Positions 1 to 64,000 of a stretch of 64,000 nt of DNA are shown in pieces. This DNA comes from Vibrio bathopelagicus. GTDB taxonomy: Bacteria > Pseudomonadota > Gammaproteobacteria > Enterobacterales > Vibrionaceae. The stretch is taken from assembly GCF_014879975.1 (NCBI RefSeq), contig NZ_CP062501.1:1674001-1738000 (forward strand), given 5' to 3'. Made by a program: the position numbers and the translations under genes. Each line of letters starts with the position of its first letter. Position 1 is the first letter of the stretch. The notes under the pieces were generated by a model. It was given only the letters and a program-made list of their open reading frames with translations, was not told the DNA's origin and made no database searches.

Positions 1-954
1 AATAATAAAGATGTAGAACAGATCATCTTTAATACCAGTTTGGCTTTAAAAGAATGTAAGCAGCACCCTGACACGCACATCCAATGCTATGACACTCATT
101 TAAGAGCGCGCTATCAAAGAAAAACTGAGCTGATTGCGGCTTTACGCAGTGAGCTTGAAAGCTCAACCTCAAGTAAAACAGCATCCAATGGTAATAAAGT
201 CTATAACCCTATATCTGACAACAATGGAATATATGTGGTAGTCCAACCAATCGTAGGTAAAGACGATACTCGTTGGGAATATTTTGAGGTTCTCACTCGT
301 TGGAAAACAACTCAACACGGCGACATCTCTCCCGTAGAGTTTATACAAGTCGCAGAAGAGTCTGGCCTTATCGTCGAGTTAGGTGAACGTATTATCGAGC
401 TCGTTTGCCAAGCAAAAATCACACTTGAGCAAGGCTTAGGCTATAAAATCAAATTGGGTATCAACTGTTCAGCTCACGAACTTAGTGATTCTAAACGCTA
501 CCTTGCCTACCTTACTAAAACGATCAAGCAGTACAACTTCGAGGCGAATGAGTTTGTTATTGAATTAACTGAAACCGTATTGCTTTCGCCGACGCCTGAA
601 ATCAAAGGCGCCCTCAACTACCTCCGAGAGCAAGGCTTCACCATTGCGTTGGATGACTTTGGTACTGGCTACTCAAGCCTGAATTACATTCACAGCTACC
701 CTATCGATTGCATTAAAATTGATGCCGTTTTTATCCAGAACCTGTTAACTAACTCCACATCAGAGAGCGTCGTTTGGTTGATCATTCAATTGGCGCAAAG
801 ACTGGGGGTATCACTCGTCGCTGAAGGTGTCGAAGAGCGTGAACAGTTAGATAAACTCCACTCGATGGGATGCGACAGTATCCAAGGTTACCTCTATTCT
901 TGTCCACTGCGCCCAGAAACCATCGTCAGCAACATAAATGCGTTAAGTGTATGA
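1..954 (+). CDS. GGDEF-EAL protein, C-terminal part (cyclic-di-GMP phosphodiesterase domain); 5' end outside window
   Basis: The reading frame is open to the window edge, so this is the 3' part of a longer gene. The first ~55 residues look like the tail of a GGDEF domain, and the rest is a complete EAL domain, which hydrolyses cyclic-di-GMP to pGpG. Visible motifs are EVLTRW in place of the usual EALLRW, NCSAHEL, ELTETVL, DDFGTGYSSL, IKIDAVFI, AEGVEE and QGYLYS. The metal-binding acidic residues and the DDFGTG loop are intact, so phosphodiesterase activity is plausible. Whether the GGDEF half is active cannot be seen. It converges on the shyA-like gene. The stop is followed within 20 bases by an 8-base tandem repeat. 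Confidence 0.9.
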   Translation, partial: NNKDVEQIIFNTSLALKECKQHPDTHIQCYDTHLRARYQRKTELIAALRSELESSTSSKTASNGNKVYNPISDNNGIYVVVQPIVGKDDTRWEYFEVLTRWKTTQHGDISPVEFIQVAEESGLIVELGERIIELVCQAKITLEQGLGYKIKLGINCSAHELSDSKRYLAYLTKTIKQYNFEANEFVIELTETVLLSPTPEIKGALNYLREQGFTIALDDFGTGYSSLNYIHSYPIDCIKIDAVFIQNLLTNSTSESVVWLIIQLAQRLGVSLVAEGVEEREQLDKLHSMGCDSIQGYLYSCPLRPETIVSNINALSV

Positions 955-970
955 AGACGGAACGCTTCAG

Positions 971-1010
971 GCTTCTGAGCTTCTGAGCTTCTGAGCTTCT
1001 GAGCTTCTGA
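971..1010 (+). repeat. Five exact tandem copies of an 8-base unit (GCTTCTGA) just after a stop codon
   Basis: Five perfect copies begin 16 bases after the EAL gene's stop. Each unit contains TGA, and because 8 is not a multiple of 3 the array places stops in all three frames. The same arrangement recurs downstream of two other genes in this window. Confidence 0.95.
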
Positions 1011-1174
1011 GAAAGTGAAACTTAAACTTAAACAACAAAAAAACCGCAAGGGCAGAATTGAACACTTAGGTAGTCAAATCAGCACTCGCGGCTTTTCAAT
1101 GTTTAGATGTATAGGCTACCAAGCTAGTCGCTTATTCAACGATTAGACTCATCAGCGATATCTACTCGCTATAA

Positions 1175-2464
1175 CTAACTGTTGTTTGATTGCTCATCTA
1201 ACGCTTTCTTGAGTAACTTGTCGGCTTCATCTCTCGTGGCAACGAATGTCGCTTTTTCCTTTTTCGGCACAGAATCGGCCATCGGAATATTTGCTGTCAT
1301 CGCGTTAACAGGACGACCACGTTCGATCAGTTCGTAGTGCAAATGCGCACCCGTCACTCGGCCAGTTTTACCCGATAAGCCAATACGTTGGCCACGAGAG
1401 ACTGTTTGTCCTTTACGCACAAGAATCTTACTTAAATGCAGGTAGCGCGTTTTGTAAGTGCTGCCGTGCTGAATTACCACGTAGTTACCCGCGTAAGGGT
1501 GTTTACGGGTCATGATCACTTTACCATCACCTGTCGCTTGAACTGGCGTGCCAATTGGCGTCGCGAAGTCTGTACCGTTATGTGGTGAGATTCGACCTGT
1601 CACAGGGTGTAAGCGTTTAGGGTTGAATTGAGAACTCTGACGCCAGCTGCTGCTCACAGGATAACGTTGGAAAGCGCGTTGTAGGCTATCACCGTCAGCA
1701 TCATAGTATTGACCATCGGTGTGAAGATAAGCAGAAACGACGCGATTGCGGTTGATGATCTTAATCGCTTCAATTTCACGTTTTCCGGTTGCAACACCAT
1801 CAACGAATTGAGCTTTCTGAAGCACTTCAAACTGATCGCCAGCACGCAGGTCACGGCTAAAGTTCAGTTTGTCTTTAAGAAGAGTCACAATATGATCGAT
1901 CTCAAGGCTGTTCAGGCCGACTTTATTTGCCGACATAGAGAAGCTGCCTTGAATATCACCCACTAGAGGCTTTTGCTTCCATTCACCAGGAATAGAAATG
2001 TCTTCAAATTCGTAGCTGCCATCATCAAGTAGTCGGTAAACTGCTTTATCCGCAATACTAAATTGAATTTCCATCTTGGACAGATTGCCCGTCGCCTCAT
2101 CACGCCAGAAGCGCAATGTATTACCAGGGCGAAGCGTGTCCAGCGCAAGGAAGTTTAAATCCGTTTCCATCACGCTCATCATCGATTTATAAGAAAATCC
2201 AAGTTGAGTGAAGATGCTGCTCAAGTTATCGCCCGTTTTAATTTGATACTCAAACGTCGGCGGCTCAATGATGACAACAGAAGGTGCAAGGATTGACTCA
2301 ATAACGGTTGAGTCCGGTAAATTCAGATCGATCGTTTTTGTCAGATCTGATTGAGAAGTTTGTAAAGCAACACCGATGACTGCAATAAGCGGCAGTCCTA
2401 AAATAGCTGCTTTTTTTACAGGTGAAAGCTCAGAAAACGGAGAGGAGAATATTTTTGAATACAC
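1175..2464 (-). CDS. shyA: M23 peptidoglycan DD-endopeptidase with LysM/OapA-like N-terminal domains (ShyA-type)
   Basis: A 429-residue cell-wall hydrolase expected to cut peptide crosslinks during growth. It has an N-terminal membrane anchor or signal segment (about residues 18-37), then a LysM/OapA-like region containing YQIKTGDNLSSIF, a middle domain, and a C-terminal M23 (LytM) domain. The zinc motifs are present: HNGTD gives His295 and Asp299, and GAHLH gives His374 and His376. The start is GTG; the only nearby upstream ATG is out of frame. Length and chromosome II neighbourhood (next to a GGDEF-EAL gene) fit ShyA of Vibrio cholerae, but the paralogs ShyB and ShyC share this architecture, so the symbol is an inference. 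Confidence 0.82.
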   Translation of the reverse strand: MYSKIFSSPFSELSPVKKAAILGLPLIAVIGVALQTSQSDLTKTIDLNLPDSTVIESILAPSVVIIEPPTFEYQIKTGDNLSSIFTQLGFSYKSMMSVMETDLNFLALDTLRPGNTLRFWRDEATGNLSKMEIQFSIADKAVYRLLDDGSYEFEDISIPGEWKQKPLVGDIQGSFSMSANKVGLNSLEIDHIVTLLKDKLNFSRDLRAGDQFEVLQKAQFVDGVATGKREIEAIKIINRNRVVSAYLHTDGQYYDADGDSLQRAFQRYPVSSSWRQSSQFNPKRLHPVTGRISPHNGTDFATPIGTPVQATGDGKVIMTRKHPYAGNYVVIQHGSTYKTRYLHLSKILVRKGQTVSRGQRIGLSGKTGRVTGAHLHYELIERGRPVNAMTANIPMADSVPKKEKATFVATRDEADKLLKKALDEQSNNS

Positions 2465-2638
2465 GGTAAACAGGTCTTTCTACGATATAAAAGCATAGGA
2501 TATGCTTTTCAAACGCATAAATCATCAATGCAATGTCATAATATGATGCGAATCTTACTCCTCGCACCTAAGTCATTGAGTTACCGTCAATGTAAAACGC
2601 TTTATCGCAAATAAAATTAACCGCTAAATTTAAAAATA

Positions 2639-2669
2639 AGAAAGCAGAAACACCGGGTTTCTGCTTTCT
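2639..2669 (-). terminator. Rho-independent-like terminator for the CBM48 gene
   Basis: A perfect 13-base-pair stem with a 5-base loop (AGAAAGCAGAAAC arm). On the minus strand it is followed by a T-rich run, so it fits as the end of the small CBM48-gene transcript. The rest of this 355-base gap holds only the 8-base repeat beside that gene and the AT-rich DNA upstream of shyA. Confidence 0.75.
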
Positions 2670-2787
2670 ATTGATTTAGGTTATTCCGCTTCGCTTAATT
2701 AATAAACAAGCTGTATTGATTGTGAGATCCTCACTGGATACGGCTATATAACAGTGTGTCTCGCGAGTCAGCAGTTAAGCAATTAAA

Positions 2788-2819
2788 TAACTAAGTAACT
2801 AAGTAACTAAGTAACTACG
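2788..2819 (-). repeat. Three exact and one near copy of an 8-base unit abutting a stop codon
   Basis: On the plus strand the unit is TAACTAAG; on the coding (minus) strand it reads CTTAGTTA, so each copy supplies a TAG. The array directly abuts the stop codon of the CBM48 gene and puts stops in every frame. Confidence 0.95.
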
Positions 2820-3119
2820 TTAAGCAGTAACCGTCGATACCAAACAATTATCACCACCAAAATCATTGGGGATATAACGATCAGCATTCGCGTCGTTCAC
2901 CCACTCTTGGTCATCAACAAGGTAACGAAATTGAAACTCGCCATCTTTAGGCAGACGAGTTTTGAATTTGTAGACCTTCCCTTTCGCTAACTTTTTCATT
3001 GGAGTTGCTTTCCAATCAAGAAAATCAGCAACAATAGAAACTGAGTTTGCTTCTTGAGCTTCCAGCTCGAAGGTCACTTCCACTTCATCTTTGGTTTTAA
3101 AAAAACGTTTGTTAATCAT
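2820..3119 (-). CDS. Small stand-alone CBM48 / AMPK glycogen-binding-like domain protein
   Basis: A 99-residue protein consisting almost entirely of an isoamylase-early-set / AMPK-type glycogen-recognition fold. The pattern of FELEAQEANSVSIVADF, DFLDWK, MKKLAKGKVYKFKTRLP and FQFRYLVDDQEWVND is typical of CBM48 domains, with aromatic residues placed as in glycogen-binding surfaces. No catalytic domain is attached, so the role would be glycogen or alpha-glucan binding; this is inferred. The start is the ATG eight bases after GGAG rather than an upstream TTG. It is probably monocistronic, with its own terminator. Confidence 0.8.
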   Translation of the reverse strand: MINKRFFKTKDEVEVTFELEAQEANSVSIVADFLDWKATPMKKLAKGKVYKFKTRLPKDGEFQFRYLVDDQEWVNDANADRYIPNDFGGDNCLVSTVTA

Positions 3120-3246
3120 TCGCAAGCTCCATTTGTAAAAATATAAGCAGACACTGCCTTGAGGAGTGTCTAAATTTCATTCATCTAACTACGATAATAT
3201 GTAATTTGGCTCACATAAACAACAGATCCTTACACGAACCAAAACG

Positions 3247-3900
3247 TTATTGCTGACCAATTGATTGCGTATCAAAAGAAAAGCTCATTACCACCTTTTC
3301 AGACGGTGCTTCTGCGAATGATTGTTCCGCAGAATGCTGAGTAAAGCCGATAAAACCTTTTCCTGTGAGTTTGCTATTTGAAGTATCTTCAGGAGGCTGA
3401 GTTACATCTAAGGTTTGGATTTGTACGCGATCGCCCAGTAACAGTTGATCGACGAGCACAACACGGCTTCGCTGCTGATCGTGTTTAAACAGACCAAGGT
3501 AATAGAATACACCGCTGCCTTGGTTAGATATCCACATTGGCGCGACAAAGAAACTCACTTTACCCAATGTCACCGCAGACAGGCTTTTGGTGTCTACTGT
3601 CGCCACACCACGCTCAACACCCGAATCATAACGCCCAAACACGATTGCTCTTGCTCCATCGACTTCATTAATAAAAGCGTACGCGTTGGTTTCAGGGACT
3701 TTAATTGTCCATGGGTTAGTCGTCTTCAAATCAAAAACGGTTTCAACAACAGGGTCATAACTGACTTGAGAAGAAGGAAACTTCGCCAAGATCTCTTCGT
3801 CACTTAAGCTAAAGCGATAAATACCCGCCAGTATCACCACAACCAGCATGACAATAGGAATCAGTAAAATCAGAGGTATAGGTAAGATTTTCTTTTTCAT
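3247..3900 (-). CDS. Uncharacterised single-span membrane-anchored protein
   Basis: A 217-residue protein not recognised as a named family. It has a basic start (MKKK), one hydrophobic segment at about residues 5-27, and a soluble, probably periplasmic remainder with alternating beta-like stretches (AYAFINEVDGARAIVFGRY, KVSFFVAPMWIS, VVLVDQLLLGD). No enzyme motif is visible. The start is the ATG; a TTG two codons upstream has no better ribosome site. It is divergent from the GFA-family gene. Confidence 0.7.
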   Translation of the reverse strand: MKKKILPIPLILLIPIVMLVVVILAGIYRFSLSDEEILAKFPSSQVSYDPVVETVFDLKTTNPWTIKVPETNAYAFINEVDGARAIVFGRYDSGVERGVATVDTKSLSAVTLGKVSFFVAPMWISNQGSGVFYYLGLFKHDQQRSRVVLVDQLLLGDRVQIQTLDVTQPPEDTSNSKLTGKGFIGFTQHSAEQSFAEAPSEKVVMSFSFDTQSIGQQ

Positions 3901-3995
3901 GAGCAATTATATTCTTTTGTTTTCATCCAGTTGTGCAGACCATAAAGGGCTTTAGTATAATTATCAATACAGGGTTAACCAGAAGTGGAGCATGG

Positions 3996-4415
3996 ATGGA
4001 TATCAATCATATTAAAGATAGAAATATTAGAAGTTGCGAATGCCGCTGTGGATCAGTCAACCTAGTATGCAGAGGCGAACCTCAACGAACCTCTGTATGC
4101 CATTGCTATGAATGCCAGAAACGCACCGGAAGTGTGTTTGGTGTTCAGGCTCGATTCCCAATAGAACAAGTTACACTAAACGGAGAAGTCACCTCTTTTT
4201 CACGCATCAGCGATACGGGCAATGAAGTCACCTATCAATTTTGCCCTAAGTGTGGCACCACCATGCTTTTGCAGTCCGTTGCCGCCGCCGATTTTTATAT
4301 CGTCCCACTAGGATTGTTTAAAGAACAAGACTTCCCATTACCAAGCTTTTCGGTCTATGAAGAACGTAAGCACGGCTGGGTCAAGTTTGACCACCAGATG
4401 AGCCATTACAACTAG
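3996..4415 (+). CDS. GFA-family zinc protein (glutathione-dependent formaldehyde-activating-like / Mss4-like)
   Basis: A 139-residue protein with the complete zinc-cysteine pattern of the GFA family: CECRCGSVNLVC, VCHCYECQKRTG and FCPKCGTTM. The family name comes from one member proposed to condense formaldehyde with glutathione. Most members, including this one, have unknown substrates. The start is the ATG five bases after GGAG; an upstream GTG would add 21 residues not expected in the family. A strong hairpin lies about 90 bases downstream. Confidence 0.85.
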   Translation: MDINHIKDRNIRSCECRCGSVNLVCRGEPQRTSVCHCYECQKRTGSVFGVQARFPIEQVTLNGEVTSFSRISDTGNEVTYQFCPKCGTTMLLQSVAAADFYIVPLGLFKEQDFPLPSFSVYEERKHGWVKFDHQMSHYN

Positions 4416-4501
4416 CTTATTACTGACCTTTTTCTTTATATAGAAACAACATTAGAACAAACTGCAATACTGTTGCCTAAGATCAAATATGAAAGCCCCA
4501 C

Positions 4502-4529
4502 AACGCTAGCGTATCTTTTCGCTAGCGTT
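4502..4529. terminator. Perfect 10-base-pair hairpin, probable terminator of the GFA gene
   Basis: The arms AACGCTAGCG and CGCTAGCGTT are perfectly complementary around an 8-base loop. There is no good T-run after it, so it could also be a regulatory or processing site ahead of the DUF1275 gene. Confidence 0.5.
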
Positions 4530-4565
4530 ATAATCTTGCTCCTGATTTAGCCCGGAATAAACCAA

Positions 4566-5240
4566 ATGATTTCTAAGTTGCCTCGCTGGGTTGAATACGG
4601 CGCCTTACTGCTCGCAGGCCTTGCTGGCAGCGTTAATGCTATTGGGCTTCTCGGATTCCAACATCAAGCTATTTCTCATATATCCGGCACCATGTCTTTA
4701 TTGGGAAGCAGTTTACTGACTCCTTCTAATGCCTCAATACACCTTTTTTTAGTTATCACGAGCTTTATGCTCGGTGCCGCTTTCAGTGGTTTCTTTATTG
4801 AAAACCAAGCGCTGAAGTTAGGGCGTCGTTATGGTGTGGCCTTATGTATTGAAGGTGGACTACTGTTTTTAGCGCTTGGGACATTGTTGCAAGGGTACAC
4901 GTCAGGCCAATATTTCGCTTCAGCCGCATGTGGCCTGCAGAATGCGATGATAACCACCTATAGCGGCGCGATTATTCGTACCACACACATGAGCGGGATC
5001 ATCACTGATCTTGGCATCATGATTGGCGCACGCTTGAAAGGCACACCGTTCGATCGACGTAAAGCCAAATTACTGATGTTCATTGTCGGGGGCTTTCTAT
5101 TTGGAGGGCTAACGGGTGCGTGCTTGTTCCAACGCTTCGAAATTTTAGCGCTGGCTTTTCCTGCCTCTTTTGCTTTCATTATCGCATTTAGCTACTGGCT
5201 CTACCTGACCTATCGAACTGAAGCTCCAGACAATTTATAA
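4566..5240 (+). CDS. YoaK/DUF1275-family integral membrane protein
   Basis: A 224-residue protein with about six hydrophobic segments. It carries the DUF1275 signature around CGLQNAMITTYSGAIIRTTH followed by MSGIITDLG, the region conserved in YoaK-type proteins. The N-terminal SGTMSLLGSS also fits the family. Its transport substrate or function is unknown. The start ATG has GGA nine bases upstream. It is followed by a 228-base AT-rich gap before the YjiH-like gene, so the two are probably separate transcripts. Confidence 0.85.
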   Translation: MISKLPRWVEYGALLLAGLAGSVNAIGLLGFQHQAISHISGTMSLLGSSLLTPSNASIHLFLVITSFMLGAAFSGFFIENQALKLGRRYGVALCIEGGLLFLALGTLLQGYTSGQYFASAACGLQNAMITTYSGAIIRTTHMSGIITDLGIMIGARLKGTPFDRRKAKLLMFIVGGFLFGGLTGACLFQRFEILALAFPASFAFIIAFSYWLYLTYRTEAPDNL

Positions 5241-5468
5241 ATATCTGGCAAAATATCCTCAAACTACGTAACATTCGCAACACTTTATTCTAAACTTTTA
5301 AAGAGTTACAGAATAACCAGTGTGAATACTTAGCGATATTTGATGAATAGTATTGCAAGCGATATTAATACTGGGTAATCTTGCATCCAATAAGAAAATA
5401 CGGATGTTTAATGAATAAAAATGCCAAGGATATGGCTTTTTTACGTGTAGAAATTCGAGAACAATAAC

Positions 5469-6839
5469 ATGTCTAACAACACGAACACTGCTCCAACAGA
5501 GAAATCTAAAGGCAGTTTCTGGGTTTTCTTAATCCCATCATTGATTGGTTTATTCCTTTTCATGGCACCAATTAGCTATCAAGGCGATCTAACGATCCCT
5601 GTTGCTATCTTAGCCAAGTCAATTCAAGCGATTTTCGGTGAATACCTAATCCCTATCATCACTGCGATCGTCGCTTTCATGTCTGTAGCTTCCGTTTTAA
5701 GCACCATTTTTAAGCCTACATTCATTACATCGAACTCATTTTTGAACGGTCTTTTCAACCCATCTCCACTATGGTTGTTGGTTCGTCTTATCGGCGGTGC
5801 TGCAGCATTCATGGCTTTCTTCCAAGTAGGCCCTGAGTTTATCTGGGAAGAAAACACTGGTGGATTAGTGCTAGAAGGCCTACTTCCAACACTGTTCTCA
5901 GTATTTATCTTTGCAGGTTTACTACTGCCACTGCTGCTTAACTTTGGTCTGCTAGAACTATTCGGCACCTTACTGAGTAAAGTAATGCGTCCTATCTTCA
6001 ACCTACCAGGACGTAGTGCTATCGACTGTATGGCTTCTTGGTTGGGTGACGGCAGCGTTGGTATCCTTCTTACAAGCAAACAGTACGAAAAAAAATTCTA
6101 TACTCAACGTGAAGCTGCGGTTGTTGGTACGACTTTCTCTGCAGTATCTATCACGTTCAGTCTTGTGGTTATTGCTCAAGTAGAACTAGAGCACCTATTT
6201 CTACCTTTCTACGCAGCAATCTGTCTAGCGGGTATTGTGGCTGCAGTAATCATCCCTCGCCTTCCGCCACTAAGCATGAAGAAAGACACCTTCATTGATG
6301 GCAGCAAGCCTCACAAAGACGCTGACGCGATCCCTGCGGGTCACTCAACATTCTCTTGGGGTCTTGAGCTAGCAGTAAGCAAAGCGTCACAAGTTAAGTC
6401 TGCTAAGTCAGTATTTGCTGAAGGCATCCGTAACGCCGTGGATATGGTATTTGGCGTACTGCCTGTTGTTATGGGCCTTGGTACGATGGCACTAGTTATT
6501 GCGGAATACACATCTGTATTCTCATTCCTAGGTCAGCCTTTCATTCCATTCCTAGAGCTACTTGGTGTTCCTGAAGCGGTTGCAGCATCTGAAACGATTG
6601 TTGTTGGTTTTGCGGATATGTTTATCCCAGCAATCCTTGCTGCTTCTATCGACAACGAGATGACTCGCTTTGTTATTGCAGCAATGTCGGTAACTCAGCT
6701 GATCTACATGTCTGAAGTAGGCGCTCTGCTTCTAGGCAGTAAGATTCCAGTAAATATTCTAGAACTGTTTATTATCTTTATTCTGCGTACATTAATTACA
6801 TTGCCGGTTATCGCTGGTGTCGCGCATCTGATATTCTAA
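5469..6839 (+). CDS. YjiH-family membrane protein with nucleoside-recognition (Gate) domain
   Basis: A 456-residue inner-membrane protein with about ten hydrophobic segments. It has the YjiH layout: an N-terminal FLIPSLIGLFLFMAPISY segment and two Gate-like regions, one around MASWLGDGSVGILLTSKQYE and one around VVGFADMFIPAILAAS. Gate domains occur in nucleoside transporters and spore-maturation proteins. The substrate of YjiH proteins is not established. The start ATG gives a short polar N-terminus before the first span. It ends in a clear terminator and appears monocistronic. Confidence 0.85.
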   Translation: MSNNTNTAPTEKSKGSFWVFLIPSLIGLFLFMAPISYQGDLTIPVAILAKSIQAIFGEYLIPIITAIVAFMSVASVLSTIFKPTFITSNSFLNGLFNPSPLWLLVRLIGGAAAFMAFFQVGPEFIWEENTGGLVLEGLLPTLFSVFIFAGLLLPLLLNFGLLELFGTLLSKVMRPIFNLPGRSAIDCMASWLGDGSVGILLTSKQYEKKFYTQREAAVVGTTFSAVSITFSLVVIAQVELEHLFLPFYAAICLAGIVAAVIIPRLPPLSMKKDTFIDGSKPHKDADAIPAGHSTFSWGLELAVSKASQVKSAKSVFAEGIRNAVDMVFGVLPVVMGLGTMALVIAEYTSVFSFLGQPFIPFLELLGVPEAVAASETIVVGFADMFIPAILAASIDNEMTRFVIAAMSVTQLIYMSEVGALLLGSKIPVNILELFIIFILRTLITLPVIAGVAHLIF

Positions 6840-6872
6840 ATTAGATACTACTGAAATAAAGAACCCATTTAT

Positions 6873-6899
6873 AAAGCCTCACTTTTGTGAGGCTTTTTA
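6873..6899 (+). terminator. Rho-independent terminator of the YjiH-family gene
   Basis: Perfect 10-base-pair stem (AAAGCCTCAC / GTGAGGCTTT) with a TTTT loop, extended by further T residues. Confidence 0.9.
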
Positions 6900-7267
6900 T
6901 TTCCACTGAACATATTCACCTTCCCGTTCAAAACTCGATCAATATATAAAATCAGCAGTTCATTTAATTTCATATCCATTTATGCTATCCATCGCTTTTT
7001 AATAGAAAACCACACACATAAACGTCTAATTAATAAATTATCAATACCCGCAGGCTCTAGGCTCGCGTGTATCTTCAACTCATTGAACCAAATACTAAAA
7101 GTAACAAATATGTAATTTAGTGAATTTTGTATTGTTTAGATTGTTGTATTTTTGTAGTCTATTTTGTGAAATTACATTCAAGTAAAATTCAATCTCGTCG
7201 ATATATATAATTAGAAAAACACGATTAACTTTAGACTTCGCAAAGCCTGTGAGAAGGGGAACACTCA
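6900..7267. other. AT-rich intergenic region upstream of the chemoreceptor gene
   Basis: No open frame of interest. It is strongly AT-rich and presumably holds the promoter of the chemoreceptor, but no convincing sigma-28 or sigma-54 element could be picked out by eye. Confidence 0.6.
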
Positions 7268-9139
7268 ATGAAATTTAGCCATAAGGTGGTTGCTGCATCA
7301 TCAGCCTTGCTGCTAGTGACAGTATCATTGCTTTCAATACAACAACTGTACACCGTAAGAAGTGCTGTAGAAAACCACGTCAATTCGAGCCTGAAAGAGA
7401 TGGTCTCTGGCGTGAAAAATACCGTCGAATCTGAGATGAACGCCAAGAAAGCGTTGGCTCAATCGACAACTGAAGTCATCGAGATCAACCCTGAAGATCG
7501 CGCTTACGTTAAAGAAATATTAGAAAAGCCAAAGCTTAAAAATAGCTTCCTAGCGGTTGGTTTTGGTTATGAAGCAAACGGCTTCGTTATTGAAAATGAT
7601 GACGGCTGGGATGCAGGTCCAGATTACGATCCGCGAATTCGCCCTTGGTACATTGATGCTAAATCCAAAAACAGTTTAGTTGTTACCGCTCCTTATGTGG
7701 ATGCATCAAGTAAGAAAGTCATCATCTCAGTGGGAACACCAGTTAAAGACAATGGACGCTTTACTGCAGGTATGTTCTACGACCTAGAACTGACTAACCT
7801 TGCTACCTTGGTCAACCAAGTGAACTTGTTTGATGCGGGTTACTTATTCCTAGTGACAGCCGACGGCACAACGATTGCTCACCCAAATGCTAAAAACAAC
7901 GGTGAAACACTTTCAAGCTACATGCCACAAGCGACTATTCGTGAAGGCTCTCAAGAAATTGAAGTCGACGGAAAAATGTTCCTAGTTAACTTCACGCACA
8001 TTCCAAGTGAAGATTGGTACATCGGCGCTATCCTAGATGAAGAGATCGCTTACCAAACGGTCGAAGACTTGAAACACAGCTCAATGATCTACTCGTTGAT
8101 TGCGGTTATTCTCAGCATCATTGCTCTAACAGTTCTTATCCGCGTATTGATGCGCCCACTGGATGCGCTTAACCAAGCAATTCAAGATGTAGCGAGCGGC
8201 CAAGGAGACCTAACTAAGCGTCTAGATACCAACACAGACAAAGAGTTCTCTGACCTAGCGAAAGGCTTCAACACCTTTACCGAAAACCTGCAAAATCAGA
8301 TCATTCAATCGAAAGCGATTGGTGTTGAGATTAAGCGTGGTACAGAAATCACGGTGAAAGGCGCAGGCGAATCAGCAAATGCGATGAACACGCAGCTGCA
8401 AGAGCTAGAACAGCTAGCAACTGCAATGAACGAAATGGCAGTGACTGCAACAGAAGTAGCAAACAACGCTCAGGGCGCAGCAGCAGCAGCTCGTGAAGCG
8501 GACGAAGCAACGCTAGACGGTACTTCTGTCGTAAGTGACACGACTCAAGCCATTGATAACCTCTCAGCTCGTATCGATCAAGCCGTTGCAGAAGTACAAG
8601 TACTTGAATCAGCAACTGCGAACATTGAAACGATTCTTAAGGTAATCAATGACATTGCAGACCAAACTAACCTATTGGCATTGAACGCAGCGATTGAAGC
8701 CGCGCGTGCTGGTGAATCTGGTCGTGGTTTCGCAGTCGTAGCCGACGAAGTTCGTACTCTGGCGCAGCGTACTCAAGAATCGACAACTGAAATCCGCAAC
8801 ATGATCGAGCAACTTCAAGCTGGCGCAAGCTCAGTATCGAACGCGATGAACCAAAGTAAAGACACAGCTACTGACGCCGTTGAACGTGCGCAGCAAGCGA
8901 ACTCTTCACTTGACCGCATCCGCGACGCGATTCAGCGTATCTCTGATATGAATATTCAGATTGCTTCGGCAGCAGAAGAACAGAGCTTGGTAGCGGAAGA
9001 GATCAACAACAACACAGTTAAGATCAAAGACCTTTCAACACAAGTATCAAACGCGGCTCAAGAAGCAAACACGGCAATGCAGGTACAAACTGACAATGTT
9101 CGTGCACAGGATGAACTATTGAACAAGTTCACGGTTTAA
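7268..9139 (+). CDS. Methyl-accepting chemotaxis protein with dCache sensor (candidate Mlp37-type amino-acid/taurine receptor)
   Basis: A 623-residue chemoreceptor: membrane span at about 7-29, periplasmic double-Cache domain at about 35-265, second span at about 271-293, HAMP at about 295-347, then the coiled-coil signalling domain with the conserved hairpin [20 protein letters not shown]. The sensor carries [12 protein letters not shown], matching the ligand-binding pattern of amino-acid-sensing dCache domains. Start is supported by GGGGA upstream. In V. cholerae the dCache receptor Mlp37 (VCA0923, sensing serine and taurine) lies near the hut and pyrC genes, as here. Orthology is inferred. 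A taurine catabolic island in the same window makes it attractive. Confidence 0.93.
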
Positions 9140-9195
9140 TCGTGTGTCAGTTTAACTAACGCTTCGCTTAACAACCAATAAACAGCCTCAAATAA

Positions 9196-9236
9196 AAAGC
9201 CCCGCTTACTGATTGATCGTAAGCGGGGCTTTCTTT
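9196..9236. terminator. Strong terminator between convergent genes
   Basis: A 13-base-pair GC-rich stem (AAAGCCCCGCTTA arm) with an 11-base loop, followed by TTCTTTT on the plus strand and preceded by A residues, so it can serve both the chemoreceptor and the amylase gene. Confidence 0.9.
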
Positions 9237-9278
9237 TCAGTCTTGTCTTTCTAACCGATTAGACGTAACAGACTCGAT

Positions 9279-10664
9279 CTAGTTGGTTGTCAACATCATG
9301 CACTGGTTAGGTTCAACCTTAATGGTTAAGTCCTTGCCAACACAGTCGAACATATCACCAGACAACAAATCGGTCACTGCGCCAGTCCAATTTAATGAGG
9401 CTGTTTTGCTTCGCTTAGATTTATTAATCACCACAATACCTTTGTCGCCACGGACAAATACCAACAAGTCATCATTCGCTTCAACCACACGCATTGCTTC
9501 GCCATGGACATGATTATGAAATTGAATCATATTTTTCATGTAAGGCGCTTGCCAGTCGTTAAGCCATCGAGGCTGGCCGTTCTGATCCAGAATACCGCTG
9601 GTACTCAACTCACTGTAAACAAGCGGTACACCGCCATCTCGACCAAGAATGAAAGCATGAGCCAATCGCTCGTCCACTTCATCCATCACATGTTCCAAAA
9701 ATACCTCATTGTTTGGAATATCATGAGTCACAGCAAACGTGATGGCTCGCATGTTCGATAACGCCTGACCAAAACAGTAAGGATTGATCAGAGACTTAAA
9801 GCTGCCCTGCTCTTCAAAGGCTTTAAAAATAGTATTGAACAGCGGAAAATCATAAGCGCCTAAGCGAGTGTGTTTTAGGTATGGCTCAAGGAACAACTCA
9901 TACTCTTCTTCCGTCGCTCCACCATCGGTAATGATCTCACCAAAGATGTGCATTTCTTCGCAGATGTCGTCAGTCCACACCTTACGCAGATGTGACAATG
10001 TCATGTGTTTCGCTGCATCGATGCGGAAACCTTTAACACCAATGGCTTTCAAGGCTTTTAGGTAAGCTCTCTGTTGTGCGACCACATTGTCGTTGTCTAA
10101 CAGCGTTGGCAAGCCAGGATCGCTGGCTCCACCGGTAATACGCCCGTTTTGCACTTCCCAAGTGTCTTTCCAGTTTTTGATACCAAACGCTTCTACAAAG
10201 TCGTTTTCATCAAATAAAGGTTTAGAAAGATCACCAAATAAGCGTATGGATTGGTAATACTCAGAATCGTGTTGATAAGACGCCATGTCTTGTTGATTGG
10301 GATACGTTAAATCGCCACGGATACCCGATTCATTGGCCATGTGGTTGAACACGACGTCTACATAAGTACGAAGCCCATGCTGCTTTAACGTGTTCACCAT
10401 CGCAGTGAAATCTTGCGTGTCACCAAGTTGATTGTCGATCACACGATAATCTTGGGGCTGATAACGTTGCCACCATTGGGTGCCAGAATCTCGGTCGCAA
10501 CCTTTAGGGCCGTGTAGCGATTTCATCGCTGGTGAAACTAAAACCGATTTATAACCCAACTCTTGGATCAGTGGGGCGTTCTTCATTACGTCAGCGTAGC
10601 ACCAGTCAAAAGCATGCAATATGACATCTGTCGCTGGGTTGCTTAACATAGCTGAACTCTCCAT
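9279..10664 (-). CDS. GH13 alpha-amylase family protein, apparently cytoplasmic
   Basis: A 461-residue alpha-glucan hydrolase with the GH13 regions in order: DVVFNHM (region I), GFRIDAAKH with the nucleophile Asp (II), IFGEI with the acid/base Glu (III) and FAVTHD with the transition-state Asp (IV). There is no signal peptide, so it probably acts on internal glycogen or maltodextrins, unlike secreted Vibrio amylases. The start ATG follows TAGGAG by about six bases. It is likely monocistronic. A stand-alone CBM48 protein lies 6 kb away, but no operon links them. Confidence 0.9.
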   Translation of the reverse strand: MESSAMLSNPATDVILHAFDWCYADVMKNAPLIQELGYKSVLVSPAMKSLHGPKGCDRDSGTQWWQRYQPQDYRVIDNQLGDTQDFTAMVNTLKQHGLRTYVDVVFNHMANESGIRGDLTYPNQQDMASYQHDSEYYQSIRLFGDLSKPLFDENDFVEAFGIKNWKDTWEVQNGRITGGASDPGLPTLLDNDNVVAQQRAYLKALKAIGVKGFRIDAAKHMTLSHLRKVWTDDICEEMHIFGEIITDGGATEEEYELFLEPYLKHTRLGAYDFPLFNTIFKAFEEQGSFKSLINPYCFGQALSNMRAITFAVTHDIPNNEVFLEHVMDEVDERLAHAFILGRDGGVPLVYSELSTSGILDQNGQPRWLNDWQAPYMKNMIQFHNHVHGEAMRVVEANDDLLVFVRGDKGIVVINKSKRSKTASLNWTGAVTDLLSGDMFDCVGKDLTIKVEPNQCMMLTTN

Positions 10665-10896
10665 GTTGTTCTCCTACCAAACTCGTTTACAGCTTTCTAG
10701 ATAAAGACAAAGACTAAAAGGCAAAGCTGCATAAATTTCCTTAAGAATGGTATTTATTATATGAGTTACTCATTAAAACCCCTCCTCCTCCTACCAATTA
10801 GTCACGGCGGATAGTTGAGGGCGTAGCGCCAATTATCGCATAACGTCTGGGATGAACACTCAGCCATTGTGCTTTTAAACGCACCAAAAAGTCACA

Positions 10897-10924
10897 AAAA
10901 AGGAGCGTATATACGCTCCTTTTA
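10897..10924 (-). terminator. Terminator of the parvulin gene
   Basis: A 10-base-pair stem (AAAAGGAGCG / CGCTCCTTTT) around TATATA, with a run of six T on the minus strand. Confidence 0.85.
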
Positions 10925-10947
10925 TTCAATCTAACACATATTAATAA

Positions 10948-11226
10948 CTAAGTTCTGTAAAGAACCTTCACCACGTGCCAGCCAAATTTCGTTTTAACAA
11001 GATGTGGTACTAGCGTCTCGCCAGAGAAACAAACCTTATCAAACTGAGGCACCATTTGACCTTTTTTGAACTCGCCTAGGTCACCGCCCTTTTTGCCAGA
11101 TGGACAGGTTGAGTGTTTCTTCGCTAGCGTTTGAAATTTAGCGCCCTTTTTAAGTTGCGTGATGATATCTTCTGCTAGTTCTTTATGCTTCACCAAAATA
11201 TGAAGCGCTGCTGCTGTTCTTGCCAT
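10948..11226 (-). CDS. ppiC: Parvulin-type peptidyl-prolyl cis-trans isomerase
   Basis: A 92-residue single-domain parvulin, the size of E. coli PpiC. It has the family pattern [47 protein letters not shown] and [11 protein letters not shown]. Parvulins accelerate cis-trans isomerisation of peptidyl-prolyl bonds. No signal peptide is present, so it is cytoplasmic. The start ATG has GAGAA upstream, and a strong terminator follows. Confidence 0.93.
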
Positions 11227-11510
11227 GATAATTCTCAGTTTGTTGCTGCCAGTTTAGTTACGAAGTTTGCTTAGAACATCGCTAATGCCCTGACTGTTGT
11301 ATATCTGTTTACCGCTAACGACTTATCGACATAAATTCGTCGACAGCCTGCGTTTAGCGTGATTTTAACCCAAGAACAGCTATTCTTCACTCTATAACCG
11401 AAAACAACTGCCCTAAAGGCCGTTAAAAACCGCATCGTGACTTGCTGCGGCTTCCATTTCCCTTTAAATTAATCCTTATAAATTAAGCGCGTATTAAGTA
11501 GGAGCCACTT

Positions 11511-12425
11511 ATGGCCAAACCGATCAGTAAAGCGAGTCAGTCACAGGGAATGCTGATGTTCAAGTTATCCCTCACTCAAAGTTTTGCGATTGGCACGCTT
11601 AAGGTCAGAGAAATCGTACCTTTTCAGCCGATGACTCAGATCCCATACTCCCATCATCACGTGATTGGTACAGTGACCATCCGTGACCTTACGGTTCCAG
11701 TCATTGATATGTCTGCTGCGATTGGCTTTCGTCCAATCACACCAGTGGAATACCAAGATTGTGTGCTCATCGTGACCGATTGTTTAAGAACAGTGGTGGC
11801 ATTCTTGGTTCGTTCGATTGATAAGATCATTGAATGTGATTGGAAGAGCATTGAATCGCCACCCGCGAGCGTGGGTCGCAATGTATTTGTGACTGGTATT
11901 ACTCGTTTTGAAGATCGAATCGTGCAAATGCTCGACGTGGAGTTATTGCTTTCTAAGATCTACCCGGCTTATGAGAACGCGCATATTCCAATGCTGACTG
12001 ATGTCGAAAGGGAACGCCTCAAAGCGCTAAACATCTTATTAGTTGATGATTCTTTGATTGCGCGTAAACAGCTATCTGATGCCTTAGACAGCATCAACAT
12101 CCCTTACAGTATTTGTAATAACGGCTTAGATGCGATTGACCTGATGCGACGCCAAGCTAGCGTAGGCAATGCGATTGATCTTCTAGTGAGTGATATTGAG
12201 ATGCCGGGTCTTGATGGTTATGAGCTAGCCTTTGAAGTACAGAACGACAGCGCACTGAGTCATGCTTACTGTATTTTGCATACTTCACTATCGAGTGAAA
12301 TATGTGTCGACCGCGCCAATCAGGTAGGAGCACATGAAGCACTTGAGAAATTCAATGCGGGTGAGCTAATCGAAGCGATGCTACGCGGTGCAAAAGTCTT
12401 AAACGAAGCCTCTACGGCTGCATAA
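11511..12425 (+). CDS. cheV: CheV-type chemotaxis coupling protein (CheW domain plus receiver domain)
   Basis: A 304-residue protein with an N-terminal CheW-like domain (about residues 12-155) and a C-terminal response-regulator receiver (about 173-300). The receiver has the acidic pair in LLVDDS, the phospho-acceptor Asp in SDIEMPGLDG and the conserved Lys in LEKFNAGEL. CheV proteins couple receptors to CheA and tune signalling by receiver phosphorylation. Start is fixed by GGAG seven bases upstream. Vibrios carry several CheV paralogs, so the number cannot be assigned. It sits about 2.4 kb from the dCache receptor but is not co-transcribed with it. Confidence 0.9.
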   Translation: MAKPISKASQSQGMLMFKLSLTQSFAIGTLKVREIVPFQPMTQIPYSHHHVIGTVTIRDLTVPVIDMSAAIGFRPITPVEYQDCVLIVTDCLRTVVAFLVRSIDKIIECDWKSIESPPASVGRNVFVTGITRFEDRIVQMLDVELLLSKIYPAYENAHIPMLTDVERERLKALNILLVDDSLIARKQLSDALDSINIPYSICNNGLDAIDLMRRQASVGNAIDLLVSDIEMPGLDGYELAFEVQNDSALSHAYCILHTSLSSEICVDRANQVGAHEALEKFNAGELIEAMLRGAKVLNEASTAA

Positions 12426-12435
12426 TCTCTATTTT

Positions 12436-12474
12436 AGAAGCTAAACCCAGCGTCATGCTCACGGTTTAGCTTCT
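12436..12474. terminator. Terminator-like hairpin between cheV and the ATR-like gene
   Basis: An 11-base-pair stem (AGAAGCTAAAC / GTTTAGCTTCT) with a 17-base loop. The 3' arm runs directly into the T-rich 8-base repeat, so the repeat supplies the pyrimidine-rich tail on the plus strand. Confidence 0.65.
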
Positions 12475-12510
12475 TATCTTCTTATCTTCTTATCTTCTTA
12501 TCTTCTTAAG
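12471..12510 (-). repeat. Four exact copies plus a partial copy of an 8-base unit in a gene tail
   Basis: On the plus strand the unit is TTCTTATC; read on the minus strand, downstream of the ATR-like gene's stop, each unit contains TAA. As with the other two 8-base arrays, stops fall in all frames. Confidence 0.95.
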
Positions 12511-12541
12511 CATTAGAGGTGAATCAGTGTAGAGCTCTGCC

Positions 12542-13102
12542 TTAAGATTTCTTTGGCATCGAATAGCTCTTACTCACAAACTCCACTTCCTCTACCTCGT
12601 TGACATCATTGGTAAAAGACGCCAATGCATAGAGTGTATTTGCCACTAAATTAGCGTATTTAAAAAGAATCGGATCGGGCGACTTCTTGCTTTCATGGTG
12701 TTCAATACTGACCAGTGCTCGCACGACTTTTTTAGCCTGACAGCGACATAAGTGAAGCTCACTAGACACTCTGTTCCCACCGGGTAAAACAAAACCTTTG
12801 AAACCACCTTCTAGCTGATCGCGAATGTGATGATAATCTTGCTTGAGCTCGATCAATTCAGATTCGGTAATGGCGAGCTTTCCGCGCACAGAACCATTCA
12901 GGTGATAGATATTCGGCTGCAAACGTTGCAGGATCTCACGAACCTGAGGCTCTAGGTCTAAAGACAACACCAACCCAACTCGGCAACAAAGCTCATCCGA
13001 CAAAATCTCAAAATCACAGATAGGACTGTCTTCATAAATAAACGGGTAACAGAACTCGTCCCAATCTCGACTTACTGGTTTCACGTTGCGATCCTTACAC
13101 AT
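12542..13102 (-). CDS. Divergent ATP:cob(I)alamin adenosyltransferase-like (PduO-type) protein
   Basis: A 186-residue protein with the helical core of PduO-type adenosyltransferases: FVLPGGNRVSSELHLCRCQ followed by KKVVRALV, and ILFKYANLVANTLYALA near the end. These align by eye to LPGG, LHxARxxxRRAER and YLNRLSDxLF of the family. Active members transfer the adenosyl group of ATP to cobalamin. Here the N-terminal ATP loop is not recognisable and the RRAER block is replaced by KKVVR, so catalysis is doubtful. It lies between cheV and hutZ, and no cobalamin genes are adjacent. Homology is fairly clear; function is open. Confidence 0.65.
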   Translation of the reverse strand: MCKDRNVKPVSRDWDEFCYPFIYEDSPICDFEILSDELCCRVGLVLSLDLEPQVREILQRLQPNIYHLNGSVRGKLAITESELIELKQDYHHIRDQLEGGFKGFVLPGGNRVSSELHLCRCQAKKVVRALVSIEHHESKKSPDPILFKYANLVANTLYALASFTNDVNEVEEVEFVSKSYSMPKKS

Positions 13103-13195
13103 AAATATTAATCAGACGCCAATATAGCAAACTCTTTGATTTAGTCTGCTTTTTCTCACATCAATGTCCTGTGTGTTTACAACGGTTTTTAGACG

Positions 13196-13219
13196 TAAAA
13201 AAACCCTCACATTGGAGGG
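13196..13219 (-). terminator. Terminator of the hutW-hutX-hutZ operon
   Basis: A short stem (CCCTC / GAGGG) followed on the minus strand by seven T residues, 27 bases after the hutZ stop. Confidence 0.75.
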
Positions 13220-13245
13220 CTTCTTAAGCAATAGGTTAAACGAAA

Positions 13246-13776
13246 TTACTCGTTAGACACTTTTTTGTGGCCTTCTTGTAGGTGAACGAAATCCACCAGA
13301 TCGTCGCCTGATACTTGGTATGCCTGACCAAAACCTTTAACAAACAGGCCGTTCTCTGCTTTAAGGTTGAATAGAGAGAAGTCTTGAAGTTGGCTCAAAC
13401 CATCAATGATTTCACCAAAGCGCTCTTGCATCTGGCCGATCACTTGGGTCCAAAGCTCAGTTTCACGCTCAACAACACTTGCTTGAGCATCAAACGTTAA
13501 ACGCTTACGTGCGTAAAGCTGCTTCGAGTTCTCTTCGTCTTCAATCATCATCAAAGACACCTGAGGGTTAGCTTTCAAGTTACGAGCATGACGAGCAATA
13601 TCAGAAATTAGAACAAAGTAACCTTCTTGGTTCTGAACGAAAGGTGCGTAACTTACGTTCGGGCGACCTTCTTCATCAACCGTTGCAAGTTGAAGGGTAC
13701 GGCGCTCTTGGCGAAACTCTTTAATTTCTGGACCTAGGCGACCTTGTAGACGTTCTTGTTTTACTTGCTGTTCCAT
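13246..13776 (-). CDS. hutZ: HutZ heme utilisation protein (heme-degrading enzyme)
   Basis: A 176-residue protein of the HugZ/HutZ split-barrel family, which binds heme and opens the ring to release iron. The N-terminal half has the flavin-binding-like split barrel (TLQLATVDEEGRPNVSYAPF). The C-terminus has LQEGHKK, whose His corresponds to the heme ligand described for V. cholerae HutZ. It is last in the minus-strand operon hutW-hutX-hutZ, and the start ATG has AAGGA seven bases upstream. Regulation is expected through the Fur-box-like sequence before hutW. Confidence 0.95.
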   Translation of the reverse strand: MEQQVKQERLQGRLGPEIKEFRQERRTLQLATVDEEGRPNVSYAPFVQNQEGYFVLISDIARHARNLKANPQVSLMMIEDEENSKQLYARKRLTFDAQASVVERETELWTQVIGQMQERFGEIIDGLSQLQDFSLFNLKAENGLFVKGFGQAYQVSGDDLVDFVHLQEGHKKVSNE

Positions 13777-13916
13777 GGGTAATTCCTTTCTTCACTTTCT
13801 CTGATTTATTATTTTTGCCCGAGGTTGAGTGATCATTAGCAAACTAAACGATCCTCGAGCATTGATGTACTATTTAAGCGAATTGGCACCCTATTTAGGG
13901 TTGCTGCTGATTTTAC

Positions 13917-14438
13917 TTAAGCTTGTTCTTTCAGCGCTTTGAAGCGTTCAACTTGGTCAGCAATAAGCTCACGCTTTTCATTGCGGCCTAGGTAGATCTT
14001 AAAAATGTTCTCGCCCGTTTCACTGAAGAAACCGAAGTAATGACTTTCACGCCCCATGAACGCCTTGCTCACCAAACCGATCTGTTTAACATTGTCGAGT
14101 TTCAGGTGGCCATGAAGCTCGCCTTCTTTGCCCATAAGGTTGTAGTAGCCACGTGCTACTTTACCTTTAGGGAACGGCGCTTTTACTTCGAAGATTGAGC
14201 CGAATGAATGCACGATTGTGGTCACAGGCCCCCAATCAACTAAGCCTTCTAGAATCTCTTGAGCACGGCTGCCATCTAGCATTACTGCCATGTCATTTGG
14301 AAAAGCAGCAACCACTTCAACCTCTGAAACACCTAGCTTTTCAGCAATCGCAGTAGGAAGCAGTTTTGGCTCTTCTTCTAGAATGCGTGCGACACGTTGT
14401 TCTAGAGTTTCTGTCATTTCTAATGTTGTATCTGTCAT
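13917..14438 (-). CDS. hutX: HutX intracellular heme chaperone
   Basis: A 173-residue protein of the HutX/HuvX (ChuX-like) family, which binds heme in the cytoplasm and passes it to HutZ. Visible features are VARILEEEPKLLPTAIAEKL, FGSIFEVKAPFPKG and NLMGKEGELHGHLKLDN. The ribosome site before the chosen ATG is weak; a second ATG seven codons in is an alternative. It lies between hutW and hutZ in the conserved Vibrio order. Confidence 0.93.
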   Translation of the reverse strand: MTDTTLEMTETLEQRVARILEEEPKLLPTAIAEKLGVSEVEVVAAFPNDMAVMLDGSRAQEILEGLVDWGPVTTIVHSFGSIFEVKAPFPKGKVARGYYNLMGKEGELHGHLKLDNVKQIGLVSKAFMGRESHYFGFFSETGENIFKIYLGRNEKRELIADQVERFKALKEQA

Positions 14439-14496
14439 TGAATATGTGTCCGTATAAACGAGTAATTTACGTAAGTTATAAACTAAAAATTCGATA

Positions 14497-15906
14497 TTAA
14501 GCGTGCTTTAAACTTGTATGCGGGTGAATGCCTGAACCTGATGCTTTCGGTGCTGGGTGCATAGCCTGATATTCAGCGTTAAGCACTTGAATTACACTCT
14601 GAGCGAGGCTTACTGCCCAGAAGCTGCCAGCAATAGTGAGGGTCAGATAATCTTCGGAAAGCTCGACTAGACCATTCTTTTCCCAATGCGAAAACAGAGG
14701 CTTCAGATAATCGAACGTGTCTTGTTCCATAAAGGTCGGTAACGTACTTCTTCTAACAACACCAGAATCAAAACCGGCCTTTAATGAAGAGAAGGCTGGC
14801 TCTAGTGAGCTTTGCTTCGTCATCATGGCTATTGGCAATTGACCTTGCTTTATAGACTCCATGTAGCTGTCTAAAGTTCGATGTTGCATCACACCATGAC
14901 CGCCAATGTTGCCACCAGCACCACAACCAACCGGCAGAACTTCGGCATAAGTTTTCGCTAAGCTGTTGTAAATGCTGCGTTCTCTGTTATCACGAGCCCA
15001 GTGATTCACGCTCAATTGCTTGACCTTATTTTTTGCCATGAACTCGACACCCGCCAAGTACATGCTCGCTTTATCTGGCGTATTCGCTGGTGGTGGAATT
15101 TTTCCTTTCTCAACAAGGTTAAGCATAGGTGCGTTACCCCCAACAATCAGTTGATAGAGGTCAATACCGTGCGCACCAGTAGACATGTAGTCTTCTAAAT
15201 CTTGTTGGAACACTTCCATAGACTGGTGTGGTAATCCGTATAGCAAATCTAGAACGATGGGGGCTTGCTCGGTACAGCTCAAAGCACTGATACGTTCCAA
15301 CACAACTTCTCTGTCATCTAAGCGCTTGGCGCTGCGTCGAACTTGAGTGTTGAAACTTTGAATACCAAATGAGAAGCGATTGAAACCACCTTCAAGCGCA
15401 CAATCAAACATTTGATCGCCAAAGCGATTGATGCGCCCTTCCAAGGTCATTTCCACATCGTTTGCCAGTGGGAAATATTGGCGAATAGCCTTGCCTAACT
15501 GCTCTACTTGTTGAGGAGACAAATCAGTAGGTGTTCCGCCACCAATGTAGACAGCATGAAATAATCCAGACTGAGCCCAAGGGGTTTTAGCTTTTTGCTT
15601 CAACTCAACCATCAATGCGTCGAAATACTCATCGACTAATTTACGGCTCGCGGCGTTTTGGAAAAAGTTACAGAACGTACAACGGACACGACAGAAAGGA
15701 ATATGGATATACAAGCAACGCTTATCCTGTTTCTTCCCTTCGCTTAGCATCAGTTCATCAAAGAGCTCCAACTTCTTGCTCGGGTCGACCGGAATTGAAC
15801 TTCCTCCGGCATGTGCAGAATGCTTTTTCGCAAACGCAAAACGAAGCGGATCAGGGCTAGAAACACCTAGAATTGATTCGTCAAATTTATAAATATTAAG
15901 ACTCAT
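14497..15906 (-). CDS. hutW: HutW radical-SAM enzyme of heme utilisation (HemN-related)
   Basis: A 469-residue radical-SAM protein. The cluster motif is CRVRCTFC (CxxxCxxC) within IPFCRVRCTFCNFF, followed by VYIGGGTPTDL and the HemN-like GGNIGGHG. HutW and its relative ChuW open heme under anaerobic conditions using S-adenosylmethionine. It is the first gene of the minus-strand operon, diverging from tonB1 across about 160 bases containing a Fur-box-like element. The start ATG has GAGAG upstream. Confidence 0.95.
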   Translation of the reverse strand: MSLNIYKFDESILGVSSPDPLRFAFAKKHSAHAGGSSIPVDPSKKLELFDELMLSEGKKQDKRCLYIHIPFCRVRCTFCNFFQNAASRKLVDEYFDALMVELKQKAKTPWAQSGLFHAVYIGGGTPTDLSPQQVEQLGKAIRQYFPLANDVEMTLEGRINRFGDQMFDCALEGGFNRFSFGIQSFNTQVRRSAKRLDDREVVLERISALSCTEQAPIVLDLLYGLPHQSMEVFQQDLEDYMSTGAHGIDLYQLIVGGNAPMLNLVEKGKIPPPANTPDKASMYLAGVEFMAKNKVKQLSVNHWARDNRERSIYNSLAKTYAEVLPVGCGAGGNIGGHGVMQHRTLDSYMESIKQGQLPIAMMTKQSSLEPAFSSLKAGFDSGVVRRSTLPTFMEQDTFDYLKPLFSHWEKNGLVELSEDYLTLTIAGSFWAVSLAQSVIQVLNAEYQAMHPAPKASGSGIHPHTSLKHA

Positions 15907-15981
15907 ATAATCTCTCTGAACACTTATATAGCAAAGTCTGGAAGACTATTCGCTAAAACTGAGAGAATCATAAATAGACGC

Positions 15982-16006
15982 AAATGATAATGCAATTGAT
16001 AATTGA
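15982..16006. promoter_or_regulatory. Candidate Fur box between hutW and tonB1
   Basis: Contains two direct GATAAT hexamers separated by GCAATT and followed by TGAT, resembling the hexamer array of Fur sites. Its position in a divergent promoter between two heme-uptake operons supports iron repression of both. Identified by eye, not scored. Confidence 0.65.
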
Positions 16007-16066
16007 TCTTATTTAGATTCTGAGCAATAATCTGGTACAGATTTTAGATTTGGTAAAGGATTGAAA

Positions 16067-16867
16067 GTGAACGTTCCTAGATATGTTATTGCAGGCGGTG
16101 CATCGTTAGTGATTCATGCGGCGCTATTGTTTGTCGCTCAAGAATCTAAAGTATTTGCGATGCCTGCAGGTAGCCAATCGAATACGGTATCGATCAACTT
16201 CACGCCTAAGAGCACTCCTTCTCAAGCTCAACAAAAAACCATCACAGAACCGGTTGAACCAGAACCAATCAAAGAAACCGTCTCACAAGCAGAACCTAAG
16301 CCTGTCGAACCCAAGGCAGTCGAACCAAAGCAAGCCAAACCGACGCCAAAGAAAAAAGCGATCACCAATAAACCTCAACCCAAGAAAGTAGAGAAAAAGA
16401 TTGTTGGAAAGAAACCAGTAACAGAGAAAAAGGTCGTTAAGAAAAAACGCCCAGAACTAAAACCAGAGCCAAAGTCCAAACCAACGCCTCAACCAGGAAA
16501 ACTGGCTGACAAGAAAGTCGATAAAAATCTAGACGAGTCTGCCAATCAACCTCAGGAGGTAAACCAAGGCGTATCAAACCAAGAACCCGTATTAGTCACT
16601 AAGCCCTCTTTTTCTTCACGCCCCACACCACCGAATTACCCGCGCCAAGCTAGACGTCGTGGCGTTGAAGGTGTCGCAACTTATGAGGTCTGGTTAGACG
16701 CTGAAGGCAAACAAATTAAACAAGCATTAGTAAATTCATCAGGCGCACTAATGCTCGACAACGCCGCTTTAGACGCCATTAAACAATGGAAATTCTCACC
16801 TCACACTGTCAATGGTCGAGCTATTGCTCACCGTGTACAAATACCTGTTCGTTTTAGGTTGGATTAA
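16067..16867 (+). CDS. tonB1: TonB energy-transducing protein of the heme-uptake system
   Basis: A 266-residue periplasm-spanning protein: one N-terminal membrane span (YVIAGGASLVIHAALLFVA), a long Pro/Lys/Glu-rich region (about residues 60-165), and a C-terminal TonB domain with YPRQARRRGVEG and AIKQWKFSP. It carries proton-motive energy from ExbB-ExbD to outer-membrane heme receptors. The start is taken as GTG because AAAGGA lies six bases before it; a TTG two codons upstream would be too close to that site. It is first in tonB1-exbB1-exbD1-hutBCD. Confidence 0.93.
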   Translation: MNVPRYVIAGGASLVIHAALLFVAQESKVFAMPAGSQSNTVSINFTPKSTPSQAQQKTITEPVEPEPIKETVSQAEPKPVEPKAVEPKQAKPTPKKKAITNKPQPKKVEKKIVGKKPVTEKKVVKKKRPELKPEPKSKPTPQPGKLADKKVDKNLDESANQPQEVNQGVSNQEPVLVTKPSFSSRPTPPNYPRQARRRGVEGVATYEVWLDAEGKQIKQALVNSSGALMLDNAALDAIKQWKFSPHTVNGRAIAHRVQIPVRFRLD

Positions 16868-16869
16868 TC

Positions 16870-17571
16870 ATGCAACAAATCAGTTACTTACAAGATCAAC
16901 TTGGCTTAATGACTTGGCCTCTTCTCATCTGTTCTGCATTAACAGCAATGATCATCGCTGAACGTGTCTTCCAAGTGATGCTAAGCATTGGTGTTGGCAA
17001 ACGCGCCATTCGTCGCGAGCTCAACCAGATCTCACCAACCAACAGCAAAGAGATCGAAGCATTAGCACAATCTATTTCTGGTAAACGACCGCTGCTGTAC
17101 AAGGGCGTGTCGATGTTGCTTGCTCACCACTCTTTCTCAAAAGGATTACGTGAAGATGCTGCCGGAATTTGGCTACAAGAAAAACGCCACCAGCTTCATG
17201 CCGGACTGAGATTGCTTGGTTTAATCGGAGTGATTAGTCCGTTAATAGGCCTACTTGGTACCGTACTTGGACTTATTGAGATGTTCAAAGGGGTTGCAGC
17301 TACGACCGGCAGTATTACACCGAACGATCTAGCCGACGGATTAGGCTTAGCAATGAGAACCACAGCGGCAGGCTTAATGATTGCGCTTCCTGCGATCTCA
17401 GGCGCTCAACTGCTTGGGCTATGGGCCGACCGAGTGCTGGCTCAGTTAGAACATACTCTGAACTATGTGAATGTGTGGCTTGAAGGCATGTCGATTCAAA
17501 CCAATCACTCTGACGAGACTAAAGGCTCATCAGTCAACAAAGTCGCTGTTGGTGATGTGAGTCAAGCATGA
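16870..17571 (+). CDS. exbB1: ExbB proton-channel subunit
   Basis: A 233-residue MotA/TolQ/ExbB-family inner-membrane protein with three spans and the conserved block LLGLIGVISPLIGLLGTV followed by GLALAMRTTAAG-like sequence (here ADGLGLAMRTTAAG). With ExbD it harvests proton-motive force for TonB. It begins two bases after the tonB1 stop and overlaps exbD1 by four bases, which implies translational coupling. Confidence 0.95.
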   Translation: MQQISYLQDQLGLMTWPLLICSALTAMIIAERVFQVMLSIGVGKRAIRRELNQISPTNSKEIEALAQSISGKRPLLYKGVSMLLAHHSFSKGLREDAAGIWLQEKRHQLHAGLRLLGLIGVISPLIGLLGTVLGLIEMFKGVAATTGSITPNDLADGLGLAMRTTAAGLMIALPAISGAQLLGLWADRVLAQLEHTLNYVNVWLEGMSIQTNHSDETKGSSVNKVAVGDVSQA

Positions 17572-17981
17572 TCAAAACGCCTCTCTCATCTCAAACACAA
17601 AGTTTAGCGCCAGATTTAACGCCGCTGCTCGACATAATTTTTATCGTGATGGTTTTCCTACTACTTACCGCTTCGGTGAAGTTGGAGTCTTTAGAGGTAG
17701 AGCTTCCAAGCTCTGATATTAAAAACGTTTCTGAAGTTCATAAAGATTCGATTAGCGTCAATATTTTAGACCACGAACCTTACTGGGCGATTAACGGCCG
17801 AGAGTACATAGACTGGGAAAACTTCAAGATTGCATTACTCGAAGAGACAGGTTCTGCGGATAAAAAGCCGATCATCATTGGCGCGGATAAAGCAGCCAAC
17901 GTTGAGAACCTAGTGAAGTTGCTGTCGTTCCTTCAAGAGAATGGAATACCTGCAACCCAATTGCTCACAGAAGAAGGCTAG
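17568..17981 (+). CDS. exbD1: ExbD proton-channel subunit
   Basis: A 137-residue ExbD/TolR protein with a short cytoplasmic start, one span (IIFIVMVFLLLTASV) and a periplasmic domain. The Asp in LTPLLDIIF is the conserved proton-pathway residue. The ATGA overlap with exbB1 indicates coupled translation. A long structured gap of about 170 bases separates it from hutB. Confidence 0.95.
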   Translation: MIKTPLSSQTQSLAPDLTPLLDIIFIVMVFLLLTASVKLESLEVELPSSDIKNVSEVHKDSISVNILDHEPYWAINGREYIDWENFKIALLEETGSADKKPIIIGADKAANVENLVKLLSFLQENGIPATQLLTEEG

Positions 17982-18000
17982 AACAATACTCAGTTGTCAT

Positions 18001-18066
18001 GAGGCCTAGCACCTTTATGAGATTGGGGTCTTTATTGAGAAGACCCAATAACCAGAGCTAGACCTC
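18001..18066 (+). promoter_or_regulatory. Two-tier stem-loop between exbD1 and hutB
   Basis: Outer arms GAGGCCTAGC and GCTAGACCTC pair with one mismatch; inner arms ATTGGGGTCTT and AAGACCCAAT pair with one bulge. No T-run follows, so a full terminator is unlikely. A role in RNA processing or differential expression of the two halves of the operon is inferred. Confidence 0.5.
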
Positions 18067-18154
18067 TATCGAATCGAACTCAACATGCGAACGGACTGCT
18101 CACTGAGCGTCTTCGCGATTACTCTCCATCAAAAGAAAGTATCAATAAATTATT

Positions 18155-19045
18155 ATGAAAGACTTAAAAGTGTTCAACAAACTAAAGACCAACAAACATT
18201 TACTCTCAATCGCCGCAATGAGCTTGGCTCTGACTGCGCCAACGGCAATGGCCAACGACGCTGAACAACCTCGAATCATAAGTGCAGGAAGTGCCGTTAC
18301 TGAATTGATATTGGCATTAGGCGCTGAAGAGCAGTTAGTCGCAATTGATGTAACCAGTCACTTCCCTCAATCAGCAAATCTGCCGAAGATTGGTTACCAC
18401 AGAAACCTTTCTGCAGAAGGCTTGATCGCCTTAGAACCAACCACGCTCATTGGATCTGATGAGATGGGGCCAGACAACGCGATTTCCCAATTGAAATCTG
18501 TGGGTATCGATGTCGAGATAGTTAACACCGAAGCGAACGTTGAAGGGTTGTTAAAGCGTATCGACCAAATCGCAAAGATTACCCATACCGAGGATCACTC
18601 AGAACAAGTTAAAGCAGAAGTAAATAAGAAGATTGCGGCACTAAAAGCAAACCAAGTACCCAATGACGAAGCGAAGAAAGTTTTGTTCCTATTGCTGCAT
18701 GAAGGTCGTCCTGCGAACGTTGCTGGCGGTGAAACATCACCAAACGCGATCATTGAACTGGCTGGCGGCGTAAACCCAGCGGCTAAAAGCCTGACGTCTT
18801 ACAAACCATTGTCGATGGAATCACTCATTGAAATGCAACCTGATGTCATCTTAGTGAGCGGCCGTAGCTACCAGAAAATGGGCGGCGCTGATGCCATTCT
18901 TAAATCGTTACCTATGTTAGCGGCGACGCCAGCAGGTATGAACAAGCAAATCATCACCGTGAAGGGCAGCGCTTTGGTTGGAGGGCTTGGTCTTGAAAGT
19001 CTTTCAGAAGCCAAGCGACTAAACGCACTTATCTACCCGCTATAA
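18155..19045 (+). CDS. hutB: Periplasmic heme-binding protein of the HutBCD ABC importer
   Basis: A 296-residue type-III periplasmic binding protein. It starts with a signal peptide (hydrophobic LLSIAAMSLALTAP, probable cleavage after AMA) and shows PRIISAGSAVTELILALGA, the usual first strand-helix of heme or cobalamin binding proteins. It would capture heme in the periplasm and deliver it to HutC. The ribosome site is weak. hutC follows after about 100 bases. Confidence 0.93.
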   Translation: MKDLKVFNKLKTNKHLLSIAAMSLALTAPTAMANDAEQPRIISAGSAVTELILALGAEEQLVAIDVTSHFPQSANLPKIGYHRNLSAEGLIALEPTTLIGSDEMGPDNAISQLKSVGIDVEIVNTEANVEGLLKRIDQIAKITHTEDHSEQVKAEVNKKIAALKANQVPNDEAKKVLFLLLHEGRPANVAGGETSPNAIIELAGGVNPAAKSLTSYKPLSMESLIEMQPDVILVSGRSYQKMGGADAILKSLPMLAATPAGMNKQIITVKGSALVGGLGLESLSEAKRLNALIYPL

Positions 19046-19152
19046 CTCGACTACCCTATTTTTACTATTGCTTGCTTAACGCTCATCACCACCTCGTTTT
19101 TTGCAGAGTCGGTGATAAGCATTGAAGCTGGTGATAGATATTGAGGCCCTTT

Positions 19153-20190
19153 ATGTTGCTACGATCCGTCCCACTGAAAACATCGATGTTAGGCTTAGGC
19201 GCTACCCTAGTCTTCGTCGCGCTGTATTCGATCACTGTTGGGCCAATGAACATTAGCTTGGCTGACAGCGCAGCCAGCCTACTCCAACCAAACAATGACT
19301 TAGCACCCCACATCAACTTGGTGATTCAAGAGATTCGATTACCCCGAACGATATTGTGCATGCTAATCGGCGCAATTCTCGCTTTATGTGGCGCGGTCAT
19401 GCAGGGCTTGTTTCGAAATCCACTTGCCGAACCAGGAATCATCGGCGTGTCTGCCGGAGCCTCATTAGGTGCAGCATTAGCCATCGTGCTTTTCTCTGAG
19501 CTTTCACTGCAATATCCCGCTTTCATGAACTTTGCGGCTGTGCCTATATTTGCCTTTCTAGGCGGAGCCTTAACCACGCTGCTCGTTTATAAGCTGGGAA
19601 CGGGCAAATTCGGCACTTCAGTAACCATCATGTTGTTAGCAGGTGTAGCGATCAGCGCACTATCAGGCGCAGGTATTGGCTTCTTGAACTTCATTGCTGA
19701 TGACCAAATGCTGCGTGATCTTTCATTGTGGTCAATGGGTTCATTAGCGGGCGCGAAATGGTCAGGTATTTGGCTTGCGGCAGTCACTCTGGGCGCACTA
19801 TTTATTGTCTTCTACCGTCAAGCTATGTCGCTAAATGCCCTGTTACTGGGCGAATCAGAAGCACAGCACCTTGGCATTCCAGTACAGAAGCTTAAGCGAA
19901 GATTGATTCTACTGACAGCCGCAGGCGTTGGCGTCACGGTTAGCCTATCTGGCATGATAGGCTTCATCGGCCTTGTTATCCCCCATTTAGGCCGCATGTT
20001 GGCTGGCCCGGATCACCGTATTCTCTTACCCCTATCAGCGGTACTAGGCGCATTACTACTAACAGCTGCAGACATGTTCTCACGCGTGGTACTTGCACCA
20101 GCAGAACTGCCTGTAGGCATTGTCACTGCAATCATCGGTGCTCCATTCTTCTTGTACCTTCTATTTCAACAGAAAGGGAGAATCCTTTAA
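19153..20190 (+). CDS. hutC: FecCD-family permease of the heme ABC importer
   Basis: A 345-residue inner-membrane protein with about ten spans and the FecCD hallmarks LPRTILCMLIGAILALCGAV, FRNPLAEPGIIGVSAG and GFIGLVIPHLGRM. It forms the channel of the heme importer. The chosen ATG has GAGG six bases upstream; a TTG four codons earlier overlaps that site. Its stop codon overlaps the hutD start by one base. Confidence 0.94.
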   Translation: MLLRSVPLKTSMLGLGATLVFVALYSITVGPMNISLADSAASLLQPNNDLAPHINLVIQEIRLPRTILCMLIGAILALCGAVMQGLFRNPLAEPGIIGVSAGASLGAALAIVLFSELSLQYPAFMNFAAVPIFAFLGGALTTLLVYKLGTGKFGTSVTIMLLAGVAISALSGAGIGFLNFIADDQMLRDLSLWSMGSLAGAKWSGIWLAAVTLGALFIVFYRQAMSLNALLLGESEAQHLGIPVQKLKRRLILLTAAGVGVTVSLSGMIGFIGLVIPHLGRMLAGPDHRILLPLSAVLGALLLTAADMFSRVVLAPAELPVGIVTAIIGAPFFLYLLFQQKGRIL

Positions 20191-20972
20191 TGTTTCCTTC
20201 AGCGTTAAAAGCGACCGACATCGAGGTGAAGTTCGGTAGTAAAGTGATATTAGATGGTGTTTCTATTGAGATTGAAGCAGGAAAGGTAACCACACTGCTT
20301 GGGCCAAATGGTGCAGGGAAAAGCACACTGCTTAAAGCTTTATGCCAAGAGATTTCGAGTAAGGGTGATATCCAATATTTTGGACATACCAAAGACAAGT
20401 GGCCTTCTCAAAAGCTGGCAAAGCACTTGGCAATGCTTCCTCAGCACAGCACTTTGACCTTCCCATTCTTGGCACATGAAGTTGTCGAGCTTGGTGGTAT
20501 CCCTCTGCAAGAGTCCAACAAGAACCTCACCAACATCGCTAGTCAAAAAATGGATGTTGCTGATGTGACCCACTTAAGTGAAAGGCTCTACCCTTCGCTA
20601 TCCGGTGGTGAAAAACAGCGTGTTCACTTGGCTCGAGTGCTAACTCAGCTTCATTATTCTGGTGACCAATGCATCTTGATGCTCGATGAACCAACGTCAG
20701 CATTGGATCTCGCCCACCAGCACAATACTTTGAAAATCGCGAGAGAGCTGGCCGACAACCACAACGCAGCCGTAATAGTGGTGTTGCATGACTTAAACCT
20801 AGCCGCTCAATACTCAGATCGATTGGTGGTATTGAAGGACGGTAACTTGGTTTGCGATGGCAGCCCTTGGGAAGCACTTAAGCCTGCGATGATTGAAGAT
20901 GTCTATGGCTACAGAAGTATCGTTGAAAAACACCCAACCATGCGCTTCCCTCAGGTTCATCCCGCACAATAA
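20190..20972 (+). CDS. hutD: ATP-binding subunit of the heme ABC importer
   Basis: A 260-residue ABC ATPase with Walker A GPNGAGKST, signature LSGGEKQR, Walker B ILMLDEPTSALD and switch His in VVLHD. It powers HutC. It is the last gene of the tonB1 operon and is followed by a terminator about 60 bases downstream. Confidence 0.95.
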   Translation: MFPSALKATDIEVKFGSKVILDGVSIEIEAGKVTTLLGPNGAGKSTLLKALCQEISSKGDIQYFGHTKDKWPSQKLAKHLAMLPQHSTLTFPFLAHEVVELGGIPLQESNKNLTNIASQKMDVADVTHLSERLYPSLSGGEKQRVHLARVLTQLHYSGDQCILMLDEPTSALDLAHQHNTLKIARELADNHNAAVIVVLHDLNLAAQYSDRLVVLKDGNLVCDGSPWEALKPAMIEDVYGYRSIVEKHPTMRFPQVHPAQ

Positions 20973-21031
20973 GTCCGATGGAGGAGCTACTCATTTTGAG
21001 TATTCGTTCCTAATAACAATGACGTCATTCT

Positions 21032-21058
21032 AAGCCTTGATTTATTCGAGGCTTTTTA
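21032..21058 (+). terminator. Terminator of the tonB1-hutD operon
   Basis: Stem AAGCCT / AGGCTT with an 11-base loop and a following TTT. The loop is somewhat long but the position fits. Confidence 0.6.
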
Positions 21059-21114
21059 TTGGCTCATAGCCTCCCTCTCGCCTTAAACTCAATTTTCCCA
21101 CCAACCATAGCCAT

Positions 21115-21151
21115 GAGCCTAAAAACGTCTCACTCTGAGCGTTTGAGGCTC
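21115..21151. other. Imperfect 12-base-pair hairpin in the hutD-tetR gap
   Basis: Arms GAGCCTAAAAACG and CGTTTGAGGCTC pair with one internal mismatch around a 12-base loop. Without a T-run its role is unclear. The rest of this 393-base gap holds only terminators for the two convergent transcripts. Confidence 0.5.
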
Positions 21152-21327
21152 TAGAAATGAACATTATCAGTTAGTGTTACTTAAATTTTAGCAATGGGAT
21201 GCAAGTATGAGACGTGAACGTAAGCATCTAAAAAGAAAAGAAATAACAACCTTCAGCACGAAAGCAAGATAGCGACAGCGATGTGAGATCGAGATAAAAA
21301 AGCAAAAGAAGGAAACGACAGACACAA

Positions 21328-21350
21328 AAAAAGCCCCCTCAGGAGCTTCT
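21328..21350 (-). terminator. Terminator of the TetR-family gene
   Basis: On the minus strand AGCTCC pairs with GGGGCT (one G-T pair) and is followed by seven T residues, just after the stop of the regulator gene. Confidence 0.75.
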
Positions 21351-21365
21351 TTCATTGTGTGTTGA

Positions 21366-21827
21366 TTATTGGCTCATACGAATCAATGATTTACCAATCA
21401 ACCACTCTAGTTCTTTACCGCTAGTATCACCAAACTGAGTTTCAGTCAGTTTGTATAGACGATCAATACCGTTTGCCGCGAACTCATGTGCGCTTTCAGC
21501 AGTAACGATATGATGGAAAAGTAAACGTAAGATTGCTAGGAATTCAGCGTCTTCAAGTGCTGTAACCCAGCTAGCAGAGAATGCATCAAGACCGTTTTCG
21601 AAATCAATGTGTTCCATGAACATCTTGAAGATTCGACCGTCTAGAGCCGCTGTGAAATCTGTTTTCTTTGGAAAGTGGTGGCTTATACCTGTACGAGAAA
21701 CGCCCGTTTGCTGACTCAACGTCGTGTATGACATCTTGTCGTAACCCAATCTTAGTAGCTGGTCTACAACGGCATCCATGATCTTCTGGATTGTGATTTC
21801 TGTATCTTCTTTACTACGCTTTGGCAT
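21366..21827 (-). CDS. TetR-family transcriptional regulator
   Basis: A 153-residue protein, short for the family. The N-terminal helix-turn-helix is clear: IMDAVVDQLLRLGYDKMSY then TLSQQTGVSRTGISHHFPKK (about residues 14-60). The C-terminal ligand domain is abbreviated. It probably represses its own or a neighbouring promoter; the 530-base AT-rich gap upstream is the natural target region. A TetR gene is also near the hut cluster in other vibrios as I recall, but no role in heme uptake is shown here. Confidence 0.85.
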   Translation of the reverse strand: MPKRSKEDTEITIQKIMDAVVDQLLRLGYDKMSYTTLSQQTGVSRTGISHHFPKKTDFTAALDGRIFKMFMEHIDFENGLDAFSASWVTALEDAEFLAILRLLFHHIVTAESAHEFAANGIDRLYKLTETQFGDTSGKELEWLIGKSLIRMSQ

Positions 21828-22189
21828 ATTCAGGCTCTTCTCTTTGTAAATCCATCTAACTCAACCGAATGAAGTCAGGATGAAAATCGTTATCAGCATT
21901 ATGTGAGCAAGGTGTTTTTTCGCAAGTAAATACAATTAAATACCTGCAAATACTCTGTACGAACAATTTTACAGTGCTGCCTCTTTGGGCACTTTGCCTA
22001 ATTATTCTTCGAAAGTCACCTTACCGCCCTAAGTAGATAATTTTAAATAACCACTTAGAATATGAAATACCCAACGATAAATTCATTGTATAAATACCTA
22101 TTAAGCAATAGATAGTCTTATAAAATCATTCCTGACGCAACTAAGTGAATGATATTCTGACAAATTAATAACATTAATCTTCAGTAAAA

Positions 22190-22205
22190 CATGACCGAGA
22201 TCACA
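22190..22205. promoter_or_regulatory. Candidate CRP-binding site
   Basis: CATGA-N6-TCACA matches 8 of 10 conserved positions of the CRP consensus. It lies about 150 bases upstream of the YfcZ-like gene and 6 bases from a perfect palindrome. Confidence 0.35.
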
Positions 22206-22211
22206 TAGATA

Positions 22212-22226
22212 TTTCGCGCCGCGAAA
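22212..22226. promoter_or_regulatory. Perfect 15-base palindrome, candidate operator
   Basis: TTTCGCG-C-CGCGAAA is perfectly symmetric and GC-rich within an AT-rich region, as expected of a dimeric repressor site. The cognate regulator is not known; the neighbouring TetR protein is one candidate. Confidence 0.5.
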
Positions 22227-22357
22227 GTTCGTATTAATTTCATCTCTATACAAACAACATAGCATACCAGTGTAAATTAGTTCAAAGATTTTAATTTTTG
22301 TAGATACAGATCAAATTGCTCGTTAGAATAACCTCAGACTTTGTAAGAGGATTATTT

Positions 22358-22657
22358 ATGAGCCAAGATGTTGGTAACAATGATGTATGTGAGGCTTGCG
22401 GTTGCGCAGGTGAAATCGGCTTCATCATCAAAGAAGGCGATGAGGTTGCTGAGGTAACGGTTTACGGTAATTCCAAAGCCCTTATTGAAGCTGAATTTGC
22501 TAAGTATGTTGAGCTAGCGAAGCAAGTGTCTGGCAATGTCGAGTTTGAAGCGTCAGAGATGACAGAAGAGAGCACGGAATTACATGCTCGCTTTAAATTT
22601 GAAGTCAGTGCTGAGAAGATTATTTTCGAACTTAAAACTCGCTCTCTAGCGCGTTAA
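22358..22657 (+). CDS. YfcZ/YiiS-family (DUF406) small protein
   Basis: A 99-residue cytoplasmic protein with the family signature CEACGCAGEIGFIIKEGDE and a C-terminal beta-rich half. The function of YfcZ/YiiS proteins is unknown. The start is fixed by AGAGG seven bases upstream of the ATG; upstream in-frame TTG and GTT codons lack a site. It is followed at once by a strong terminator that overlaps the tail of the convergent gene. Confidence 0.9.
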   Translation: MSQDVGNNDVCEACGCAGEIGFIIKEGDEVAEVTVYGNSKALIEAEFAKYVELAKQVSGNVEFEASEMTEESTELHARFKFEVSAEKIIFELKTRSLAR

Positions 22658-22683
22658 TCTAAGCACTAATATTCATATTACTA

Positions 22684-22713
22684 AAAGACGAGTTTATTTC
22701 TCGTCTTTTTTTA
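22684..22713 (+). terminator. Terminator of the YfcZ-like gene, overlapping the end of the convergent gene
   Basis: Stem AAAGACGAG / CTCGTCTTT with a 7-base loop and T-run. Its 3' arm and T-run are the complement of the last Lys-Lys-Asp-Glu-Lys codons of the opposite gene. Confidence 0.9.
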
Positions 22714-22996
22714 TAATTTCAATCCACCCCAAAGCACCATTGGTCTCAAAATCATTTTCGGCAGCACATCGAATCAACACACCAGAAACTTCAACGACGG
22801 CACCTAAGCTATATGCCTTATCATCATAATAACAAACTCGTTGCTGTGAACCACTCTGAGTGACGACAACTGCGGCCTTAGCGGGCGTAGATATTATTTT
22901 ATTAGCATTCGCTGATACTGAACAAAACACAGAAGTTAAAATCACAAAACCTTTTAGAATTTGACGCTTTATTTCAATCACAGATTCACCTTTCAT
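22694..22996 (-). CDS. DUF1496 (YnjH-like) periplasmic small protein
   Basis: A 100-residue secreted protein with a signal peptide (FVILTSVFCSVSANA, probable cleavage after ANA) and the DUF1496 core RVCYYDDKAYSLGAVVEV followed by ENDFETNGALGW. Two cysteines (in VCYYD and IRCAA) probably form a disulphide. Function is unknown. AAGGA lies ten bases before the ATG, and GTG six codons in is a possible later start. Confidence 0.85.
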   Translation of the reverse strand: MKGESVIEIKRQILKGFVILTSVFCSVSANANKIISTPAKAAVVVTQSGSQQRVCYYDDKAYSLGAVVEVSGVLIRCAAENDFETNGALGWIEIIKKDEK

Positions 22997-23097
22997 TGTG
23001 CTCTATTCCTTTTTACCTACCAACAAATGAGTAAAACACTATGCGAGAATAATTTTTTCATTATAGTATTAACGTCTATCGTAATAAGAAGCTTGTT

Positions 23098-23696
23098 ATG
23101 CTCCGAATAATTGCACTTATTATTGGTTCTTTAACCATAACAAATGTGACCGCAGAACCTCTCGATCAGTATCAAATATTGAACCATCTCGATAATTACG
23201 GAAACTTATATTTACGAAATAAGCCTTACACGTCGCTTCCGACGGGTTTAGTGGTCGATGGCAACCTCAATATAGAAAATACCGCGATAACACGCCTACC
23301 CAAAGGGTTGGAAGTGAACGGTAGCCTTAAAGGCGGTAACAGCCAACTCGCCCGAGTTCCCTCGGGAGTAAAAATTAAAGGCTATGCCGACTTAATTGGC
23401 AGCCAAATCACCAATTGGCCGAGAGGCGTCAGAGTCGGCGGGTTTATTAACCTGACCGATACGCCGCTTCAAAGATTGCCCAACGGCTTTCGAGTGAAAG
23501 GCGACCTCAGTGTGATTCGCACTCCTTTAACGGAACTTCCGAATGGGATAGTCATTGATGGAGACTTATATATAGGCGGTTCTGCGATTACTGCATTCCC
23601 GATACGATGACAGTGAAAGGAAACATCTACCTCGGTGGTAACACAATTACCACGTGGCCAACCAACTTAGATCTCGGTGGCGCGGTTGCTCGCTAA
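23098..23696 (+). pseudogene. Secreted protein of eight 20-residue repeats, broken by a one-base deletion near its end
   Basis: After a signal peptide (cleavage near residue 19) the sequence is built of exact 20-residue repeats beginning LPTG, LPKG, VPSG, WPRG, LPNG, LPNG and FP at residues 47, 67, 87, 107, 127, 147 and 167, with pattern LPxGLxVxGxLxIxxTxITx. This suggests a solenoid or beta-helix. The frame stops at 23610, but one missing base in the CCC at 23598-23600 separates it from a perfect continuation (DTMTVKGNIYLGGNTITTWP) ending at 23696. So the gene is either a recent frameshift mutant, a truncated but working protein of 170 residues, or a sequencing error. Confidence 0.8.
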
Positions 23697-23730
23697 TCTT
23701 CATTTCGATTAATTGGTTAATTGTTTTTTT

Positions 23731-23760
23731 GGCTTTGGCTTTGGCTTTGGCTTTGGCTTT
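23731..23760 (+). repeat. Five tandem copies of GGCTTT
   Basis: A perfect 6-base microsatellite downstream of the frameshifted repeat-protein gene. It would encode Ala-Leu repeats in one frame, but that frame has no other coding features. Confidence 0.95.
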
Positions 23761-23787
23761 TAGAGAAAAATACAAACACGCCGATAC

Positions 23788-23815
23788 AAAAAAGGAGCCT
23801 AAGGCTCCTTTTTCA
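23788..23815. terminator. Terminator between the repeat-protein gene and the acyltransferase gene
   Basis: Perfect stem AAAAAGGAGCC / GGCTCCTTTTT with a 3-base loop; symmetric A and T runs allow use from either side. Confidence 0.85.
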
Positions 23816-23864
23816 ATTCAATCTCTTGTTGGTTAGTGACTATACCCACCCACCAATAAGCTCA

Positions 23865-23934
23865 CTAGACGTTTTGCTTACTAGGCATTTTACTTACTAG
23901 GAAACGGCGAACTAACCAATCGCGACTAACCAAT
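23865..23934 (-). repeat. Decayed tandem duplications of a gene tail including the stop codon
   Basis: On the minus strand TAG recurs at 23926 (the real stop), 23912, 23897, 23881 and 23865, spaced 14-16 bases. The first copy repeats the last codons exactly (ATTGGTTAG); later copies share CCTAGTAAG. Confidence 0.8.
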
Positions 23935-25032
23935 GTTCTTCACTGGGTTTGCATAGCTATCAATTAAGTACTGACGAGCACCTTGAGGTAGGCCTGATAG
24001 CTTTTCTTCAAACTCTTTTTTAACGACGTCTGTAATCGACTCGTCGTCCTTCTCAGCAGCCAACAAGTTGACTGGGAACAGTTTGTAGTTTTCATGGATC
24101 TGGCGGTCGATCTCTTGAGCAAGTGCTTCTGGAGTGTCGAAATCTTGATCGATAACCTGACCAAAACCAACATGAACGCGTCCTTTATTACCGATGATAC
24201 CTTGAATGATACTTTCGATATCTTCAAACTCACCTTTTTCGTAACTGCCGTTTACGTCTTTTTCAAAAAGCTCGAGCGCTTTAGCAATGTCACATGGGTC
24301 GTTTTCGTATGAAATAGACACAGGAACGATCTTCAATGACTTCACGTACTCAGGGAATGCGATTTTTTGCTTACGCCCTTCAACATGGAACATCTTCAAG
24401 ATTGCTGGCTCAGTGAAATCATTACCGTCTTTTGCTCGACCTTCTTTTTGAGCGATCCAGATTGAATTGCCCGTTTCCAAAGAGTGCTTGATGTACGAAG
24501 ACAGCTGGCCAAGCGCTTTCATCATTTCACGCGGTCCTTTCAAAGAACGCTTTACGATGAAGCTCTTATTAAGACGCATCAATTCAGTCGCACATGGTTT
24601 CTTTAACAAGTTGTCACCAATTGCAATACGGCAAGTTTGGTGATTGTTGTGATGCAATGCGTAGTTAACTAACGCCGGATCCATAGCAATATCGCGGTGA
24701 TTTGAAATAAACAGGTAAGCTTGGTTAGCGTCCAGAGCCTCCACACCTGTGTATGTCACACCATTGGTGGTTTTCGCTAACGTATCTCGCAAGTATTTCT
24801 TAACTTCAATCTGGATGGACTCAACGCTAGTGAGCTTGCTCCATTTCATTTTCAAGTAAACGCGCAAGATAGGGCTCATTAATGCTTTAAACCAAGACGC
24901 ATGGTTTGAAAAACGATAGTGCAGAATCGCACTGATAAATTCTTCATCATTAATAAGACGGTTTAGTGCCGCTGGAATTTCATCATCGCCGTAAGGACGA
25001 ATATCAACATATGGATCGATCGGAGAGGTCAT
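23926..25032 (-). CDS. PlsC-like acyltransferase (1-acyl-glycerol-3-phosphate acyltransferase family)
   Basis: A 368-residue acyltransferase. The acceptor motif region reads LFISNHRDIAMDPALVNYAL and the second block IWIAQKEGRAKDG matches the EGxR motif of phospholipid acyltransferases. Unlike the classical NHxxxxD, the aspartates fall at +2 and +6 from the His, a spacing I associate with a distinct bacterial subgroup. The protein is likely membrane-associated and acylates a lipid or lysolipid; the substrate is not known. It is probably monocistronic. The tail carries tandem stop-containing duplications. Confidence 0.8.
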   Translation of the reverse strand: MTSPIDPYVDIRPYGDDEIPAALNRLINDEEFISAILHYRFSNHASWFKALMSPILRVYLKMKWSKLTSVESIQIEVKKYLRDTLAKTTNGVTYTGVEALDANQAYLFISNHRDIAMDPALVNYALHHNNHQTCRIAIGDNLLKKPCATELMRLNKSFIVKRSLKGPREMMKALGQLSSYIKHSLETGNSIWIAQKEGRAKDGNDFTEPAILKMFHVEGRKQKIAFPEYVKSLKIVPVSISYENDPCDIAKALELFEKDVNGSYEKGEFEDIESIIQGIIGNKGRVHVGFGQVIDQDFDTPEALAQEIDRQIHENYKLFPVNLLAAEKDDESITDVVKKEFEEKLSGLPQGARQYLIDSYANPVKNIG

Positions 25033-25207
25033 TTTTTAATTCATATAATAAATAGCTGGCTTATTCTACGCGTTGTTTTGACTTCTCGCAGCTACAGAGC
25101 CCATACTTTTGACAAGGTCAGACCAGAAAGATTGAAAATCCCCTGTTATTGTTGGCATTCTTTAAGATTAGCGGTAATCTTGACGCCCCAAAACTAAGGT
25201 ACTATCT

Positions 25208-25834
25208 ATGAACTTCGCTATTGAATATACATCGGCTTACTTTTCACACTTGGTGATCACACCACGCAAGAAAGTACTAAAACATAGCCTTGTATCGGTT
25301 CAGAGTGGTTTGGTTTTGATAAAGCTAGGTAAACAAGAATACGCCGTTGAACCTGGACAAAGCATCTGGGTTCCTTATGATTGCTTAACCTCACTGACCT
25401 ACTTTCCAAACACACAGGTGAATCGCGTCGACTTCTCCGTTCGTCTGACTGACTCGTTCCCAAGACAAGCAGGTTACATCACGCAAACCAACCTGTCATT
25501 GGCGCTATTAGAAAAACTAGAACTCACCAAAGCTCGCGCGACCAATGCCAACAATACTGAGCAAGCGTTTAAGGACATGTTGTCTGTACTCAAACAAGAA
25601 GTACTGGCGTTTAAACCTTTGCTTTGTGAAAGTGCCCTATCTCAACGATTCAATCAGTGGAACATTGATGATTCGAATCTGCCACAAGAGCACACCTTGG
25701 TCATGGTAATGCGCGAAGCGAAGAAGCGCATGCAATCAGGTCAAAAGCGTACGCTTGTGATTGATGATTTGTTCTCTGGGAAAGAAGAAGAGTTCGAACA
25801 ACTATGCATGCTCGTGTTTGGTGAAGACCTATAG
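25208..25834 (+). CDS. AraC-type N-terminal cupin domain protein without a DNA-binding domain
   Basis: A 208-residue protein with an N-terminal beta-barrel like the sensing domain of AraC regulators (VVQSGLVLIKLGKQEYAVEPGQS-like pattern, then IWVPYDCLTSLTYFPN). The C-terminal half is helical but shows no pair of AraC helix-turn-helix motifs, which would normally need ~100 further residues. It may be a degenerate or co-regulatory member. The ATG has AAGG upstream. It ends with a strong terminator shared with the convergent gene. Confidence 0.7.
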   Translation: MNFAIEYTSAYFSHLVITPRKKVLKHSLVSVQSGLVLIKLGKQEYAVEPGQSIWVPYDCLTSLTYFPNTQVNRVDFSVRLTDSFPRQAGYITQTNLSLALLEKLELTKARATNANNTEQAFKDMLSVLKQEVLAFKPLLCESALSQRFNQWNIDDSNLPQEHTLVMVMREAKKRMQSGQKRTLVIDDLFSGKEEEFEQLCMLVFGEDL

Positions 25835-25968
25835 GCAAGAGTATCAGATACCTGTTCTCTGCTCACTAGACTGTTTTTCATTCGCTAAGTCGTTAAGAGA
25901 GCTAAAGCCCCTCTTCAAGTCAGTTTGTAAAGCAAACATCTAAGTTAAACGACAAAACGCTAGATACT

Positions 25969-26003
25969 AAAAAGCCGCAAAAACTCAGTTTTTGCGGCTT
26001 TTT
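25969..26003. terminator. Strong bidirectional terminator
   Basis: A 16-base-pair perfect stem (AAAAAGCCGCAAAAAC arm) with a 3-base loop, flanked by A and T runs. Confidence 0.92.
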
Positions 26004-26042
26004 CTATATTCTTGTCGTGCCTTAACTTAGTGCTACTTTTAC

Positions 26043-26092
26043 CTAAAAAGGTACTTTACCTAAAAGGGTTCTTTTATCTAGAAGGGTAGCTC
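26043..26092 (-). repeat. Three decayed copies of a gene tail including stop codon
   Basis: On the minus strand the last codons encode ELPF-stop, then an 18-base copy encodes IKEPF-stop in the same frame, then a 17-base-shifted copy has VKYLF with TAG one base out of frame. Confidence 0.8.
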
Positions 26093-26560
26093 GACCTGCA
26101 TCATAAGGTCTGCGTCTCTTGAATCATGCCAACGGTAGTCAAAGCGCATACGAGGTTGCCCTTCCACTTTCTCGCCAAAACCGATGCTCAGTTGAAGGCC
26201 GTGATTCATCAACCACTCTTCTGTGGACATATCGTACTGCTCATCTTCAAGATCTTCTGGAAACCACATCCCCAAACCAACATAGTTGGACTCAAGGCTT
26301 TGCGTTAACAATGGCGTGTCTTTACTTTGAAGAACCCAGTCAGACCAATAGTCTGGCGCTTCAGGCTCCTCATCACTTAGCCCGCTGATTTCCATCATAC
26401 GTTGACCAAAAGACTCAATACTCGAAGAGAAGTCTAAGCAGCTGTTTTCATCATCAGAAGTCAGCATGATTGAATCTAAGCTAAAAAAATCACAATCAGC
26501 GTGCGCAGGCATACTGCATGCTGCCATGATCAACGTCGCTGGTATCGCGCTCTTTAGCAT
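26078..26560 (-). CDS. Uncharacterised exported protein
   Basis: A 160-residue protein with a signal peptide (AIPATLIMAACSMPAHA, cleavage before DCDFF). The mature part is acidic with two cysteines near its start, and ends in alternating beta-like segments (LSIGFGEKV, RMRFDYRWHDS, LMMQVELPF) with a terminal Phe, as in small outer-membrane-associated proteins; this location is an inference. No family was recognised. AGAGG precedes the ATG. The NadD-like gene lies 27 bases upstream on the same strand, so they may be co-transcribed. Confidence 0.65.
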   Translation of the reverse strand: MLKSAIPATLIMAACSMPAHADCDFFSLDSIMLTSDDENSCLDFSSSIESFGQRMMEISGLSDEEPEAPDYWSDWVLQSKDTPLLTQSLESNYVGLGMWFPEDLEDEQYDMSTEEWLMNHGLQLSIGFGEKVEGQPRMRFDYRWHDSRDADLMMQVELPF

Positions 26561-26587
26561 AGTCCTCTGACCTCTTAATTAGTGAAC

Positions 26588-27109
26588 TCACATTATCTGA
26601 TACAGTCCACTATCTTGCAACATCTTTGTAACTGACTTTGTACTCAGTTTTGCAACATCGCTTCCACTTATCAACGCATTACGAATATCTGTACTGCGGA
26701 TTTTGACTTTTTCAGGGCAAGCCATTACAGACCATCGCTCGGTAATCTCATCTGATTTATAGAAAGATGAGAACTTAAAGAAGTTGTCAGGCCCAATAAC
26801 GAAGGTGAGTTCCGCGTCACGATGTAACTTTTGCAGTTCACTGAGCACAGCATAAGTCGTCACGCTTTCACCTGGAGTAAGCAAGCTCTTTTCAATTAAT
26901 GATAGCTCAACTTGATCCAGTGAAAGATCACTGATAAATGCGCTAACTAACTGACATCTCGTATCAAAGTCTAGCATCTCTTTCCCCCAAGCATGGGCAA
27001 TACTTGGAACTAGAAGAATTTTGTCAAAGTGAGCCAACGAATCAATCACACTTTTATGCCCTAAGCTCGGTGGATTAAACGCACTACCGAAAATGGCTAT
27101 TTTTTCCAT
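26588..27109 (-). CDS. NadD-like nicotinate(nicotinamide)-nucleotide adenylyltransferase
   Basis: A 173-residue nucleotidyltransferase-fold protein. The HIGH-type motif is in FGSAFNPPSLGHKSV and the second motif in KIRSTDIRNAL, the arrangement of NadD enzymes that join ATP to nicotinate mononucleotide. It is shorter than canonical NadD (about 210) and may be a paralog. It diverges from nadE, the next enzyme of the same pathway, across about 110 bases, which supports a role in NAD synthesis or salvage. Confidence 0.8.
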   Translation of the reverse strand: MEKIAIFGSAFNPPSLGHKSVIDSLAHFDKILLVPSIAHAWGKEMLDFDTRCQLVSAFISDLSLDQVELSLIEKSLLTPGESVTTYAVLSELQKLHRDAELTFVIGPDNFFKFSSFYKSDEITERWSVMACPEKVKIRSTDIRNALISGSDVAKLSTKSVTKMLQDSGLYQIM

Positions 27110-27218
27110 TATTTATTACTGCCTTCTCTTTCTAAGCTTGTGCAAAGAGGTTTTTAAATCGGATGATTTAGGTATGATAACACTAGATTTTTAATTTGCT
27201 TGCAGGAAAGGAATACGA

Positions 27219-28049
27219 ATGGAACAGTTAATTCGTGACGAAATGCGCGTACTACCTTCAATTGACCCTCACTTCGAAGTGACTCGTCGTGTGGACTTTA
27301 TTAAAACGAAACTTCAGCAGTCGGGCTGCAAGTCTCTGATCCTTGGTATCAGTGGCGGTGTAGACTCAACGACCTGTGGCCGTTTAGCACAAATGGCAAT
27401 CGACAGCCTGAACGAAAACGCTGGCAGCAATGATTACCAATTCATCGCTGTTCGCCTGCCTTACGGCGAGCAAAAAGATGAAGACGAAGCGCAACTTGCT
27501 CTTTCTTTCATCCAGCCTTCTCAATCCGTTTCTGTAAACATTAAAGCGGGTGTTGATGGGCTTCACGAAGCCTCTCACGTAGCTTTAGAAGGTACTGGCT
27601 TACTACCAACAGATTCTGCGAAAATCGACTTTGTGAAAGGCAATGTGAAAGCTCGCGCTCGCATGATCGCACAATACGAAATTGCTGGTTACGTTGGCGG
27701 CCTTGTGATTGGCACGGACCATTCAGCGGAAAACATCACTGGCTTCTACACCAAGCACGGTGACGGCGCATGTGATTTAGCACCACTGTTTGGTTTAAAT
27801 AAACGCCAAGTTCGTGAACTTGCAGCAACGCTAGGCGCTCCAGAGCAACTCGTTAAGAAAGTACCAACCGCTGATCTAGAAGAGCTTGATCCACAAAAAG
27901 CCGATGAAGCAGCCTTGAACCTTTCTTACGATCAGATTGATGATTTCCTTGAAGGCAAAGAGGTCCCTCAAGACGTATCAGATCGTTTAGTTGGCATCTA
28001 CAAAGCAACACAGCACAAGCGTCAACCAATCCCAACGATCTACGATTAA
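27219..28049 (+). CDS. nadE: NH3-dependent NAD(+) synthetase
   Basis: A 276-residue enzyme making NAD from deamido-NAD, ATP and ammonia. The PP-loop is [15 protein letters not shown] (about residues 42-56). Other family blocks are [31 protein letters not shown] and [20 protein letters not shown]. Length equals the E. coli enzyme (275) and there is no glutaminase domain. The ATG has AAGGA seven bases upstream. A strong terminator follows. Confidence 0.97.
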
Positions 28050-28072
28050 TTTTTGAATTAGTCTCAGAATCA

Positions 28073-28115
28073 AAAAGGCCGGAAGTTCATTTCAATGAGC
28101 TTCCGGCCTTTTCTA
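28073..28115. terminator. Terminator between nadE and the MOSC-reductase gene
   Basis: Long stem (AAAAGGCCGGAAG / CTTCCGGCCTTTT plus extension) suitable for either strand. Confidence 0.92.
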
Positions 28116-28149
28116 TTTAATGCACTTTTCTTTATGATCTAACGAGTCG

Positions 28150-30006
28150 TTAATCCACAACTTCGATATCAGTTTGCGGAACACTGCAACACGCCAGTAT
28201 TTGCCCCATATTACGTTCATGATCTTGTAGAGCAGGTACATCAGGTTGGTGAACTTGTCCTGACTCAAGGGTCACTTTACAAGCACCACAGAAACCCGCG
28301 CGACAACTTGAAGCAATAGACACACCCGCCGACTCAGCTTGCTCTAGCAAGGTTGATTGATTATTACCTTCGAACAAGTAGCCGTTCACACTCAGCTGCA
28401 GTTGCTTCACCGCTTCTTCCGTAGACTGAGCCACACCAAATGCTTCTTGATGGTAATGCTGAGGGTTCAGCCCCATTTGAATCAGCAGTTTCTTTGCGTT
28501 ATCCATAAATCCATCAGGGCCACATACGAACGCTTGGCGCTTGTGTAGCTCTTCAATTTTAGCGACATGCGACACGCTTAGACGCCCAGATAAACCATCC
28601 CACTTTTTGGTTGGTTGGCTTAATGAATAGATCACACGAAGACCTGCATGCTCATTGGCGATCTTATCAATCTCAGCTTGATAAGGAATGTCTTCTTCGC
28701 TGCTGCATTGATGGTAGAAAACCACATCATCAATCTGACCGTGATCAGCTAAATAACGAAGCATCGACAACATAGGCGTAATACCACTACCTGCAGACAA
28801 AAGCAGTAACGGGTGAGTTGGATTCGCTTCTAAGTAGAACGCACCATCTGGATTTTGAGCAACTAGAGTGTCGCCCACTTGGAAATGATCATTCAACCAG
28901 TTAGAGATTTGGCCATCGTCCACTCGCTTCACTGAAATCGCTAAACGACCCGCTCGTGATGGGCTAGACGATAACGTGTAACGACGAGAAACCTTCTCGC
29001 CATTAATCATCATCTCAATCGGTAGATGTTGCCCAGGCTGGTAACTTGGCAGGGAGTGGTTCTCTTTCGCTGGCTCTAACCAAAACGTAGTGAAGTCACG
29101 AGCGATCTCTTCGCGCTCAACACAGGTTAGATGCAGTGACTCAACCCAAGTGTCTTCATAGTGTTCTTTCTCTTTGGTTTCGAGCACTTCAACCACATCA
29201 CCCGCTTTCACTAAACCTTCATTTTTAGCCACAAGATTTTGACCAAAGAAAACGCCACCGCGCTCATTGGCTCGGAATGTAGAGAAGGTATTAAGCGGCT
29301 CTTTTGTCGCTCGGAACTCACCTAACTCAACATCAACTGTCGTTAGAATACAGCGCTCACAAGGTTTAACCGCTTCAAATTCAACCTCACCAATACGAAT
29401 ACGCTTCCAGCCGTCTTCAGCAAAGGCTTCAGTATTGGAAACCACAAAGTTAGTGCGGAACTGGTCCATTGAATGTGTTTCTGGGCTGCGGCGATTAAGT
29501 TCATCAAGAGAGGCTTGGCTGATTATTAACATTGGGTAGCCGTCGGCAAAGCTTACATTATGACCAAGCTTTTCTCGAACACGATTCGATTGCTCACCAG
29601 AGAACAGTAGCTCAACACGAACACCAAGCACATCGCTGAACCAATCATCCGCCTCATCATTGGTGGTGTAAGCAGTGAAACTGTCTTTCCATACCGTTGC
29701 AGGCGCTTCTTGCATCTTGAAGTTTGCGTATTTTAAACGTAGCGGTTGTTTACCTTCATAAGTGAAGATCAAACCGTCTGGTTGCAAGCTTGAAGATACC
29801 TTGACCATTTTCGGGTACTTACGTGCTGTAACCATTGAGCCGTCAGCCAACGCCAACATAAAGCGTCTATCGAAGGTAAGGCCTTGTTTTTCGACCCAGG
29901 CAGAAGAAAGAGAGATCCCGCCCACTGACTTAACCGGAAATACATTGATTTGAGATAAAGAAGGCACTTGCTCTGAAGCCTTTTGATCTGACGGTAGCTG
30001 CGACAT
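28150..30006 (-). CDS. Fusion of a YcbX-type MOSC protein with an NADH-dependent flavin/2Fe-2S reductase
   Basis: A 618-residue hybrid. Residues about 18-270 are a MOSC N-terminal beta-barrel plus MOSC domain with the molybdenum-ligand Cys in VKPCERC. Residues about 285-520 are a ferredoxin-reductase domain with FAD motif RRYTLSSSPS, pyridine-nucleotide motif LLLSAGSGITPMLSML and CGPDGFM. Residues about 530-618 are a plant-type ferredoxin with CRAGFCGAC and ILACC ligands. The first part resembles YcbX, which with CysJ reduces N-hydroxylated compounds; the second resembles HCP reductase. A self-sufficient molybdenum reductase for N-hydroxy or similar substrates is inferred. GGA precedes the ATG. 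Confidence 0.88.
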   Translation of the reverse strand: MSQLPSDQKASEQVPSLSQINVFPVKSVGGISLSSAWVEKQGLTFDRRFMLALADGSMVTARKYPKMVKVSSSLQPDGLIFTYEGKQPLRLKYANFKMQEAPATVWKDSFTAYTTNDEADDWFSDVLGVRVELLFSGEQSNRVREKLGHNVSFADGYPMLIISQASLDELNRRSPETHSMDQFRTNFVVSNTEAFAEDGWKRIRIGEVEFEAVKPCERCILTTVDVELGEFRATKEPLNTFSTFRANERGGVFFGQNLVAKNEGLVKAGDVVEVLETKEKEHYEDTWVESLHLTCVEREEIARDFTTFWLEPAKENHSLPSYQPGQHLPIEMMINGEKVSRRYTLSSSPSRAGRLAISVKRVDDGQISNWLNDHFQVGDTLVAQNPDGAFYLEANPTHPLLLLSAGSGITPMLSMLRYLADHGQIDDVVFYHQCSSEEDIPYQAEIDKIANEHAGLRVIYSLSQPTKKWDGLSGRLSVSHVAKIEELHKRQAFVCGPDGFMDNAKKLLIQMGLNPQHYHQEAFGVAQSTEEAVKQLQLSVNGYLFEGNNQSTLLEQAESAGVSIASSCRAGFCGACKVTLESGQVHQPDVPALQDHERNMGQILACCSVPQTDIEVVD

Positions 30007-30224
30007 AACGATTCCAATGTTTTGTTGTTTGTTCCAATGCTAACAAATGGTTATAAATAGATAAACTGGTAGGCATTAAACACTTGATACTAAGCTAATA
30101 TCTTGAGATGTTTAAACGACTGTCTTATATACATAAAGACACCAATGCATTAACTTTCTCCATACGTTCTATAATGTGAACACGGTTATCGCATTAAACC
30201 TTCATTGAAGAAAAAGGATTTATC

Positions 30225-30383
30225 ATGAACAAACTCGTCATTATCATTTTATGTGTACTGCTTCCACCTGTTGGTGTGTTCTTCGCTCGCGGCGCCGGGA
30301 AAGATCTGGTGATTAATATCATTCTTACTTTCTTCTTCTGGGTTCCAGGAATGATCCATGGTCTGTGGGTGGCGACTCGTTAA
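30225..30383 (+). CDS. YqaE/Pmp3-family (UPF0057) small membrane protein
   Basis: A 52-residue hydrophobic protein with two spans: VIIILCVLLPPVGVFFARG and then NIILTFFFWVPGMIHGLWV. The LLPPVGVF and PGxIHGLWV motifs are diagnostic for the family, whose members help keep membrane potential under salt or cold stress in yeast and plants and are often stress-induced in bacteria. AAGGA lies six bases before the ATG. It stands alone between the divergent MOSC fusion gene and pyrC. Confidence 0.92.
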   Translation: MNKLVIIILCVLLPPVGVFFARGAGKDLVINIILTFFFWVPGMIHGLWVATR

Positions 30384-30454
30384 CCCATATCCGAAAATAA
30401 ATACCGAATAAAATACCCAGAAAAACAAGCTCCTAGCTCTGAAGAGTTAAAAAT

Positions 30455-30489
30455 AGGATGAAATGAAAGTGCTTTTCCACTATCATCCT
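30455..30489 (+). terminator. Hairpin after the YqaE-like gene
   Basis: Arms AGGATGA and TCATCCT pair perfectly, with a further inner GTG/CAC pairing. There is no T-run, so it is a weak or factor-aided terminator candidate, about 70 bases after the stop. Confidence 0.4.
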
Positions 30490-30498
30490 GTCGCCTAA

Positions 30499-30514
30499 AC
30501 GTAAGCGATTGCTT
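30499..30514. promoter_or_regulatory. Candidate PurR operator upstream of pyrC
   Basis: The 16-base sequence matches 12 of 16 positions of the E. coli PurR consensus (ACGCAAACGTTTGCGT), including the central CG. E. coli pyrC is PurR-regulated, which supports the call. Confidence 0.45.
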
Positions 30515-30534
30515 TCACAGATTTCGCTGAGTTT

Positions 30535-30572
30535 AGGCTCCAACTACATTACACTTCAAATGGTGGGAGCCT
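30535..30572 (+). promoter_or_regulatory. Leader hairpin sequestering the pyrC ribosome binding site
   Basis: AGGCTCC pairs perfectly with GGAGCCT, and the second arm contains the GGGAG ribosome site six bases before the pyrC ATG. In E. coli pyrC, pyrimidine-sensitive choice of transcription start decides whether a comparable hairpin forms and blocks translation. The same logic is inferred here. Confidence 0.6.
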
Positions 30573-30575
30573 TCA

Positions 30576-31604
30576 ATGACACAACTTACGATTACTCGTC
30601 CTGACGACTGGCACGTTCATCTACGCGATGGCGAAGTATTAAAAGATACAGTTCGCGATATCAGCCGTTATAATGGTCGAGCGTTAATCATGCCAAATAC
30701 CATCCCACCGGTAACTGATACCGAAATGGCCCTTGCTTACCGTGAACGCATCATGGCAGAGCAGCCAAGTGAACAATTCCAGCCTCTAATGGCACTTTAC
30801 CTGACAGACAACACAACACCTGATGAAATTCGTAAAGCGAAAGAGTCTGGCGCTGTTGTAGCGGCGAAGCTATACCCTGCTGGCGCGACGACTAACTCTG
30901 ACTCAGGCGTAACCTCAGCTCAAAAGATTTACCACGTACTCGAAGCAATGCAAGAAGTGGGTATGTTGCTGCTTGTACACGGTGAAGTAACGGCTCACGA
31001 TGTTGATATCTTTGACCGTGAAAAAGAGTTCCTGGACACGGTTCTAGCGCCGATTGTTAATGACTTCCCTAACCTGAAGATCGTTCTAGAGCACATCACG
31101 ACTGCAGATGCAGCGACTTTCGTTAAGAACGCTAATGAAAACGTAGCGGCAACCATTACAGCTCACCATTTGCTTTATAACCGCAACCACATGTTGGTTG
31201 GCGGCATTAAGCCACATTTCTACTGCCTACCTATCCTTAAGCGCAACACGCACCAATTAGCGCTTATCGAAGCAGCAACAAGCGGCAGCAAGAAGTTCTT
31301 CTTGGGTACAGACTCTGCGCCACACGCTAAAGGTGCAAAAGAGTCAGCATGTGGTTGTGCAGGTTCTTACACAGCACACGCCGCGGTTGAACTGTACGCT
31401 GAAGTATTCGATTTAGAAGGCAAGATTGAAAACCTAGAAGCATTCGCGAGCCACAATGGCCCAGACTTTTACGGTATGCCACGTAACTCAGACACAATCA
31501 CGCTCGTTAAAGAAGAGTGGAATGTATCTGAAACAATGCCTTTCGGTTCGGACATTGTCGTGCCAATCCGTGGCGGCGAGACTATTGCTTGGACTGTAAA
31601 ATAA
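30576..31604 (+). CDS. pyrC: Dihydroorotase
   Basis: A 342-residue amidohydrolase that cyclises N-carbamoyl-L-aspartate to dihydroorotate in pyrimidine synthesis. The zinc motif HVHLRDG is at residues 13-19, the carboxylated-lysine region is [13 protein letters not shown], and the active-site loop is [16 protein letters not shown]. Length and sequence match the E. coli-type (class II) enzyme. The upstream leader hairpin and PurR-like site indicate regulation by pyrimidines and purines. A terminator follows. Confidence 0.97.
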
Positions 31605-31638
31605 GAGCGTGGTGTTAATTAAACACAACCCATTAGAT

Positions 31639-31677
31639 TAAAAGGGGCACCATAATGATTATGGTGCCCCTTTTTCG
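31639..31677. terminator. Strong terminator after pyrC
   Basis: A 16-base-pair stem (AAAAGGGGCACCATAA arm) with a 3-base loop and a T-run; A residues on the other side allow bidirectional use with the convergent DUF808 gene. Confidence 0.93.
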
Positions 31678-31718
31678 TTTCTTGGAGAGATGGCTTTATT
31701 AGGATCAATAATTAGCAA

Positions 31719-32624
31719 TTACTCACCGCGTATTTTTCCAATAGCAGTCCAAATCGCAACGACAATCAATCCCGCTAAAACCCCAATAACACCATTCAAC
31801 AGCGTTGGTACCACCGCTGTCGCAATCGTATGTCCACTGAAGTCCATAATGATCGGTTCAATTAAGTGATGAATTGCAGGAACGTTGTGTACCACAATAC
31901 CACCACCAACCAAGAACATAGCAGCTGTGCCGACCACAGCAAGCATCTTCATTAGCTTTGGCGCAAAGGCTACAAGCCCATTCCCCAATTGAGTTTTAAT
32001 AGCGCTCCCATTCGATGTTCGCTGCAGATAGAACCCTAAATCATCCAACTTAACGATACCCGCCACTAAGCCATAAACACCAATCGTCATCACAACCGCA
32101 ATCAAACTCACGACAATAATCTGAGTAAGGATACTTGTACCCGTTACGGTCCCCAGAGCAATCACAATGATTTCTGCGGATAAGATGAAGTCGGTACGAA
32201 TTGCGCCAGCTACCTTTCTCTTCTCATACTCTTCAACAGATTCGCCCGAGCTGCTTTCCTCACCTTTCTCTTCGTGTTGATGAGCATGAGGAAAAAGCTT
32301 TTCTAAGATTTTCTCTGCCCCTTCAAAACAAAGAAACAGACCACCGATCACCAGTAATGGCATGATCAACCAAGGAATGAATGCACTGATCAACAATGCC
32401 GCCGGAACCAAAATCAGCTTATTTTTAAATGAGCCTTTTGCGACCGCCCATACCACTGGGATTTCTCTTTCAGCAGAAACACCGGATACCTGCTGAGCAT
32501 TAAGGGCTAAATCGTCACCCAATACGCCTGCGGTTTTTTTAGCTGCCACCTTAGACATCAGTGCGACATCATCCAACACGGTTGCAATGTCATCTAGCAG
32601 TGTTAGTAAACTTGCTCCAGCCAT
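31719..32624 (-). CDS. DUF808 (YedI-like) membrane protein
   Basis: A 301-residue protein with the DUF808 start MAGASLLTLLDDIATVLDDV and KVAAKKTAGVLGDDLALNAQ, followed by about seven hydrophobic segments. A charged His/Glu-rich insertion (HAHQHEEKGEESSSGESVEE) lies between spans two and three, and could bind metal; that is speculation. Function of the family is unknown. It converges on pyrC and is divergent from the M14 gene. Confidence 0.88.
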   Translation of the reverse strand: MAGASLLTLLDDIATVLDDVALMSKVAAKKTAGVLGDDLALNAQQVSGVSAEREIPVVWAVAKGSFKNKLILVPAALLISAFIPWLIMPLLVIGGLFLCFEGAEKILEKLFPHAHQHEEKGEESSSGESVEEYEKRKVAGAIRTDFILSAEIIVIALGTVTGTSILTQIIVVSLIAVVMTIGVYGLVAGIVKLDDLGFYLQRTSNGSAIKTQLGNGLVAFAPKLMKMLAVVGTAAMFLVGGGIVVHNVPAIHHLIEPIIMDFSGHTIATAVVPTLLNGVIGVLAGLIVVAIWTAIGKIRGE

Positions 32625-32799
32625 TTTGTTGTCTCTTTATAAAGAATTGAACCATCAATAAAATGTAACACCATCAATTCACTCATCAAAGTTATGAGTC
32701 TGTAAAAAATAAAGTCACAAGTTGTGTTTTCTATTGCTGTCTCTGTTAGACAGGAATAATCTGTCTTAATCTTTCACGAACATAAAAGAAAAAGTATAG

Positions 32800-33726
32800 A
32801 TGAAAAGTGAATCTACCTACCCGATTGGTAAGCCAGGACAAAAGTGGCAACAAGCAGAACGTGAAGCATGGTTAGCTCAAAGAACGGTTAAGCGTGAATA
32901 CCAACAAGAAGTTGTACCAAAGATTAAAGCACTAGCAGATCGTTTTGACATCGAACAATATGGCGCGCTGAGCTACGACGAAAATCGCTTCCCACTCTTC
33001 GCAATCAAAAGCAAAAACTGGGACGAGTCAAAGCCGACGATTCTGGTAACCGGTGGTGTTCACGGTTACGAAACCAGTGGTGTGCATGGCGCGATCAAAT
33101 TCGCTGCAACTCAAGCAGAAAAATACACGGCGCACTTCAACATTGTTGTAGCACCTTGTGTGAGCCCTTGGGGTTACGAAGTGATCAACCGCTGGAACCC
33201 AAATGCTGTTGATCCAAATCGCTCTTTCTACGACGGTACGCCAGCAGAAGAATCAGCAAACCTACGTGCTTTAGTTGCGTCTCTACCAGAAGTATTGGTT
33301 CACGTTGACCTGCATGAGACGACTGACTCTGATGAAACTGAATTCCGACCGGCACTCGCAGCACGTGACGGCATTGAGTACATAGAAGGTATGATCCCAG
33401 ACGGTTTCTACACGGTGGGTGATACTGAAAACCCACAGCCAGAATTCCAAGCAGCGGTAATTAAGTCAGTAGAGCAAGTCACTCACATTGCGCCTGCGGA
33501 TGACGAAGGCAAGATCATTGGTTCAGACGTCACTCAACACGGCGTGATCAACTACCCAATGAAGAAGCTTGGCTTATGTGGCGGCGTGACTGACTGTAAG
33601 TACGGTACAACCACAGAGGTTTACCCAGACAGCGACAAAGTAACAGACGAAGAGTGTAACGATGCTCAAGTTGCTGCGGTAGTCGGTGCTTTGGATTACG
33701 TTATTCAGCACGAATTAAACGCGTAA
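32800..33726 (+). CDS. M14-family zinc metallopeptidase
   Basis: A 308-residue cytoplasmic protein. The zinc HxxE is HGYE in VTGGVHGYETSGVHGA, the arginine/asparagine loop is AVDPNRSF, and the third zinc His is in VHVDLHETTDSDE. This is the M14 carboxypeptidase core, shared with the AstE/aspartoacylase group that trims N-acyl amino acids. No signal peptide is seen, so an internal peptide or acyl-amino acid is the likely substrate. It is monocistronic, with a tail duplication and a strong terminator. Confidence 0.82.
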   Translation: MKSESTYPIGKPGQKWQQAEREAWLAQRTVKREYQQEVVPKIKALADRFDIEQYGALSYDENRFPLFAIKSKNWDESKPTILVTGGVHGYETSGVHGAIKFAATQAEKYTAHFNIVVAPCVSPWGYEVINRWNPNAVDPNRSFYDGTPAEESANLRALVASLPEVLVHVDLHETTDSDETEFRPALAARDGIEYIEGMIPDGFYTVGDTENPQPEFQAAVIKSVEQVTHIAPADDEGKIIGSDVTQHGVINYPMKKLGLCGGVTDCKYGTTTEVYPDSDKVTDEECNDAQVAAVVGALDYVIQHELNA

Positions 33727-33735
33727 GCGAATATC

Positions 33736-33777
33736 AGCTAATAACTGGAACCTAGTAGCTAATACTTTGAACCTAGT
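33736..33777 (+). repeat. Two 21-base tandem units rich in stop codons after the M14 gene
   Basis: Units AGCTAATAACTGGAACCTAG(T) and AGCTAATACTTTGAACCTAG(T) are tandem, with a third decayed partial unit. Each carries TAA and TAG. Confidence 0.85.
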
Positions 33778-33795
33778 GCCTAGAACTAAGAACTC

Positions 33796-33834
33796 AAAGA
33801 GCCACAAGTGATGATTCACTTGTGGCTCTTTTTT
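33796..33834 (+). terminator. Terminator of the M14 gene
   Basis: A 16-base-pair stem (AAAGAGCCACAAGTGA arm), small loop and T-run. Confidence 0.92.
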
Positions 33835-33862
33835 ATCTTGTCTCTGATTTCTTCTGCGACAT

Positions 33863-33899
33863 AAAAAAGCTCCCTTGCACCAAGTACAAGAGAGCTTTG
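33863..33899 (-). terminator. Terminator of the BCCT transporter gene
   Basis: On the minus strand AAAGCTC...CTTGTAC pairs with GTGCAAG...GAGCTTT (minor mismatches) and ends in six T residues. Confidence 0.85.
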
Positions 33900-33951
33900 A
33901 ATCATGCTGAGTACAGTAAATCCCTATCTAGCGACTTACTTAATTCACAAT

Positions 33952-35559
33952 TTATTTTGTAGTTTGAGTAACGGTTTCTTGCCCTTTACCGACTTCTGTC
34001 AGTAGGCCTTTCAACAAACTCACACAGCCAATCAGAAGAATGATCGTAAACGGCAATGCAGCAATGATCGTGATCGATTGAAGTGCTTGGATAGATTGAG
34101 TACCACCAATCCACAGCATCACCATTGCGATAACACCTGAGATAACCGCCCAAACCACTTTCTGTTTCACTGGAACTTCAAGCTTACCACCCGCCGTCAT
34201 ACCATCAATAACGATAGAACCCGAGTCTAGTGTAGTAACGAAGAACACAATAATCAGTGCTACAGCGATAACAGAAAGAACGCTACCAAACGAGTACGCA
34301 TCTAGCATGTGGAACAAGCTTAGAGATACATCAGTGATGCCTTGGTCGAGGCCAAGTTGCCCTACATGATTAATCACTTGCTCGATAGCCACGCCACCGA
34401 AAATAGACATCCAAGCTGAAGTGACCAATGTTGGGATAATCAGTACGCAAAGTAGGAATTCACGAACCGTACGGCCTTTAGAAATACGCGCTACAAACAT
34501 ACCGAAGAATGGTGCATACGCAACCCACCACGCCCAGTAGAACACAGTCCAACCATGCAGCCATGTTGTGTCTTCACGGCCTGAGCTTTGGCTCAATGCT
34601 ACGATGTTTTTCACATAGCCAGTTGCAGCCGTCGCCACAGAATCAAGCACTGTCGTGAAGTTAAGAACAGCAATTAAACCAAGGAATACAAACGCAATAA
34701 CCATGTTCAGGTTACTTAGGAACTTAACACCACCGTCCATGCCACGTAGAACAGAGATAATCGCCAAGCCCATGATCAGAACAATAATAGATTGCTGAAG
34801 GAAGATGTTGTTTTCCCAGCCGAACACGTGGCTGATACCACTTGCTGCTTGTGTGCCACCTAAGCCCAATGAAGTCGCTAGGCCAAACAGAGTAACCAGT
34901 ACAGTTAGTACGTCGATTACATCGCCTGTTTTACCCCACACTCGTTCACCTAGAATTGGGTAAAATACAGATCGCATTGATAGTGGTAAGCCTTTGTTGT
35001 AAACAAAGTACGCCAAGCAAAGTGCCGTCATGCCATAGATAGCCCATGCATGAAAACCCCAGTGGAAGACTGTCGCACCAAGTGCCAGTTCACGGCCTGC
35101 TTCTGTGAAAGGTTCAGCATTCAAAGGCGTGCCAAACCAGTTAGTGAAGAACGCGGTCGGCTCTGCAACACCCCAGAAAATAAGTCCAATGCCCATGCCC
35201 GCTGCGAATAGCATCGAAATCCAAGATGACATTGAATAGTCCGCGGTCGCGTCTTCGCCACCTAGGCGAATCTTACCCAACGGTGAAAATGCGAGAACAA
35301 CAGCAAAAGCGAGCATGATGTTCGCTCCCCACATAAACAGGAAGTCAAACTTAGATAAAACAGCACCCTTAATAGAATCAATTGCAGCTTTAGCATCTGC
35401 AGGAGGAAGAACAAGAAGAGTGATGATGAAGAGAAGAGACAAGCCTACTGAGGCTACGAAGACGGTGTTATGGACATCCATGCCCCATTTACTGACGTTA
35501 TCTTGACCAACTTGATAGTCAGTAGAATCGATACTGTATTTTTTTGATTTAAAACTCAT
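33952..35559 (-). CDS. BCCT-family transporter (betaine/choline/carnitine type)
   Basis: A 535-residue sodium-coupled transporter with twelve spans. It has the family signatures GMGIGLIFWGVAEP, GFHAWAIYGMTALCLAYF and the tryptophan-rich span WTVFYWAWWVAYAPFFG followed by FVARISKGRTVREF. These carriers take up betaine, choline, carnitine or DMSP, often as osmolytes. The substrate cannot be told from sequence by eye. The regulatory C-terminal tail is short. It borders the taurine island, but an own terminator and a 525-base upstream gap make it an independent unit. Confidence 0.92.
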   Translation of the reverse strand: MSFKSKKYSIDSTDYQVGQDNVSKWGMDVHNTVFVASVGLSLLFIITLLVLPPADAKAAIDSIKGAVLSKFDFLFMWGANIMLAFAVVLAFSPLGKIRLGGEDATADYSMSSWISMLFAAGMGIGLIFWGVAEPTAFFTNWFGTPLNAEPFTEAGRELALGATVFHWGFHAWAIYGMTALCLAYFVYNKGLPLSMRSVFYPILGERVWGKTGDVIDVLTVLVTLFGLATSLGLGGTQAASGISHVFGWENNIFLQQSIIVLIMGLAIISVLRGMDGGVKFLSNLNMVIAFVFLGLIAVLNFTTVLDSVATAATGYVKNIVALSQSSGREDTTWLHGWTVFYWAWWVAYAPFFGMFVARISKGRTVREFLLCVLIIPTLVTSAWMSIFGGVAIEQVINHVGQLGLDQGITDVSLSLFHMLDAYSFGSVLSVIAVALIIVFFVTTLDSGSIVIDGMTAGGKLEVPVKQKVVWAVISGVIAMVMLWIGGTQSIQALQSITIIAALPFTIILLIGCVSLLKGLLTEVGKGQETVTQTTK

Positions 35560-35935
35560 AAATTATGATGTTCGCATATCCGAATCAACGAATATAAGGA
35601 CGCTCTCCATATCCAACTACTACTTGATTGGCTCGCCATACCACTTAAATAAACGTGATAAAAACCACCTCGCGAGGTGATAAATGGACTTATTAGTTCA
35701 ATCCCAGGGCGCGCATTATAGCACAGCACGAAACATTTTGACTGAGCTTTTGCTCAATAGTTGCCCTAACCACTGCCATTAACGGTCATTCGCCCTATAA
35801 AAAAGAAACTCAAACAAACAACAAAATCATTTAATTACAAATGGTTACATCGGAGTCAGCATGAGGGTAAGTTTTTGAAAACTTTTGTCAGATAACTTTA
35901 ATAAGCGCTTAATTTACTTATAGCTCTAATAAAAA

Positions 35936-35957
35936 AGCCCCGCTATAGGGGCGGGGA
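35936..35957 (-). terminator. Terminator of the malate-synthase-domain gene
   Basis: CCCCGC pairs with GCGGGG; on the minus strand the stem is followed by a T-run (six T). Confidence 0.75.
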
Positions 35958-35998
35958 AAGTTACCAAAGGTAAAAGAGAAATCGGTATCTCGATGGCG

Positions 35999-36020
35999 GC
36001 GCTACTTCTTACAGTAGCGC
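35999..36020. other. Perfect 8-base-pair hairpin in the gene tail
   Basis: GCGCTACT and AGTAGCGC surround a 6-base loop, between the decayed tail repeats and the terminator. Confidence 0.5.
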
Positions 36021-36024
36021 GGCA

Positions 36025-36102
36025 TTAGCATTTAATCTCAAAGCAGTATTAGATCGAGAAGCTGTGTCAAATCGAGAGGCGACATTAAATCGCGTAGCAA
36101 AA
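36025..36102 (-). repeat. Four 18-base in-frame copies of a gene tail, most ending in a stop codon
   Basis: In the gene's own frame the minus strand encodes FCYAI-stop, CRLSI-stop, HSFSI-stop and YCFEIKC-stop. Stop triplets occur at 36085, 36067, 36049 and 36025, so the first three are exactly 18 bases apart. Confidence 0.85.
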
Positions 36103-36657
36103 TCCTAGGTTGTAGTCTTCGCCATTCTTCGCCGTGAACTCTTTGTCTTCGCTCGATGCATTCGGTCGACCACTTTCATCGCCCTTCACTAAGCTCACCC
36201 AGTGACGGATTCCTGAAGAGCGGCTAGCCTCTGTCTGGCCAAATGTAGTGCATGTCTCTAGTTGAATATCTTGAATATCAACCAATTCCAAGTGGCCAGT
36301 ACCTTTACGAGCACCGATTGTCACCTCAACGTGTGTACCGCTTTCGTCACGGAATAATATTGCTGAAGGCTTTGATTTATCACCAGTGTAAGCCACAAAG
36401 TGTTTAGCGCGTTTTAGGCCTGTGTGCTCACCGTTTTTGAAGTAAACCTGAACATGTCGGTAATCAATCTCGTAGCTCACCGCGTCTTCGTGTGAACCAG
36501 CCTCAAGAGGAAATAGAGTATCAAGCAACTGTTTTGCCATTTTCTGTTTTTCGAGTTGCTTGTCTGCTTTCACCATTTCGACGGCAAAGACAGCTTCAGC
36601 AATAAATGTTGAATGGTTTCTGTGAAGTTCTGTTTTGTCTAGTGTCAGCATATTCAT
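36085..36657 (-). CDS. Stand-alone homolog of an internal domain of malate synthase G
   Basis: A 190-residue protein whose residues about 41-182 align by eye with residues about 172-315 of the malate synthase G encoded later in this window. Paired blocks are LLDTLFPLEAGSHEDAVSYEI with [37 protein letters not shown] with [23 protein letters not shown] with HIEIQID, and RHWVSLVKGDE with [11 protein letters not shown]. That covers the inserted beta domain and the next barrel strand. The conserved MDCEDS acidic stretch is replaced, and the rest of the barrel is missing, so malate synthase activity is not expected. GAGGG precedes the ATG. Function is unknown. Confidence 0.75.
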   Translation of the reverse strand: MNMLTLDKTELHRNHSTFIAEAVFAVEMVKADKQLEKQKMAKQLLDTLFPLEAGSHEDAVSYEIDYRHVQVYFKNGEHTGLKRAKHFVAYTGDKSKPSAILFRDESGTHVEVTIGARKGTGHLELVDIQDIQLETCTTFGQTEASRSSGIRHWVSLVKGDESGRPNASSEDKEFTAKNGEDYNLGFCYAI

Positions 36658-36793
36658 AGTCTATCCCTCGTACGGCTTTAAATTTCATTAAGGTCAAAAA
36701 TCCTGATTGACCCTTTTCAAAATTGTTCTTTACTGTGTTGCTTCCATGTATTTCATACTACTTGTATTTTTTAAACAATTTCACAACAAAAAT

Positions 36794-36806
36794 TTCACAC
36801 TGTGAA
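36794..36806. promoter_or_regulatory. Perfect 13-base palindrome upstream of the malate-synthase-domain gene
   Basis: TTCACA-C-TGTGAA lies in a 236-base AT-rich gap between the TRAP/Cache operon end and the 190-residue gene. It is a plausible dimeric operator; no regulator is assigned. Confidence 0.4.
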
Positions 36807-36893
36807 TTTTACTAAATTGCTTTTTTACACACACCCATATTTTGAGCCCCTAGCCCTTTATTTAACTGGGCTGAGGGCTCACTAGAAACACTT

Positions 36894-37814
36894 TTACGTG
36901 TTGTTTGATTTTGTGTAATAACCGACCCCAACCAACTTATTGTCGATCACTCGGTAGTAGGTATGCTTGGTTTCGACTTTACTCGACAGCGGATTCAACC
37001 ATCGATAGGTGTAAACACCTCGGCCGTTTTCTTTCGCGAGATTCAACATCTCAGTAAGAATCGGTTTATCGTCTGGACTTAGGATTTGGCTGTGTGATCG
37101 ACCGATAAGTTCAGGAGAAACACCGTGTGCAAGCAGCTTTCCAGAGTTCATATCCATCACAAACACATACAAGTCCCCTTTCACAAAGCTGCCTTCAGCG
37201 TCATTAAACTCAGCAAGGCTTTGTTGCTCCGACTCTACAATTGCGGTCATCGCTCTCGCCAGTAGGTTCTTAGCCTCGGCCGCACTGGAACGCTCCGGGT
37301 AATAACCCACTGCCACAATCACATCGCCCACACGTTCAAAGAAGGTGGTCTTAGGCTCACCCATGCGGTCAGTAGGGTTAGTCCAATGGTACTGAACTTC
37401 GCCAAAACCGTTATGCACCGCTTTAGTGATCATTTCTCTGAAAAAAGGGTTGCCGTAAACGTCTTGAGTGTCCAAAACACTGTCCCCCACCAGCACCATT
37501 GAAGAGCCGCCACTGGCGAGGAATTGGCCATCAATGCCTAAAGCAAACACATAAAGCTCACCATCTATATATTCAGGGTCACTCATGAAGTCACTCACGC
37601 TCTCATCGCCATCTTTTTGCACATGTATAACCGCTTTCGCAAGCAGGGTTTTGGCTCTTCTTTCAGCGTCGCTGACCACATGTGGCTCTGAAATATCGAG
37701 CACATTGACTGGCTCGTTTTCTTTCGCTGTTTCTGAATGTTCGGCACGCAATCCAATGCCACTGATCACTGCAAATACGGCACAACCAATAAGGATAATT
37801 CTTGATATATTCAT
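36894..37814 (-). CDS. Periplasmic protein of two tandem Cache domains, last gene of the TRAP operon
   Basis: A 306-residue protein: an N-terminal membrane/signal segment (IILIGCAVFAVISGIGL) then two homologous Cache units. Each begins with a helix (AKTLLAKAV and AKNLLARAM), followed by GELYVFALGIDGQFLASG or GDLYVFVMDMNSGKLLAHG, a YHWTNP or YRWLNP turn, and VGDVIVAVGYYP or IDNKLVGVGYY. Cache domains bind small ligands for signalling, but there is no HAMP, kinase or methyl-accepting domain here. The start is the ATG after GGAGAGG; it begins 11 bases after the TRAP large-subunit gene, so it belongs to the transporter operon. An accessory ligand-binding role is inferred. Confidence 0.82.
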   Translation of the reverse strand: MNISRIILIGCAVFAVISGIGLRAEHSETAKENEPVNVLDISEPHVVSDAERRAKTLLAKAVIHVQKDGDESVSDFMSDPEYIDGELYVFALGIDGQFLASGGSSMVLVGDSVLDTQDVYGNPFFREMITKAVHNGFGEVQYHWTNPTDRMGEPKTTFFERVGDVIVAVGYYPERSSAAEAKNLLARAMTAIVESEQQSLAEFNDAEGSFVKGDLYVFVMDMNSGKLLAHGVSPELIGRSHSQILSPDDKPILTEMLNLAKENGRGVYTYRWLNPLSSKVETKHTYYRVIDNKLVGVGYYTKSNNT

Positions 37815-37825
37815 AGTGACCTCTC

Positions 37826-39166
37826 CTAATAGCCCACTAAGGACGGTAGCCAAAGCGTAATTTGTGGGAAGAAAGCGATAACGAACACGCCCACTACGGA
37901 TGCAAGAACAAAGGGATGGATCTTAGCGGTGATCTGCTCGACCGTAGCCCCGCCTATCCCTGACGCGACAAAGATATTTTCACCAAGCGGAGGCGTTGCA
38001 AAACCTATTGATAGCGTACACACCACCACGATCCCAACGTGCGTTGGATCCGCGCCAAGCATGTACATAATTGGCAGTAATACTGGCACGATGATCATGA
38101 TTGCAGCCAAGGTTTCCATGAACATGCCAATGAACAGCAGTAAGGTGATCGTCAGCGCCCACACCATGTACATATTGTCGGTAAAACCGAGCAATGATTC
38201 AGCCACTACAACTGGGATTTTTTGTTCTATTAGCAAGCGTCCAAAAACCGTTGCTGCGAATAGAATCAACAACACACGCCCCGTGATCCAGGTTGTTGTT
38301 GACAGAGACTTGAGCGTGCTTTTAAACGACAGTTCTCGGTGAATAAACACACCGACAAACAATGAATAGAAGATAGCGACGACCGCTGATTCTGTCGGTG
38401 TAAACATACCGCTGTAGATACCACCAAGAATCAGAAACGGAGCCAATATCGACCATAAACCACGGCGTAAAGAGTGCCTCACTTCACCAAATGACCATGT
38501 TTCGGTTAGCCCTTTATAGCCCTCTCGCTTGGCAATGAAGTAGTTGGTTACCACCAGCGTCGACGCCATGATAAATCCAGGAACAACCCCTGCGACAAAC
38601 AGTTTTGGAATAGATAAAGAGGCGAATTCTCCGTGTTGAGCAATGGCTTCAGGTGGTGCCATCAAGCCCATGGCGGAAATGCCAAAAATAACTAAGGGGA
38701 TAGATGGTGGGATAATAATACCCAACCCACCGGATGCAGCTGTAACTGCCGAGGCGTAGCTCTTATCGTAGTCACGCTTCACCATCGCGGGCACCATTAG
38801 CATGCCTACCGCTGCTGTTGTTGCAGGGCCTGAACCTGAAATAGCACCAAAGAACAAACACGCCATCACAGTTGCAGCGCCAAGGCCACCCGTCACGGGT
38901 CCGGCTAAGCTCTCTGCAATATCCACCAGACGTTTGGAGATACCCGCCGCCTCCATTAATGCGCCAGCAAGAACAAAGGCCGGTAGTGCCATTAACGGGA
39001 AGTTACCCACCGAGGTAAACGCGATTTGTACTAAAGCGATGGGATTTTTGTCGAGCAACATATAGGCCGCCATCGAAGCGCCGGCCAGTGAAACTGTGAT
39101 TGGTGCACCTAGGATTAACAGGGTTAAAAAGCCACCAAATAAAATTAGAGTTAAATAGGATTCCAT
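37826..39166 (-). CDS. tauM: TRAP transporter large permease subunit (DctM type), probable taurine uptake
   Basis: A 446-residue membrane protein with about twelve spans and DctM features: FGGFLTLLILGAPITVSLA, ALPAFVLAGALMEAAGISKR, GAISGSGPATTAAVG and IPPSIPLVIFG. It forms the sodium-driven channel of a TRAP importer. Its operon partners are the binding protein and small subunit just upstream and the taurine-dehydrogenase-like genes beyond; TauKLM of Rhodobacter sphaeroides is the model. Taurine as substrate is inferred from context only. Confidence 0.9.
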   Translation of the reverse strand: MESYLTLILFGGFLTLLILGAPITVSLAGASMAAYMLLDKNPIALVQIAFTSVGNFPLMALPAFVLAGALMEAAGISKRLVDIAESLAGPVTGGLGAATVMACLFFGAISGSGPATTAAVGMLMVPAMVKRDYDKSYASAVTAASGGLGIIIPPSIPLVIFGISAMGLMAPPEAIAQHGEFASLSIPKLFVAGVVPGFIMASTLVVTNYFIAKREGYKGLTETWSFGEVRHSLRRGLWSILAPFLILGGIYSGMFTPTESAVVAIFYSLFVGVFIHRELSFKSTLKSLSTTTWITGRVLLILFAATVFGRLLIEQKIPVVVAESLLGFTDNMYMVWALTITLLLFIGMFMETLAAIMIIVPVLLPIMYMLGADPTHVGIVVVCTLSIGFATPPLGENIFVASGIGGATVEQITAKIHPFVLASVVGVFVIAFFPQITLWLPSLVGY

Positions 39167-39203
39167 TATTACATCTCTCTATTACGACTATTCTCTGTGA
39201 CGA

Positions 39204-39746
39204 CTACTGCGTCGATTTTTGTGCCGTCATTTTGCGCAGTTCTTTAACTTCCGGATCTTCGTTGGTCGCGCCCTTGAATAAACGCTCGTAGTTGTTCCAG
39301 ATAATTCGAATCATCATCAAGGAAAACGCGATAGGCAAAATCATGTAGAAGTACTTCATTGGGATGCCTGTCGTCTGAGACTTCCAAAACAGGTTCATTT
39401 TGTTGAACACGAAATCGTAGCTGAGGTAAACAAAGTAACCGTTGAAACATAACCATAAGAAGTCAGCGATGGTTTCACTCACGGTTTGCACGATTGGAGG
39501 GAAGAATTTGAAATGGAAGCTCACTCGGTTATGGGCTGACATTTTGGCCGCCACAACAGCGCCTAGATAGGCAAACCAGACGAACATGTAAGTCGCCACT
39601 TCATCACCCCAAGGGATGGAGTAATCAAAGAGCTGACGAGTAAGAATTTGTGTGAACAGTAATAGGACAAAGCTTGCTAGCAGCAGACAACATGTATATT
39701 CCTCGATGTTGTTAAGATGCTTTTTTATAGTTTTAGCGACTGACAT
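39204..39746 (-). CDS. tauL: TRAP transporter small permease subunit (DctQ type)
   Basis: A 180-residue protein with four hydrophobic segments and the DctQ pattern LLASFVLLLFTQILTRQLF followed by IPWGDEVATYMFVWFAYLGA. It pairs with the large subunit whose gene starts 37 bases downstream. The ATG follows GGAGG by five bases; an upstream GTG lacks a site. The symbol follows the TauKLM naming and depends on the substrate inference. Confidence 0.88.
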   Translation of the reverse strand: MSVAKTIKKHLNNIEEYTCCLLLASFVLLLFTQILTRQLFDYSIPWGDEVATYMFVWFAYLGAVVAAKMSAHNRVSFHFKFFPPIVQTVSETIADFLWLCFNGYFVYLSYDFVFNKMNLFWKSQTTGIPMKYFYMILPIAFSLMMIRIIWNNYERLFKGATNEDPEVKELRKMTAQKSTQ

Positions 39747-39841
39747 ATAACCTCCAATGTTGATTTCCACATGACAACCAGTCGCTCACGGTCCTAAAAA
39801 GATCAGGTACAGAACAGATCAACGAGTAAAGCCATGTAAAT

Positions 39842-39899
39842 GCCCTATCTCACTGTTCTATCGCTAGGTGATTAAGTAGCGGAGAACAGCAGATAGGGC
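39842..39899 (-). promoter_or_regulatory. Long stem-loop between the TRAP binding-protein gene and the permease genes
   Basis: Arms GCCCTATCT...CTGTTCT and AGAACAG...AGATAGGGC pair over about 16 positions with one small bulge, and an inner CGCTA/TAGCG pairs too. There is no T-run. Such structures after a binding-protein gene often protect its mRNA so that more binding protein than permease is made. Confidence 0.65.
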
Positions 39900-39910
39900 G
39901 TATCTAATCG

Positions 39911-40912
39911 TTACTTTCTACCTAGTAACTCAAGAACATCGTCTAGCTTGTCTTTGCCACCAATGCTTGAATAGAACTTAGGCCAAACTGATTTCGTTAC
40001 CTTGCTGATCCACTCTTGCTCGTTGTCTGCTGGGTCTGTGAATACCATGCCTTTTGCTTGTAGCTCTTCACGGATCTTGTTTTCAGTATTTTCTAAGTAA
40101 GTGAAGCTGTGCTCTGTCGCTTCCTGACCTGCTTCAAGAATGATCTTTTGCATTTCAGGCGTCTGTTGTTGGAAGACAGTTTCACTGACGATTAGCGGCT
40201 CAAGTGAGAAGATGTAACGCAGATTTGTTACGTACTTTTGTACTTCATTGAACTTCATCGCATGAACAGTGATATATGGGTTGTCTTGACCATCAACCAC
40301 ACCTTGTTGTAGGCCAGTAAAGGTCTCAGACCAAGCCATTGGTGTTGGGTTTACACCCCATGCTTGGTACGAAGCAATCATGATTTCATTACGAGGTACA
40401 CGAATCACTAGTCCTTTTAAATCCGCAGGTGAAGCCACTGATTTTTTAGAGTTAGTCAGAATCCTAAAGCCAGAATAAGCCCAACCTACGATGCGAACGC
40501 CTGCATCACGAATGGTGTTATCGACAAGATCTTGACCTACTTGGCCTTGAGTTAATAACACCGCTTCTTCTGCACTTTGAATGACGTAAGGCATAGTCAA
40601 TAGACCAACCGTTGGAGAGAAAGGCGTTACGTTATTGATCGCCAATACGGAGAAGTCGAGTAAGCCGATTGCCGCGTCGTTGACGGTGTCTTGCTCATTG
40701 CCTAATTGACCATTCGGGAACAGGTCGATTTTGACTTTACCGTCTGTTTTTTGCGCCATCAATTCAGAAAATGATGTCGCTAATTCCCATTGAGTACCAC
40801 CAGCAGCATCGCCGATAGCCATTTTAAAATTTGCTGCTGCCGCAGCATGAGATAGCATCGCTGTTGCTACAATTGTGACGCCAGCAATAATTTTATTTTT
40901 AATAAATTTCAT
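39911..40912 (-). CDS. tauK: TRAP transporter periplasmic binding protein (DctP type), probable taurine binding
   Basis: A 333-residue exported protein with a signal peptide (IIAGVTIVATAMLSHAAA). It shows the DctP-family course: ELATSFSELMAQKTDGKVKI, DLFPNGQLGNEQDTVNDA, GVRIVGWAYSGFRILTNSKK and WSETFTGLQQGVVDGQDNP, with the Arg in IRVPRN that pairs with acidic ligands. AAAGG precedes the ATG. It sits between the dehydrogenase genes and the permease subunits. Taurine is the inferred ligand, though a related sulfonate or amino acid is possible. Confidence 0.9.
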   Translation of the reverse strand: MKFIKNKIIAGVTIVATAMLSHAAAAANFKMAIGDAAGGTQWELATSFSELMAQKTDGKVKIDLFPNGQLGNEQDTVNDAAIGLLDFSVLAINNVTPFSPTVGLLTMPYVIQSAEEAVLLTQGQVGQDLVDNTIRDAGVRIVGWAYSGFRILTNSKKSVASPADLKGLVIRVPRNEIMIASYQAWGVNPTPMAWSETFTGLQQGVVDGQDNPYITVHAMKFNEVQKYVTNLRYIFSLEPLIVSETVFQQQTPEMQKIILEAGQEATEHSFTYLENTENKIREELQAKGMVFTDPADNEQEWISKVTKSVWPKFYSSIGGKDKLDDVLELLGRK

Positions 40913-41006
40913 AGTCTTAACCTTTCATATCATACAGACTTCCTGCCTGTACTTTGCTCACAAGGTGACCTGGTACAACTTTCCTGGTCGTAGTTCTATT
41001 TCCCTA

Positions 41007-41023
41007 TTTTGGAAACAATGTTC
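41007..41023. promoter_or_regulatory. IclR-type operator candidate upstream of the TRAP genes
   Basis: TTTTGGAAACAATGTTC resembles sequences upstream of xsc and in the pta-iclR gap that share TGGAACAATT. Judged by eye only. Confidence 0.35.
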
Positions 41024-41029
41024 GAGTAG

Positions 41030-42478
41030 TTAAAGCACTTCATCCTTTAACGAATACCACTGATAAAGGAACTGTTGCCCTACTCTTCGAAATGGTGCAA
41101 ACATCTCAGATTCCACCACTTCCCTCACGTTGGGGAACGGAAGTTTTGATTCAAATATTGGCAAGTCAAGCTTATGACCTTCACCTGCGATCCACTGAGC
41201 AAGGCGCTTGCCTGCTTGAGCGGAGTACATCACACCATTGCCGCCATACCCTAGTGCGTAGAATATGGATTGCTTTGGATTCGGCTGATAGATTCTTGGC
41301 ATCATGTCGTGGCTAACATCCACCCAACCCCACCATGAATAATCGATTTTGATCTGATCGAGAGAAGGGAATTTTCGGGTTAAATCCGCTCTCAACATAT
41401 CTTCGTATTTCTTTTCAGGTGCATTCTTGCCACTGATGGCACTGCGCGTACCGATCTGCACTCGGTTATCGGGTAGCAAACGGTAGTAATGACGCAGGAT
41501 TCTGGTATCAGTAATCACCTGGTTGGTTTTGAAGTTACACGCAGCGATTTCGTCTTGAGTTAACGGACGCGTCACCATCGAGTTAGAAAGTACTGGTAAT
41601 AGGCGATTCTTAAGCTCTGAATGCAAACCTTGGCTAGTGTATCCACCGGTACAAACACCGACAGAGCGAGCCTTAACCACACCACCTGGCGTTTTCAAGT
41701 AATGCACACCGTTGCGAGTTTCCCATCCCATCACAGGGCTTGCTGGGTGAACTTTTACGCCGAGTGCTCTCGCCTTTCTTAGATAGCCAAACGCCAATTT
41801 CCCTGCATGAATACCGATGCCTTCTGGCTCATGCATTGCGCCTGCCGCTTCTTGGTCACCAACGTAATCACGTTTTACGGTTTCCGCATCTAAGATCTGC
41901 GCATCATAATCAAACGTGTCACGCAGCAACTTGGCTTCTTTTTCAAGTGTTGCCATCACTTTTGGACGATGGGCAACATATAAGTGGCCACCCGGCTGTG
42001 GGTCACAATCAATGTCTTTAATTAGAGACTTAAATGTGTTCATACCATCTACGCATTCGCGGTGCATTTTCAGTGCGGTTTCGAGTCCCCAACGTTCAAT
42101 CCACTGAGAGCGTTTCAAACGTCCTGACGCACACTGAGCCTGACCACCATTTCGGGTACTGCAGCCCCAACTCAAACGGTTAGCTTCAATCACAGTCGCT
42201 TTAATGCCGTACATTTCAGCAAGGTGTATCGCGGTGCTTAGGCCAGTGTAGCCTGAACCGATTATCGCCACGTCGACATCCATATCCGATGTAATTGGAC
42301 CATCATCTTCAGGTGGTACACCTGCGGTATCTACCCAATAAGTCGGGGCGTATTCCTTACCGTGACCTGGGCTCTTGTCTTTAAGTGGATCGTATTTTGG
42401 ATCGTATTTATCTTGTGCTTGGGTGCTTGTCACCTTTGGCGGCACATCGGCAGCCGGTTGTTCCATTACTAAACTCAT
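41030..42478 (-). CDS. tauY: FAD-dependent amine oxidoreductase, probable taurine dehydrogenase large subunit
   Basis: A 482-residue flavoprotein of the glycine oxidase / D-amino-acid dehydrogenase group. The dinucleotide motif is DVAIIGSGYTGLSTAIHLAE with ATVIEA, then WGCSTRNGGQAQCASG, and the C-terminal flavin motif YALGYGGNGVMYSAQAGKR. In Paracoccus and Rhodobacter, TauXY oxidises taurine to sulfoacetaldehyde and ammonia. Here a small partner gene lies 48 bases upstream, with xsc, pta and a sulfite exporter nearby. The closest look-alikes outside taurine clusters are gamma-glutamylputrescine oxidases, so biochemical proof is lacking. AGGAG precedes the ATG. Confidence 0.8.
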   Translation of the reverse strand: MSLVMEQPAADVPPKVTSTQAQDKYDPKYDPLKDKSPGHGKEYAPTYWVDTAGVPPEDDGPITSDMDVDVAIIGSGYTGLSTAIHLAEMYGIKATVIEANRLSWGCSTRNGGQAQCASGRLKRSQWIERWGLETALKMHRECVDGMNTFKSLIKDIDCDPQPGGHLYVAHRPKVMATLEKEAKLLRDTFDYDAQILDAETVKRDYVGDQEAAGAMHEPEGIGIHAGKLAFGYLRKARALGVKVHPASPVMGWETRNGVHYLKTPGGVVKARSVGVCTGGYTSQGLHSELKNRLLPVLSNSMVTRPLTQDEIAACNFKTNQVITDTRILRHYYRLLPDNRVQIGTRSAISGKNAPEKKYEDMLRADLTRKFPSLDQIKIDYSWWGWVDVSHDMMPRIYQPNPKQSIFYALGYGGNGVMYSAQAGKRLAQWIAGEGHKLDLPIFESKLPFPNVREVVESEMFAPFRRVGQQFLYQWYSLKDEVL

Positions 42479-42526
42479 AATTCGACTCTCCTAGTCATAA
42501 CACGTGAACGGGTTGTGGTTTCGTGT

Positions 42527-42979
42527 CTAGCTCTTGGGAGTGTTGTTAGGAGTAACCTTATTTGTAGTAAGAAATGGTCTTGTTTTACGGAAGGCATTTT
42601 TTACGCTGATTTTTCCATCTTTCAGGGTAAACACGTCTACCATACGAGCTTCGATGACTGTGCCATCAGGGTTAGTCGCAGAGAACGTTGATTCACTCAC
42701 CGCGCGGTCGCCACACACAAAGTGGACAGGGTCGCTCCAGGCTGCATCTGGAAAGTTCTGCCAAACCAATTCAAAGCTATTGCGAACGGCTTCATACCCT
42801 TCGATAGTGTTTCCAAGTACGCCTTCTCCTGCCACGGTGTGGAAGACACAGTCTTCGGTCATAAACGACATTAGCGCTTCAATATCATGGTTATTCCATG
42901 CATCACTAAAAGACTGTAAAAAGGCGGTGTCGACTTGGTTTTCCAGCACGAATGTCGCTGCATTGGTTTGCATATTCAT
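42527..42979 (-). CDS. tauX: SnoaL-like small protein, probable taurine dehydrogenase small subunit
   Basis: A 150-residue protein with a SnoaL/NTF2-like cone fold: FLQSFSDAWNNHDIEALMSF, MTEDCVFHTVAGEGV, GYEAVRNSF and MVDVFTLKDGKISVKNAFRK. TauX of the known taurine dehydrogenase is a small protein of this size encoded beside the flavoprotein. Assignment rests on size, fold and position. AAAGGA lies nine bases before the ATG. It appears to be first in the operon tauX-tauY-tauK-tauL-tauM-Cache. Confidence 0.7.
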   Translation of the reverse strand: MNMQTNAATFVLENQVDTAFLQSFSDAWNNHDIEALMSFMTEDCVFHTVAGEGVLGNTIEGYEAVRNSFELVWQNFPDAAWSDPVHFVCGDRAVSESTFSATNPDGTVIEARMVDVFTLKDGKISVKNAFRKTRPFLTTNKVTPNNTPKS

Positions 42980-43158
42980 ATTCCAGAATCCTTTATGTTT
43001 TCGTTATTGGTTTAAATTTCAGTAGCTTTGCGCCACTTTTTATTAGAGTGTTTAAACTAGATTTGTGAGAAATTTAACAACTTGATAACAAGCTTAGCCA
43101 CTCTAACTTCGAGTTACTTTATAAACAATCTTTAAGCTCACAGATTTCATCTTTTTAT

Positions 43159-43181
43159 AATTTAATTGGTGTTCTAATTTT
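43159..43181. repeat. 23-base direct repeat, copy A, flanking the FRG gene
   Basis: Matches copy B at 44277-44299 in 20 of 23 positions, same orientation. The shared core is GTGTTCTAAT plus ATTTAATT. Confidence 0.8.
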
Positions 43182-43244
43182 ATTTATCCTGTAAATCACT
43201 AGATTTATATGAGATCTAAATAAAACCGGTGAAAATATTAGACT

Positions 43245-44060
43245 TTAGTCGAAATCAAAATCTTGATGGTACTTTCGGCCATACTGCTCAAGCTGGCGAT
43301 CATGAGTATTAACTTGTAATTCGATATTACCCTCACTTTTATTAATCGCTTGATTACTATCTACATGGGCTTCATTTTTTAAATCAGCCAGTTTCTCTTC
43401 AATATATTCTGTCGGTTCATTTAAAACATTCATGGAGATTAATTCCTTTATCAGGTTTACTTTCGCTGATGGAAGAATATGAACGGACACTAGACCGTTT
43501 GAATATTCTTTCTCATCGTACAAAGGCTGAATGGCATCATTGCCACCTTCCTTAAATGGGTGAATGGAATACCACTTGTCTTTTCGTTGCTCTTGCTGAT
43601 CACAATCAGCCACATTGAATATCTGAGTCCTATTGAGATCACATGGTGAGTTGAAAACACTAACCTCATGATAATCAATAGGTTTAATAATATTGATACA
43701 ATCTTTACTTTGGCTATGACATACAGACCACAGCGCATTAATCAGGTTATCTGTCCATTCAAGCAAACGGGTTGGAAACCCCTGTTTCTTGGCTAAACAC
43801 ATCAATAACCAATCGTTTATCTCGTGTACACTCAACGAGTGCCCGCCATAAACTCTCACAGTCGAAAGCAGTTCTTGTTCGACACGGCGAATATTCTTTC
43901 GATTTGATCGACCTAAGCTTGGCATCAGGTTATTATTTTCATAATCACACACGTTGTAAATTAAACCACGATGCCCACTACAATCAGCAATGAGCGAATC
44001 GATTATTTCATACAGTTCTTCTATTGAACTTATATAACGTTTATTTTTCACAGCATGCAT
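43245..44060 (-). CDS. FRG-domain protein
   Basis: A 271-residue protein with the FRG domain near its N-terminus: SGHRGLIYNV, LMPSLGRSNRKNI, and the signature KKQGFPTRLLEWTDNLINALW. FRG domains occur in many stand-alone genes in variable islands and have been linked to phage defence; their biochemistry is unclear. The gene is AT-richer than its neighbours and interrupts the taurine genes between xsc and tauX, bracketed by 23-base direct repeats. The ATG chosen has AGGTG eight bases upstream; a GTG four codons earlier is an alternative start. The C-terminal ~70 residues are charged and unrecognised. Confidence 0.82.
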   Translation of the reverse strand: MHAVKNKRYISSIEELYEIIDSLIADCSGHRGLIYNVCDYENNNLMPSLGRSNRKNIRRVEQELLSTVRVYGGHSLSVHEINDWLLMCLAKKQGFPTRLLEWTDNLINALWSVCHSQSKDCINIIKPIDYHEVSVFNSPCDLNRTQIFNVADCDQQEQRKDKWYSIHPFKEGGNDAIQPLYDEKEYSNGLVSVHILPSAKVNLIKELISMNVLNEPTEYIEEKLADLKNEAHVDSNQAINKSEGNIELQVNTHDRQLEQYGRKYHQDFDFD

Positions 44061-44276
44061 GTAATAAGTCACCTAATTTAAATCCGGTACAATCCAAATA
44101 TCAACATTACGGCTATCCAATAGCCAATTAACATCGTTATCTATAACTTTCCAAAATGATAATAGGTATATATCTTCTTAAAAAACGTAATATTTGTGGA
44201 CCCATTCGTTAAGGATCGATTAATAATAACGAGTGACAAAGTGTATATAGCTAGAACCACTTATGTTCCTAATGAA

Positions 44277-44299
44277 CATTTAATTAGTGTTCTAATGTT
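44277..44299. repeat. 23-base direct repeat, copy B, flanking the FRG gene
   Basis: Partner of the copy at 43159-43181; together they bracket about 1.1 kb containing only the FRG gene. Confidence 0.8.
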
Positions 44300-44369
44300 T
44301 AACTAGAAATTATTGAACTAAGCGTTTACGTTCTTCACTTAAGCACTTTTCCAATGCCCGTTAATATTG

Positions 44370-44403
44370 CCCGACCACGCTCTTTATAATGCGGTGGCCG
44401 GAC
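44370..44403 (-). terminator. Terminator-like hairpin after xsc
   Basis: On the minus strand CCGGCCACCGC pairs with GCGTGGTCGG allowing one bulge and one G-U pair. The U-run is poor. Confidence 0.4.
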
Positions 44404-44417
44404 AAACTTCCTATGAC

Positions 44418-46229
44418 TTATACGTAATCTTTGTATTTATCTAGGAAACGAACCGGTGTTGATAGTGCATCTCGACGGAACGGGTCGCCCAACTCCTGAG
44501 TACACATGATTTCAATGATGGTTGTTTTACCTTCGTTCATTTGCATGTCGATGGCTTTTTGCAAGGTTGGGCCTACATCTTCTAGCTTATCAACCGTGAT
44601 ACCTTCCGCGCCCATAGCTCGAGCAATCTCTGCAAAGCTTTGGTTTTCAAGTTCACCGGCAACAAAGCGTCGGTTGTAGAAGTCGACTTGGTTCTTCTTC
44701 TCTGCACCCCACTGACGGTTGTGGAATACCACGGCTGTCACTGGAATGTTATGACGAACACATGTCATGGTTTCCATCAAGCTCATGCCCCACGCACCGT
44801 CGCCAGCATAAGAAATAGCTGGACGATGAGGTGCCGCTGCTTTCGCACCAATGATGGTCGGGAACGCGTAACCACAGTTACCAAAACTCATTGCAGCAAA
44901 GAAGCTACGTGGTTTTTCAAAGCGTAAGTAGCTGTTTGCTACTGAGTTGATGTTACCGATATCCGTTGAGACCATAACGTCTTCAGGCATCGCTTTTTCT
45001 AGCTCACGTAATACTTGGCGTGGGTGTAGATATTCACCACCAGAGAACGGAGTCTCGTGTGAGTTTTCCTCAATCATATCTAAGCTGAAAGAGTCACGTT
45101 CGTGTGTCCACTCATCAAGCTCTTTTTCCCAAAGTGCTTTTTCTGTTGCGACTGTGTCTTGACGAGCGCCTTTGTTGTCATCACACAACAGTGCACGGCC
45201 TTCCAATCTTTCAGATAGAGCAACCGCAGCGGCTTTCGCGTCGCCACAGATACCAACAGAGATCTTCTTAACTAGGCCAAGCATCTTGTTATCTGCATCA
45301 ATCTGAATGATTTTCGCGTTCTTAGGCCAGTAGTCCATGCCATGTTGAGGCAAGGTACCAAATGGACCAAGACGTGTACCCAAAGCGATAACCACATCCG
45401 CTTGAGCCATCAACTTCATTGCAGCTTTCGAACCTTGGTAGCCTAAAGGACCACACCATAATGGGTGACTAGCAGGGAAAGAGTCATTGTGCAGGTAGCT
45501 GTTCACTACTGGTGCACCTAATCTTTCTGCCAACGCTGCACACTCTTGAACTGCATCGGCCATTACCACGCCACCACCAGAAATGATGACTGGGAATTTC
45601 GCTTCAGCAATCAGGTCTGCCGCTTCATTCAGAGATTTTTCACCACCTGGACCGCGGTCTAAACGCGCAGGTTTAGGGATCTCGGTTTGAGTTTCACCGT
45701 AGAAGTAGTCACGTGGAATGTTCAGCTGAGTCGGACCCATTTCGCTCATTGCGCGGTCAAAGCATCGGCCTGTGTATTCCGCCATACGATCTGGGTGCGT
45801 TACGTGTCCTTGATACTTAGTAAACTCTTGGAACATTGGAAGCTGGTTACACTCTTGGAAACCACCTAAGCCCATTGTTTTTGTACCTGTCTCTGGCGTC
45901 ACAATTACAACTGGGCTATGTGCCCAGAACGCCGCTGCAATCGCAGTCACACAGTTACTAATACCCGGGCCATTTTGCCCGATAACTACGCCATGGCGAC
46001 CAGATACACGAGAGTAACCATCTGCCATGTGAGCAGCTCCTTGCTCGTGTACCACTGGGACCAATCGAATGCCAGCAGGAGCAAAGATATCCATTGCGTC
46101 CATAAATGCTGACCCCATGATGCCGAACATGTCGGTAACATCATTAGCAACCATAGTTTCAACGAACGCTTCTGATGGTGTCATTGTTACTGTGCCGGAA
46201 ACAACCGTACGTTTTTCTTGCTCACTCAT
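44418..46229 (-). CDS. xsc: Sulfoacetaldehyde acetyltransferase
   Basis: A 603-residue thiamine-diphosphate enzyme converting sulfoacetaldehyde and phosphate to acetyl phosphate and sulfite, the key C-S cleavage step of taurine degradation. The N-terminus matches the Xsc family strongly: MTPSEAFVETMVANDVTDMF, GIMGSAFMDAMDIFAPAGIR, HEQGAAHMADGYSRV with the catalytic Glu. The ThDP/magnesium block is SYAGDGAWGMSLMETMT. AAGGAG precedes the ATG. It diverges from the CobS-like gene; the intervening 260 bases hold inverted repeats that are likely regulator sites. Confidence 0.96.
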   Translation of the reverse strand: MSEQEKRTVVSGTVTMTPSEAFVETMVANDVTDMFGIMGSAFMDAMDIFAPAGIRLVPVVHEQGAAHMADGYSRVSGRHGVVIGQNGPGISNCVTAIAAAFWAHSPVVIVTPETGTKTMGLGGFQECNQLPMFQEFTKYQGHVTHPDRMAEYTGRCFDRAMSEMGPTQLNIPRDYFYGETQTEIPKPARLDRGPGGEKSLNEAADLIAEAKFPVIISGGGVVMADAVQECAALAERLGAPVVNSYLHNDSFPASHPLWCGPLGYQGSKAAMKLMAQADVVIALGTRLGPFGTLPQHGMDYWPKNAKIIQIDADNKMLGLVKKISVGICGDAKAAAVALSERLEGRALLCDDNKGARQDTVATEKALWEKELDEWTHERDSFSLDMIEENSHETPFSGGEYLHPRQVLRELEKAMPEDVMVSTDIGNINSVANSYLRFEKPRSFFAAMSFGNCGYAFPTIIGAKAAAPHRPAISYAGDGAWGMSLMETMTCVRHNIPVTAVVFHNRQWGAEKKNQVDFYNRRFVAGELENQSFAEIARAMGAEGITVDKLEDVGPTLQKAIDMQMNEGKTTIIEIMCTQELGDPFRRDALSTPVRFLDKYKDYV

Positions 46230-46269
46230 TCTTCCATTCTCCTTGAGTTAACCAAAATTTCATTTTTCG

Positions 46270-46360
46270 GAATGAATTGTCTCTTTTTCGAATTCAATTT
46301 CACCTTAGTAGTAGAATTTTTGCGCGTCAACTTTTTATATTAAATTGGAACAATTCATTC
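46270..46360. promoter_or_regulatory. Inverted operator pair in the xsc / cobS-like divergent promoter region
   Basis: GAATGAATTGT at 46270-46280 and ACAATTCATTC at 46350-46360 form a perfect 11-base inverted repeat 80 bases apart. The second overlaps TTGGAACAATTC, which shares TGGAACAATT with the pta-iclR gap. An IclR-type regulator acting on both is inferred. Confidence 0.5.
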
Positions 46361-46491
46361 TAATTAATAAAACTGGATCACATTATTGGTAGTTTTTCGT
46401 ACAAAAAGTGCCATTAACTTAAGAGGAGCTGTTAATAATCGATGACATATCGCGATAGCAGCGACAAGTGATGAGCTATATAGAGGGAAAT

Positions 46492-47475
46492 ATGATGAAA
46501 GAGGCGCAATTGATACCAACGCAACCGGTAAGTGTGAGAGAACGCTTTGGGATCGACAGCAACCTAACCGTGATGGCATTTGAACATGTGGGCGAATATG
46601 TTCCTAAAGTCGATCCTAATTACTGTTTTGATCCTGAAGTAACACTAGCGATATTGGCGGGGTTCACCTCCAATCGACGCACGCTGATACAAGGTACACA
46701 CGGAACGGGCAAGTCTTCTCACATTGAACAAATCGCCGCGAGATTGAACTGGCCATGCTTGAGGATCAACCTAGACGGACACTTAAGCCGATTGGATTTC
46801 ATAGGAAAGGACAGCATCGTCATTAAAGATGGAATGCAGGTGACAGAGTTTAAAGAAGGCATTCTTCCGCAAAGTATCCAGCAACCCATAGCTCTGGTCT
46901 TAGACGAATACGATGCAGGACGACCAGATGTGATGTTTGTGATCCAACAACTCTTAGAGCAAGACGGCAAATACACCTCTTTAGAGCAAAACCGAGTGAT
47001 CACGCCTCACCCCTCTTTCCGGCTATTTGCTACCTGTAACACGCTTGGTTTGGGTAACTTCTCGGGTTTATATTCCGGAACTCAAGTACTTAACCATAGT
47101 CAGCTTGACCGATGGAACATCATCGCCACGCTTAACTATTTAGATCCGCAACATGAAACCAAGATCGTGTTATCAAAGCGCCCAGAGCTGAACAGTGAAA
47201 GTGGTCAGCAGTTAGTAGAGAAAATGATCGCAACCGCTGGTTTAACTCGAAATGGTTTTAGAGCAGGCGATCTGTCGACGGTAATGTCTCCGAGAACCGT
47301 GATCACATGGGCTGAAAACATCCGTATATTCGATAACGTAGCGACTGCATTTAGGCTTTCATTCCTAAACCGTTGTGAAGATGAAGAGAAAGAGCTAGTG
47401 AGCGAATATTACTTCCGCTGCTTTGGTGAGACTCTTGAAACGCATACTCAAAGTTATGTGCAGTCGGAGTCGTAA
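46492..47475 (+). CDS. CobS-like AAA+ ATPase (MoxR/chelatase class) in the taurine island
   Basis: A 327-residue ATPase with Walker A GTHGTGKS at residues 68-75, Walker B ALVLDEYD near 134-141, and the CobS-specific stretches NYCFDPEVTLAILAGFTSNR, WPCLRINLDGHLSRLDFIGK, DEYDAGRPDVMFVIQQLLE and MSPRTVITWAENI. It is a close relative of CobS, the ATPase of aerobic cobaltochelatase, yet no CobN or cobalamin gene is present. GAGGG lies before the chosen ATG; an earlier GTG-ATG pair is less well placed. Its stop is three bases before the CobT-like start, so the two are co-translated and surely work together. Confidence 0.9.
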   Translation: MMKEAQLIPTQPVSVRERFGIDSNLTVMAFEHVGEYVPKVDPNYCFDPEVTLAILAGFTSNRRTLIQGTHGTGKSSHIEQIAARLNWPCLRINLDGHLSRLDFIGKDSIVIKDGMQVTEFKEGILPQSIQQPIALVLDEYDAGRPDVMFVIQQLLEQDGKYTSLEQNRVITPHPSFRLFATCNTLGLGNFSGLYSGTQVLNHSQLDRWNIIATLNYLDPQHETKIVLSKRPELNSESGQQLVEKMIATAGLTRNGFRAGDLSTVMSPRTVITWAENIRIFDNVATAFRLSFLNRCEDEEKELVSEYYFRCFGETLETHTQSYVQSES

Positions 47476-47478
47476 ACC

Positions 47479-49197
47479 ATGGCCAATGTTTCTTCTCAGC
47501 AGAAAAAGATCCTCGACCTTGGTGTGTCTGTCGCTAGAGCGATCAGTGGTGAATTGAACCTGAATTATCGGGGAGAGCGTCTCTATAACGGCAACAACCC
47601 TTGCTATTATCAGTCTGCCCACACCAACGATCTCACCTTTGTGTCTCGCCATGAGTTGAAAAACAGCAAGCTTTCGATGCAAGGAAAGATCGATTCATCT
47701 GCATTACGACTCTTGCTTTCCGACACAAATCTTCACTATTCACTACGACCTAAAAACGAAGTCGAACGTCTGTTATATGATTTCTGCGAACAAGTACGAA
47801 TTGAATCGCAAGTTCCGCTTTATCTAAAAGGCGTGACTAAGAGCATTCAATTCAACTTTGCTTATTGGAGCGACCAATATCATCAGAATGGTTTTACTGA
47901 ATCTCGAATTGGGATGCTACTGTTCACGCTGATGCAGGTCATCCACACCCGCTTAACCGGTGTTCCAGTTTCGGAACCAATTGCGGAAACCATTGAATCG
48001 ACTCGCTCCGGCATCGTGCCTATTTTCGGAAGCAGCCTGAAGCGCTTGAAGGAGCATCGAGCCGACCAACAACAGTTTGCTCACTGCGCCAATGAACTGG
48101 CCTTTTTAGCGCAAGAGCTCATCAACCAAGAGCAAGAGAGTAATAGCTCAACCACGCCAACGGTTGAAGAAGACATCAAGATCCTCGCGCAGCTTGCCCT
48201 TATCGTTGATGGCGACATTCAAGATGAAGACGTCGATACCGATATCACGGGTAGTAGTAAGGTGTTTGAACTGTCGGGCGCCAATTATCAGGTCTTTAAT
48301 TCAGAATTTGACCAAGTGGTTGCCGCAGATAAACTCGTCAGGCGCGCCCTGTTACTCGAGCTTAGGCAAAAGCTCACCGATGACATTATGGCGAGACAAG
48401 TGAACACCCGCCGTTTAGCCGCTATGCTCACCAGCTTTGTTGCGACGCCCCAAAGGAATCGACGTCAGGATCATTTGGAAGAAGGCATCGTCAACGCCAC
48501 CACTATCACCAAACTCATCACATCACCGTTGGATCGTGCTGTCTTTTATCAACCTGACATTGGCGCGTCTCATCAATGTGCCATCACATTTCTAATGGAC
48601 TGCTCAGGTTCTATGCAAAAACACAGTCACAAGCTAAGTTTGTTGATGGATACGATTCTCAAATCCGTTGGGCTAGCCAACATTCCTTTTGAGATTATTG
48701 GCTTCACCACCAATAACTGGAACGGTGGTAAGGTTTATCGGCAGTGGCTCAAGCAAGGTCAGCCAAAACACCCAGGCCGCTTAAACGAAGTTAGACATAT
48801 TGTGTTTAAGGATTTTGATACACATTGGAGACGCTCTCGCCTTGGCATTGCTAGCCTTCGTAAAGCCGATATATTTAAAGAAGGGATTGATGGCGAAGCG
48901 GTTCAGTTCGCTAGCCTTCGGCTGCAACAGCACAGCGCGCAGAGAAAGGTTTTAATCGTGTTCTCAGACGGCTGTCCGATGGATACTGCCACCAGCACTG
49001 CCAACGATCAGTTCTATTTGGATAACCATCTCAAACAAGTGATCGAGCGCGAATCGAGCCAAAACAGTATCGAAATTCATGGTGTGGGAATGGGCGTCGA
49101 TTTAAGCCCATACTACCGAAGTAACATCACTTTAGATGTGCAGGAGAGCTGCTTGTTTGGGTTATCTAGGAGTATCTTTGAGATGCTAAAGCGTTAA
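47479..49197 (+). CDS. CobT-like protein with von Willebrand factor A domain, partner of the CobS-like ATPase
   Basis: A 572-residue protein. The C-terminal VWA domain has the metal-ion (MIDAS) motif DCSGSM at residues 374-379 and FSDGCP around 496. Stretches such as EIIGFTTNNWNGG, PGRLNEVRHIVFK, IDGEAVQFASLRL and YYRSNITLDVQE follow CobT. The N-terminal 350 residues keep the CobT helical region but the acidic linker is short. CobT with CobS activates the chelatase subunit CobN. By analogy with other AAA+/VWA pairs (CbbQ-CbbO, NorQ-NorD), this pair may activate or load a metal into an enzyme, possibly of the taurine pathway; that is inference. Confidence 0.88.
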   Translation: MANVSSQQKKILDLGVSVARAISGELNLNYRGERLYNGNNPCYYQSAHTNDLTFVSRHELKNSKLSMQGKIDSSALRLLLSDTNLHYSLRPKNEVERLLYDFCEQVRIESQVPLYLKGVTKSIQFNFAYWSDQYHQNGFTESRIGMLLFTLMQVIHTRLTGVPVSEPIAETIESTRSGIVPIFGSSLKRLKEHRADQQQFAHCANELAFLAQELINQEQESNSSTTPTVEEDIKILAQLALIVDGDIQDEDVDTDITGSSKVFELSGANYQVFNSEFDQVVAADKLVRRALLLELRQKLTDDIMARQVNTRRLAAMLTSFVATPQRNRRQDHLEEGIVNATTITKLITSPLDRAVFYQPDIGASHQCAITFLMDCSGSMQKHSHKLSLLMDTILKSVGLANIPFEIIGFTTNNWNGGKVYRQWLKQGQPKHPGRLNEVRHIVFKDFDTHWRRSRLGIASLRKADIFKEGIDGEAVQFASLRLQQHSAQRKVLIVFSDGCPMDTATSTANDQFYLDNHLKQVIERESSQNSIEIHGVGMGVDLSPYYRSNITLDVQESCLFGLSRSIFEMLKR

Positions 49198-49221
49198 GGT
49201 TTATGTTTGTACGTGTGCTCA

Positions 49222-49257
49222 GGTGAGCTATTACGTTTCGGTGAGCAGTGACGTATC
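49222..49257 (+). repeat. Two 18-base tandem units with TGA codons after the CobT-like gene
   Basis: GGTGAGCTATTACGTTTC and GGTGAGCAGTGACGTATC are adjacent, followed by a partial third unit. They begin 24 bases after the stop and do not overlap it. Confidence 0.7.
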
Positions 49258-49291
49258 GGCTAGCATGCCGCTAGCCTTTTATCTGATGTTC

Positions 49292-49345
49292 TTAAGAGGT
49301 GGCGAGCAACTAAGAGATAACAAGAAACTAAGATATAGCAAGCAA
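49292..49345 (-). repeat. Three 18-base in-frame copies of a gene tail, each ending in a stop codon
   Basis: In the frame of the TauE-like gene the minus strand encodes LLAIS-stop (the real end), then FLVIS-stop, then LLATS-stop, with stops at 49328, 49310 and 49292, exactly 18 bases apart. Confidence 0.92.
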
Positions 49346-50095
49346 CGACCATGCAGAGACAGCCATTAAATACCCACCAATCAACATCAGCACAATAAAT
49401 ACCAGCTTTCTGAGTTGGTCATTCGACAACGGCGGTGGGAAGCGCCGAGCAAACATAGTGACAAGTGCAACCAAAGGAACAGCAATAGCGGATAACCACA
49501 GTATGCTCTGTTCCATATCGCCTGCAGCGTAGACATTCACAGTACGAGACATAGAGGTACAAGCGAACACCATCAGCAGTGTGCTTCGCACCAGATCGAG
49601 CGTAAAAGGCTGCCGATAGAGGTGGTAAACAATCGGTGGACCCGCCATTCCAAACAACCCTCCCGCTAGCCCAGAGCTAAAACCAGATAACAAAAACGAT
49701 ACAGTTGCCGAGCGCTCTTTTCTGGTTTTAGGTTTGAACATAAAACTCAAACCTGCGAATAGCACCATCGCACCCAATAGTCCTCGGAGAATATGCGTTG
49801 CTGAATCGCTCAACTCGTCCAGTAAAAACACACCAAGTGACACGCCGGGGATAATACCGATCACTAACACCACCAGAATCTTGAGCTCCCCAAGTAATGG
49901 TTTACCCATTAAAGCGACCAAGCAATTGAACAAGGTCACAATACTGACCACAGCGGCTATAACGGGTAAAGAAACCAAATTAAGGCTGACCGTCAAACCA
50001 ATCACGATGATACCGAGGCCAAAACCCGTGACAGTTTGGAAGTAGGTACCGACCGCAATAGTGGCAAGAATGGCGAGTAAAACAGGTAACTCCAT
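49328..50095 (-). CDS. tauE: TauE/SafE-family permease, probable sulfite exporter
   Basis: A 255-residue membrane protein with about eight spans and the family patterns TVTGFGLGIIVIGLT, IPGVSLGVFLLDEL and SGFSSGLAGGLFGMAGPPIVYHLY. Sulfite is the toxic by-product of Xsc and must leave the cell; TauE-type proteins in taurine clusters do this. It lies beside pta and opposite the CobS/CobT-like pair. TAGGA precedes the chosen ATG; a TTG two codons earlier is not needed. The substrate is inferred from context, since the family also moves other anions. Confidence 0.82.
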   Translation of the reverse strand: MELPVLLAILATIAVGTYFQTVTGFGLGIIVIGLTVSLNLVSLPVIAAVVSIVTLFNCLVALMGKPLLGELKILVVLVIGIIPGVSLGVFLLDELSDSATHILRGLLGAMVLFAGLSFMFKPKTRKERSATVSFLLSGFSSGLAGGLFGMAGPPIVYHLYRQPFTLDLVRSTLLMVFACTSMSRTVNVYAAGDMEQSILWLSAIAVPLVALVTMFARRFPPPLSNDQLRKLVFIVLMLIGGYLMAVSAWSLLAIS

Positions 50096-50161
50096 TAGCA
50101 ATCCTAATTGGGTTGTTTTGCGTTTGATTTGAATGTGAGTATCAGCTTCAGGAGCTCGATT

Positions 50162-51241
50162 TTAATACCTGAACTCAAATGTCGATTCTTCGCTATTTTC
50201 AGAATCAGCAGCAGCTTCAATATCAGCCTTAGAGTTAGACACTTTCCCTTGCTGCGCTTGTACGGCGGTCACCGCAATTACGTTAAAGATATCTTCGGCA
50301 CTACACCCTCTAGATAAGTCATTGGCGGGCTGATTCAGCCCTTGTAGCAAAGGACCAATCGCGACCGCGCCACCTAACCTTTCTGCGAGCTTATAACCTA
50401 TATTCCCCGCTTCCAAATTAGGGAATATCAACACGTTAGATTGACCTTTCACTTCTGAATCGGGCAACTTTTTCGCGGCTATTTCAGTGACAATCGCAGC
50501 ATCGAGTTGAACGTCCTGATCGACGGCTATTCCGGGACAACACTGTTTCACTAACTGAGCGGCATTGCGAACCTTATCGACCGATTCGTGTTTAGCACTA
50601 CCGTTGGTAGAAAATGACAACATTGCCACCTTAGGTTCTTCCATAAGCAGCGTTTGAGCACTGTTTGATGCGGCCACTGCGATCGATGCAAGCTCGGTTT
50701 CATTGGGGTTAATCACCAAACCACAATCACTGAAAATCATGCCGCCTTTAAGATTATGGAAAGGCTCGCACAACATCATCAGAAAGAAGCTCGATACCAA
50801 TTCACTGTCTGGTGCTGGCCCGATGATCTGCAGCGCAGCTCGCACCACATCTGACGTTGTATAAACCGCGCCATTTACTGTGCCGTCAACTAGCCCTTCT
50901 CTTACCATCAAGTTGGCAAAAATCAGTGGGTCTTTGACCATTTCTAAAGCATCGTCGTACGACATGCCTTTGGCTTTCCTTAACTGATGAAGCCGCTCGG
51001 CTAACACTTCTTTAAGTGCAGATACCTCAGGTGAAACAATGTGAATGCCCGCGAGATTAATGTGGTTCAACTGCGCCGCTTCGATAATCGCCTTTTCATC
51101 ACCGACCAGCGTGATGTAAGCGAGCTGTTTATCTATCGCCAATCGCGCCGCTTTGAGTACACGAGGGTCTTCCGCTTCGCTCAAAACCACTCGCTTACGA
51201 TCTAAGTGAGCCTTGTCAATAATCCGTTCAATCGCCTTCAT
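50162..51241 (-). CDS. pta: Phosphate acetyltransferase, short form
   Basis: A 359-residue PTA/PTB-fold enzyme turning acetyl phosphate and CoA into acetyl-CoA. It has ERIIDKAHLDRKRVVLSEAE, MVREGLVDGTVNGAVYTTSD, SSFFLMMLCEP and NVLIFPNLEAGNIGYKLAER. It lacks the N-terminal regulatory domains of the ~700-residue housekeeping Pta, as do the Pta enzymes of sulfonate-degradation clusters, so it probably serves Xsc-derived acetyl phosphate. GGA precedes the ATG. It is the first gene of a pta-tauE pair, divergent from iclR. Confidence 0.93.
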   Translation of the reverse strand: MKAIERIIDKAHLDRKRVVLSEAEDPRVLKAARLAIDKQLAYITLVGDEKAIIEAAQLNHINLAGIHIVSPEVSALKEVLAERLHQLRKAKGMSYDDALEMVKDPLIFANLMVREGLVDGTVNGAVYTTSDVVRAALQIIGPAPDSELVSSFFLMMLCEPFHNLKGGMIFSDCGLVINPNETELASIAVAASNSAQTLLMEEPKVAMLSFSTNGSAKHESVDKVRNAAQLVKQCCPGIAVDQDVQLDAAIVTEIAAKKLPDSEVKGQSNVLIFPNLEAGNIGYKLAERLGGAVAIGPLLQGLNQPANDLSRGCSAEDIFNVIAVTAVQAQQGKVSNSKADIEAAADSENSEESTFEFRY

Positions 51242-51264
51242 CTTAAAATTCCATTTATTGAGAT

Positions 51265-51299
51265 TAATTGTTCCATAATTTATATTTATATTATTGGAA
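51265..51299. promoter_or_regulatory. Inverted repeat in the pta-iclR divergent promoter region
   Basis: TTCCATAAT at 51271-51279 and ATTATTGGAA at 51290-51299 pair with one extra base. The left half lies in TAATTGTTCCA, the reverse of the TGGAACAATT motif before xsc. The location is ideal for autoregulation by the IclR protein. Confidence 0.55.
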
Positions 51300-51395
51300 T
51301 AATAAAAAAGGTCAAATTTTATTCAGATAATTGAAGATTTTTAATTTGGTATGTACACTCTTATACATAGACATATCGCAAGGATGAATCACTGT

Positions 51396-52178
51396 ATGCA
51401 AACAGAAACACCACAAGTTCAAGGAGATACACCCACTCTCCGACTTTTTGCACTATTAGAGGTGATAGCGCAAAAAGATGAGTTTATTTCTCTTCAAGGG
51501 CTCGTCGAAGAAACCGGACTACCGAAACCAACTCTGCACCGCATGCTGCAACAATTGGAAGCCGCGGGCATCATTCAAAGAGATGGTGACGAAAAGCATT
51601 ACAGCTCTGGCATTCGACTCCGAAAACTTGCTGAAAACCTACTGTTCAATAGCACCATGCACAGTGCACGACGCACGATTCTTGAAAACCTTCGAGCAGA
51701 AGTCGGCGAGAGCTGCAACCTAACAGCACTGTCGAGCGGTGAGATCATCTACCTTGACCGAGCGGAAACCGAAGCGCCACTTCGCTTCCATTTGCAACCC
51801 GGCTCTCGCGTGCCCGTGCATTGCTCGGCAACAGGCAAACTGTTTTTGGCTCACATGTCGAAATCACAACGCAGAAGACTGATCGAAAGTGTGCCACTCA
51901 CTCAATACACCGTGAAAACCATTACCGACTATTCGACATTAGAGAAAGACATCGAAGAAGCGAAGATCCAAGGTTTTGCGATTGATGATGAAGAGTTCTT
52001 ACCGGGGTTAGTCTGTATCGCCGTATTGATACCGTCTTCTACTGGCCAATCCAATCTCGGCTTAGCAATACAAGCACCAGTGATTCGAGTAAAACCAGAC
52101 GAAGCAATTAAGTTTCTGCCAGCGCTTCAAAAAGCAGCCAAAGCGCTCGCGAAGATAGAGTCTGATAACTGGGGCTAG
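51396..52178 (+). CDS. IclR-family transcriptional regulator, probable regulator of the taurine island
   Basis: A 260-residue regulator with an N-terminal winged helix (TPTLRLFALLEVIAQKD, SLQGLVEETGLPKPTLHRML) and the C-terminal IclR effector domain (LRAEVGESCNLTALSSGEII, YLDRAETEAPLRF, VPVHCSATGKLFLA). Taurine clusters elsewhere use GntR/MocR-type TauR, so an IclR here would be a different control. The ATG at residue 1 is preceded by AAGGA at an 11-base distance; in-frame ATG codons at 51351 and 51384 are alternatives. It is divergent from pta, and its likely operators recur before xsc. Confidence 0.88.
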   Translation: MQTETPQVQGDTPTLRLFALLEVIAQKDEFISLQGLVEETGLPKPTLHRMLQQLEAAGIIQRDGDEKHYSSGIRLRKLAENLLFNSTMHSARRTILENLRAEVGESCNLTALSSGEIIYLDRAETEAPLRFHLQPGSRVPVHCSATGKLFLAHMSKSQRRRLIESVPLTQYTVKTITDYSTLEKDIEEAKIQGFAIDDEEFLPGLVCIAVLIPSSTGQSNLGLAIQAPVIRVKPDEAIKFLPALQKAAKALAKIESDNWG

Positions 52179-52231
52179 TGAGAATATTTATCTCAGAGAA
52201 TGACCAAGAGCAGCAAATCAACATCAATGCC

Positions 52232-52258
52232 CTTCGACCAATGAACATTTGGTCGAAG
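52232..52258 (+). terminator. Hairpin between iclR and the aldehyde dehydrogenase gene
   Basis: Perfect 10-base-pair stem (CTTCGACCAA / TTGGTCGAAG) with a 7-base loop but little T-run; partial termination would separate the two genes. Confidence 0.55.
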
Positions 52259-52325
52259 TCATTTGAACACTCGCCAACCCGCACATAAGCAACACGTCTA
52301 AAGTAATCACAACAAAGGAATCACG

Positions 52326-53753
52326 ATGCTAAACATTAAGAACCAGCACTTACTCTCTTTTATGGTGACAGAAGCGAACAACGCAGTTGCAGTCACAAAC
52401 CCAGCAACGGGTGAGCTTATTGGGCATGCGCCAATCTCATCGGAGGCGGAGTTAGAGAACGCTATCAAGCGAGCTCATGTTGCGCAGAAAGAGTGGGCAA
52501 AAATTCCCGCTAAATCCCGTGCTGCATTGTTAAGTGGTTGGCATCAACTGATCCTTGAAAACAAAGAGGATCTTGCTCGTCTAATGACCATTGAGCAAGG
52601 TAAGCCGTTGGCAGAAGCAACGGGCGAAGTGGTTTATGGTGCAAGCTTTATTGAATGGTTTGCCGAAGAAGCGAAGCGCACTTATGGTGATTCCATTCCT
52701 AGTACCGCCGCAGGCAAACACTTGGTGACTATTAAGCAGCCAATTGGGGTGGCGAGTGCTATTACGCCATGGAACTTTCCGATTGCGATGATCACTCGCA
52801 AAGCAGCACCCGCTCTAGCTGCTGGCTGTAGTTTTATTGTGAAGCCCTCAGACGAGACGCCGCTTTCTGCGTTTGCTGTGGTTGAATTGGCTTACCAAGC
52901 AGGTATTCCTAAAGATCTACTTCAAGTCGTGCTGGGTGATAGCCCAGAACAGATTGGTGAGCTTTTCACATCACACCCTCTGATCAAAAAGATCTCTTTT
53001 ACTGGTTCTACCCGAGTCGGCAGTATTTTGATGGCACAAGCTGCGAAAGGTATTAAGCGCACTTCAATGGAACTGGGCGGCAACGCACCGTTTATCGTGT
53101 TTGACGATGCAGATATCGACGCTGCGGTTCAAGGCGCAATGGCTTCAAAATTCCGTAATGCAGGCCAAACCTGTGTTTGTGCGAACCGTTTCTACGTTCA
53201 TAGCAAGGTGCATGACGAGTTTGTAGCAAAATTCGACCAAGCCGTTCAGCAGCTTAAAATTGGCAACGGATTAGATGACGGTGTCACTATTGGCCCGGTC
53301 ATCAGTGAAAGAGCGAAACAAAACATTCAAGGTTTGATTGACCGAGCCATTGAGCAAGGTGCGAACCCCGTATCGCCAACTCAAACGCTTGATGGATTGT
53401 TTATTCAGCCTGTCATTCTTAAAGACGTGAAACACGATATGGACATCGTCCAACAAGAGATCTTTGGCCCTGTCGCACCTGTGATGAAATTCGACACCGA
53501 TGAAGAACTTATCGAAATGGCCAACGACACCATTTACGGTTTGGCGTCTTACTTCTACAGCCAGAATATCCACCGCGTATGGCTGGTAGCAGAAGCTCTT
53601 GAATACGGTATGGTCGGTATTAATGACGGTATGATCTCTACTGAAGTCGCGCCTTTCGGTGGGGTTAAGCAATCAGGGATTGGCCGCGAAGGAGCTAAAG
53701 AAGGCATCGATGAGTACATGGATATCAAGTATCTGTGTTTTGGTAGTAATTAA
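52326..53753 (+). CDS. GabD-like NAD(P)-dependent aldehyde dehydrogenase
   Basis: A 475-residue aldehyde dehydrogenase. Catalytic residues are Asn in ITPWNFPIAMI, Glu in MELGGNAPFIVF and Cys in NAGQTCVCANRFYV; the cofactor motif is FTGSTRVGS. The end REGAKEGIDEYMDIKYLC resembles succinate-semialdehyde dehydrogenase GabD. In this setting succinate semialdehyde or sulfoacetaldehyde are both possible substrates; sulfoacetaldehyde dehydrogenases are also of this superfamily. AAAGGA lies six bases before the ATG. Its tail is tandemly duplicated including the stop. Confidence 0.9.
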   Translation: MLNIKNQHLLSFMVTEANNAVAVTNPATGELIGHAPISSEAELENAIKRAHVAQKEWAKIPAKSRAALLSGWHQLILENKEDLARLMTIEQGKPLAEATGEVVYGASFIEWFAEEAKRTYGDSIPSTAAGKHLVTIKQPIGVASAITPWNFPIAMITRKAAPALAAGCSFIVKPSDETPLSAFAVVELAYQAGIPKDLLQVVLGDSPEQIGELFTSHPLIKKISFTGSTRVGSILMAQAAKGIKRTSMELGGNAPFIVFDDADIDAAVQGAMASKFRNAGQTCVCANRFYVHSKVHDEFVAKFDQAVQQLKIGNGLDDGVTIGPVISERAKQNIQGLIDRAIEQGANPVSPTQTLDGLFIQPVILKDVKHDMDIVQQEIFGPVAPVMKFDTDEELIEMANDTIYGLASYFYSQNIHRVWLVAEALEYGMVGINDGMISTEVAPFGGVKQSGIGREGAKEGIDEYMDIKYLCFGSN

Positions 53754-53790
53754 GTCTCGAAAGTAATTAGGTTTAGTCGTAATTAAGCCT
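53745..53790 (+). repeat. Three decayed 16-17 base copies of a gene tail including stop codon
   Basis: AGTAATTAA at 53745 (the real end), AGTAATTAG at 53762 and CGTAATTAA at 53778. The spacing is not a multiple of three, so the copies lie in different frames. Confidence 0.8.
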
Positions 53791-53877
53791 GACTCTTAGA
53801 CATCAATAAGCTTAAACATCGAATAACCCAACTAACACCTCTCTTCTGAGCTTCCCACCACACACAAAAAAAGCAAA

Positions 53878-53905
53878 AAAAAAAAACCGCGCTAAATTAG
53901 CGCGG
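53878..53905 (-). terminator. Terminator of the malate synthase gene
   Basis: Near-perfect stem CCGCGCTAA / TTAGCGCGG, with a long run of T on the minus strand. Confidence 0.9.
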
Positions 53906-53949
53906 CACCTTGGGCTCGGTTCAAATAGGGGGACTTCTTTTTTTATTAT

Positions 53950-56136
53950 TTATTGTGCAGTTCCTTTCAGCTTCAGTCGCATAGCATGCAACACAGGCTC
54001 GGTATAACCACTCGGCTGAGCACAGCCTTCAAATACCAACTGACACGCTGCTGAAAACGCAATGCTGTTTTCAAAATCTGGCGCCATATTTTGGTAGCTT
54101 GGATCCCCTGCATTCTGTCCATCAACCACTGCCGCCATACGTTTCATGGTTTTCATTACTTGGGCTTCATCGCAAATACCGTGGCGTAACCAGTTGGCAA
54201 TGTGTTGGCTCGAAATACGCAATGTCGCGCGGTCTTCCATTAGCCCTACATCGTTAATATCTGGCACTTTCGAACAACCGACTCCTTGGTCAATCCAACG
54301 AACTACGTAACCAAGAATACCTTGAGTATTGTTGTCCAATTCATTTTGGATATCTTTAGCCGTCAGCTTTTGATTACCTAATAGCGGGATAGTTAGAATA
54401 TCGTCGACATTTGCTCTCACACGCTCACGAAGCTCTTTCTGACGGCTCGGTACACTCACTTTGTGATAGTGGAGCGCATGCAAAGTTGCTGCGGTTGGAG
54501 AAGGAACCCAAGCGGTATTTGCACCTGCTTGTGGGTGTCCGATTTTCGCGTCCATCATCTTCGCCATATTGTCTGGCTCTGGCCACATACCTTTACCAAT
54601 CTGGGCTTTACCTTGCAGGCCACAAGCTAAGCCAAGATCAACATTCTGATCTTCGTATGCGCCAATCCAAGTCATGGTTTTCAGCTGTGTTTTAGGCGCA
54701 AATGGCCCCGCTTCCATACTGGTGTGAATTTCATCTCCGGTTCGGTCTAAGAAGCCAGTGTTGATAAACACGACACGGTCTTTGGCTGCGCGAATACACT
54801 CTTTAAGGTTAACCGATGTACGACGCTCTTCGTCCATAATGCCGACTTTGATCGTGAATCGATCTAGCCCTAATGCATCTTCAATGCGACCAAACAATTC
54901 ATTGGTGAAGGCGACTTCTTCAGGACCATGCATTTTAGGTTTAACTATATTGATGCTGTTCGCGGTCGAGTTTTGGTACGCGCTGTTGCCTTTTAAATCA
55001 TGCATCGCGATTAGCGAAGTGATCATGCCATCCATAATGCCTTCAGGTACTTCGTTACCGTCAGCATCAATAATGGCAGGGTTAGTCATGAGATGGCCCA
55101 CGTTGCGGATGAACAGCATGCTGCGACCTTTCAGCGAGATCTCGCCTCCCGTCACACTGGTGTATTGACGATCTGGATTTAGGTTACGAACGATGGTTTT
55201 GCCGTTTTTCTCTAGCGACTCTTGTAAGTCACCTTTCATCAAACCTAACCAGTTACGGTAAGCCAGTGCTTTGTCTTCACCATCAACCGCAGCTACTGAG
55301 TCTTCGCAATCCATAATGGTGGTGAGAGCCGATTCCACCAGCACATCTTTAATACCAGCCACATCAACGCTGCCAATTGGCGCGCTCGGGTCAATTTGAA
55401 TTTCGATATGGAGATTATTGTGCTTAAGCAGAATGCTTGAAGGTGCACTTGCATCACCTTGGTAACCAATGAATTGGTTGCGATCGATTAGAGTGACTTC
55501 TTCGCCGTTGTCTAAGGTCGCTGTTAGTGTATTGCCAATGCTAACGTTGCTGATGCAGTATTTGGTCACGTCTTTATGGGAGACACCGTTGAGAGGTGCA
55601 GCATCATCAAGGAAACCTCGAGCGTAGCTCACTACTTTAGCGCCACGTACAGGGTTAAAGCTTCCACCCTTTTCTGCACCATCACTTTCGCTGATGACAT
55701 CGGTGCCGTAAAGCGCATCGTATAAACTACCCCAACGCGCATTAGCCGCGTTAAGTGCAAAACGTGCATTCATAATAGGTACAACAAGCTGCGGGCCCGC
55801 TTGTGTTGCAATTTCAGGCTCAACGCTTGCGGTGGTTACTTGAAAGTCTTCGCCCTCAAGGACTAAGTAGCCAATCTGCTGTAAGAATTGTTTGTACTCT
55901 GCCGCATCTAGCGTTTGTCCAGCACGCTCTTGGTGCCAAACGTCAATTTGATGTTGAAGATCGTCACGCTTGATAAGCAATGCGCGGTTCTTTGGAGCCA
56001 AATCTTCAAGGATGGTTGCAAAAGATTGCCAAAAGTCTTCAGCGACAATGCCTGTTCCAGGAATGACCTGGTCATTAATTAATTGGTAGAGGGTGCTATC
56101 AATGTTCAAGCTTCCCTGTTGAATACGACTGCTCAT
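53950..56136 (-). CDS. glcB: Malate synthase G
   Basis: A 728-residue enzyme joining glyoxylate and acetyl-CoA to malate. Size fits the G form (about 720) and not the A form (about 530). Family blocks are [63 protein letters not shown] sequence (here [16 protein letters not shown]), [40 protein letters not shown] and [21 protein letters not shown] sequence. It lies near isocitrate lyase, so together they form the glyoxylate shunt that lets cells grow on acetyl-CoA. GAGAGA precedes the ATG. Confidence 0.96.
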
Positions 56137-56291
56137 AAAATCTCTCTCAAGCTAACTGATGACTACTCAATATATTTACTTAACTGACTTAAATTTAAAT
56201 AACTAGTTTAAACTTACTTAACGGGCGTAAATTTAGCTAATTTATGCCAGTTATACTGGATATTCATATAAAAAATACCCTACAAACTGTG

Positions 56292-57245
56292 TTATTCCGT
56301 CACACCACTCTCTATTTCATTGGCGACACTTTTAATCAATCGGCGCATCCACTGATGGTCGGGATTGGTTTGCAACAATGGACTCCAAGCCATTTTCACC
56401 TCAAAGGGTTCAATAGCGAATGGGGCGGGTTTGATTAACAGCCTAGGGTTATTGCGCTGCAATTGCGCGGCTTTGGTTGGGATAGTCAGGATCAGGTTCT
56501 TCTGTTGAGCGAAGAGAATCGCCGACAGGTAGTGTCGTGTGAACACCGTGATATTACGCGTTTTACCAATGCGCATTAGTGCTTCATCAATCCACCCGAG
56601 CTTTTGTGCTTCGCTTGGGTTTATCCCAACACCCGTGCCCATACCCGTCTTACTTACCCAAATGTGTTGCGCCTTTAGATAAGACAAAATATCGAAGTTG
56701 TCGGCTATCGGGTTATCACAACTAAATAGGCAAGAGAACCCGTCATGCCAAAGGCTCATCTGGTGGAACGACTGTGGAATGTCGTCAAAACGGTTGATGA
56801 TAATATCAACAGTGCCTTGCTCCACATCCTGATAACTCACGTCACTTGGCGTCATGATATCCAATCGTATTTTCGGTGCTATCTCGCTCAACTTTTTCAA
56901 TAGCGGCTGAATAATGGTCGACTCAGCATAGTCACTCGCCATGATACGAAACACACGCTCACTGTCTTCTGCATTAAACTCCGTGGTCGGTTGCAATGTC
57001 TTTTCTACATTCGCCAAGATGTTTCGAATCAGTGGCTGCAGTTTGTGTGCTCGCTCAGTCGGTATCATCCCTTCACTGGTTCTCACCAACAGCGGGTCTT
57101 CAAACAGATCGCGTAGTCGGCGCAGTCCATTACTCATGGCTGGTTGAGTTATTCCTAATTGATTTGCCGCTCGTGTAACGTTTCTTTCACGCAGCAACAT
57201 GTCTAAATACACAAGTAAATTAAGGTCTATACGAGCAATATTCAT
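56292..57245 (-). CDS. LysR-family transcriptional regulator between the glyoxylate-shunt genes
   Basis: A 317-residue LysR protein with the N-terminal winged helix LNLLVYLDMLLRERNVTRAA then NQLGITQPAMSNGLRRLRDL, and a periplasmic-binding-like effector domain starting at about residue 90. It is divergent from aceA and upstream of, but same strand as, malate synthase, the usual arrangement of a regulator controlling both. The effector is unknown. E. coli uses IclR for these genes, so LysR control would be different. Confidence 0.9.
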   Translation of the reverse strand: MNIARIDLNLLVYLDMLLRERNVTRAANQLGITQPAMSNGLRRLRDLFEDPLLVRTSEGMIPTERAHKLQPLIRNILANVEKTLQPTTEFNAEDSERVFRIMASDYAESTIIQPLLKKLSEIAPKIRLDIMTPSDVSYQDVEQGTVDIIINRFDDIPQSFHQMSLWHDGFSCLFSCDNPIADNFDILSYLKAQHIWVSKTGMGTGVGINPSEAQKLGWIDEALMRIGKTRNITVFTRHYLSAILFAQQKNLILTIPTKAAQLQRNNPRLLIKPAPFAIEPFEVKMAWSPLLQTNPDHQWMRRLIKSVANEIESGVTE

Positions 57246-57386
57246 AAGAAAAATACCGAATATAATAACTATAAATTAACAAAATTATCACATACATGGT
57301 TATTCTTTGTCCATGGTTAGATTTAATCCAAATCGAATGACCTCGCCAAATTGGCCAACATGTCCACGTGAAACTAAGGAATAGTT

Positions 57387-58985
57387 ATGTCGCAAATTAC
57401 ACAAGATATCGAAAAGATTGAAGTTGCAAAAAGCGCTGCTGGTGCTCCATGGGATGCAATCAACCCTGAATCTGCAGCTCGTATGCGAGCTCAAAACAAA
57501 TTCAAAACAGGTCTGGATATTGCGCAATACACGGCAGATATTATGCGTGCAGACATGGCGGCTTACGACGAAGACAGCTCTCAATACACTCAGTCTCTGG
57601 GTTGCTGGCATGGTTTCATCGGCCAACAAAAGCTGATTTCTATTAAGAAGCACTTTGATGGCAAGACAGACCGTCGTTACCTATACCTTTCAGGTTGGAT
57701 GGTTGCAGCACTTCGCTCTGACTTCGGTCCACTTCCAGACCAATCTATGCATGAAAAAACGTCAGTTGCTGGCCTAGTAGAAGAGCTATACACCTTCCTA
57801 CGCCAAGCGGATGCTCGTGAGCTAGGTGGCTTATTCCGTCAGCTAGACGCGGCACGTGAAGCGGGCGATGTTAACCAACAAGATCTTATCCAAGACAAAA
57901 TCGACAACCACGTAACACACGTAGTACCAATCATTGCGGATATCGATGCAGGTTTCGGTAACGCAGAAGCGACTTACCTAATGGCTAAGCAGATGATTGA
58001 AGCGGGTGCATGTTGTCTGCAAATCGAAAACCAAGTAGCCGATGAGAAGCAATGTGGTCACCAAGACGGCAAAGTAACGGTTCCTCATGCTGACTTCCAC
58101 GCAAAACTTCGCGCACTTCGTTACGCTTTCCTTGAACTAGGCATCGACAACGGCGTTATTGTTGCTCGTACCGATTCACAAGGTGCAGGTCTAACAAAAG
58201 AAATCGCAGTAGTGAAAGAACCTGGTGACCAAGGTGACATCTACAACTCATACCTAGATGTTGAAGAGATCGATGTTGCAGATATGGCTGAAGGTGATGT
58301 TTGCTTCAACCGTGACGGTAAACTAGTTCGTCCTAAGCGTCTGCCTTCAGGCCTATACCAATTCCGCGAAGGTACGGGCGAAGATCGCTGTGTATTTGAC
58401 TGTATCGAAGCTATCAACGCAGGTGCTGACCTACTTTGGATTGAGACTGAGAAACCACACATCGGTCAAATCAAAGAGATGATGGATGGTGTACGTGAAG
58501 TTCACCCTAACGCTAAGCTGGTATACAACAACTCTCCATCATTCAACTGGACGCTAAACTTCCGTCAACAAGCATACGATGCAATGGCAGCAGCAGGTAA
58601 AGATGTATCAGCATACGACCGTGCAAGCCTAATGAGTGCGGAATACGATGAAACTGAACTGTCTGCAAGTGCTGACGAGAAGATTCGTACATTCCAAGCG
58701 GACGCATCTCGCGAAGCGGGTATCTTCCACCACTTGATTACTCTACCGACTTACCACACAGCAGCACTGTCTACCGACAACCTTGCAAAAGAATACTTCG
58801 GTGACCAAGGCATGCTGGGCTACGTTGCTAACGTTCAACGTAAAGAGATCCGCCAAGGTATTGCATGTGTTAAACACCAAAACATGTCTGGTTCAGACAT
58901 GGGTGATGACCACAAAGAATACTTTGCTGGTGAAAATGCGCTAAAAGCAGCGGGTGAAGCGAATACGTCTAATCAATTTGATTAA
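57387..58985 (+). CDS. aceA: Isocitrate lyase, long form
   Basis: A 532-residue enzyme splitting isocitrate into succinate and glyoxylate. The catalytic Cys lies in EKQCGHQDGK, where most isocitrate lyases have KKCGH. Other blocks are PIIADIDAGFGNAEATYLMA, GACCLQIENQVADEKQ, VIVARTDSQGAG and VYNNSPSFNWTLNF. At 532 residues it belongs to the longer class found in vibrios and Pseudomonas rather than the 434-residue E. coli form. AAGGA precedes the ATG. Malate synthase G is 1.2 kb away. Confidence 0.96.
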   Translation: MSQITQDIEKIEVAKSAAGAPWDAINPESAARMRAQNKFKTGLDIAQYTADIMRADMAAYDEDSSQYTQSLGCWHGFIGQQKLISIKKHFDGKTDRRYLYLSGWMVAALRSDFGPLPDQSMHEKTSVAGLVEELYTFLRQADARELGGLFRQLDAAREAGDVNQQDLIQDKIDNHVTHVVPIIADIDAGFGNAEATYLMAKQMIEAGACCLQIENQVADEKQCGHQDGKVTVPHADFHAKLRALRYAFLELGIDNGVIVARTDSQGAGLTKEIAVVKEPGDQGDIYNSYLDVEEIDVADMAEGDVCFNRDGKLVRPKRLPSGLYQFREGTGEDRCVFDCIEAINAGADLLWIETEKPHIGQIKEMMDGVREVHPNAKLVYNNSPSFNWTLNFRQQAYDAMAAAGKDVSAYDRASLMSAEYDETELSASADEKIRTFQADASREAGIFHHLITLPTYHTAALSTDNLAKEYFGDQGMLGYVANVQRKEIRQGIACVKHQNMSGSDMGDDHKEYFAGENALKAAGEANTSNQFD

Positions 58986-59055
58986 TCGTTAACAGCGTTT
59001 CCCTTCTAGAATCTCCCCTTCCCTTTTCCCTGTTAGGTGCCGGGAGGGAGGAGGT

Positions 59056-59092
59056 TTTGGGATGAAGCTTGTACTGCCGGCTTCATCTCAAA
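59056..59092 (+). terminator. Strong hairpin after aceA
   Basis: A 13-base-pair stem (TTTGGGATGAAGC arm with one G-T pair) and an 11-base loop. No T-run follows, so termination may be factor-aided. Confidence 0.55.
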
Positions 59093-59206
59093 GCCTCAGA
59101 TTTGTGTTCCACACCACTGTGACCCTGAAAAATTCTGTTTAAACTGATCATATTCCTGTTTGTTGAATTTCCTATTTATTGATATGCCTATTTATTGAGA
59201 GTGCCT

Positions 59207-59797
59207 ATGACTTCAATACCGACACACCTACAAGATGCTAAAACACTGCTGTCAGAAAATGGTTTCGCTACTGGTGATACTTGGTATCACGGCACATCCT
59301 CAGCCTTGCTCGCTTCAATCCAAGGCCAAGGGCTGAAACGCTCAGGAGACAAAGCACTCAATGAAGCCGCTTCAAAAACTATGGCAACGATTGGCAACAA
59401 CTACACAGAATCCGTTGAGCCAGTTTTCTTAACTCAGAGCAAAGAACTGGCCTACTACTGGGCTCAGCAAACCATTCGCGAGCGCAGCACTCGTTTTGAG
59501 GGTGAGGAGCACCCTATCGTGTTAGCGGTAAATTTAACGGACAAACAACGTGCCAAAGTAAGACCGGACGTTGGCGCAATGAGCTTATTAATGATGAGTG
59601 TTGGCGAACAATTCATGGCTCACTTAACTGAGATCTATCAAGAGAACAACATCGTAGGCCCAGACATCGAACTGCGCACTGCGGATCGTATGGACTATCT
59701 CAATAAACTTGGAATGGCCTACATTGATGAAGACATCAGCCGTGCTTGTGTGCAAGAGCTGTCAGAGCCTGAACTGGCCAGTCAATCAGGTTCATGA
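59207..59797 (+). CDS. Uncharacterised protein with ADP-ribosyltransferase-like motif
   Basis: A 196-residue cytoplasmic protein. The segment TWYHGTSSALLASIQGQGLK, followed about 50 residues later by PVFLTQSKELAYYWAQQ, resembles the start and second strand of ADP-ribosyltransferase-fold enzymes (His in YHGTS, Thr/Ser in the next strand). The third catalytic residue is not obvious. A toxin, NAD-dependent modifier or merely a fold relative are all possible. The start is the ATG; a TTG four codons upstream lacks a site. It is monocistronic with its own terminator. Confidence 0.6.
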   Translation: MTSIPTHLQDAKTLLSENGFATGDTWYHGTSSALLASIQGQGLKRSGDKALNEAASKTMATIGNNYTESVEPVFLTQSKELAYYWAQQTIRERSTRFEGEEHPIVLAVNLTDKQRAKVRPDVGAMSLLMMSVGEQFMAHLTEIYQENNIVGPDIELRTADRMDYLNKLGMAYIDEDISRACVQELSEPELASQSGS

Positions 59798-59815
59798 CGT
59801 AAGCAATATTCAGAA

Positions 59816-59848
59816 TAAAAAATGGCTCCTAAGTAGGAGCCATTTTTA
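59816..59848. terminator. Terminator between the ART-like gene and the cystatin-like gene
   Basis: A 14-base-pair stem (AAAAATGGCTCCTA / TAGGAGCCATTTTT) usable in both directions. Confidence 0.92.
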
Positions 59849-59870
59849 TGTGTGCGATGTTATTTACATG

Positions 59871-60272
59871 CTAGTTAATCAATGGACACAGGCGACCTTG
59901 TTGCGCAGCTTGCGTCATTGTCATCTCACCCTGCAACGAACGATACACAATGGTGTTCCAAACTTCGCCATTATCCATCTCAAAATCGATAGCATAGTTC
60001 AAACCGCTGACAACCTGAGTTCGAACACTCAAGATTTTATCAAGCTTCGCAGCGGTATTCATTTGTCCCAGAACCACATCTAAAGCTTGCTTTGCTTCTG
60101 GCGTGATATCACTTTGTGACCAACCACCTGTCAGGTTTTTAGTGCTACAGATCGGATTCGCTTTCTCTTGTGATTGAGCGGAAACATCAGATTCCTGACT
60201 ACATCCAGCTAACGCAGCGACACTAAACACGGTTGCTAATCCAAGTAATGATGTTAATCGTACTTTTTTCAT
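59871..60272 (-). CDS. Cystatin-like lipoprotein
   Basis: A 133-residue lipoprotein: signal peptide with lipobox AALAGC (lipid on Cys24). The C-terminal domain carries QVVSGLNYAIDFEM, matching the QxVxG loop of cystatins, the cysteine-protease inhibitor fold, followed by beta strands. Two cysteines (PIC and LCP) may form a disulphide. It probably sits in the outer membrane facing the periplasm. GAGG is five bases before the ATG. It lies next to the secreted M9 peptidase, though that enzyme is a metallopeptidase. Confidence 0.72.
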   Translation of the reverse strand: MKKVRLTSLLGLATVFSVAALAGCSQESDVSAQSQEKANPICSTKNLTGGWSQSDITPEAKQALDVVLGQMNTAAKLDKILSVRTQVVSGLNYAIDFEMDNGEVWNTIVYRSLQGEMTMTQAAQQGRLCPLIN

Positions 60273-60422
60273 GAATCCTCTCTACATCGTTCATTCAGTC
60301 ATTTACGAGAGGTTACTCGTAATGATGTTTCATATGCAGGCAAGCTTAGACCTTAAATGTCATCACTTCATCAGAGATTATGGTGTAACTACTCTATAAA
60401 TACAGAAGATTGTCAGAAAGCA

Positions 60423-60446
60423 AAGCCGGACACTACTGCCCGGCTT
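60423..60446 (-). terminator. Hairpin after the M9 peptidase gene
   Basis: AAGCCGG / CCGGCTT with a 10-base loop; a modest T-rich stretch follows on the minus strand. Confidence 0.55.
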
Positions 60447-60517
60447 GTCTCCGCTACTTAATTGATATTTAGATGGATGGCGTTTTCGTTAATGCTTTTT
60501 ATTTACTGCCTGTTTTG

Positions 60518-62965
60518 CTAGTGAAAATAAACCAACATTTCGACATCATCCCCTTGCTGTTCTGCACTGAGTAAGAAGTGCAAATAGCCTTCTTCTGTTA
60601 CAGGAATTTGTAGGTATTCATTACTGCCTCGGTAATCCGATGCATAGTCATGTTGTCCTGCTGTTGGCCAATATGAATGGCTTGCAAACAGATCAACATT
60701 ACCTGTATTCGACTGTCCATTCTCCGCATTGTCACTATTATCGTTCAACCACACTCGCACCTCTTGTACGCCCTCTGGCACATAGACTGCTGCATAACGT
60801 CGTTGATGCACAGTCAATACTTGAGCCTGACCTGATTCCAATACTATTGGCGTTAAGTCATCTTGTTCTTGTGATGGAGGTGTCGGTGTTTCTGTCTCTA
60901 GCGATGCCAACAGTGTCACGTCATTGAAATCGGTGCGCCCTGCAATACTCATGTAGTAGCGACCAGGTTTAATGTAGCCCGATGCCTCTGGCTCAAACGT
61001 CACTATCTCATTACTGCCATTGTGATATTGGCTGAATTCAAAGTCATAGTAATGTGCTTGTTTGTTGTAGCTCATGTAAAGATCAGCATCACCTTGAACT
61101 TCTCCTTCAATCGAAACCTCAAAATGCGTGGTGTTCTCTGGTACATCGACGTAGAACAACTGCTCGCTGTACGCCTTGCCGTTCAACACTACACTTTGGT
61201 TTGCTGTAAATACCATGGCTTGGTCTGTCGGATTTGTAGGATCAATCGGATCTGTGGGATCAGTAGGCTCTGTTGGTTCACTTGAAACGGTGTCTAGCCA
61301 ACGTTCAAACTCACCATTGTATTGCTGGCCAAGCACTTTCACCTGTTGCGCCCATTTGGAAAATTGGCCAGTACGAGACAGTACCAACAAGCTCTGCACC
61401 TCTTGAGGATGTTCTTCCATCATAAAGCGTACCGCTAAGTAGCCCCATCGGTAGATACGATTAGCATCATGGGAGTAAGTGGTTGAAAGCACATCCGACA
61501 GGCTCATCTTCCCGCTGTTAATCAAGCTTACCGCAGCATCGTAGCCTTGCTTGTAATGCATGAATTCGGCAAAACCTTCTAACCACCACACCACATAACC
61601 ATGAGTCAAATTGTCACTAAAGGAGCCATATTGGTTAAAACGCGCATCGAGATAATGAGTGTATTCATGTTCTAAGTTGAGAATAGAGAGGTCATCGCCA
61701 TTGGCGTAACGGTAAGCCACGAAACGCGCCACGTTCCCCACCTCTGCAGGGTTTCCTTCTAAGTACTGCCCACCGTTATCGGTAGTATTGCCAAATAAGA
61801 ACGACGAGTAATCGATATAACTGCCTTTGCTGCCGAACACCGCCACTTCAACTCGGTTATTGTTATCGTCGGCGACAGGTTGTTGACCCGTGTTCGCGAC
61901 TTGATGGAAATCGGCCTCTTTGGCGGCCAGCACATTACAAGCTTCCATCGCTTGTGCTTGCGTTAAATCTTGTGAGCGAATAATCGCAGGCCCTTGGCAC
62001 TCATGACGATTGGGAAGTACACGCGTTACTAAATCACGTTTTGCTTGCTCTAGATCTAACCCATTTAGGCCTTCTGGTGCAAAGTAACTCATCATCTCGA
62101 CCGCCGCTAACCATAGCTTATCGTGCTCGCTGCCCAATGGATTTTGCACCATCACCTGCTGCATAACTTGCAGTGCTTTATCTTTGGTGGCTTTATCTGG
62201 GCTTGCCAGCAAACGACCAGTTTCACGCACTGCGTTATAAACAAGGAAGCTCGCATCAGTATCTAAAGCCCACGTATTATCACGAGCGAATGCCGCTAGC
62301 GTATCGATATGTTGAGTATGACTGGCCATGTAATCGTAGAAGTCATCTCGGGCTGCATGTCCTGCCATTGCCCGGAACAGATTATTTAGCCCGTCGACCC
62401 ATTGTGAGTCTTGCGCCGTTTCTTGATTAAAGTGTCTAAGTGCCGCAAGTTGCGCATCCATAGTGAGTGGAAGTTGCTTAACGTTATCGACCATCAACGT
62501 CAGACTTTTCATTGCCCCGACTTGTTCTCGTCCTTGGTCCTGCGCATTAGGGGTCGCTAGAAAAGCATTGGTAGATTGAGCAAATCGCTGGCTTAACGCC
62601 TCAGAGAAATCCTGTGTTTGCGCGTTATAGCGAACGTAATAAGCAGCGCGAACAAACTCACCAAGGTTTTCAAGTTTACGTGCTTGTTCGGCTTCACCTC
62701 GATAACGGGCTATTTCTAAGTTCAGCGCCACTTGAATACGGCTTAGGCTCGCTTCGCTATAGATATTATCTAGTGAATTATCCGATGCAGAGAACCAAGA
62801 ACTGTAGCAACGGTTGCCTGCCGAAGAGACAGCGAGTGCAAGATCGGACGCCTGTTGTAGATCAAGCACCTCACACTGATTTTGAGCAAAAGAGAAACTG
62901 GACACACTGGCAAGCATACAAGCGAGCGCCAAACGATGACGTGGAAATAAACGGGTATGAGACAT
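60518..62965 (-). CDS. Secreted M9 (microbial collagenase) metallopeptidase with two pre-peptidase C-terminal domains
   Basis: An 815-residue exported zinc peptidase. It has a signal peptide ([15 protein letters not shown], cleavage before QNQCE), an M9 N-terminal domain, and a catalytic domain with HEYTH (His433, Glu434, His437) and downstream Glu in [10 protein letters not shown] Pro/Thr/Asp linker ([19 protein letters not shown], about residues 560-580) is followed by two PPC-type beta domains. Vibrio M9 enzymes digest collagen and gelatin and are virulence-associated. The only modest ribosome site is GAG upstream of the ATG. Confidence 0.93.
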
Positions 62966-63404
62966 ACAACACTCATTAGTTAATTATATATTTTGGCTCG
63001 CCGTTATATTCCTTACAGTTAGCAAGGTGAATGCAGTTGCGTATGATTTATGAGCTTGGTTCAGAAAATAGATATTTTACGTTAATTTATAAACTCAAAG
63101 GCTTATTCTCAGATTGAATAAATAAAACTCAATTCATGAGCAAAGCATATAAGTGATTGAGAGTACTCTAATTTAGGGATTCATTAATTAATTCGTACAT
63201 GGCTAACCCATATTGTTAAGGGTAAGCACAAGTAGTAAACTTGAGCTCGATTATGCAACTTGTTTTTAAAAACAATAGACACTATTAGAGTTACGATTGT
63301 TCACCAAAGTAACTTTATATCAAATGCTTACTATAAATCCGTGTCGAGTTGACTGGTGCAAATCAAATAAAAATAATTATATAAACCTAGGCTAGGTTCA
63401 CACC
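62966..63404. other. AT-rich divergent promoter region
   Basis: Separates the M9 peptidase from the last gene. Apart from the palindrome just before that gene, listed separately, nothing was recognised. Confidence 0.6.
63384..63398 (+). promoter_or_regulatory. Perfect 15-base palindrome overlapping a ribosome binding site
   Basis: AACCTAG-G-CTAGGTT ends six bases before the ATG of the next gene and includes its AGG. It could be an operator, or an RNA hairpin (AACCT/AGGTT with a 5-base loop) masking the ribosome site. Confidence 0.5.
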
Positions 63405-64000
63405 ATGAAATTAACGTCGTCTTTAGACTCACTGTTGGCTAGCAGTCTGTCTATCGAAAAGAAACAACAAGCACTGATCGAGCTTGTGATCAGCTCTTAT
63501 CAGCCACAAGAACGTACCGCTCTTTTCCAAACCGTCACAGACTATCGTAGACGACTATTGGCATCGTTCTTCCCAGAACATCAATACAAAAGCCTCTCCG
63601 TTTTATTTGAATTGATGGACTATCGCGATCTTATTCAACGCTATCCAAGTACCTTATCGACAGAGATGGCATTGTTAGAAGCAGCCGCAGGCCAGTGTTA
63701 CATGCATTGGTTAGACTTTTGGTGCGAATGTGAAATTGCTGCCATCAAAGCAAAATCACAGCTGGACGTAAGTGCGCCCTCTCACACTGAACTCCCTATC
63801 AAAGATAGTGCTTACTATGGTGCAATCATTGAACAGATTGAAGATGATCTGCTTATGGTGCAAACGCCCTGTCATCCTCAAGGAATGCCAATCAGTGATG
63901 CCATCGCTTTAAGTAACCTTGAAGTGTTCATCAAGGGTGAGAAATGGTTTGAAATGCTGCCTTTACTGTACCTTTCACAAACTGGTAAGCACTTTATTCT
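63405..64000 (+). CDS. Uncharacterised protein, 3' end outside window
   Basis: An open frame of at least 198 codons running off the window. The start is inferred from the ATG after AGG and from uninterrupted coding-like codon use. The visible part is helical and soluble, with no signal peptide or span: [55 protein letters not shown]. The pattern does not match a family I recognise; the N-terminal sensory part of a larger signalling protein is possible but unproven. Confidence 0.65.

Follow-up and report, generated by a model that had tools for sequence, protein, structure and literature searches.

In the stretch of the Vibrio bathopelagicus genome that was analysed (64,000 nucleotides, hereafter the window), two adjacent genes encoding a CobS-like AAA+ ATPase and a CobT-like VWA protein are located beside xsc, and a conserved linkage and co-occurrence of such pairs with the sulfoacetaldehyde acetyltransferase Xsc were observed across different sulfonate substrates. 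The pair is probably a helper that keeps Xsc working, and, by analogy with CbbQO and NorQD, we lean somewhat towards the reading that it is a dedicated MoxR-type AAA+/VWA remodelling machine for one clade of Xsc (clade B). Taurine, isethionate and sulfoacetate serve as sources of both carbon and sulfur in marine and soil environments, and Xsc is the step at which they are desulfonated. The features of the region are the following.

37826..40912, minus strand: TRAP transporter for presumed taurine import (DctP-like component by PF03480; DctM- and DctQ-like components by sequence and position)
41030..42478, minus strand: FAD-dependent oxidoreductase (DAO; profile matches including Pfam), which we take to be TauY-like
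42527..42979, minus strand: SnoaL-like small subunit (Pfam SnoaL_2), presumably TauX-like
44418..46229, minus strand: xsc, sulfoacetaldehyde acetyltransferase of clade B, the proposed client (TIGR03457, 1064.6 bits against a cut-off of 676.4)
46230..46491, no strand: shared divergent control region of xsc and cobS, with an inverted repeat at 46258-46280 / 46350-46372
46492..47475, plus strand: CobS-like AAA+ ATPase, the MoxR-type motor (ORF of 327 aa; Pfam AAA_5, CobS_N)
47479..49197, plus strand: CobT-like VWA/MIDAS adaptor (ORF of 572 aa; Pfam CobT, CobT_C)
49328..50101, minus strand: TauE/SafE sulfite exporter family protein (PF01925)
50162..51241, minus strand: Pta, phosphate acetyltransferase (TIGR00651 over cut-off; PF01515), which would consume the acetyl phosphate produced by Xsc
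51351..52178, plus strand: IclR-family regulator (profile match)

The first-pass annotation of this DNA had described an intact CobS-like/CobT-like pair, three bases apart, between xsc and a TauE-type gene and divergent from xsc across inverted repeats, and the ORFs, the Pfam matches, the motifs and the repeat all bear this description out. The CobS-like ORF starts at an ATG with GAGGG 4 bases 5' of it, and could also be read from a GTG at 46468. AAA_5, CobS_N and AAA scored over their Pfam cut-offs in the CobS-like protein, as did CobT and CobT_C in the CobT-like protein, and the CbbQ_C score of the CobS-like protein was marginal, falling just under the cut-off (20.2 against 20.6 bits). The CobS-like protein contains GTHGTGKS and LVLDE, which we take to be Walker A and Walker B, and the CobT-like protein contains DCSGS, FTT and SDGCPMD, presumably the MIDAS elements. 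With adjacent genes, an AAA+ protein with both Walker motifs and a VWA protein with a MIDAS, the two have the make-up of a MoxR-type AAA+/VWA pair. Walker A, Walker B and the MIDAS DxSGS were conserved in all 85 rows compared, and SDGxPxD in 82 of the 85. The inverted repeat is real (78% complementary), and its half-motifs were found with at most one mismatch in 22 (first) and 21 (second) of the Vibrio loci, which number 23 when that of the window is counted, in a search that spanned each whole 4.7 kb locus and had no shuffled control.

CobT and Xsc were encoded in the identical set of 23 of 148 Vibrio genomes and were adjacent in every one, including a genome whose CobT is only 34% identical (G136). 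In the phylum sample, clade-B Xsc and CobT of the window's type occurred in the identical set of 6 of 279 genomes, CobT being typed there by score (E below 1e-100, the next best being 4.9e-60). The pair did not always accompany clade-B Xsc: it was present in 23 of 23 such genomes of the genus and 6 of 6 of the phylum sample, but in 5 of 7 of the class sample, the exceptions being two genomes of one genus with no CobT match (G189 and G330). Furthermore, 91 loci were compared (the window and 90 others; one search for relatives contributed the best 80 of 492 confirmed, ranked by likeness to a Photobacterium CobT), among which 62 were well flanked, with at least 6 kb on each side, and the other 29 were set aside. 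By best tblastn matches rather than curated models, on which the gene counts of this survey are based, Xsc was located nearby in 57 of the 62 well-flanked loci, always within 6.4 kb of cobT and in at least seven named orders; the remaining five genomes encode Xsc elsewhere, and therefore Xsc is encoded in all 62. No Xsc match of any kind was found in ten stretches containing canonical CobST. Among the 29 set-aside loci, 11 had no Xsc in view, and a search of four of these pair-bearing genomes (G773-G776) found no Xsc in any of them. Three of the four contigs break off upstream of cobS, at a distance of 11 to 362 bases, and short contigs may be absent from these assemblies. One genome had Xsc approximately 28 kb from the pair (G746), and another had no recognised sulfonate gene beside it (G412).

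The arrangement of these genes was variable. Among the 91 loci, xsc and the pair were directly divergent in 22, divergent with an IclR gene between them in 19, and co-directional in 4, the orders of the latter being xsc-cobS-cobT (L148, L155), xsc-pta-cobS-cobT (L089) and xsc-ackA-like-cobS-cobT (L150). IclR homologues (57-66% identical) were located immediately 5' of cobS in 23 of the 91, and an IclR gene was near 54 of the 62 well-flanked loci, almost as constantly as Xsc. It could be argued that, as linked genes travel together, the pair was simply carried along by a mobile catabolic island and is functionally unconnected with the sulfonate genes. In the Xsc tree (74 pair-bearing rows and 31 labelled as without the pair, the latter including clade-A genomes carrying canonical CobT), the pair-presence label needs just two changes, which favours a link of the pair to one clade; a gain followed by a loss is one reading of these changes among others. 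Since a single gain could explain the label, the co-occurring cases for the most part do not count as independent evidence. However, the linkage persists while gene order and orientation around Xsc vary, the Walker and DxSGS motifs are conserved in all 85 rows, and five genomes retain both the pair and Xsc though the two are not adjacent, so that hitch-hiking appears very unlikely. Since most of the pair-bearing rows were gathered via the pair, this tree is no measure of how often clade-B Xsc lacks it. The pair-bearing Xsc clade has specific residues, for example N428 (C in other Xsc rows), H493 and R520. These residues were considered as a sign of dependence on the pair and rejected as such, because the two class-sample genomes without the pair retain most of them, and thus they mark the clade. 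Distances of Xsc and CobST were correlated (r 0.68; 1770 pairs, 60 loci), a value that has no control and was not used as support. Fisher values calculated in the survey take no account of relatedness and were not treated as probabilities.

Clade-A Xsc is 44-48% identical, and two members that were tested pass TIGR03457. The linked pair was absent with clade-A Xsc and with intermediate Xsc (four genomes: G202, G255, G372 and G458), and therefore Xsc chemistry as such does not require the pair. Canonical CobT was found in 7 of 10 clade-A Xsc genomes against 13 of 369, a lead that rests on three genera. The clade-A genomes handle identical chemicals without a linked pair, and the pair tracks a single Xsc clade, both of which argue against a general protein-repair helper that has no single fixed client and serves cells exposed to reactive sulfite or sulfoacetaldehyde. 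What speaks for such a helper is that the pair accompanies sulfonate genes irrespective of the substrate, among them the sulfoacetate gene SauS (L123) and the cysteate racemase gene CuyB (L143), each over its NCBIfam cut-off, and that Xsc was not found in the MAG in which CuyB adjoins the pair, nor in the 4.7 kb upstream of the pair in that locus. On balance we consider this explanation unlikely. The same two loci show that the taurine-island setting proposed earlier is too narrow for the pair in general.

The client had been suggested to be Xsc, the TauXY flavoprotein or a missing partner, and among these the neighbourhoods favour Xsc. TauY was near the pair in only 40 of the 62 well-flanked loci, and Pta, with a wide search, in 45 (35 with a narrower search, in which diverged copies, for example the one in L089, were overlooked), so that Xsc is the most widely shared among the enzymes sought and is indicated as the client. 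TauXY as the sole client is weakened by the 22 loci without TauY nearby, and Pta is likewise disfavoured by its presence near 45 loci only. The pair might instead load or repair a metal or other cofactor of another enzyme of sulfonate breakdown, such as TauXY, a SoeABC-type sulfite-oxidising molybdoenzyme or a GMC-type dehydrogenase, in the way that NorQD and CobNST insert metals. NorQD, which according to an excerpt of PMC13036017 serves metal insertion, provides a precedent; a CobW-type GTPase gene was near the pair in 10 of the 62 loci by similarity (Pfam was run on one), and in two loci (L142, L167) the pair adjoins a divergent tauX. However, none of these enzymes was universal in the vicinity of the pair, to which the counts apply: besides TauY, a SoeA-like gene was near 9 loci and missing from 53, and a GMC-type dehydrogenase gene was near 24 and missing from 38. 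We therefore regard this explanation as rather unlikely.

The pair has CobS and CobT as its nearest named families, and it had to be considered whether it is a remnant or an alternative form of cobaltochelatase that serves cobalamin. The earlier statement that no CobN or cobalamin gene is present was extended from the window to the whole genome, which has one CobS match and one CobT match: CobN (PF02514) had no match, while the same profile matched 5 of 14 control genomes, and the corrin-ring marker CbiC (PF02570), the one such marker used, was absent as well. On these absences a cobalamin role of the pair was rejected for this genome. The CobS-like protein scored 470.1 bits with TIGR01650, below the equivalog cut-off of 558.55, and the CobT-like protein 233.9 bits with TIGR01651, below the cut-off of 759.05. 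A CobN-family match occurred in only one of five class-sample genomes with CobT of the window's type; this genome, G290, whose pair is also of that type, has the match over the cut-off in three pieces. In a combined CobS and CobT tree, a long, supported branch divided the window pair and 84 other rows from the canonical CobST rows, of which there were 16, two of them being one locus. The tree was built by a quick method and several of its branches are long; 8 of 109 chosen rows had been dropped from it as partial, and L089, L090, L091 and L023 were placed unsurely in it, L089 and L090 being drawn closest to the canonical rows. As judged from the missed cut-offs and this branch, the window pair belongs to a separate subfamily, other than cobaltochelatase. 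The pair resembles the aerobic cobaltochelatase CobN-CobS-CobT in that its AAA+ and VWA subunits are homologues and follow one another in the same way, and among PDB sequences it matches CobS 9ujv and CobT 9uka best, but it is linked to xsc in a genome that lacks CobN and CbiC. A cobaltochelatase function is thus extremely improbable, and the recruitment of the pair, as first proposed, is well supported, since neither result named beforehand as refuting it occurred: CobN and CbiC are absent, and the xsc linkage is conserved in at least seven named orders. Orphan CobST pairs are likewise found beside single enzyme clusters, namely a Cox-like molybdenum hydroxylase (L095), urease (L192) and AurF-like genes (L102 and L103, entered in the tree as L058 and L059), but these belong to the canonical CobST group and have no Xsc in the stretch examined. 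CobT-like proteins currently bear source names such as "cobaltochelatase CobT-related" and "cobalamin biosynthesis protein CobT". The cobS and cobT of PMC12879404, as given in an excerpt, are different enzymes with the same names, and an excerpt of PMC4334477 places Ruegeria pomeroyi CobS (SPO2853) far from pta and tauR (SPO3560 and SPO3562). In searches of open-licence literature, no listed title or abstract opening coupled CobST with Xsc; work in subscription journals may exist.

The AF2 model of the CobT-like protein had a mean pLDDT of 82.6 and a pTM of 0.54. NorQ-NorD entries supplied its top six Foldseek matches, in each case with chain G (E values from 2e-8 to 2.8e-5), all of them partial (TM 0.54-0.66 by target and 0.23-0.32 by query, rmsd 5.9-7.7), and no solved CobT chain was among the top 50 matches listed. 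Unlike NorQ-NorD, which inserts iron into NO reductase and is the best fold match for the VWA part of the model, the pair would have as its client a soluble thiamine-diphosphate enzyme, Xsc, in which we know of no metal site that needs loading. The CbbQ-CbbO gene pair is located beside the genes of its client. CbbQ-CbbO, which acts in Rubisco activation, likewise combines a MoxR-type AAA+ protein with a VWA adaptor, as described in an excerpt of PMC9976466, but the client proposed for the pair is a different one, and the pair scored just under the cut-off for the CbbQ_C domain. The finger-in-pore mechanics of NorQ-NorD, according to an excerpt of PMC13036017, are likely shared by the pair.

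For the remodelling of clade-B Xsc, we infer by analogy both a physical binding of the pair to Xsc and its outcome. As in NorQD and CbbQO, the CobS-like subunits would form a hexameric ATPase ring, and the CobT-like protein would dock with its VWA finger inside the pore of the ring and grip Xsc via the MIDAS metal site and the N-terminal helical domain. ATP hydrolysis could then twist or open Xsc. The most likely result would be that a blocked or damaged thiamine diphosphate site is freed or reloaded; initial insertion of the cofactor metal of Xsc would be less likely. It is possible, and we propose it tentatively, that the pair acts on Xsc as an ATP-driven activase, opening the enzyme again and removing a thiamine diphosphate intermediate that is blocked or has decayed, in the role that Rubisco activases have for Rubisco.

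If a major clade of Xsc relies on a motor pair of its own, predictions of growth, heterologous expression and annotation would all be incomplete as they stand. Such a dependence would also help to account for CobST pairs in genomes without CobN, and would provide a soluble, easily assayed client for studying how AAA+/VWA pairs act. If the pair is indeed an activase, Xsc would extend the CobST, CbbQO and NorQD machines to a kind of client that is new to them, and the breakdown of organosulfonates by many marine and soil bacteria would have a hidden requirement.

The V. bathopelagicus genome consists of two contigs (5.67 Mb), and the window is on the second. Both ORFs of the pair are intact and are separated by 3 bases:

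46492-47475, CobS-like ORF with the Pfam domains AAA_5 and CobS_N
47479-49197, CobT-like ORF with the Pfam domains CobT and CobT_C

The pair is flanked on one side by xsc, genes resembling tauX and tauY, and a TRAP transporter, and on the other by pta together with genes for a TauE exporter and an IclR regulator. The region shared by xsc and cobS carries an inverted repeat, whose half-motifs are repeated in Vibrio relatives. CobT proteins 92-97% identical to that of the window are found in V. gigantis, V. toranzoniae, V. kanaloae and V. splendidus, among others, which places the host in Vibrio, probably in the Splendidus group. An FRG-domain protein encoded between tauX and xsc (43245-44072, minus strand) has a 51% relative in locus L097 (genome G035), and in L096, L097 and L141 the slot between tauX and xsc contains a gene for a YeiH-like membrane protein.

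The first-pass annotation had noted no CobN in the window, and a search of the whole genome found neither CobN nor CbiC and one match each for CobS and CobT. The CobT-like protein was below the NCBI equivalog cut-off by a wide margin (233.9 versus 759.05 bits), and the CobS-like protein was clearly below its own (470.1 versus 558.55 bits). In a tree of 101 concatenated CobS and CobT rows, built by a quick method and containing several long branches, 16 canonical rows including Sinorhizobium meliloti (two of them from the same locus) formed one group (branch length 1.1, SH-aLRT 100), and the remaining 85 rows, the window's included, were located across this long branch. A cobaltochelatase identity of the window pair failed every test made (CobN, CbiC, equivalog models and tree). 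The best PDB sequence matches of the pair are CobS and CobT subunits, and G290, which carries a pair of the window type, has a CobN-family match. The model of the CobT-like protein gave its best fold matches to chain G of NorQ-NorD entries; these covered just the VWA part and superposed only modestly.

The linkage to xsc was found to be conserved beyond Vibrio. A scan of species genomes gave at least 80 loci, the best 80 of which, with further loci and the window, made a set of 91; 62 of these had at least 6 kb on each side. Xsc (at least 60% identity) was present in 57 of the 62, at most 6.4 kb from cobT, and the NCBI-named orders of the Xsc-linked loci are Vibrionales, Burkholderiales, Rhodocyclales, Nitrosomonadales, Oceanospirillales, Pseudomonadales and Aeromonadales. 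The genomes of L091, L093, L123, L182 and L187, which lack a nearby Xsc, each encode one elsewhere, and no Xsc match was found in any of 10 canonical CobST stretches used as a control. Also near the pair in the 62 loci were genes for IclR (54), Pta (45, by a wide search), TauY (40), TauX (38), TauE (25), a GMC-type dehydrogenase (24), a SauS-like aldehyde dehydrogenase (12), a CobW-type GTPase (10) and SoeA (9). The CobW-type GTPase genes (L191 13621-14589, the only one tested with Pfam, and nine other Burkholderiaceae loci) are near an Xsc-type CobT, and therefore a metal-delivery reading is retained.

Of the 91 loci, 22 have xsc and cobS directly divergent and a further 19 have them divergent around an intervening IclR gene; in four, xsc is upstream on the same strand, and in the other 46 it is placed differently or lies outside the stretch examined. 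The order is xsc-cobS-cobT in L148 and L155, the same with an acetate-kinase-like gene (named from its sequence) between in L150, and xsc-pta-cobS-cobT in L089. In 23 loci, cobS is immediately preceded by an IclR gene sharing 57-66% identity with its window counterpart, which suggests one regulon.

Co-occurrence was also examined in three surveys (genus, class and phylum) of genomes not picked by the pair, the counts of which are non-independent through species kinship and were not converted to probabilities. In the genus survey, CobT (E up to 1e-20) and Xsc were found in the identical 23 of 148 genomes, and their coordinates place them side by side in all 23. In the class survey, 17 of 369 genomes had CobT matches, five of them of the window type (G000, G194, G290, G371 and G412, with low TIGR01651 scores); besides the window's, tree placement confirmed this type for four of the five. 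All five carry an Xsc with 80% or more identity to that of the window. Such an Xsc was found in seven of the 369 genomes, the two exceptions without the pair being G189 and G330, of one genus. In the phylum survey, clade-B Xsc, the window's form, and window-type CobT, by score, were found in the same six of 279 genomes, with the two genes about 28 kb apart in G746; the other 74 of 80 CobT matches were far weaker and were classed as canonical by score rather than by tree. Among class genomes with clade-A Xsc, 7 of 10 also have a canonical CobT, versus 13 of 369 overall; CobN is present in only three of these seven, and only three genera are represented.

The client had been proposed to be Xsc, TauXY or a missing partner. 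With TauY absent near the pair in 22 of the 62 loci, taurine dehydrogenase is not what these neighborhoods share, which weakens TauXY as the sole client. Ten of these 22 loci have a SauS-like gene by similarity, and the one tested, in L123, passes NF047625, the model for acylating sulfoacetaldehyde dehydrogenase. The taurine, isethionate and sulfoacetate routes converge on sulfoacetaldehyde and Xsc, which makes Xsc the leading client candidate. In a phylogeny of 105 Xsc proteins, in which the majority of pair-bearing rows were gathered via the pair, the presence of the pair requires two changes, which would most simply be a single gain inside clade B and a single loss in the genus of G189 and G330. 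Outside that clade, Xsc without a linked pair is found in four genomes with an intermediate Xsc and in 25 clade-A rows, and both clade-A proteins run against TIGR03457 pass. The reaction as such therefore does not need the pair, and it may be the clade-B form of Xsc, rather than the reaction, that does.

Several observations weigh against dedication to Xsc. The Xsc of G189 and G330, without the pair, is of clade B, and Xsc was not found in four pair-bearing genomes (G773-G776); in three of these, the contig breaks off 11 to 362 bases before the start of cobS, cutting off a zone that is a frequent site of Xsc or IclR. The locus of the fourth, L143, has 4.7 kb upstream of cobS with no Xsc in it; its genes include one for CuyB, a cysteate racemase scoring over the cut-off, and one that is histidinol-dehydrogenase-like, so that this too is a sulfonate setting. 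The third MIDAS pattern was not found in 3 of 85 rows. In G412, no recognised sulfonate-related gene lies beside the window-type pair, and a second, canonical CobST is located beside XdhC and Cox-like genes.

This canonical-type CobST (L095 589-13700) adjoins an XdhC/CoxI protein and an MttB-type methyltransferase (Pfam), with neighbors resembling a molybdenum hydroxylase in sequence, a setting reminiscent of CoxD-CoxE. Canonical-type pairs were also seen beside other enzymes. On the Pandoraea oxalativorans plasmid pPO70-1 (L192 8236-11680), one comes immediately after ureG, with ureD and genes for urease subunits close by and ureE and ureF unnamed in the incomplete gene table; this pair possibly serves urease. 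Others lie beside an AurF-like protein (L102 6970-11763 and L103 7245-11628, by Pfam; L104 7864-11802, by sequence likeness), with a Fumble-type protein also in L102; no CobN match was found in the genomes with these AurF-associated pairs (G323, G193 and G430). A distant CobT-like VWA protein occurs in 143 Acinetobacter plasmid records, those listed sharing about 24% identity across half of the query.

For NorQD, a VWA-domain finger is reported to enter the NorQ pore, with ATP hydrolysis rotating the VWA domain, and the MIDAS is suggested to grip the target (PMC13036017); CbbQ-CbbO has been suggested to use the same finger-in-pore mode (PMC9976466). The MIDAS is likewise kept in the window VWA protein, in which the stretch after the FTT element, invariant in a 32-row alignment (W414, G416, G417, W423, P429 and P432-L435), would be the pore-entering finger. 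There is precedent for AAA+/VWA pairs that each act on a single enzyme; among the titles and abstract starts listed from open-licence literature, none couples such a pair to Xsc. That the pair acts as an Xsc activase, within a wider role in remodelling Xsc, is the specific reading we choose, although we hold it to be less likely than not. The wider reading, that it is a remodelling pair dedicated to Xsc, is one we hold to be somewhat favored.
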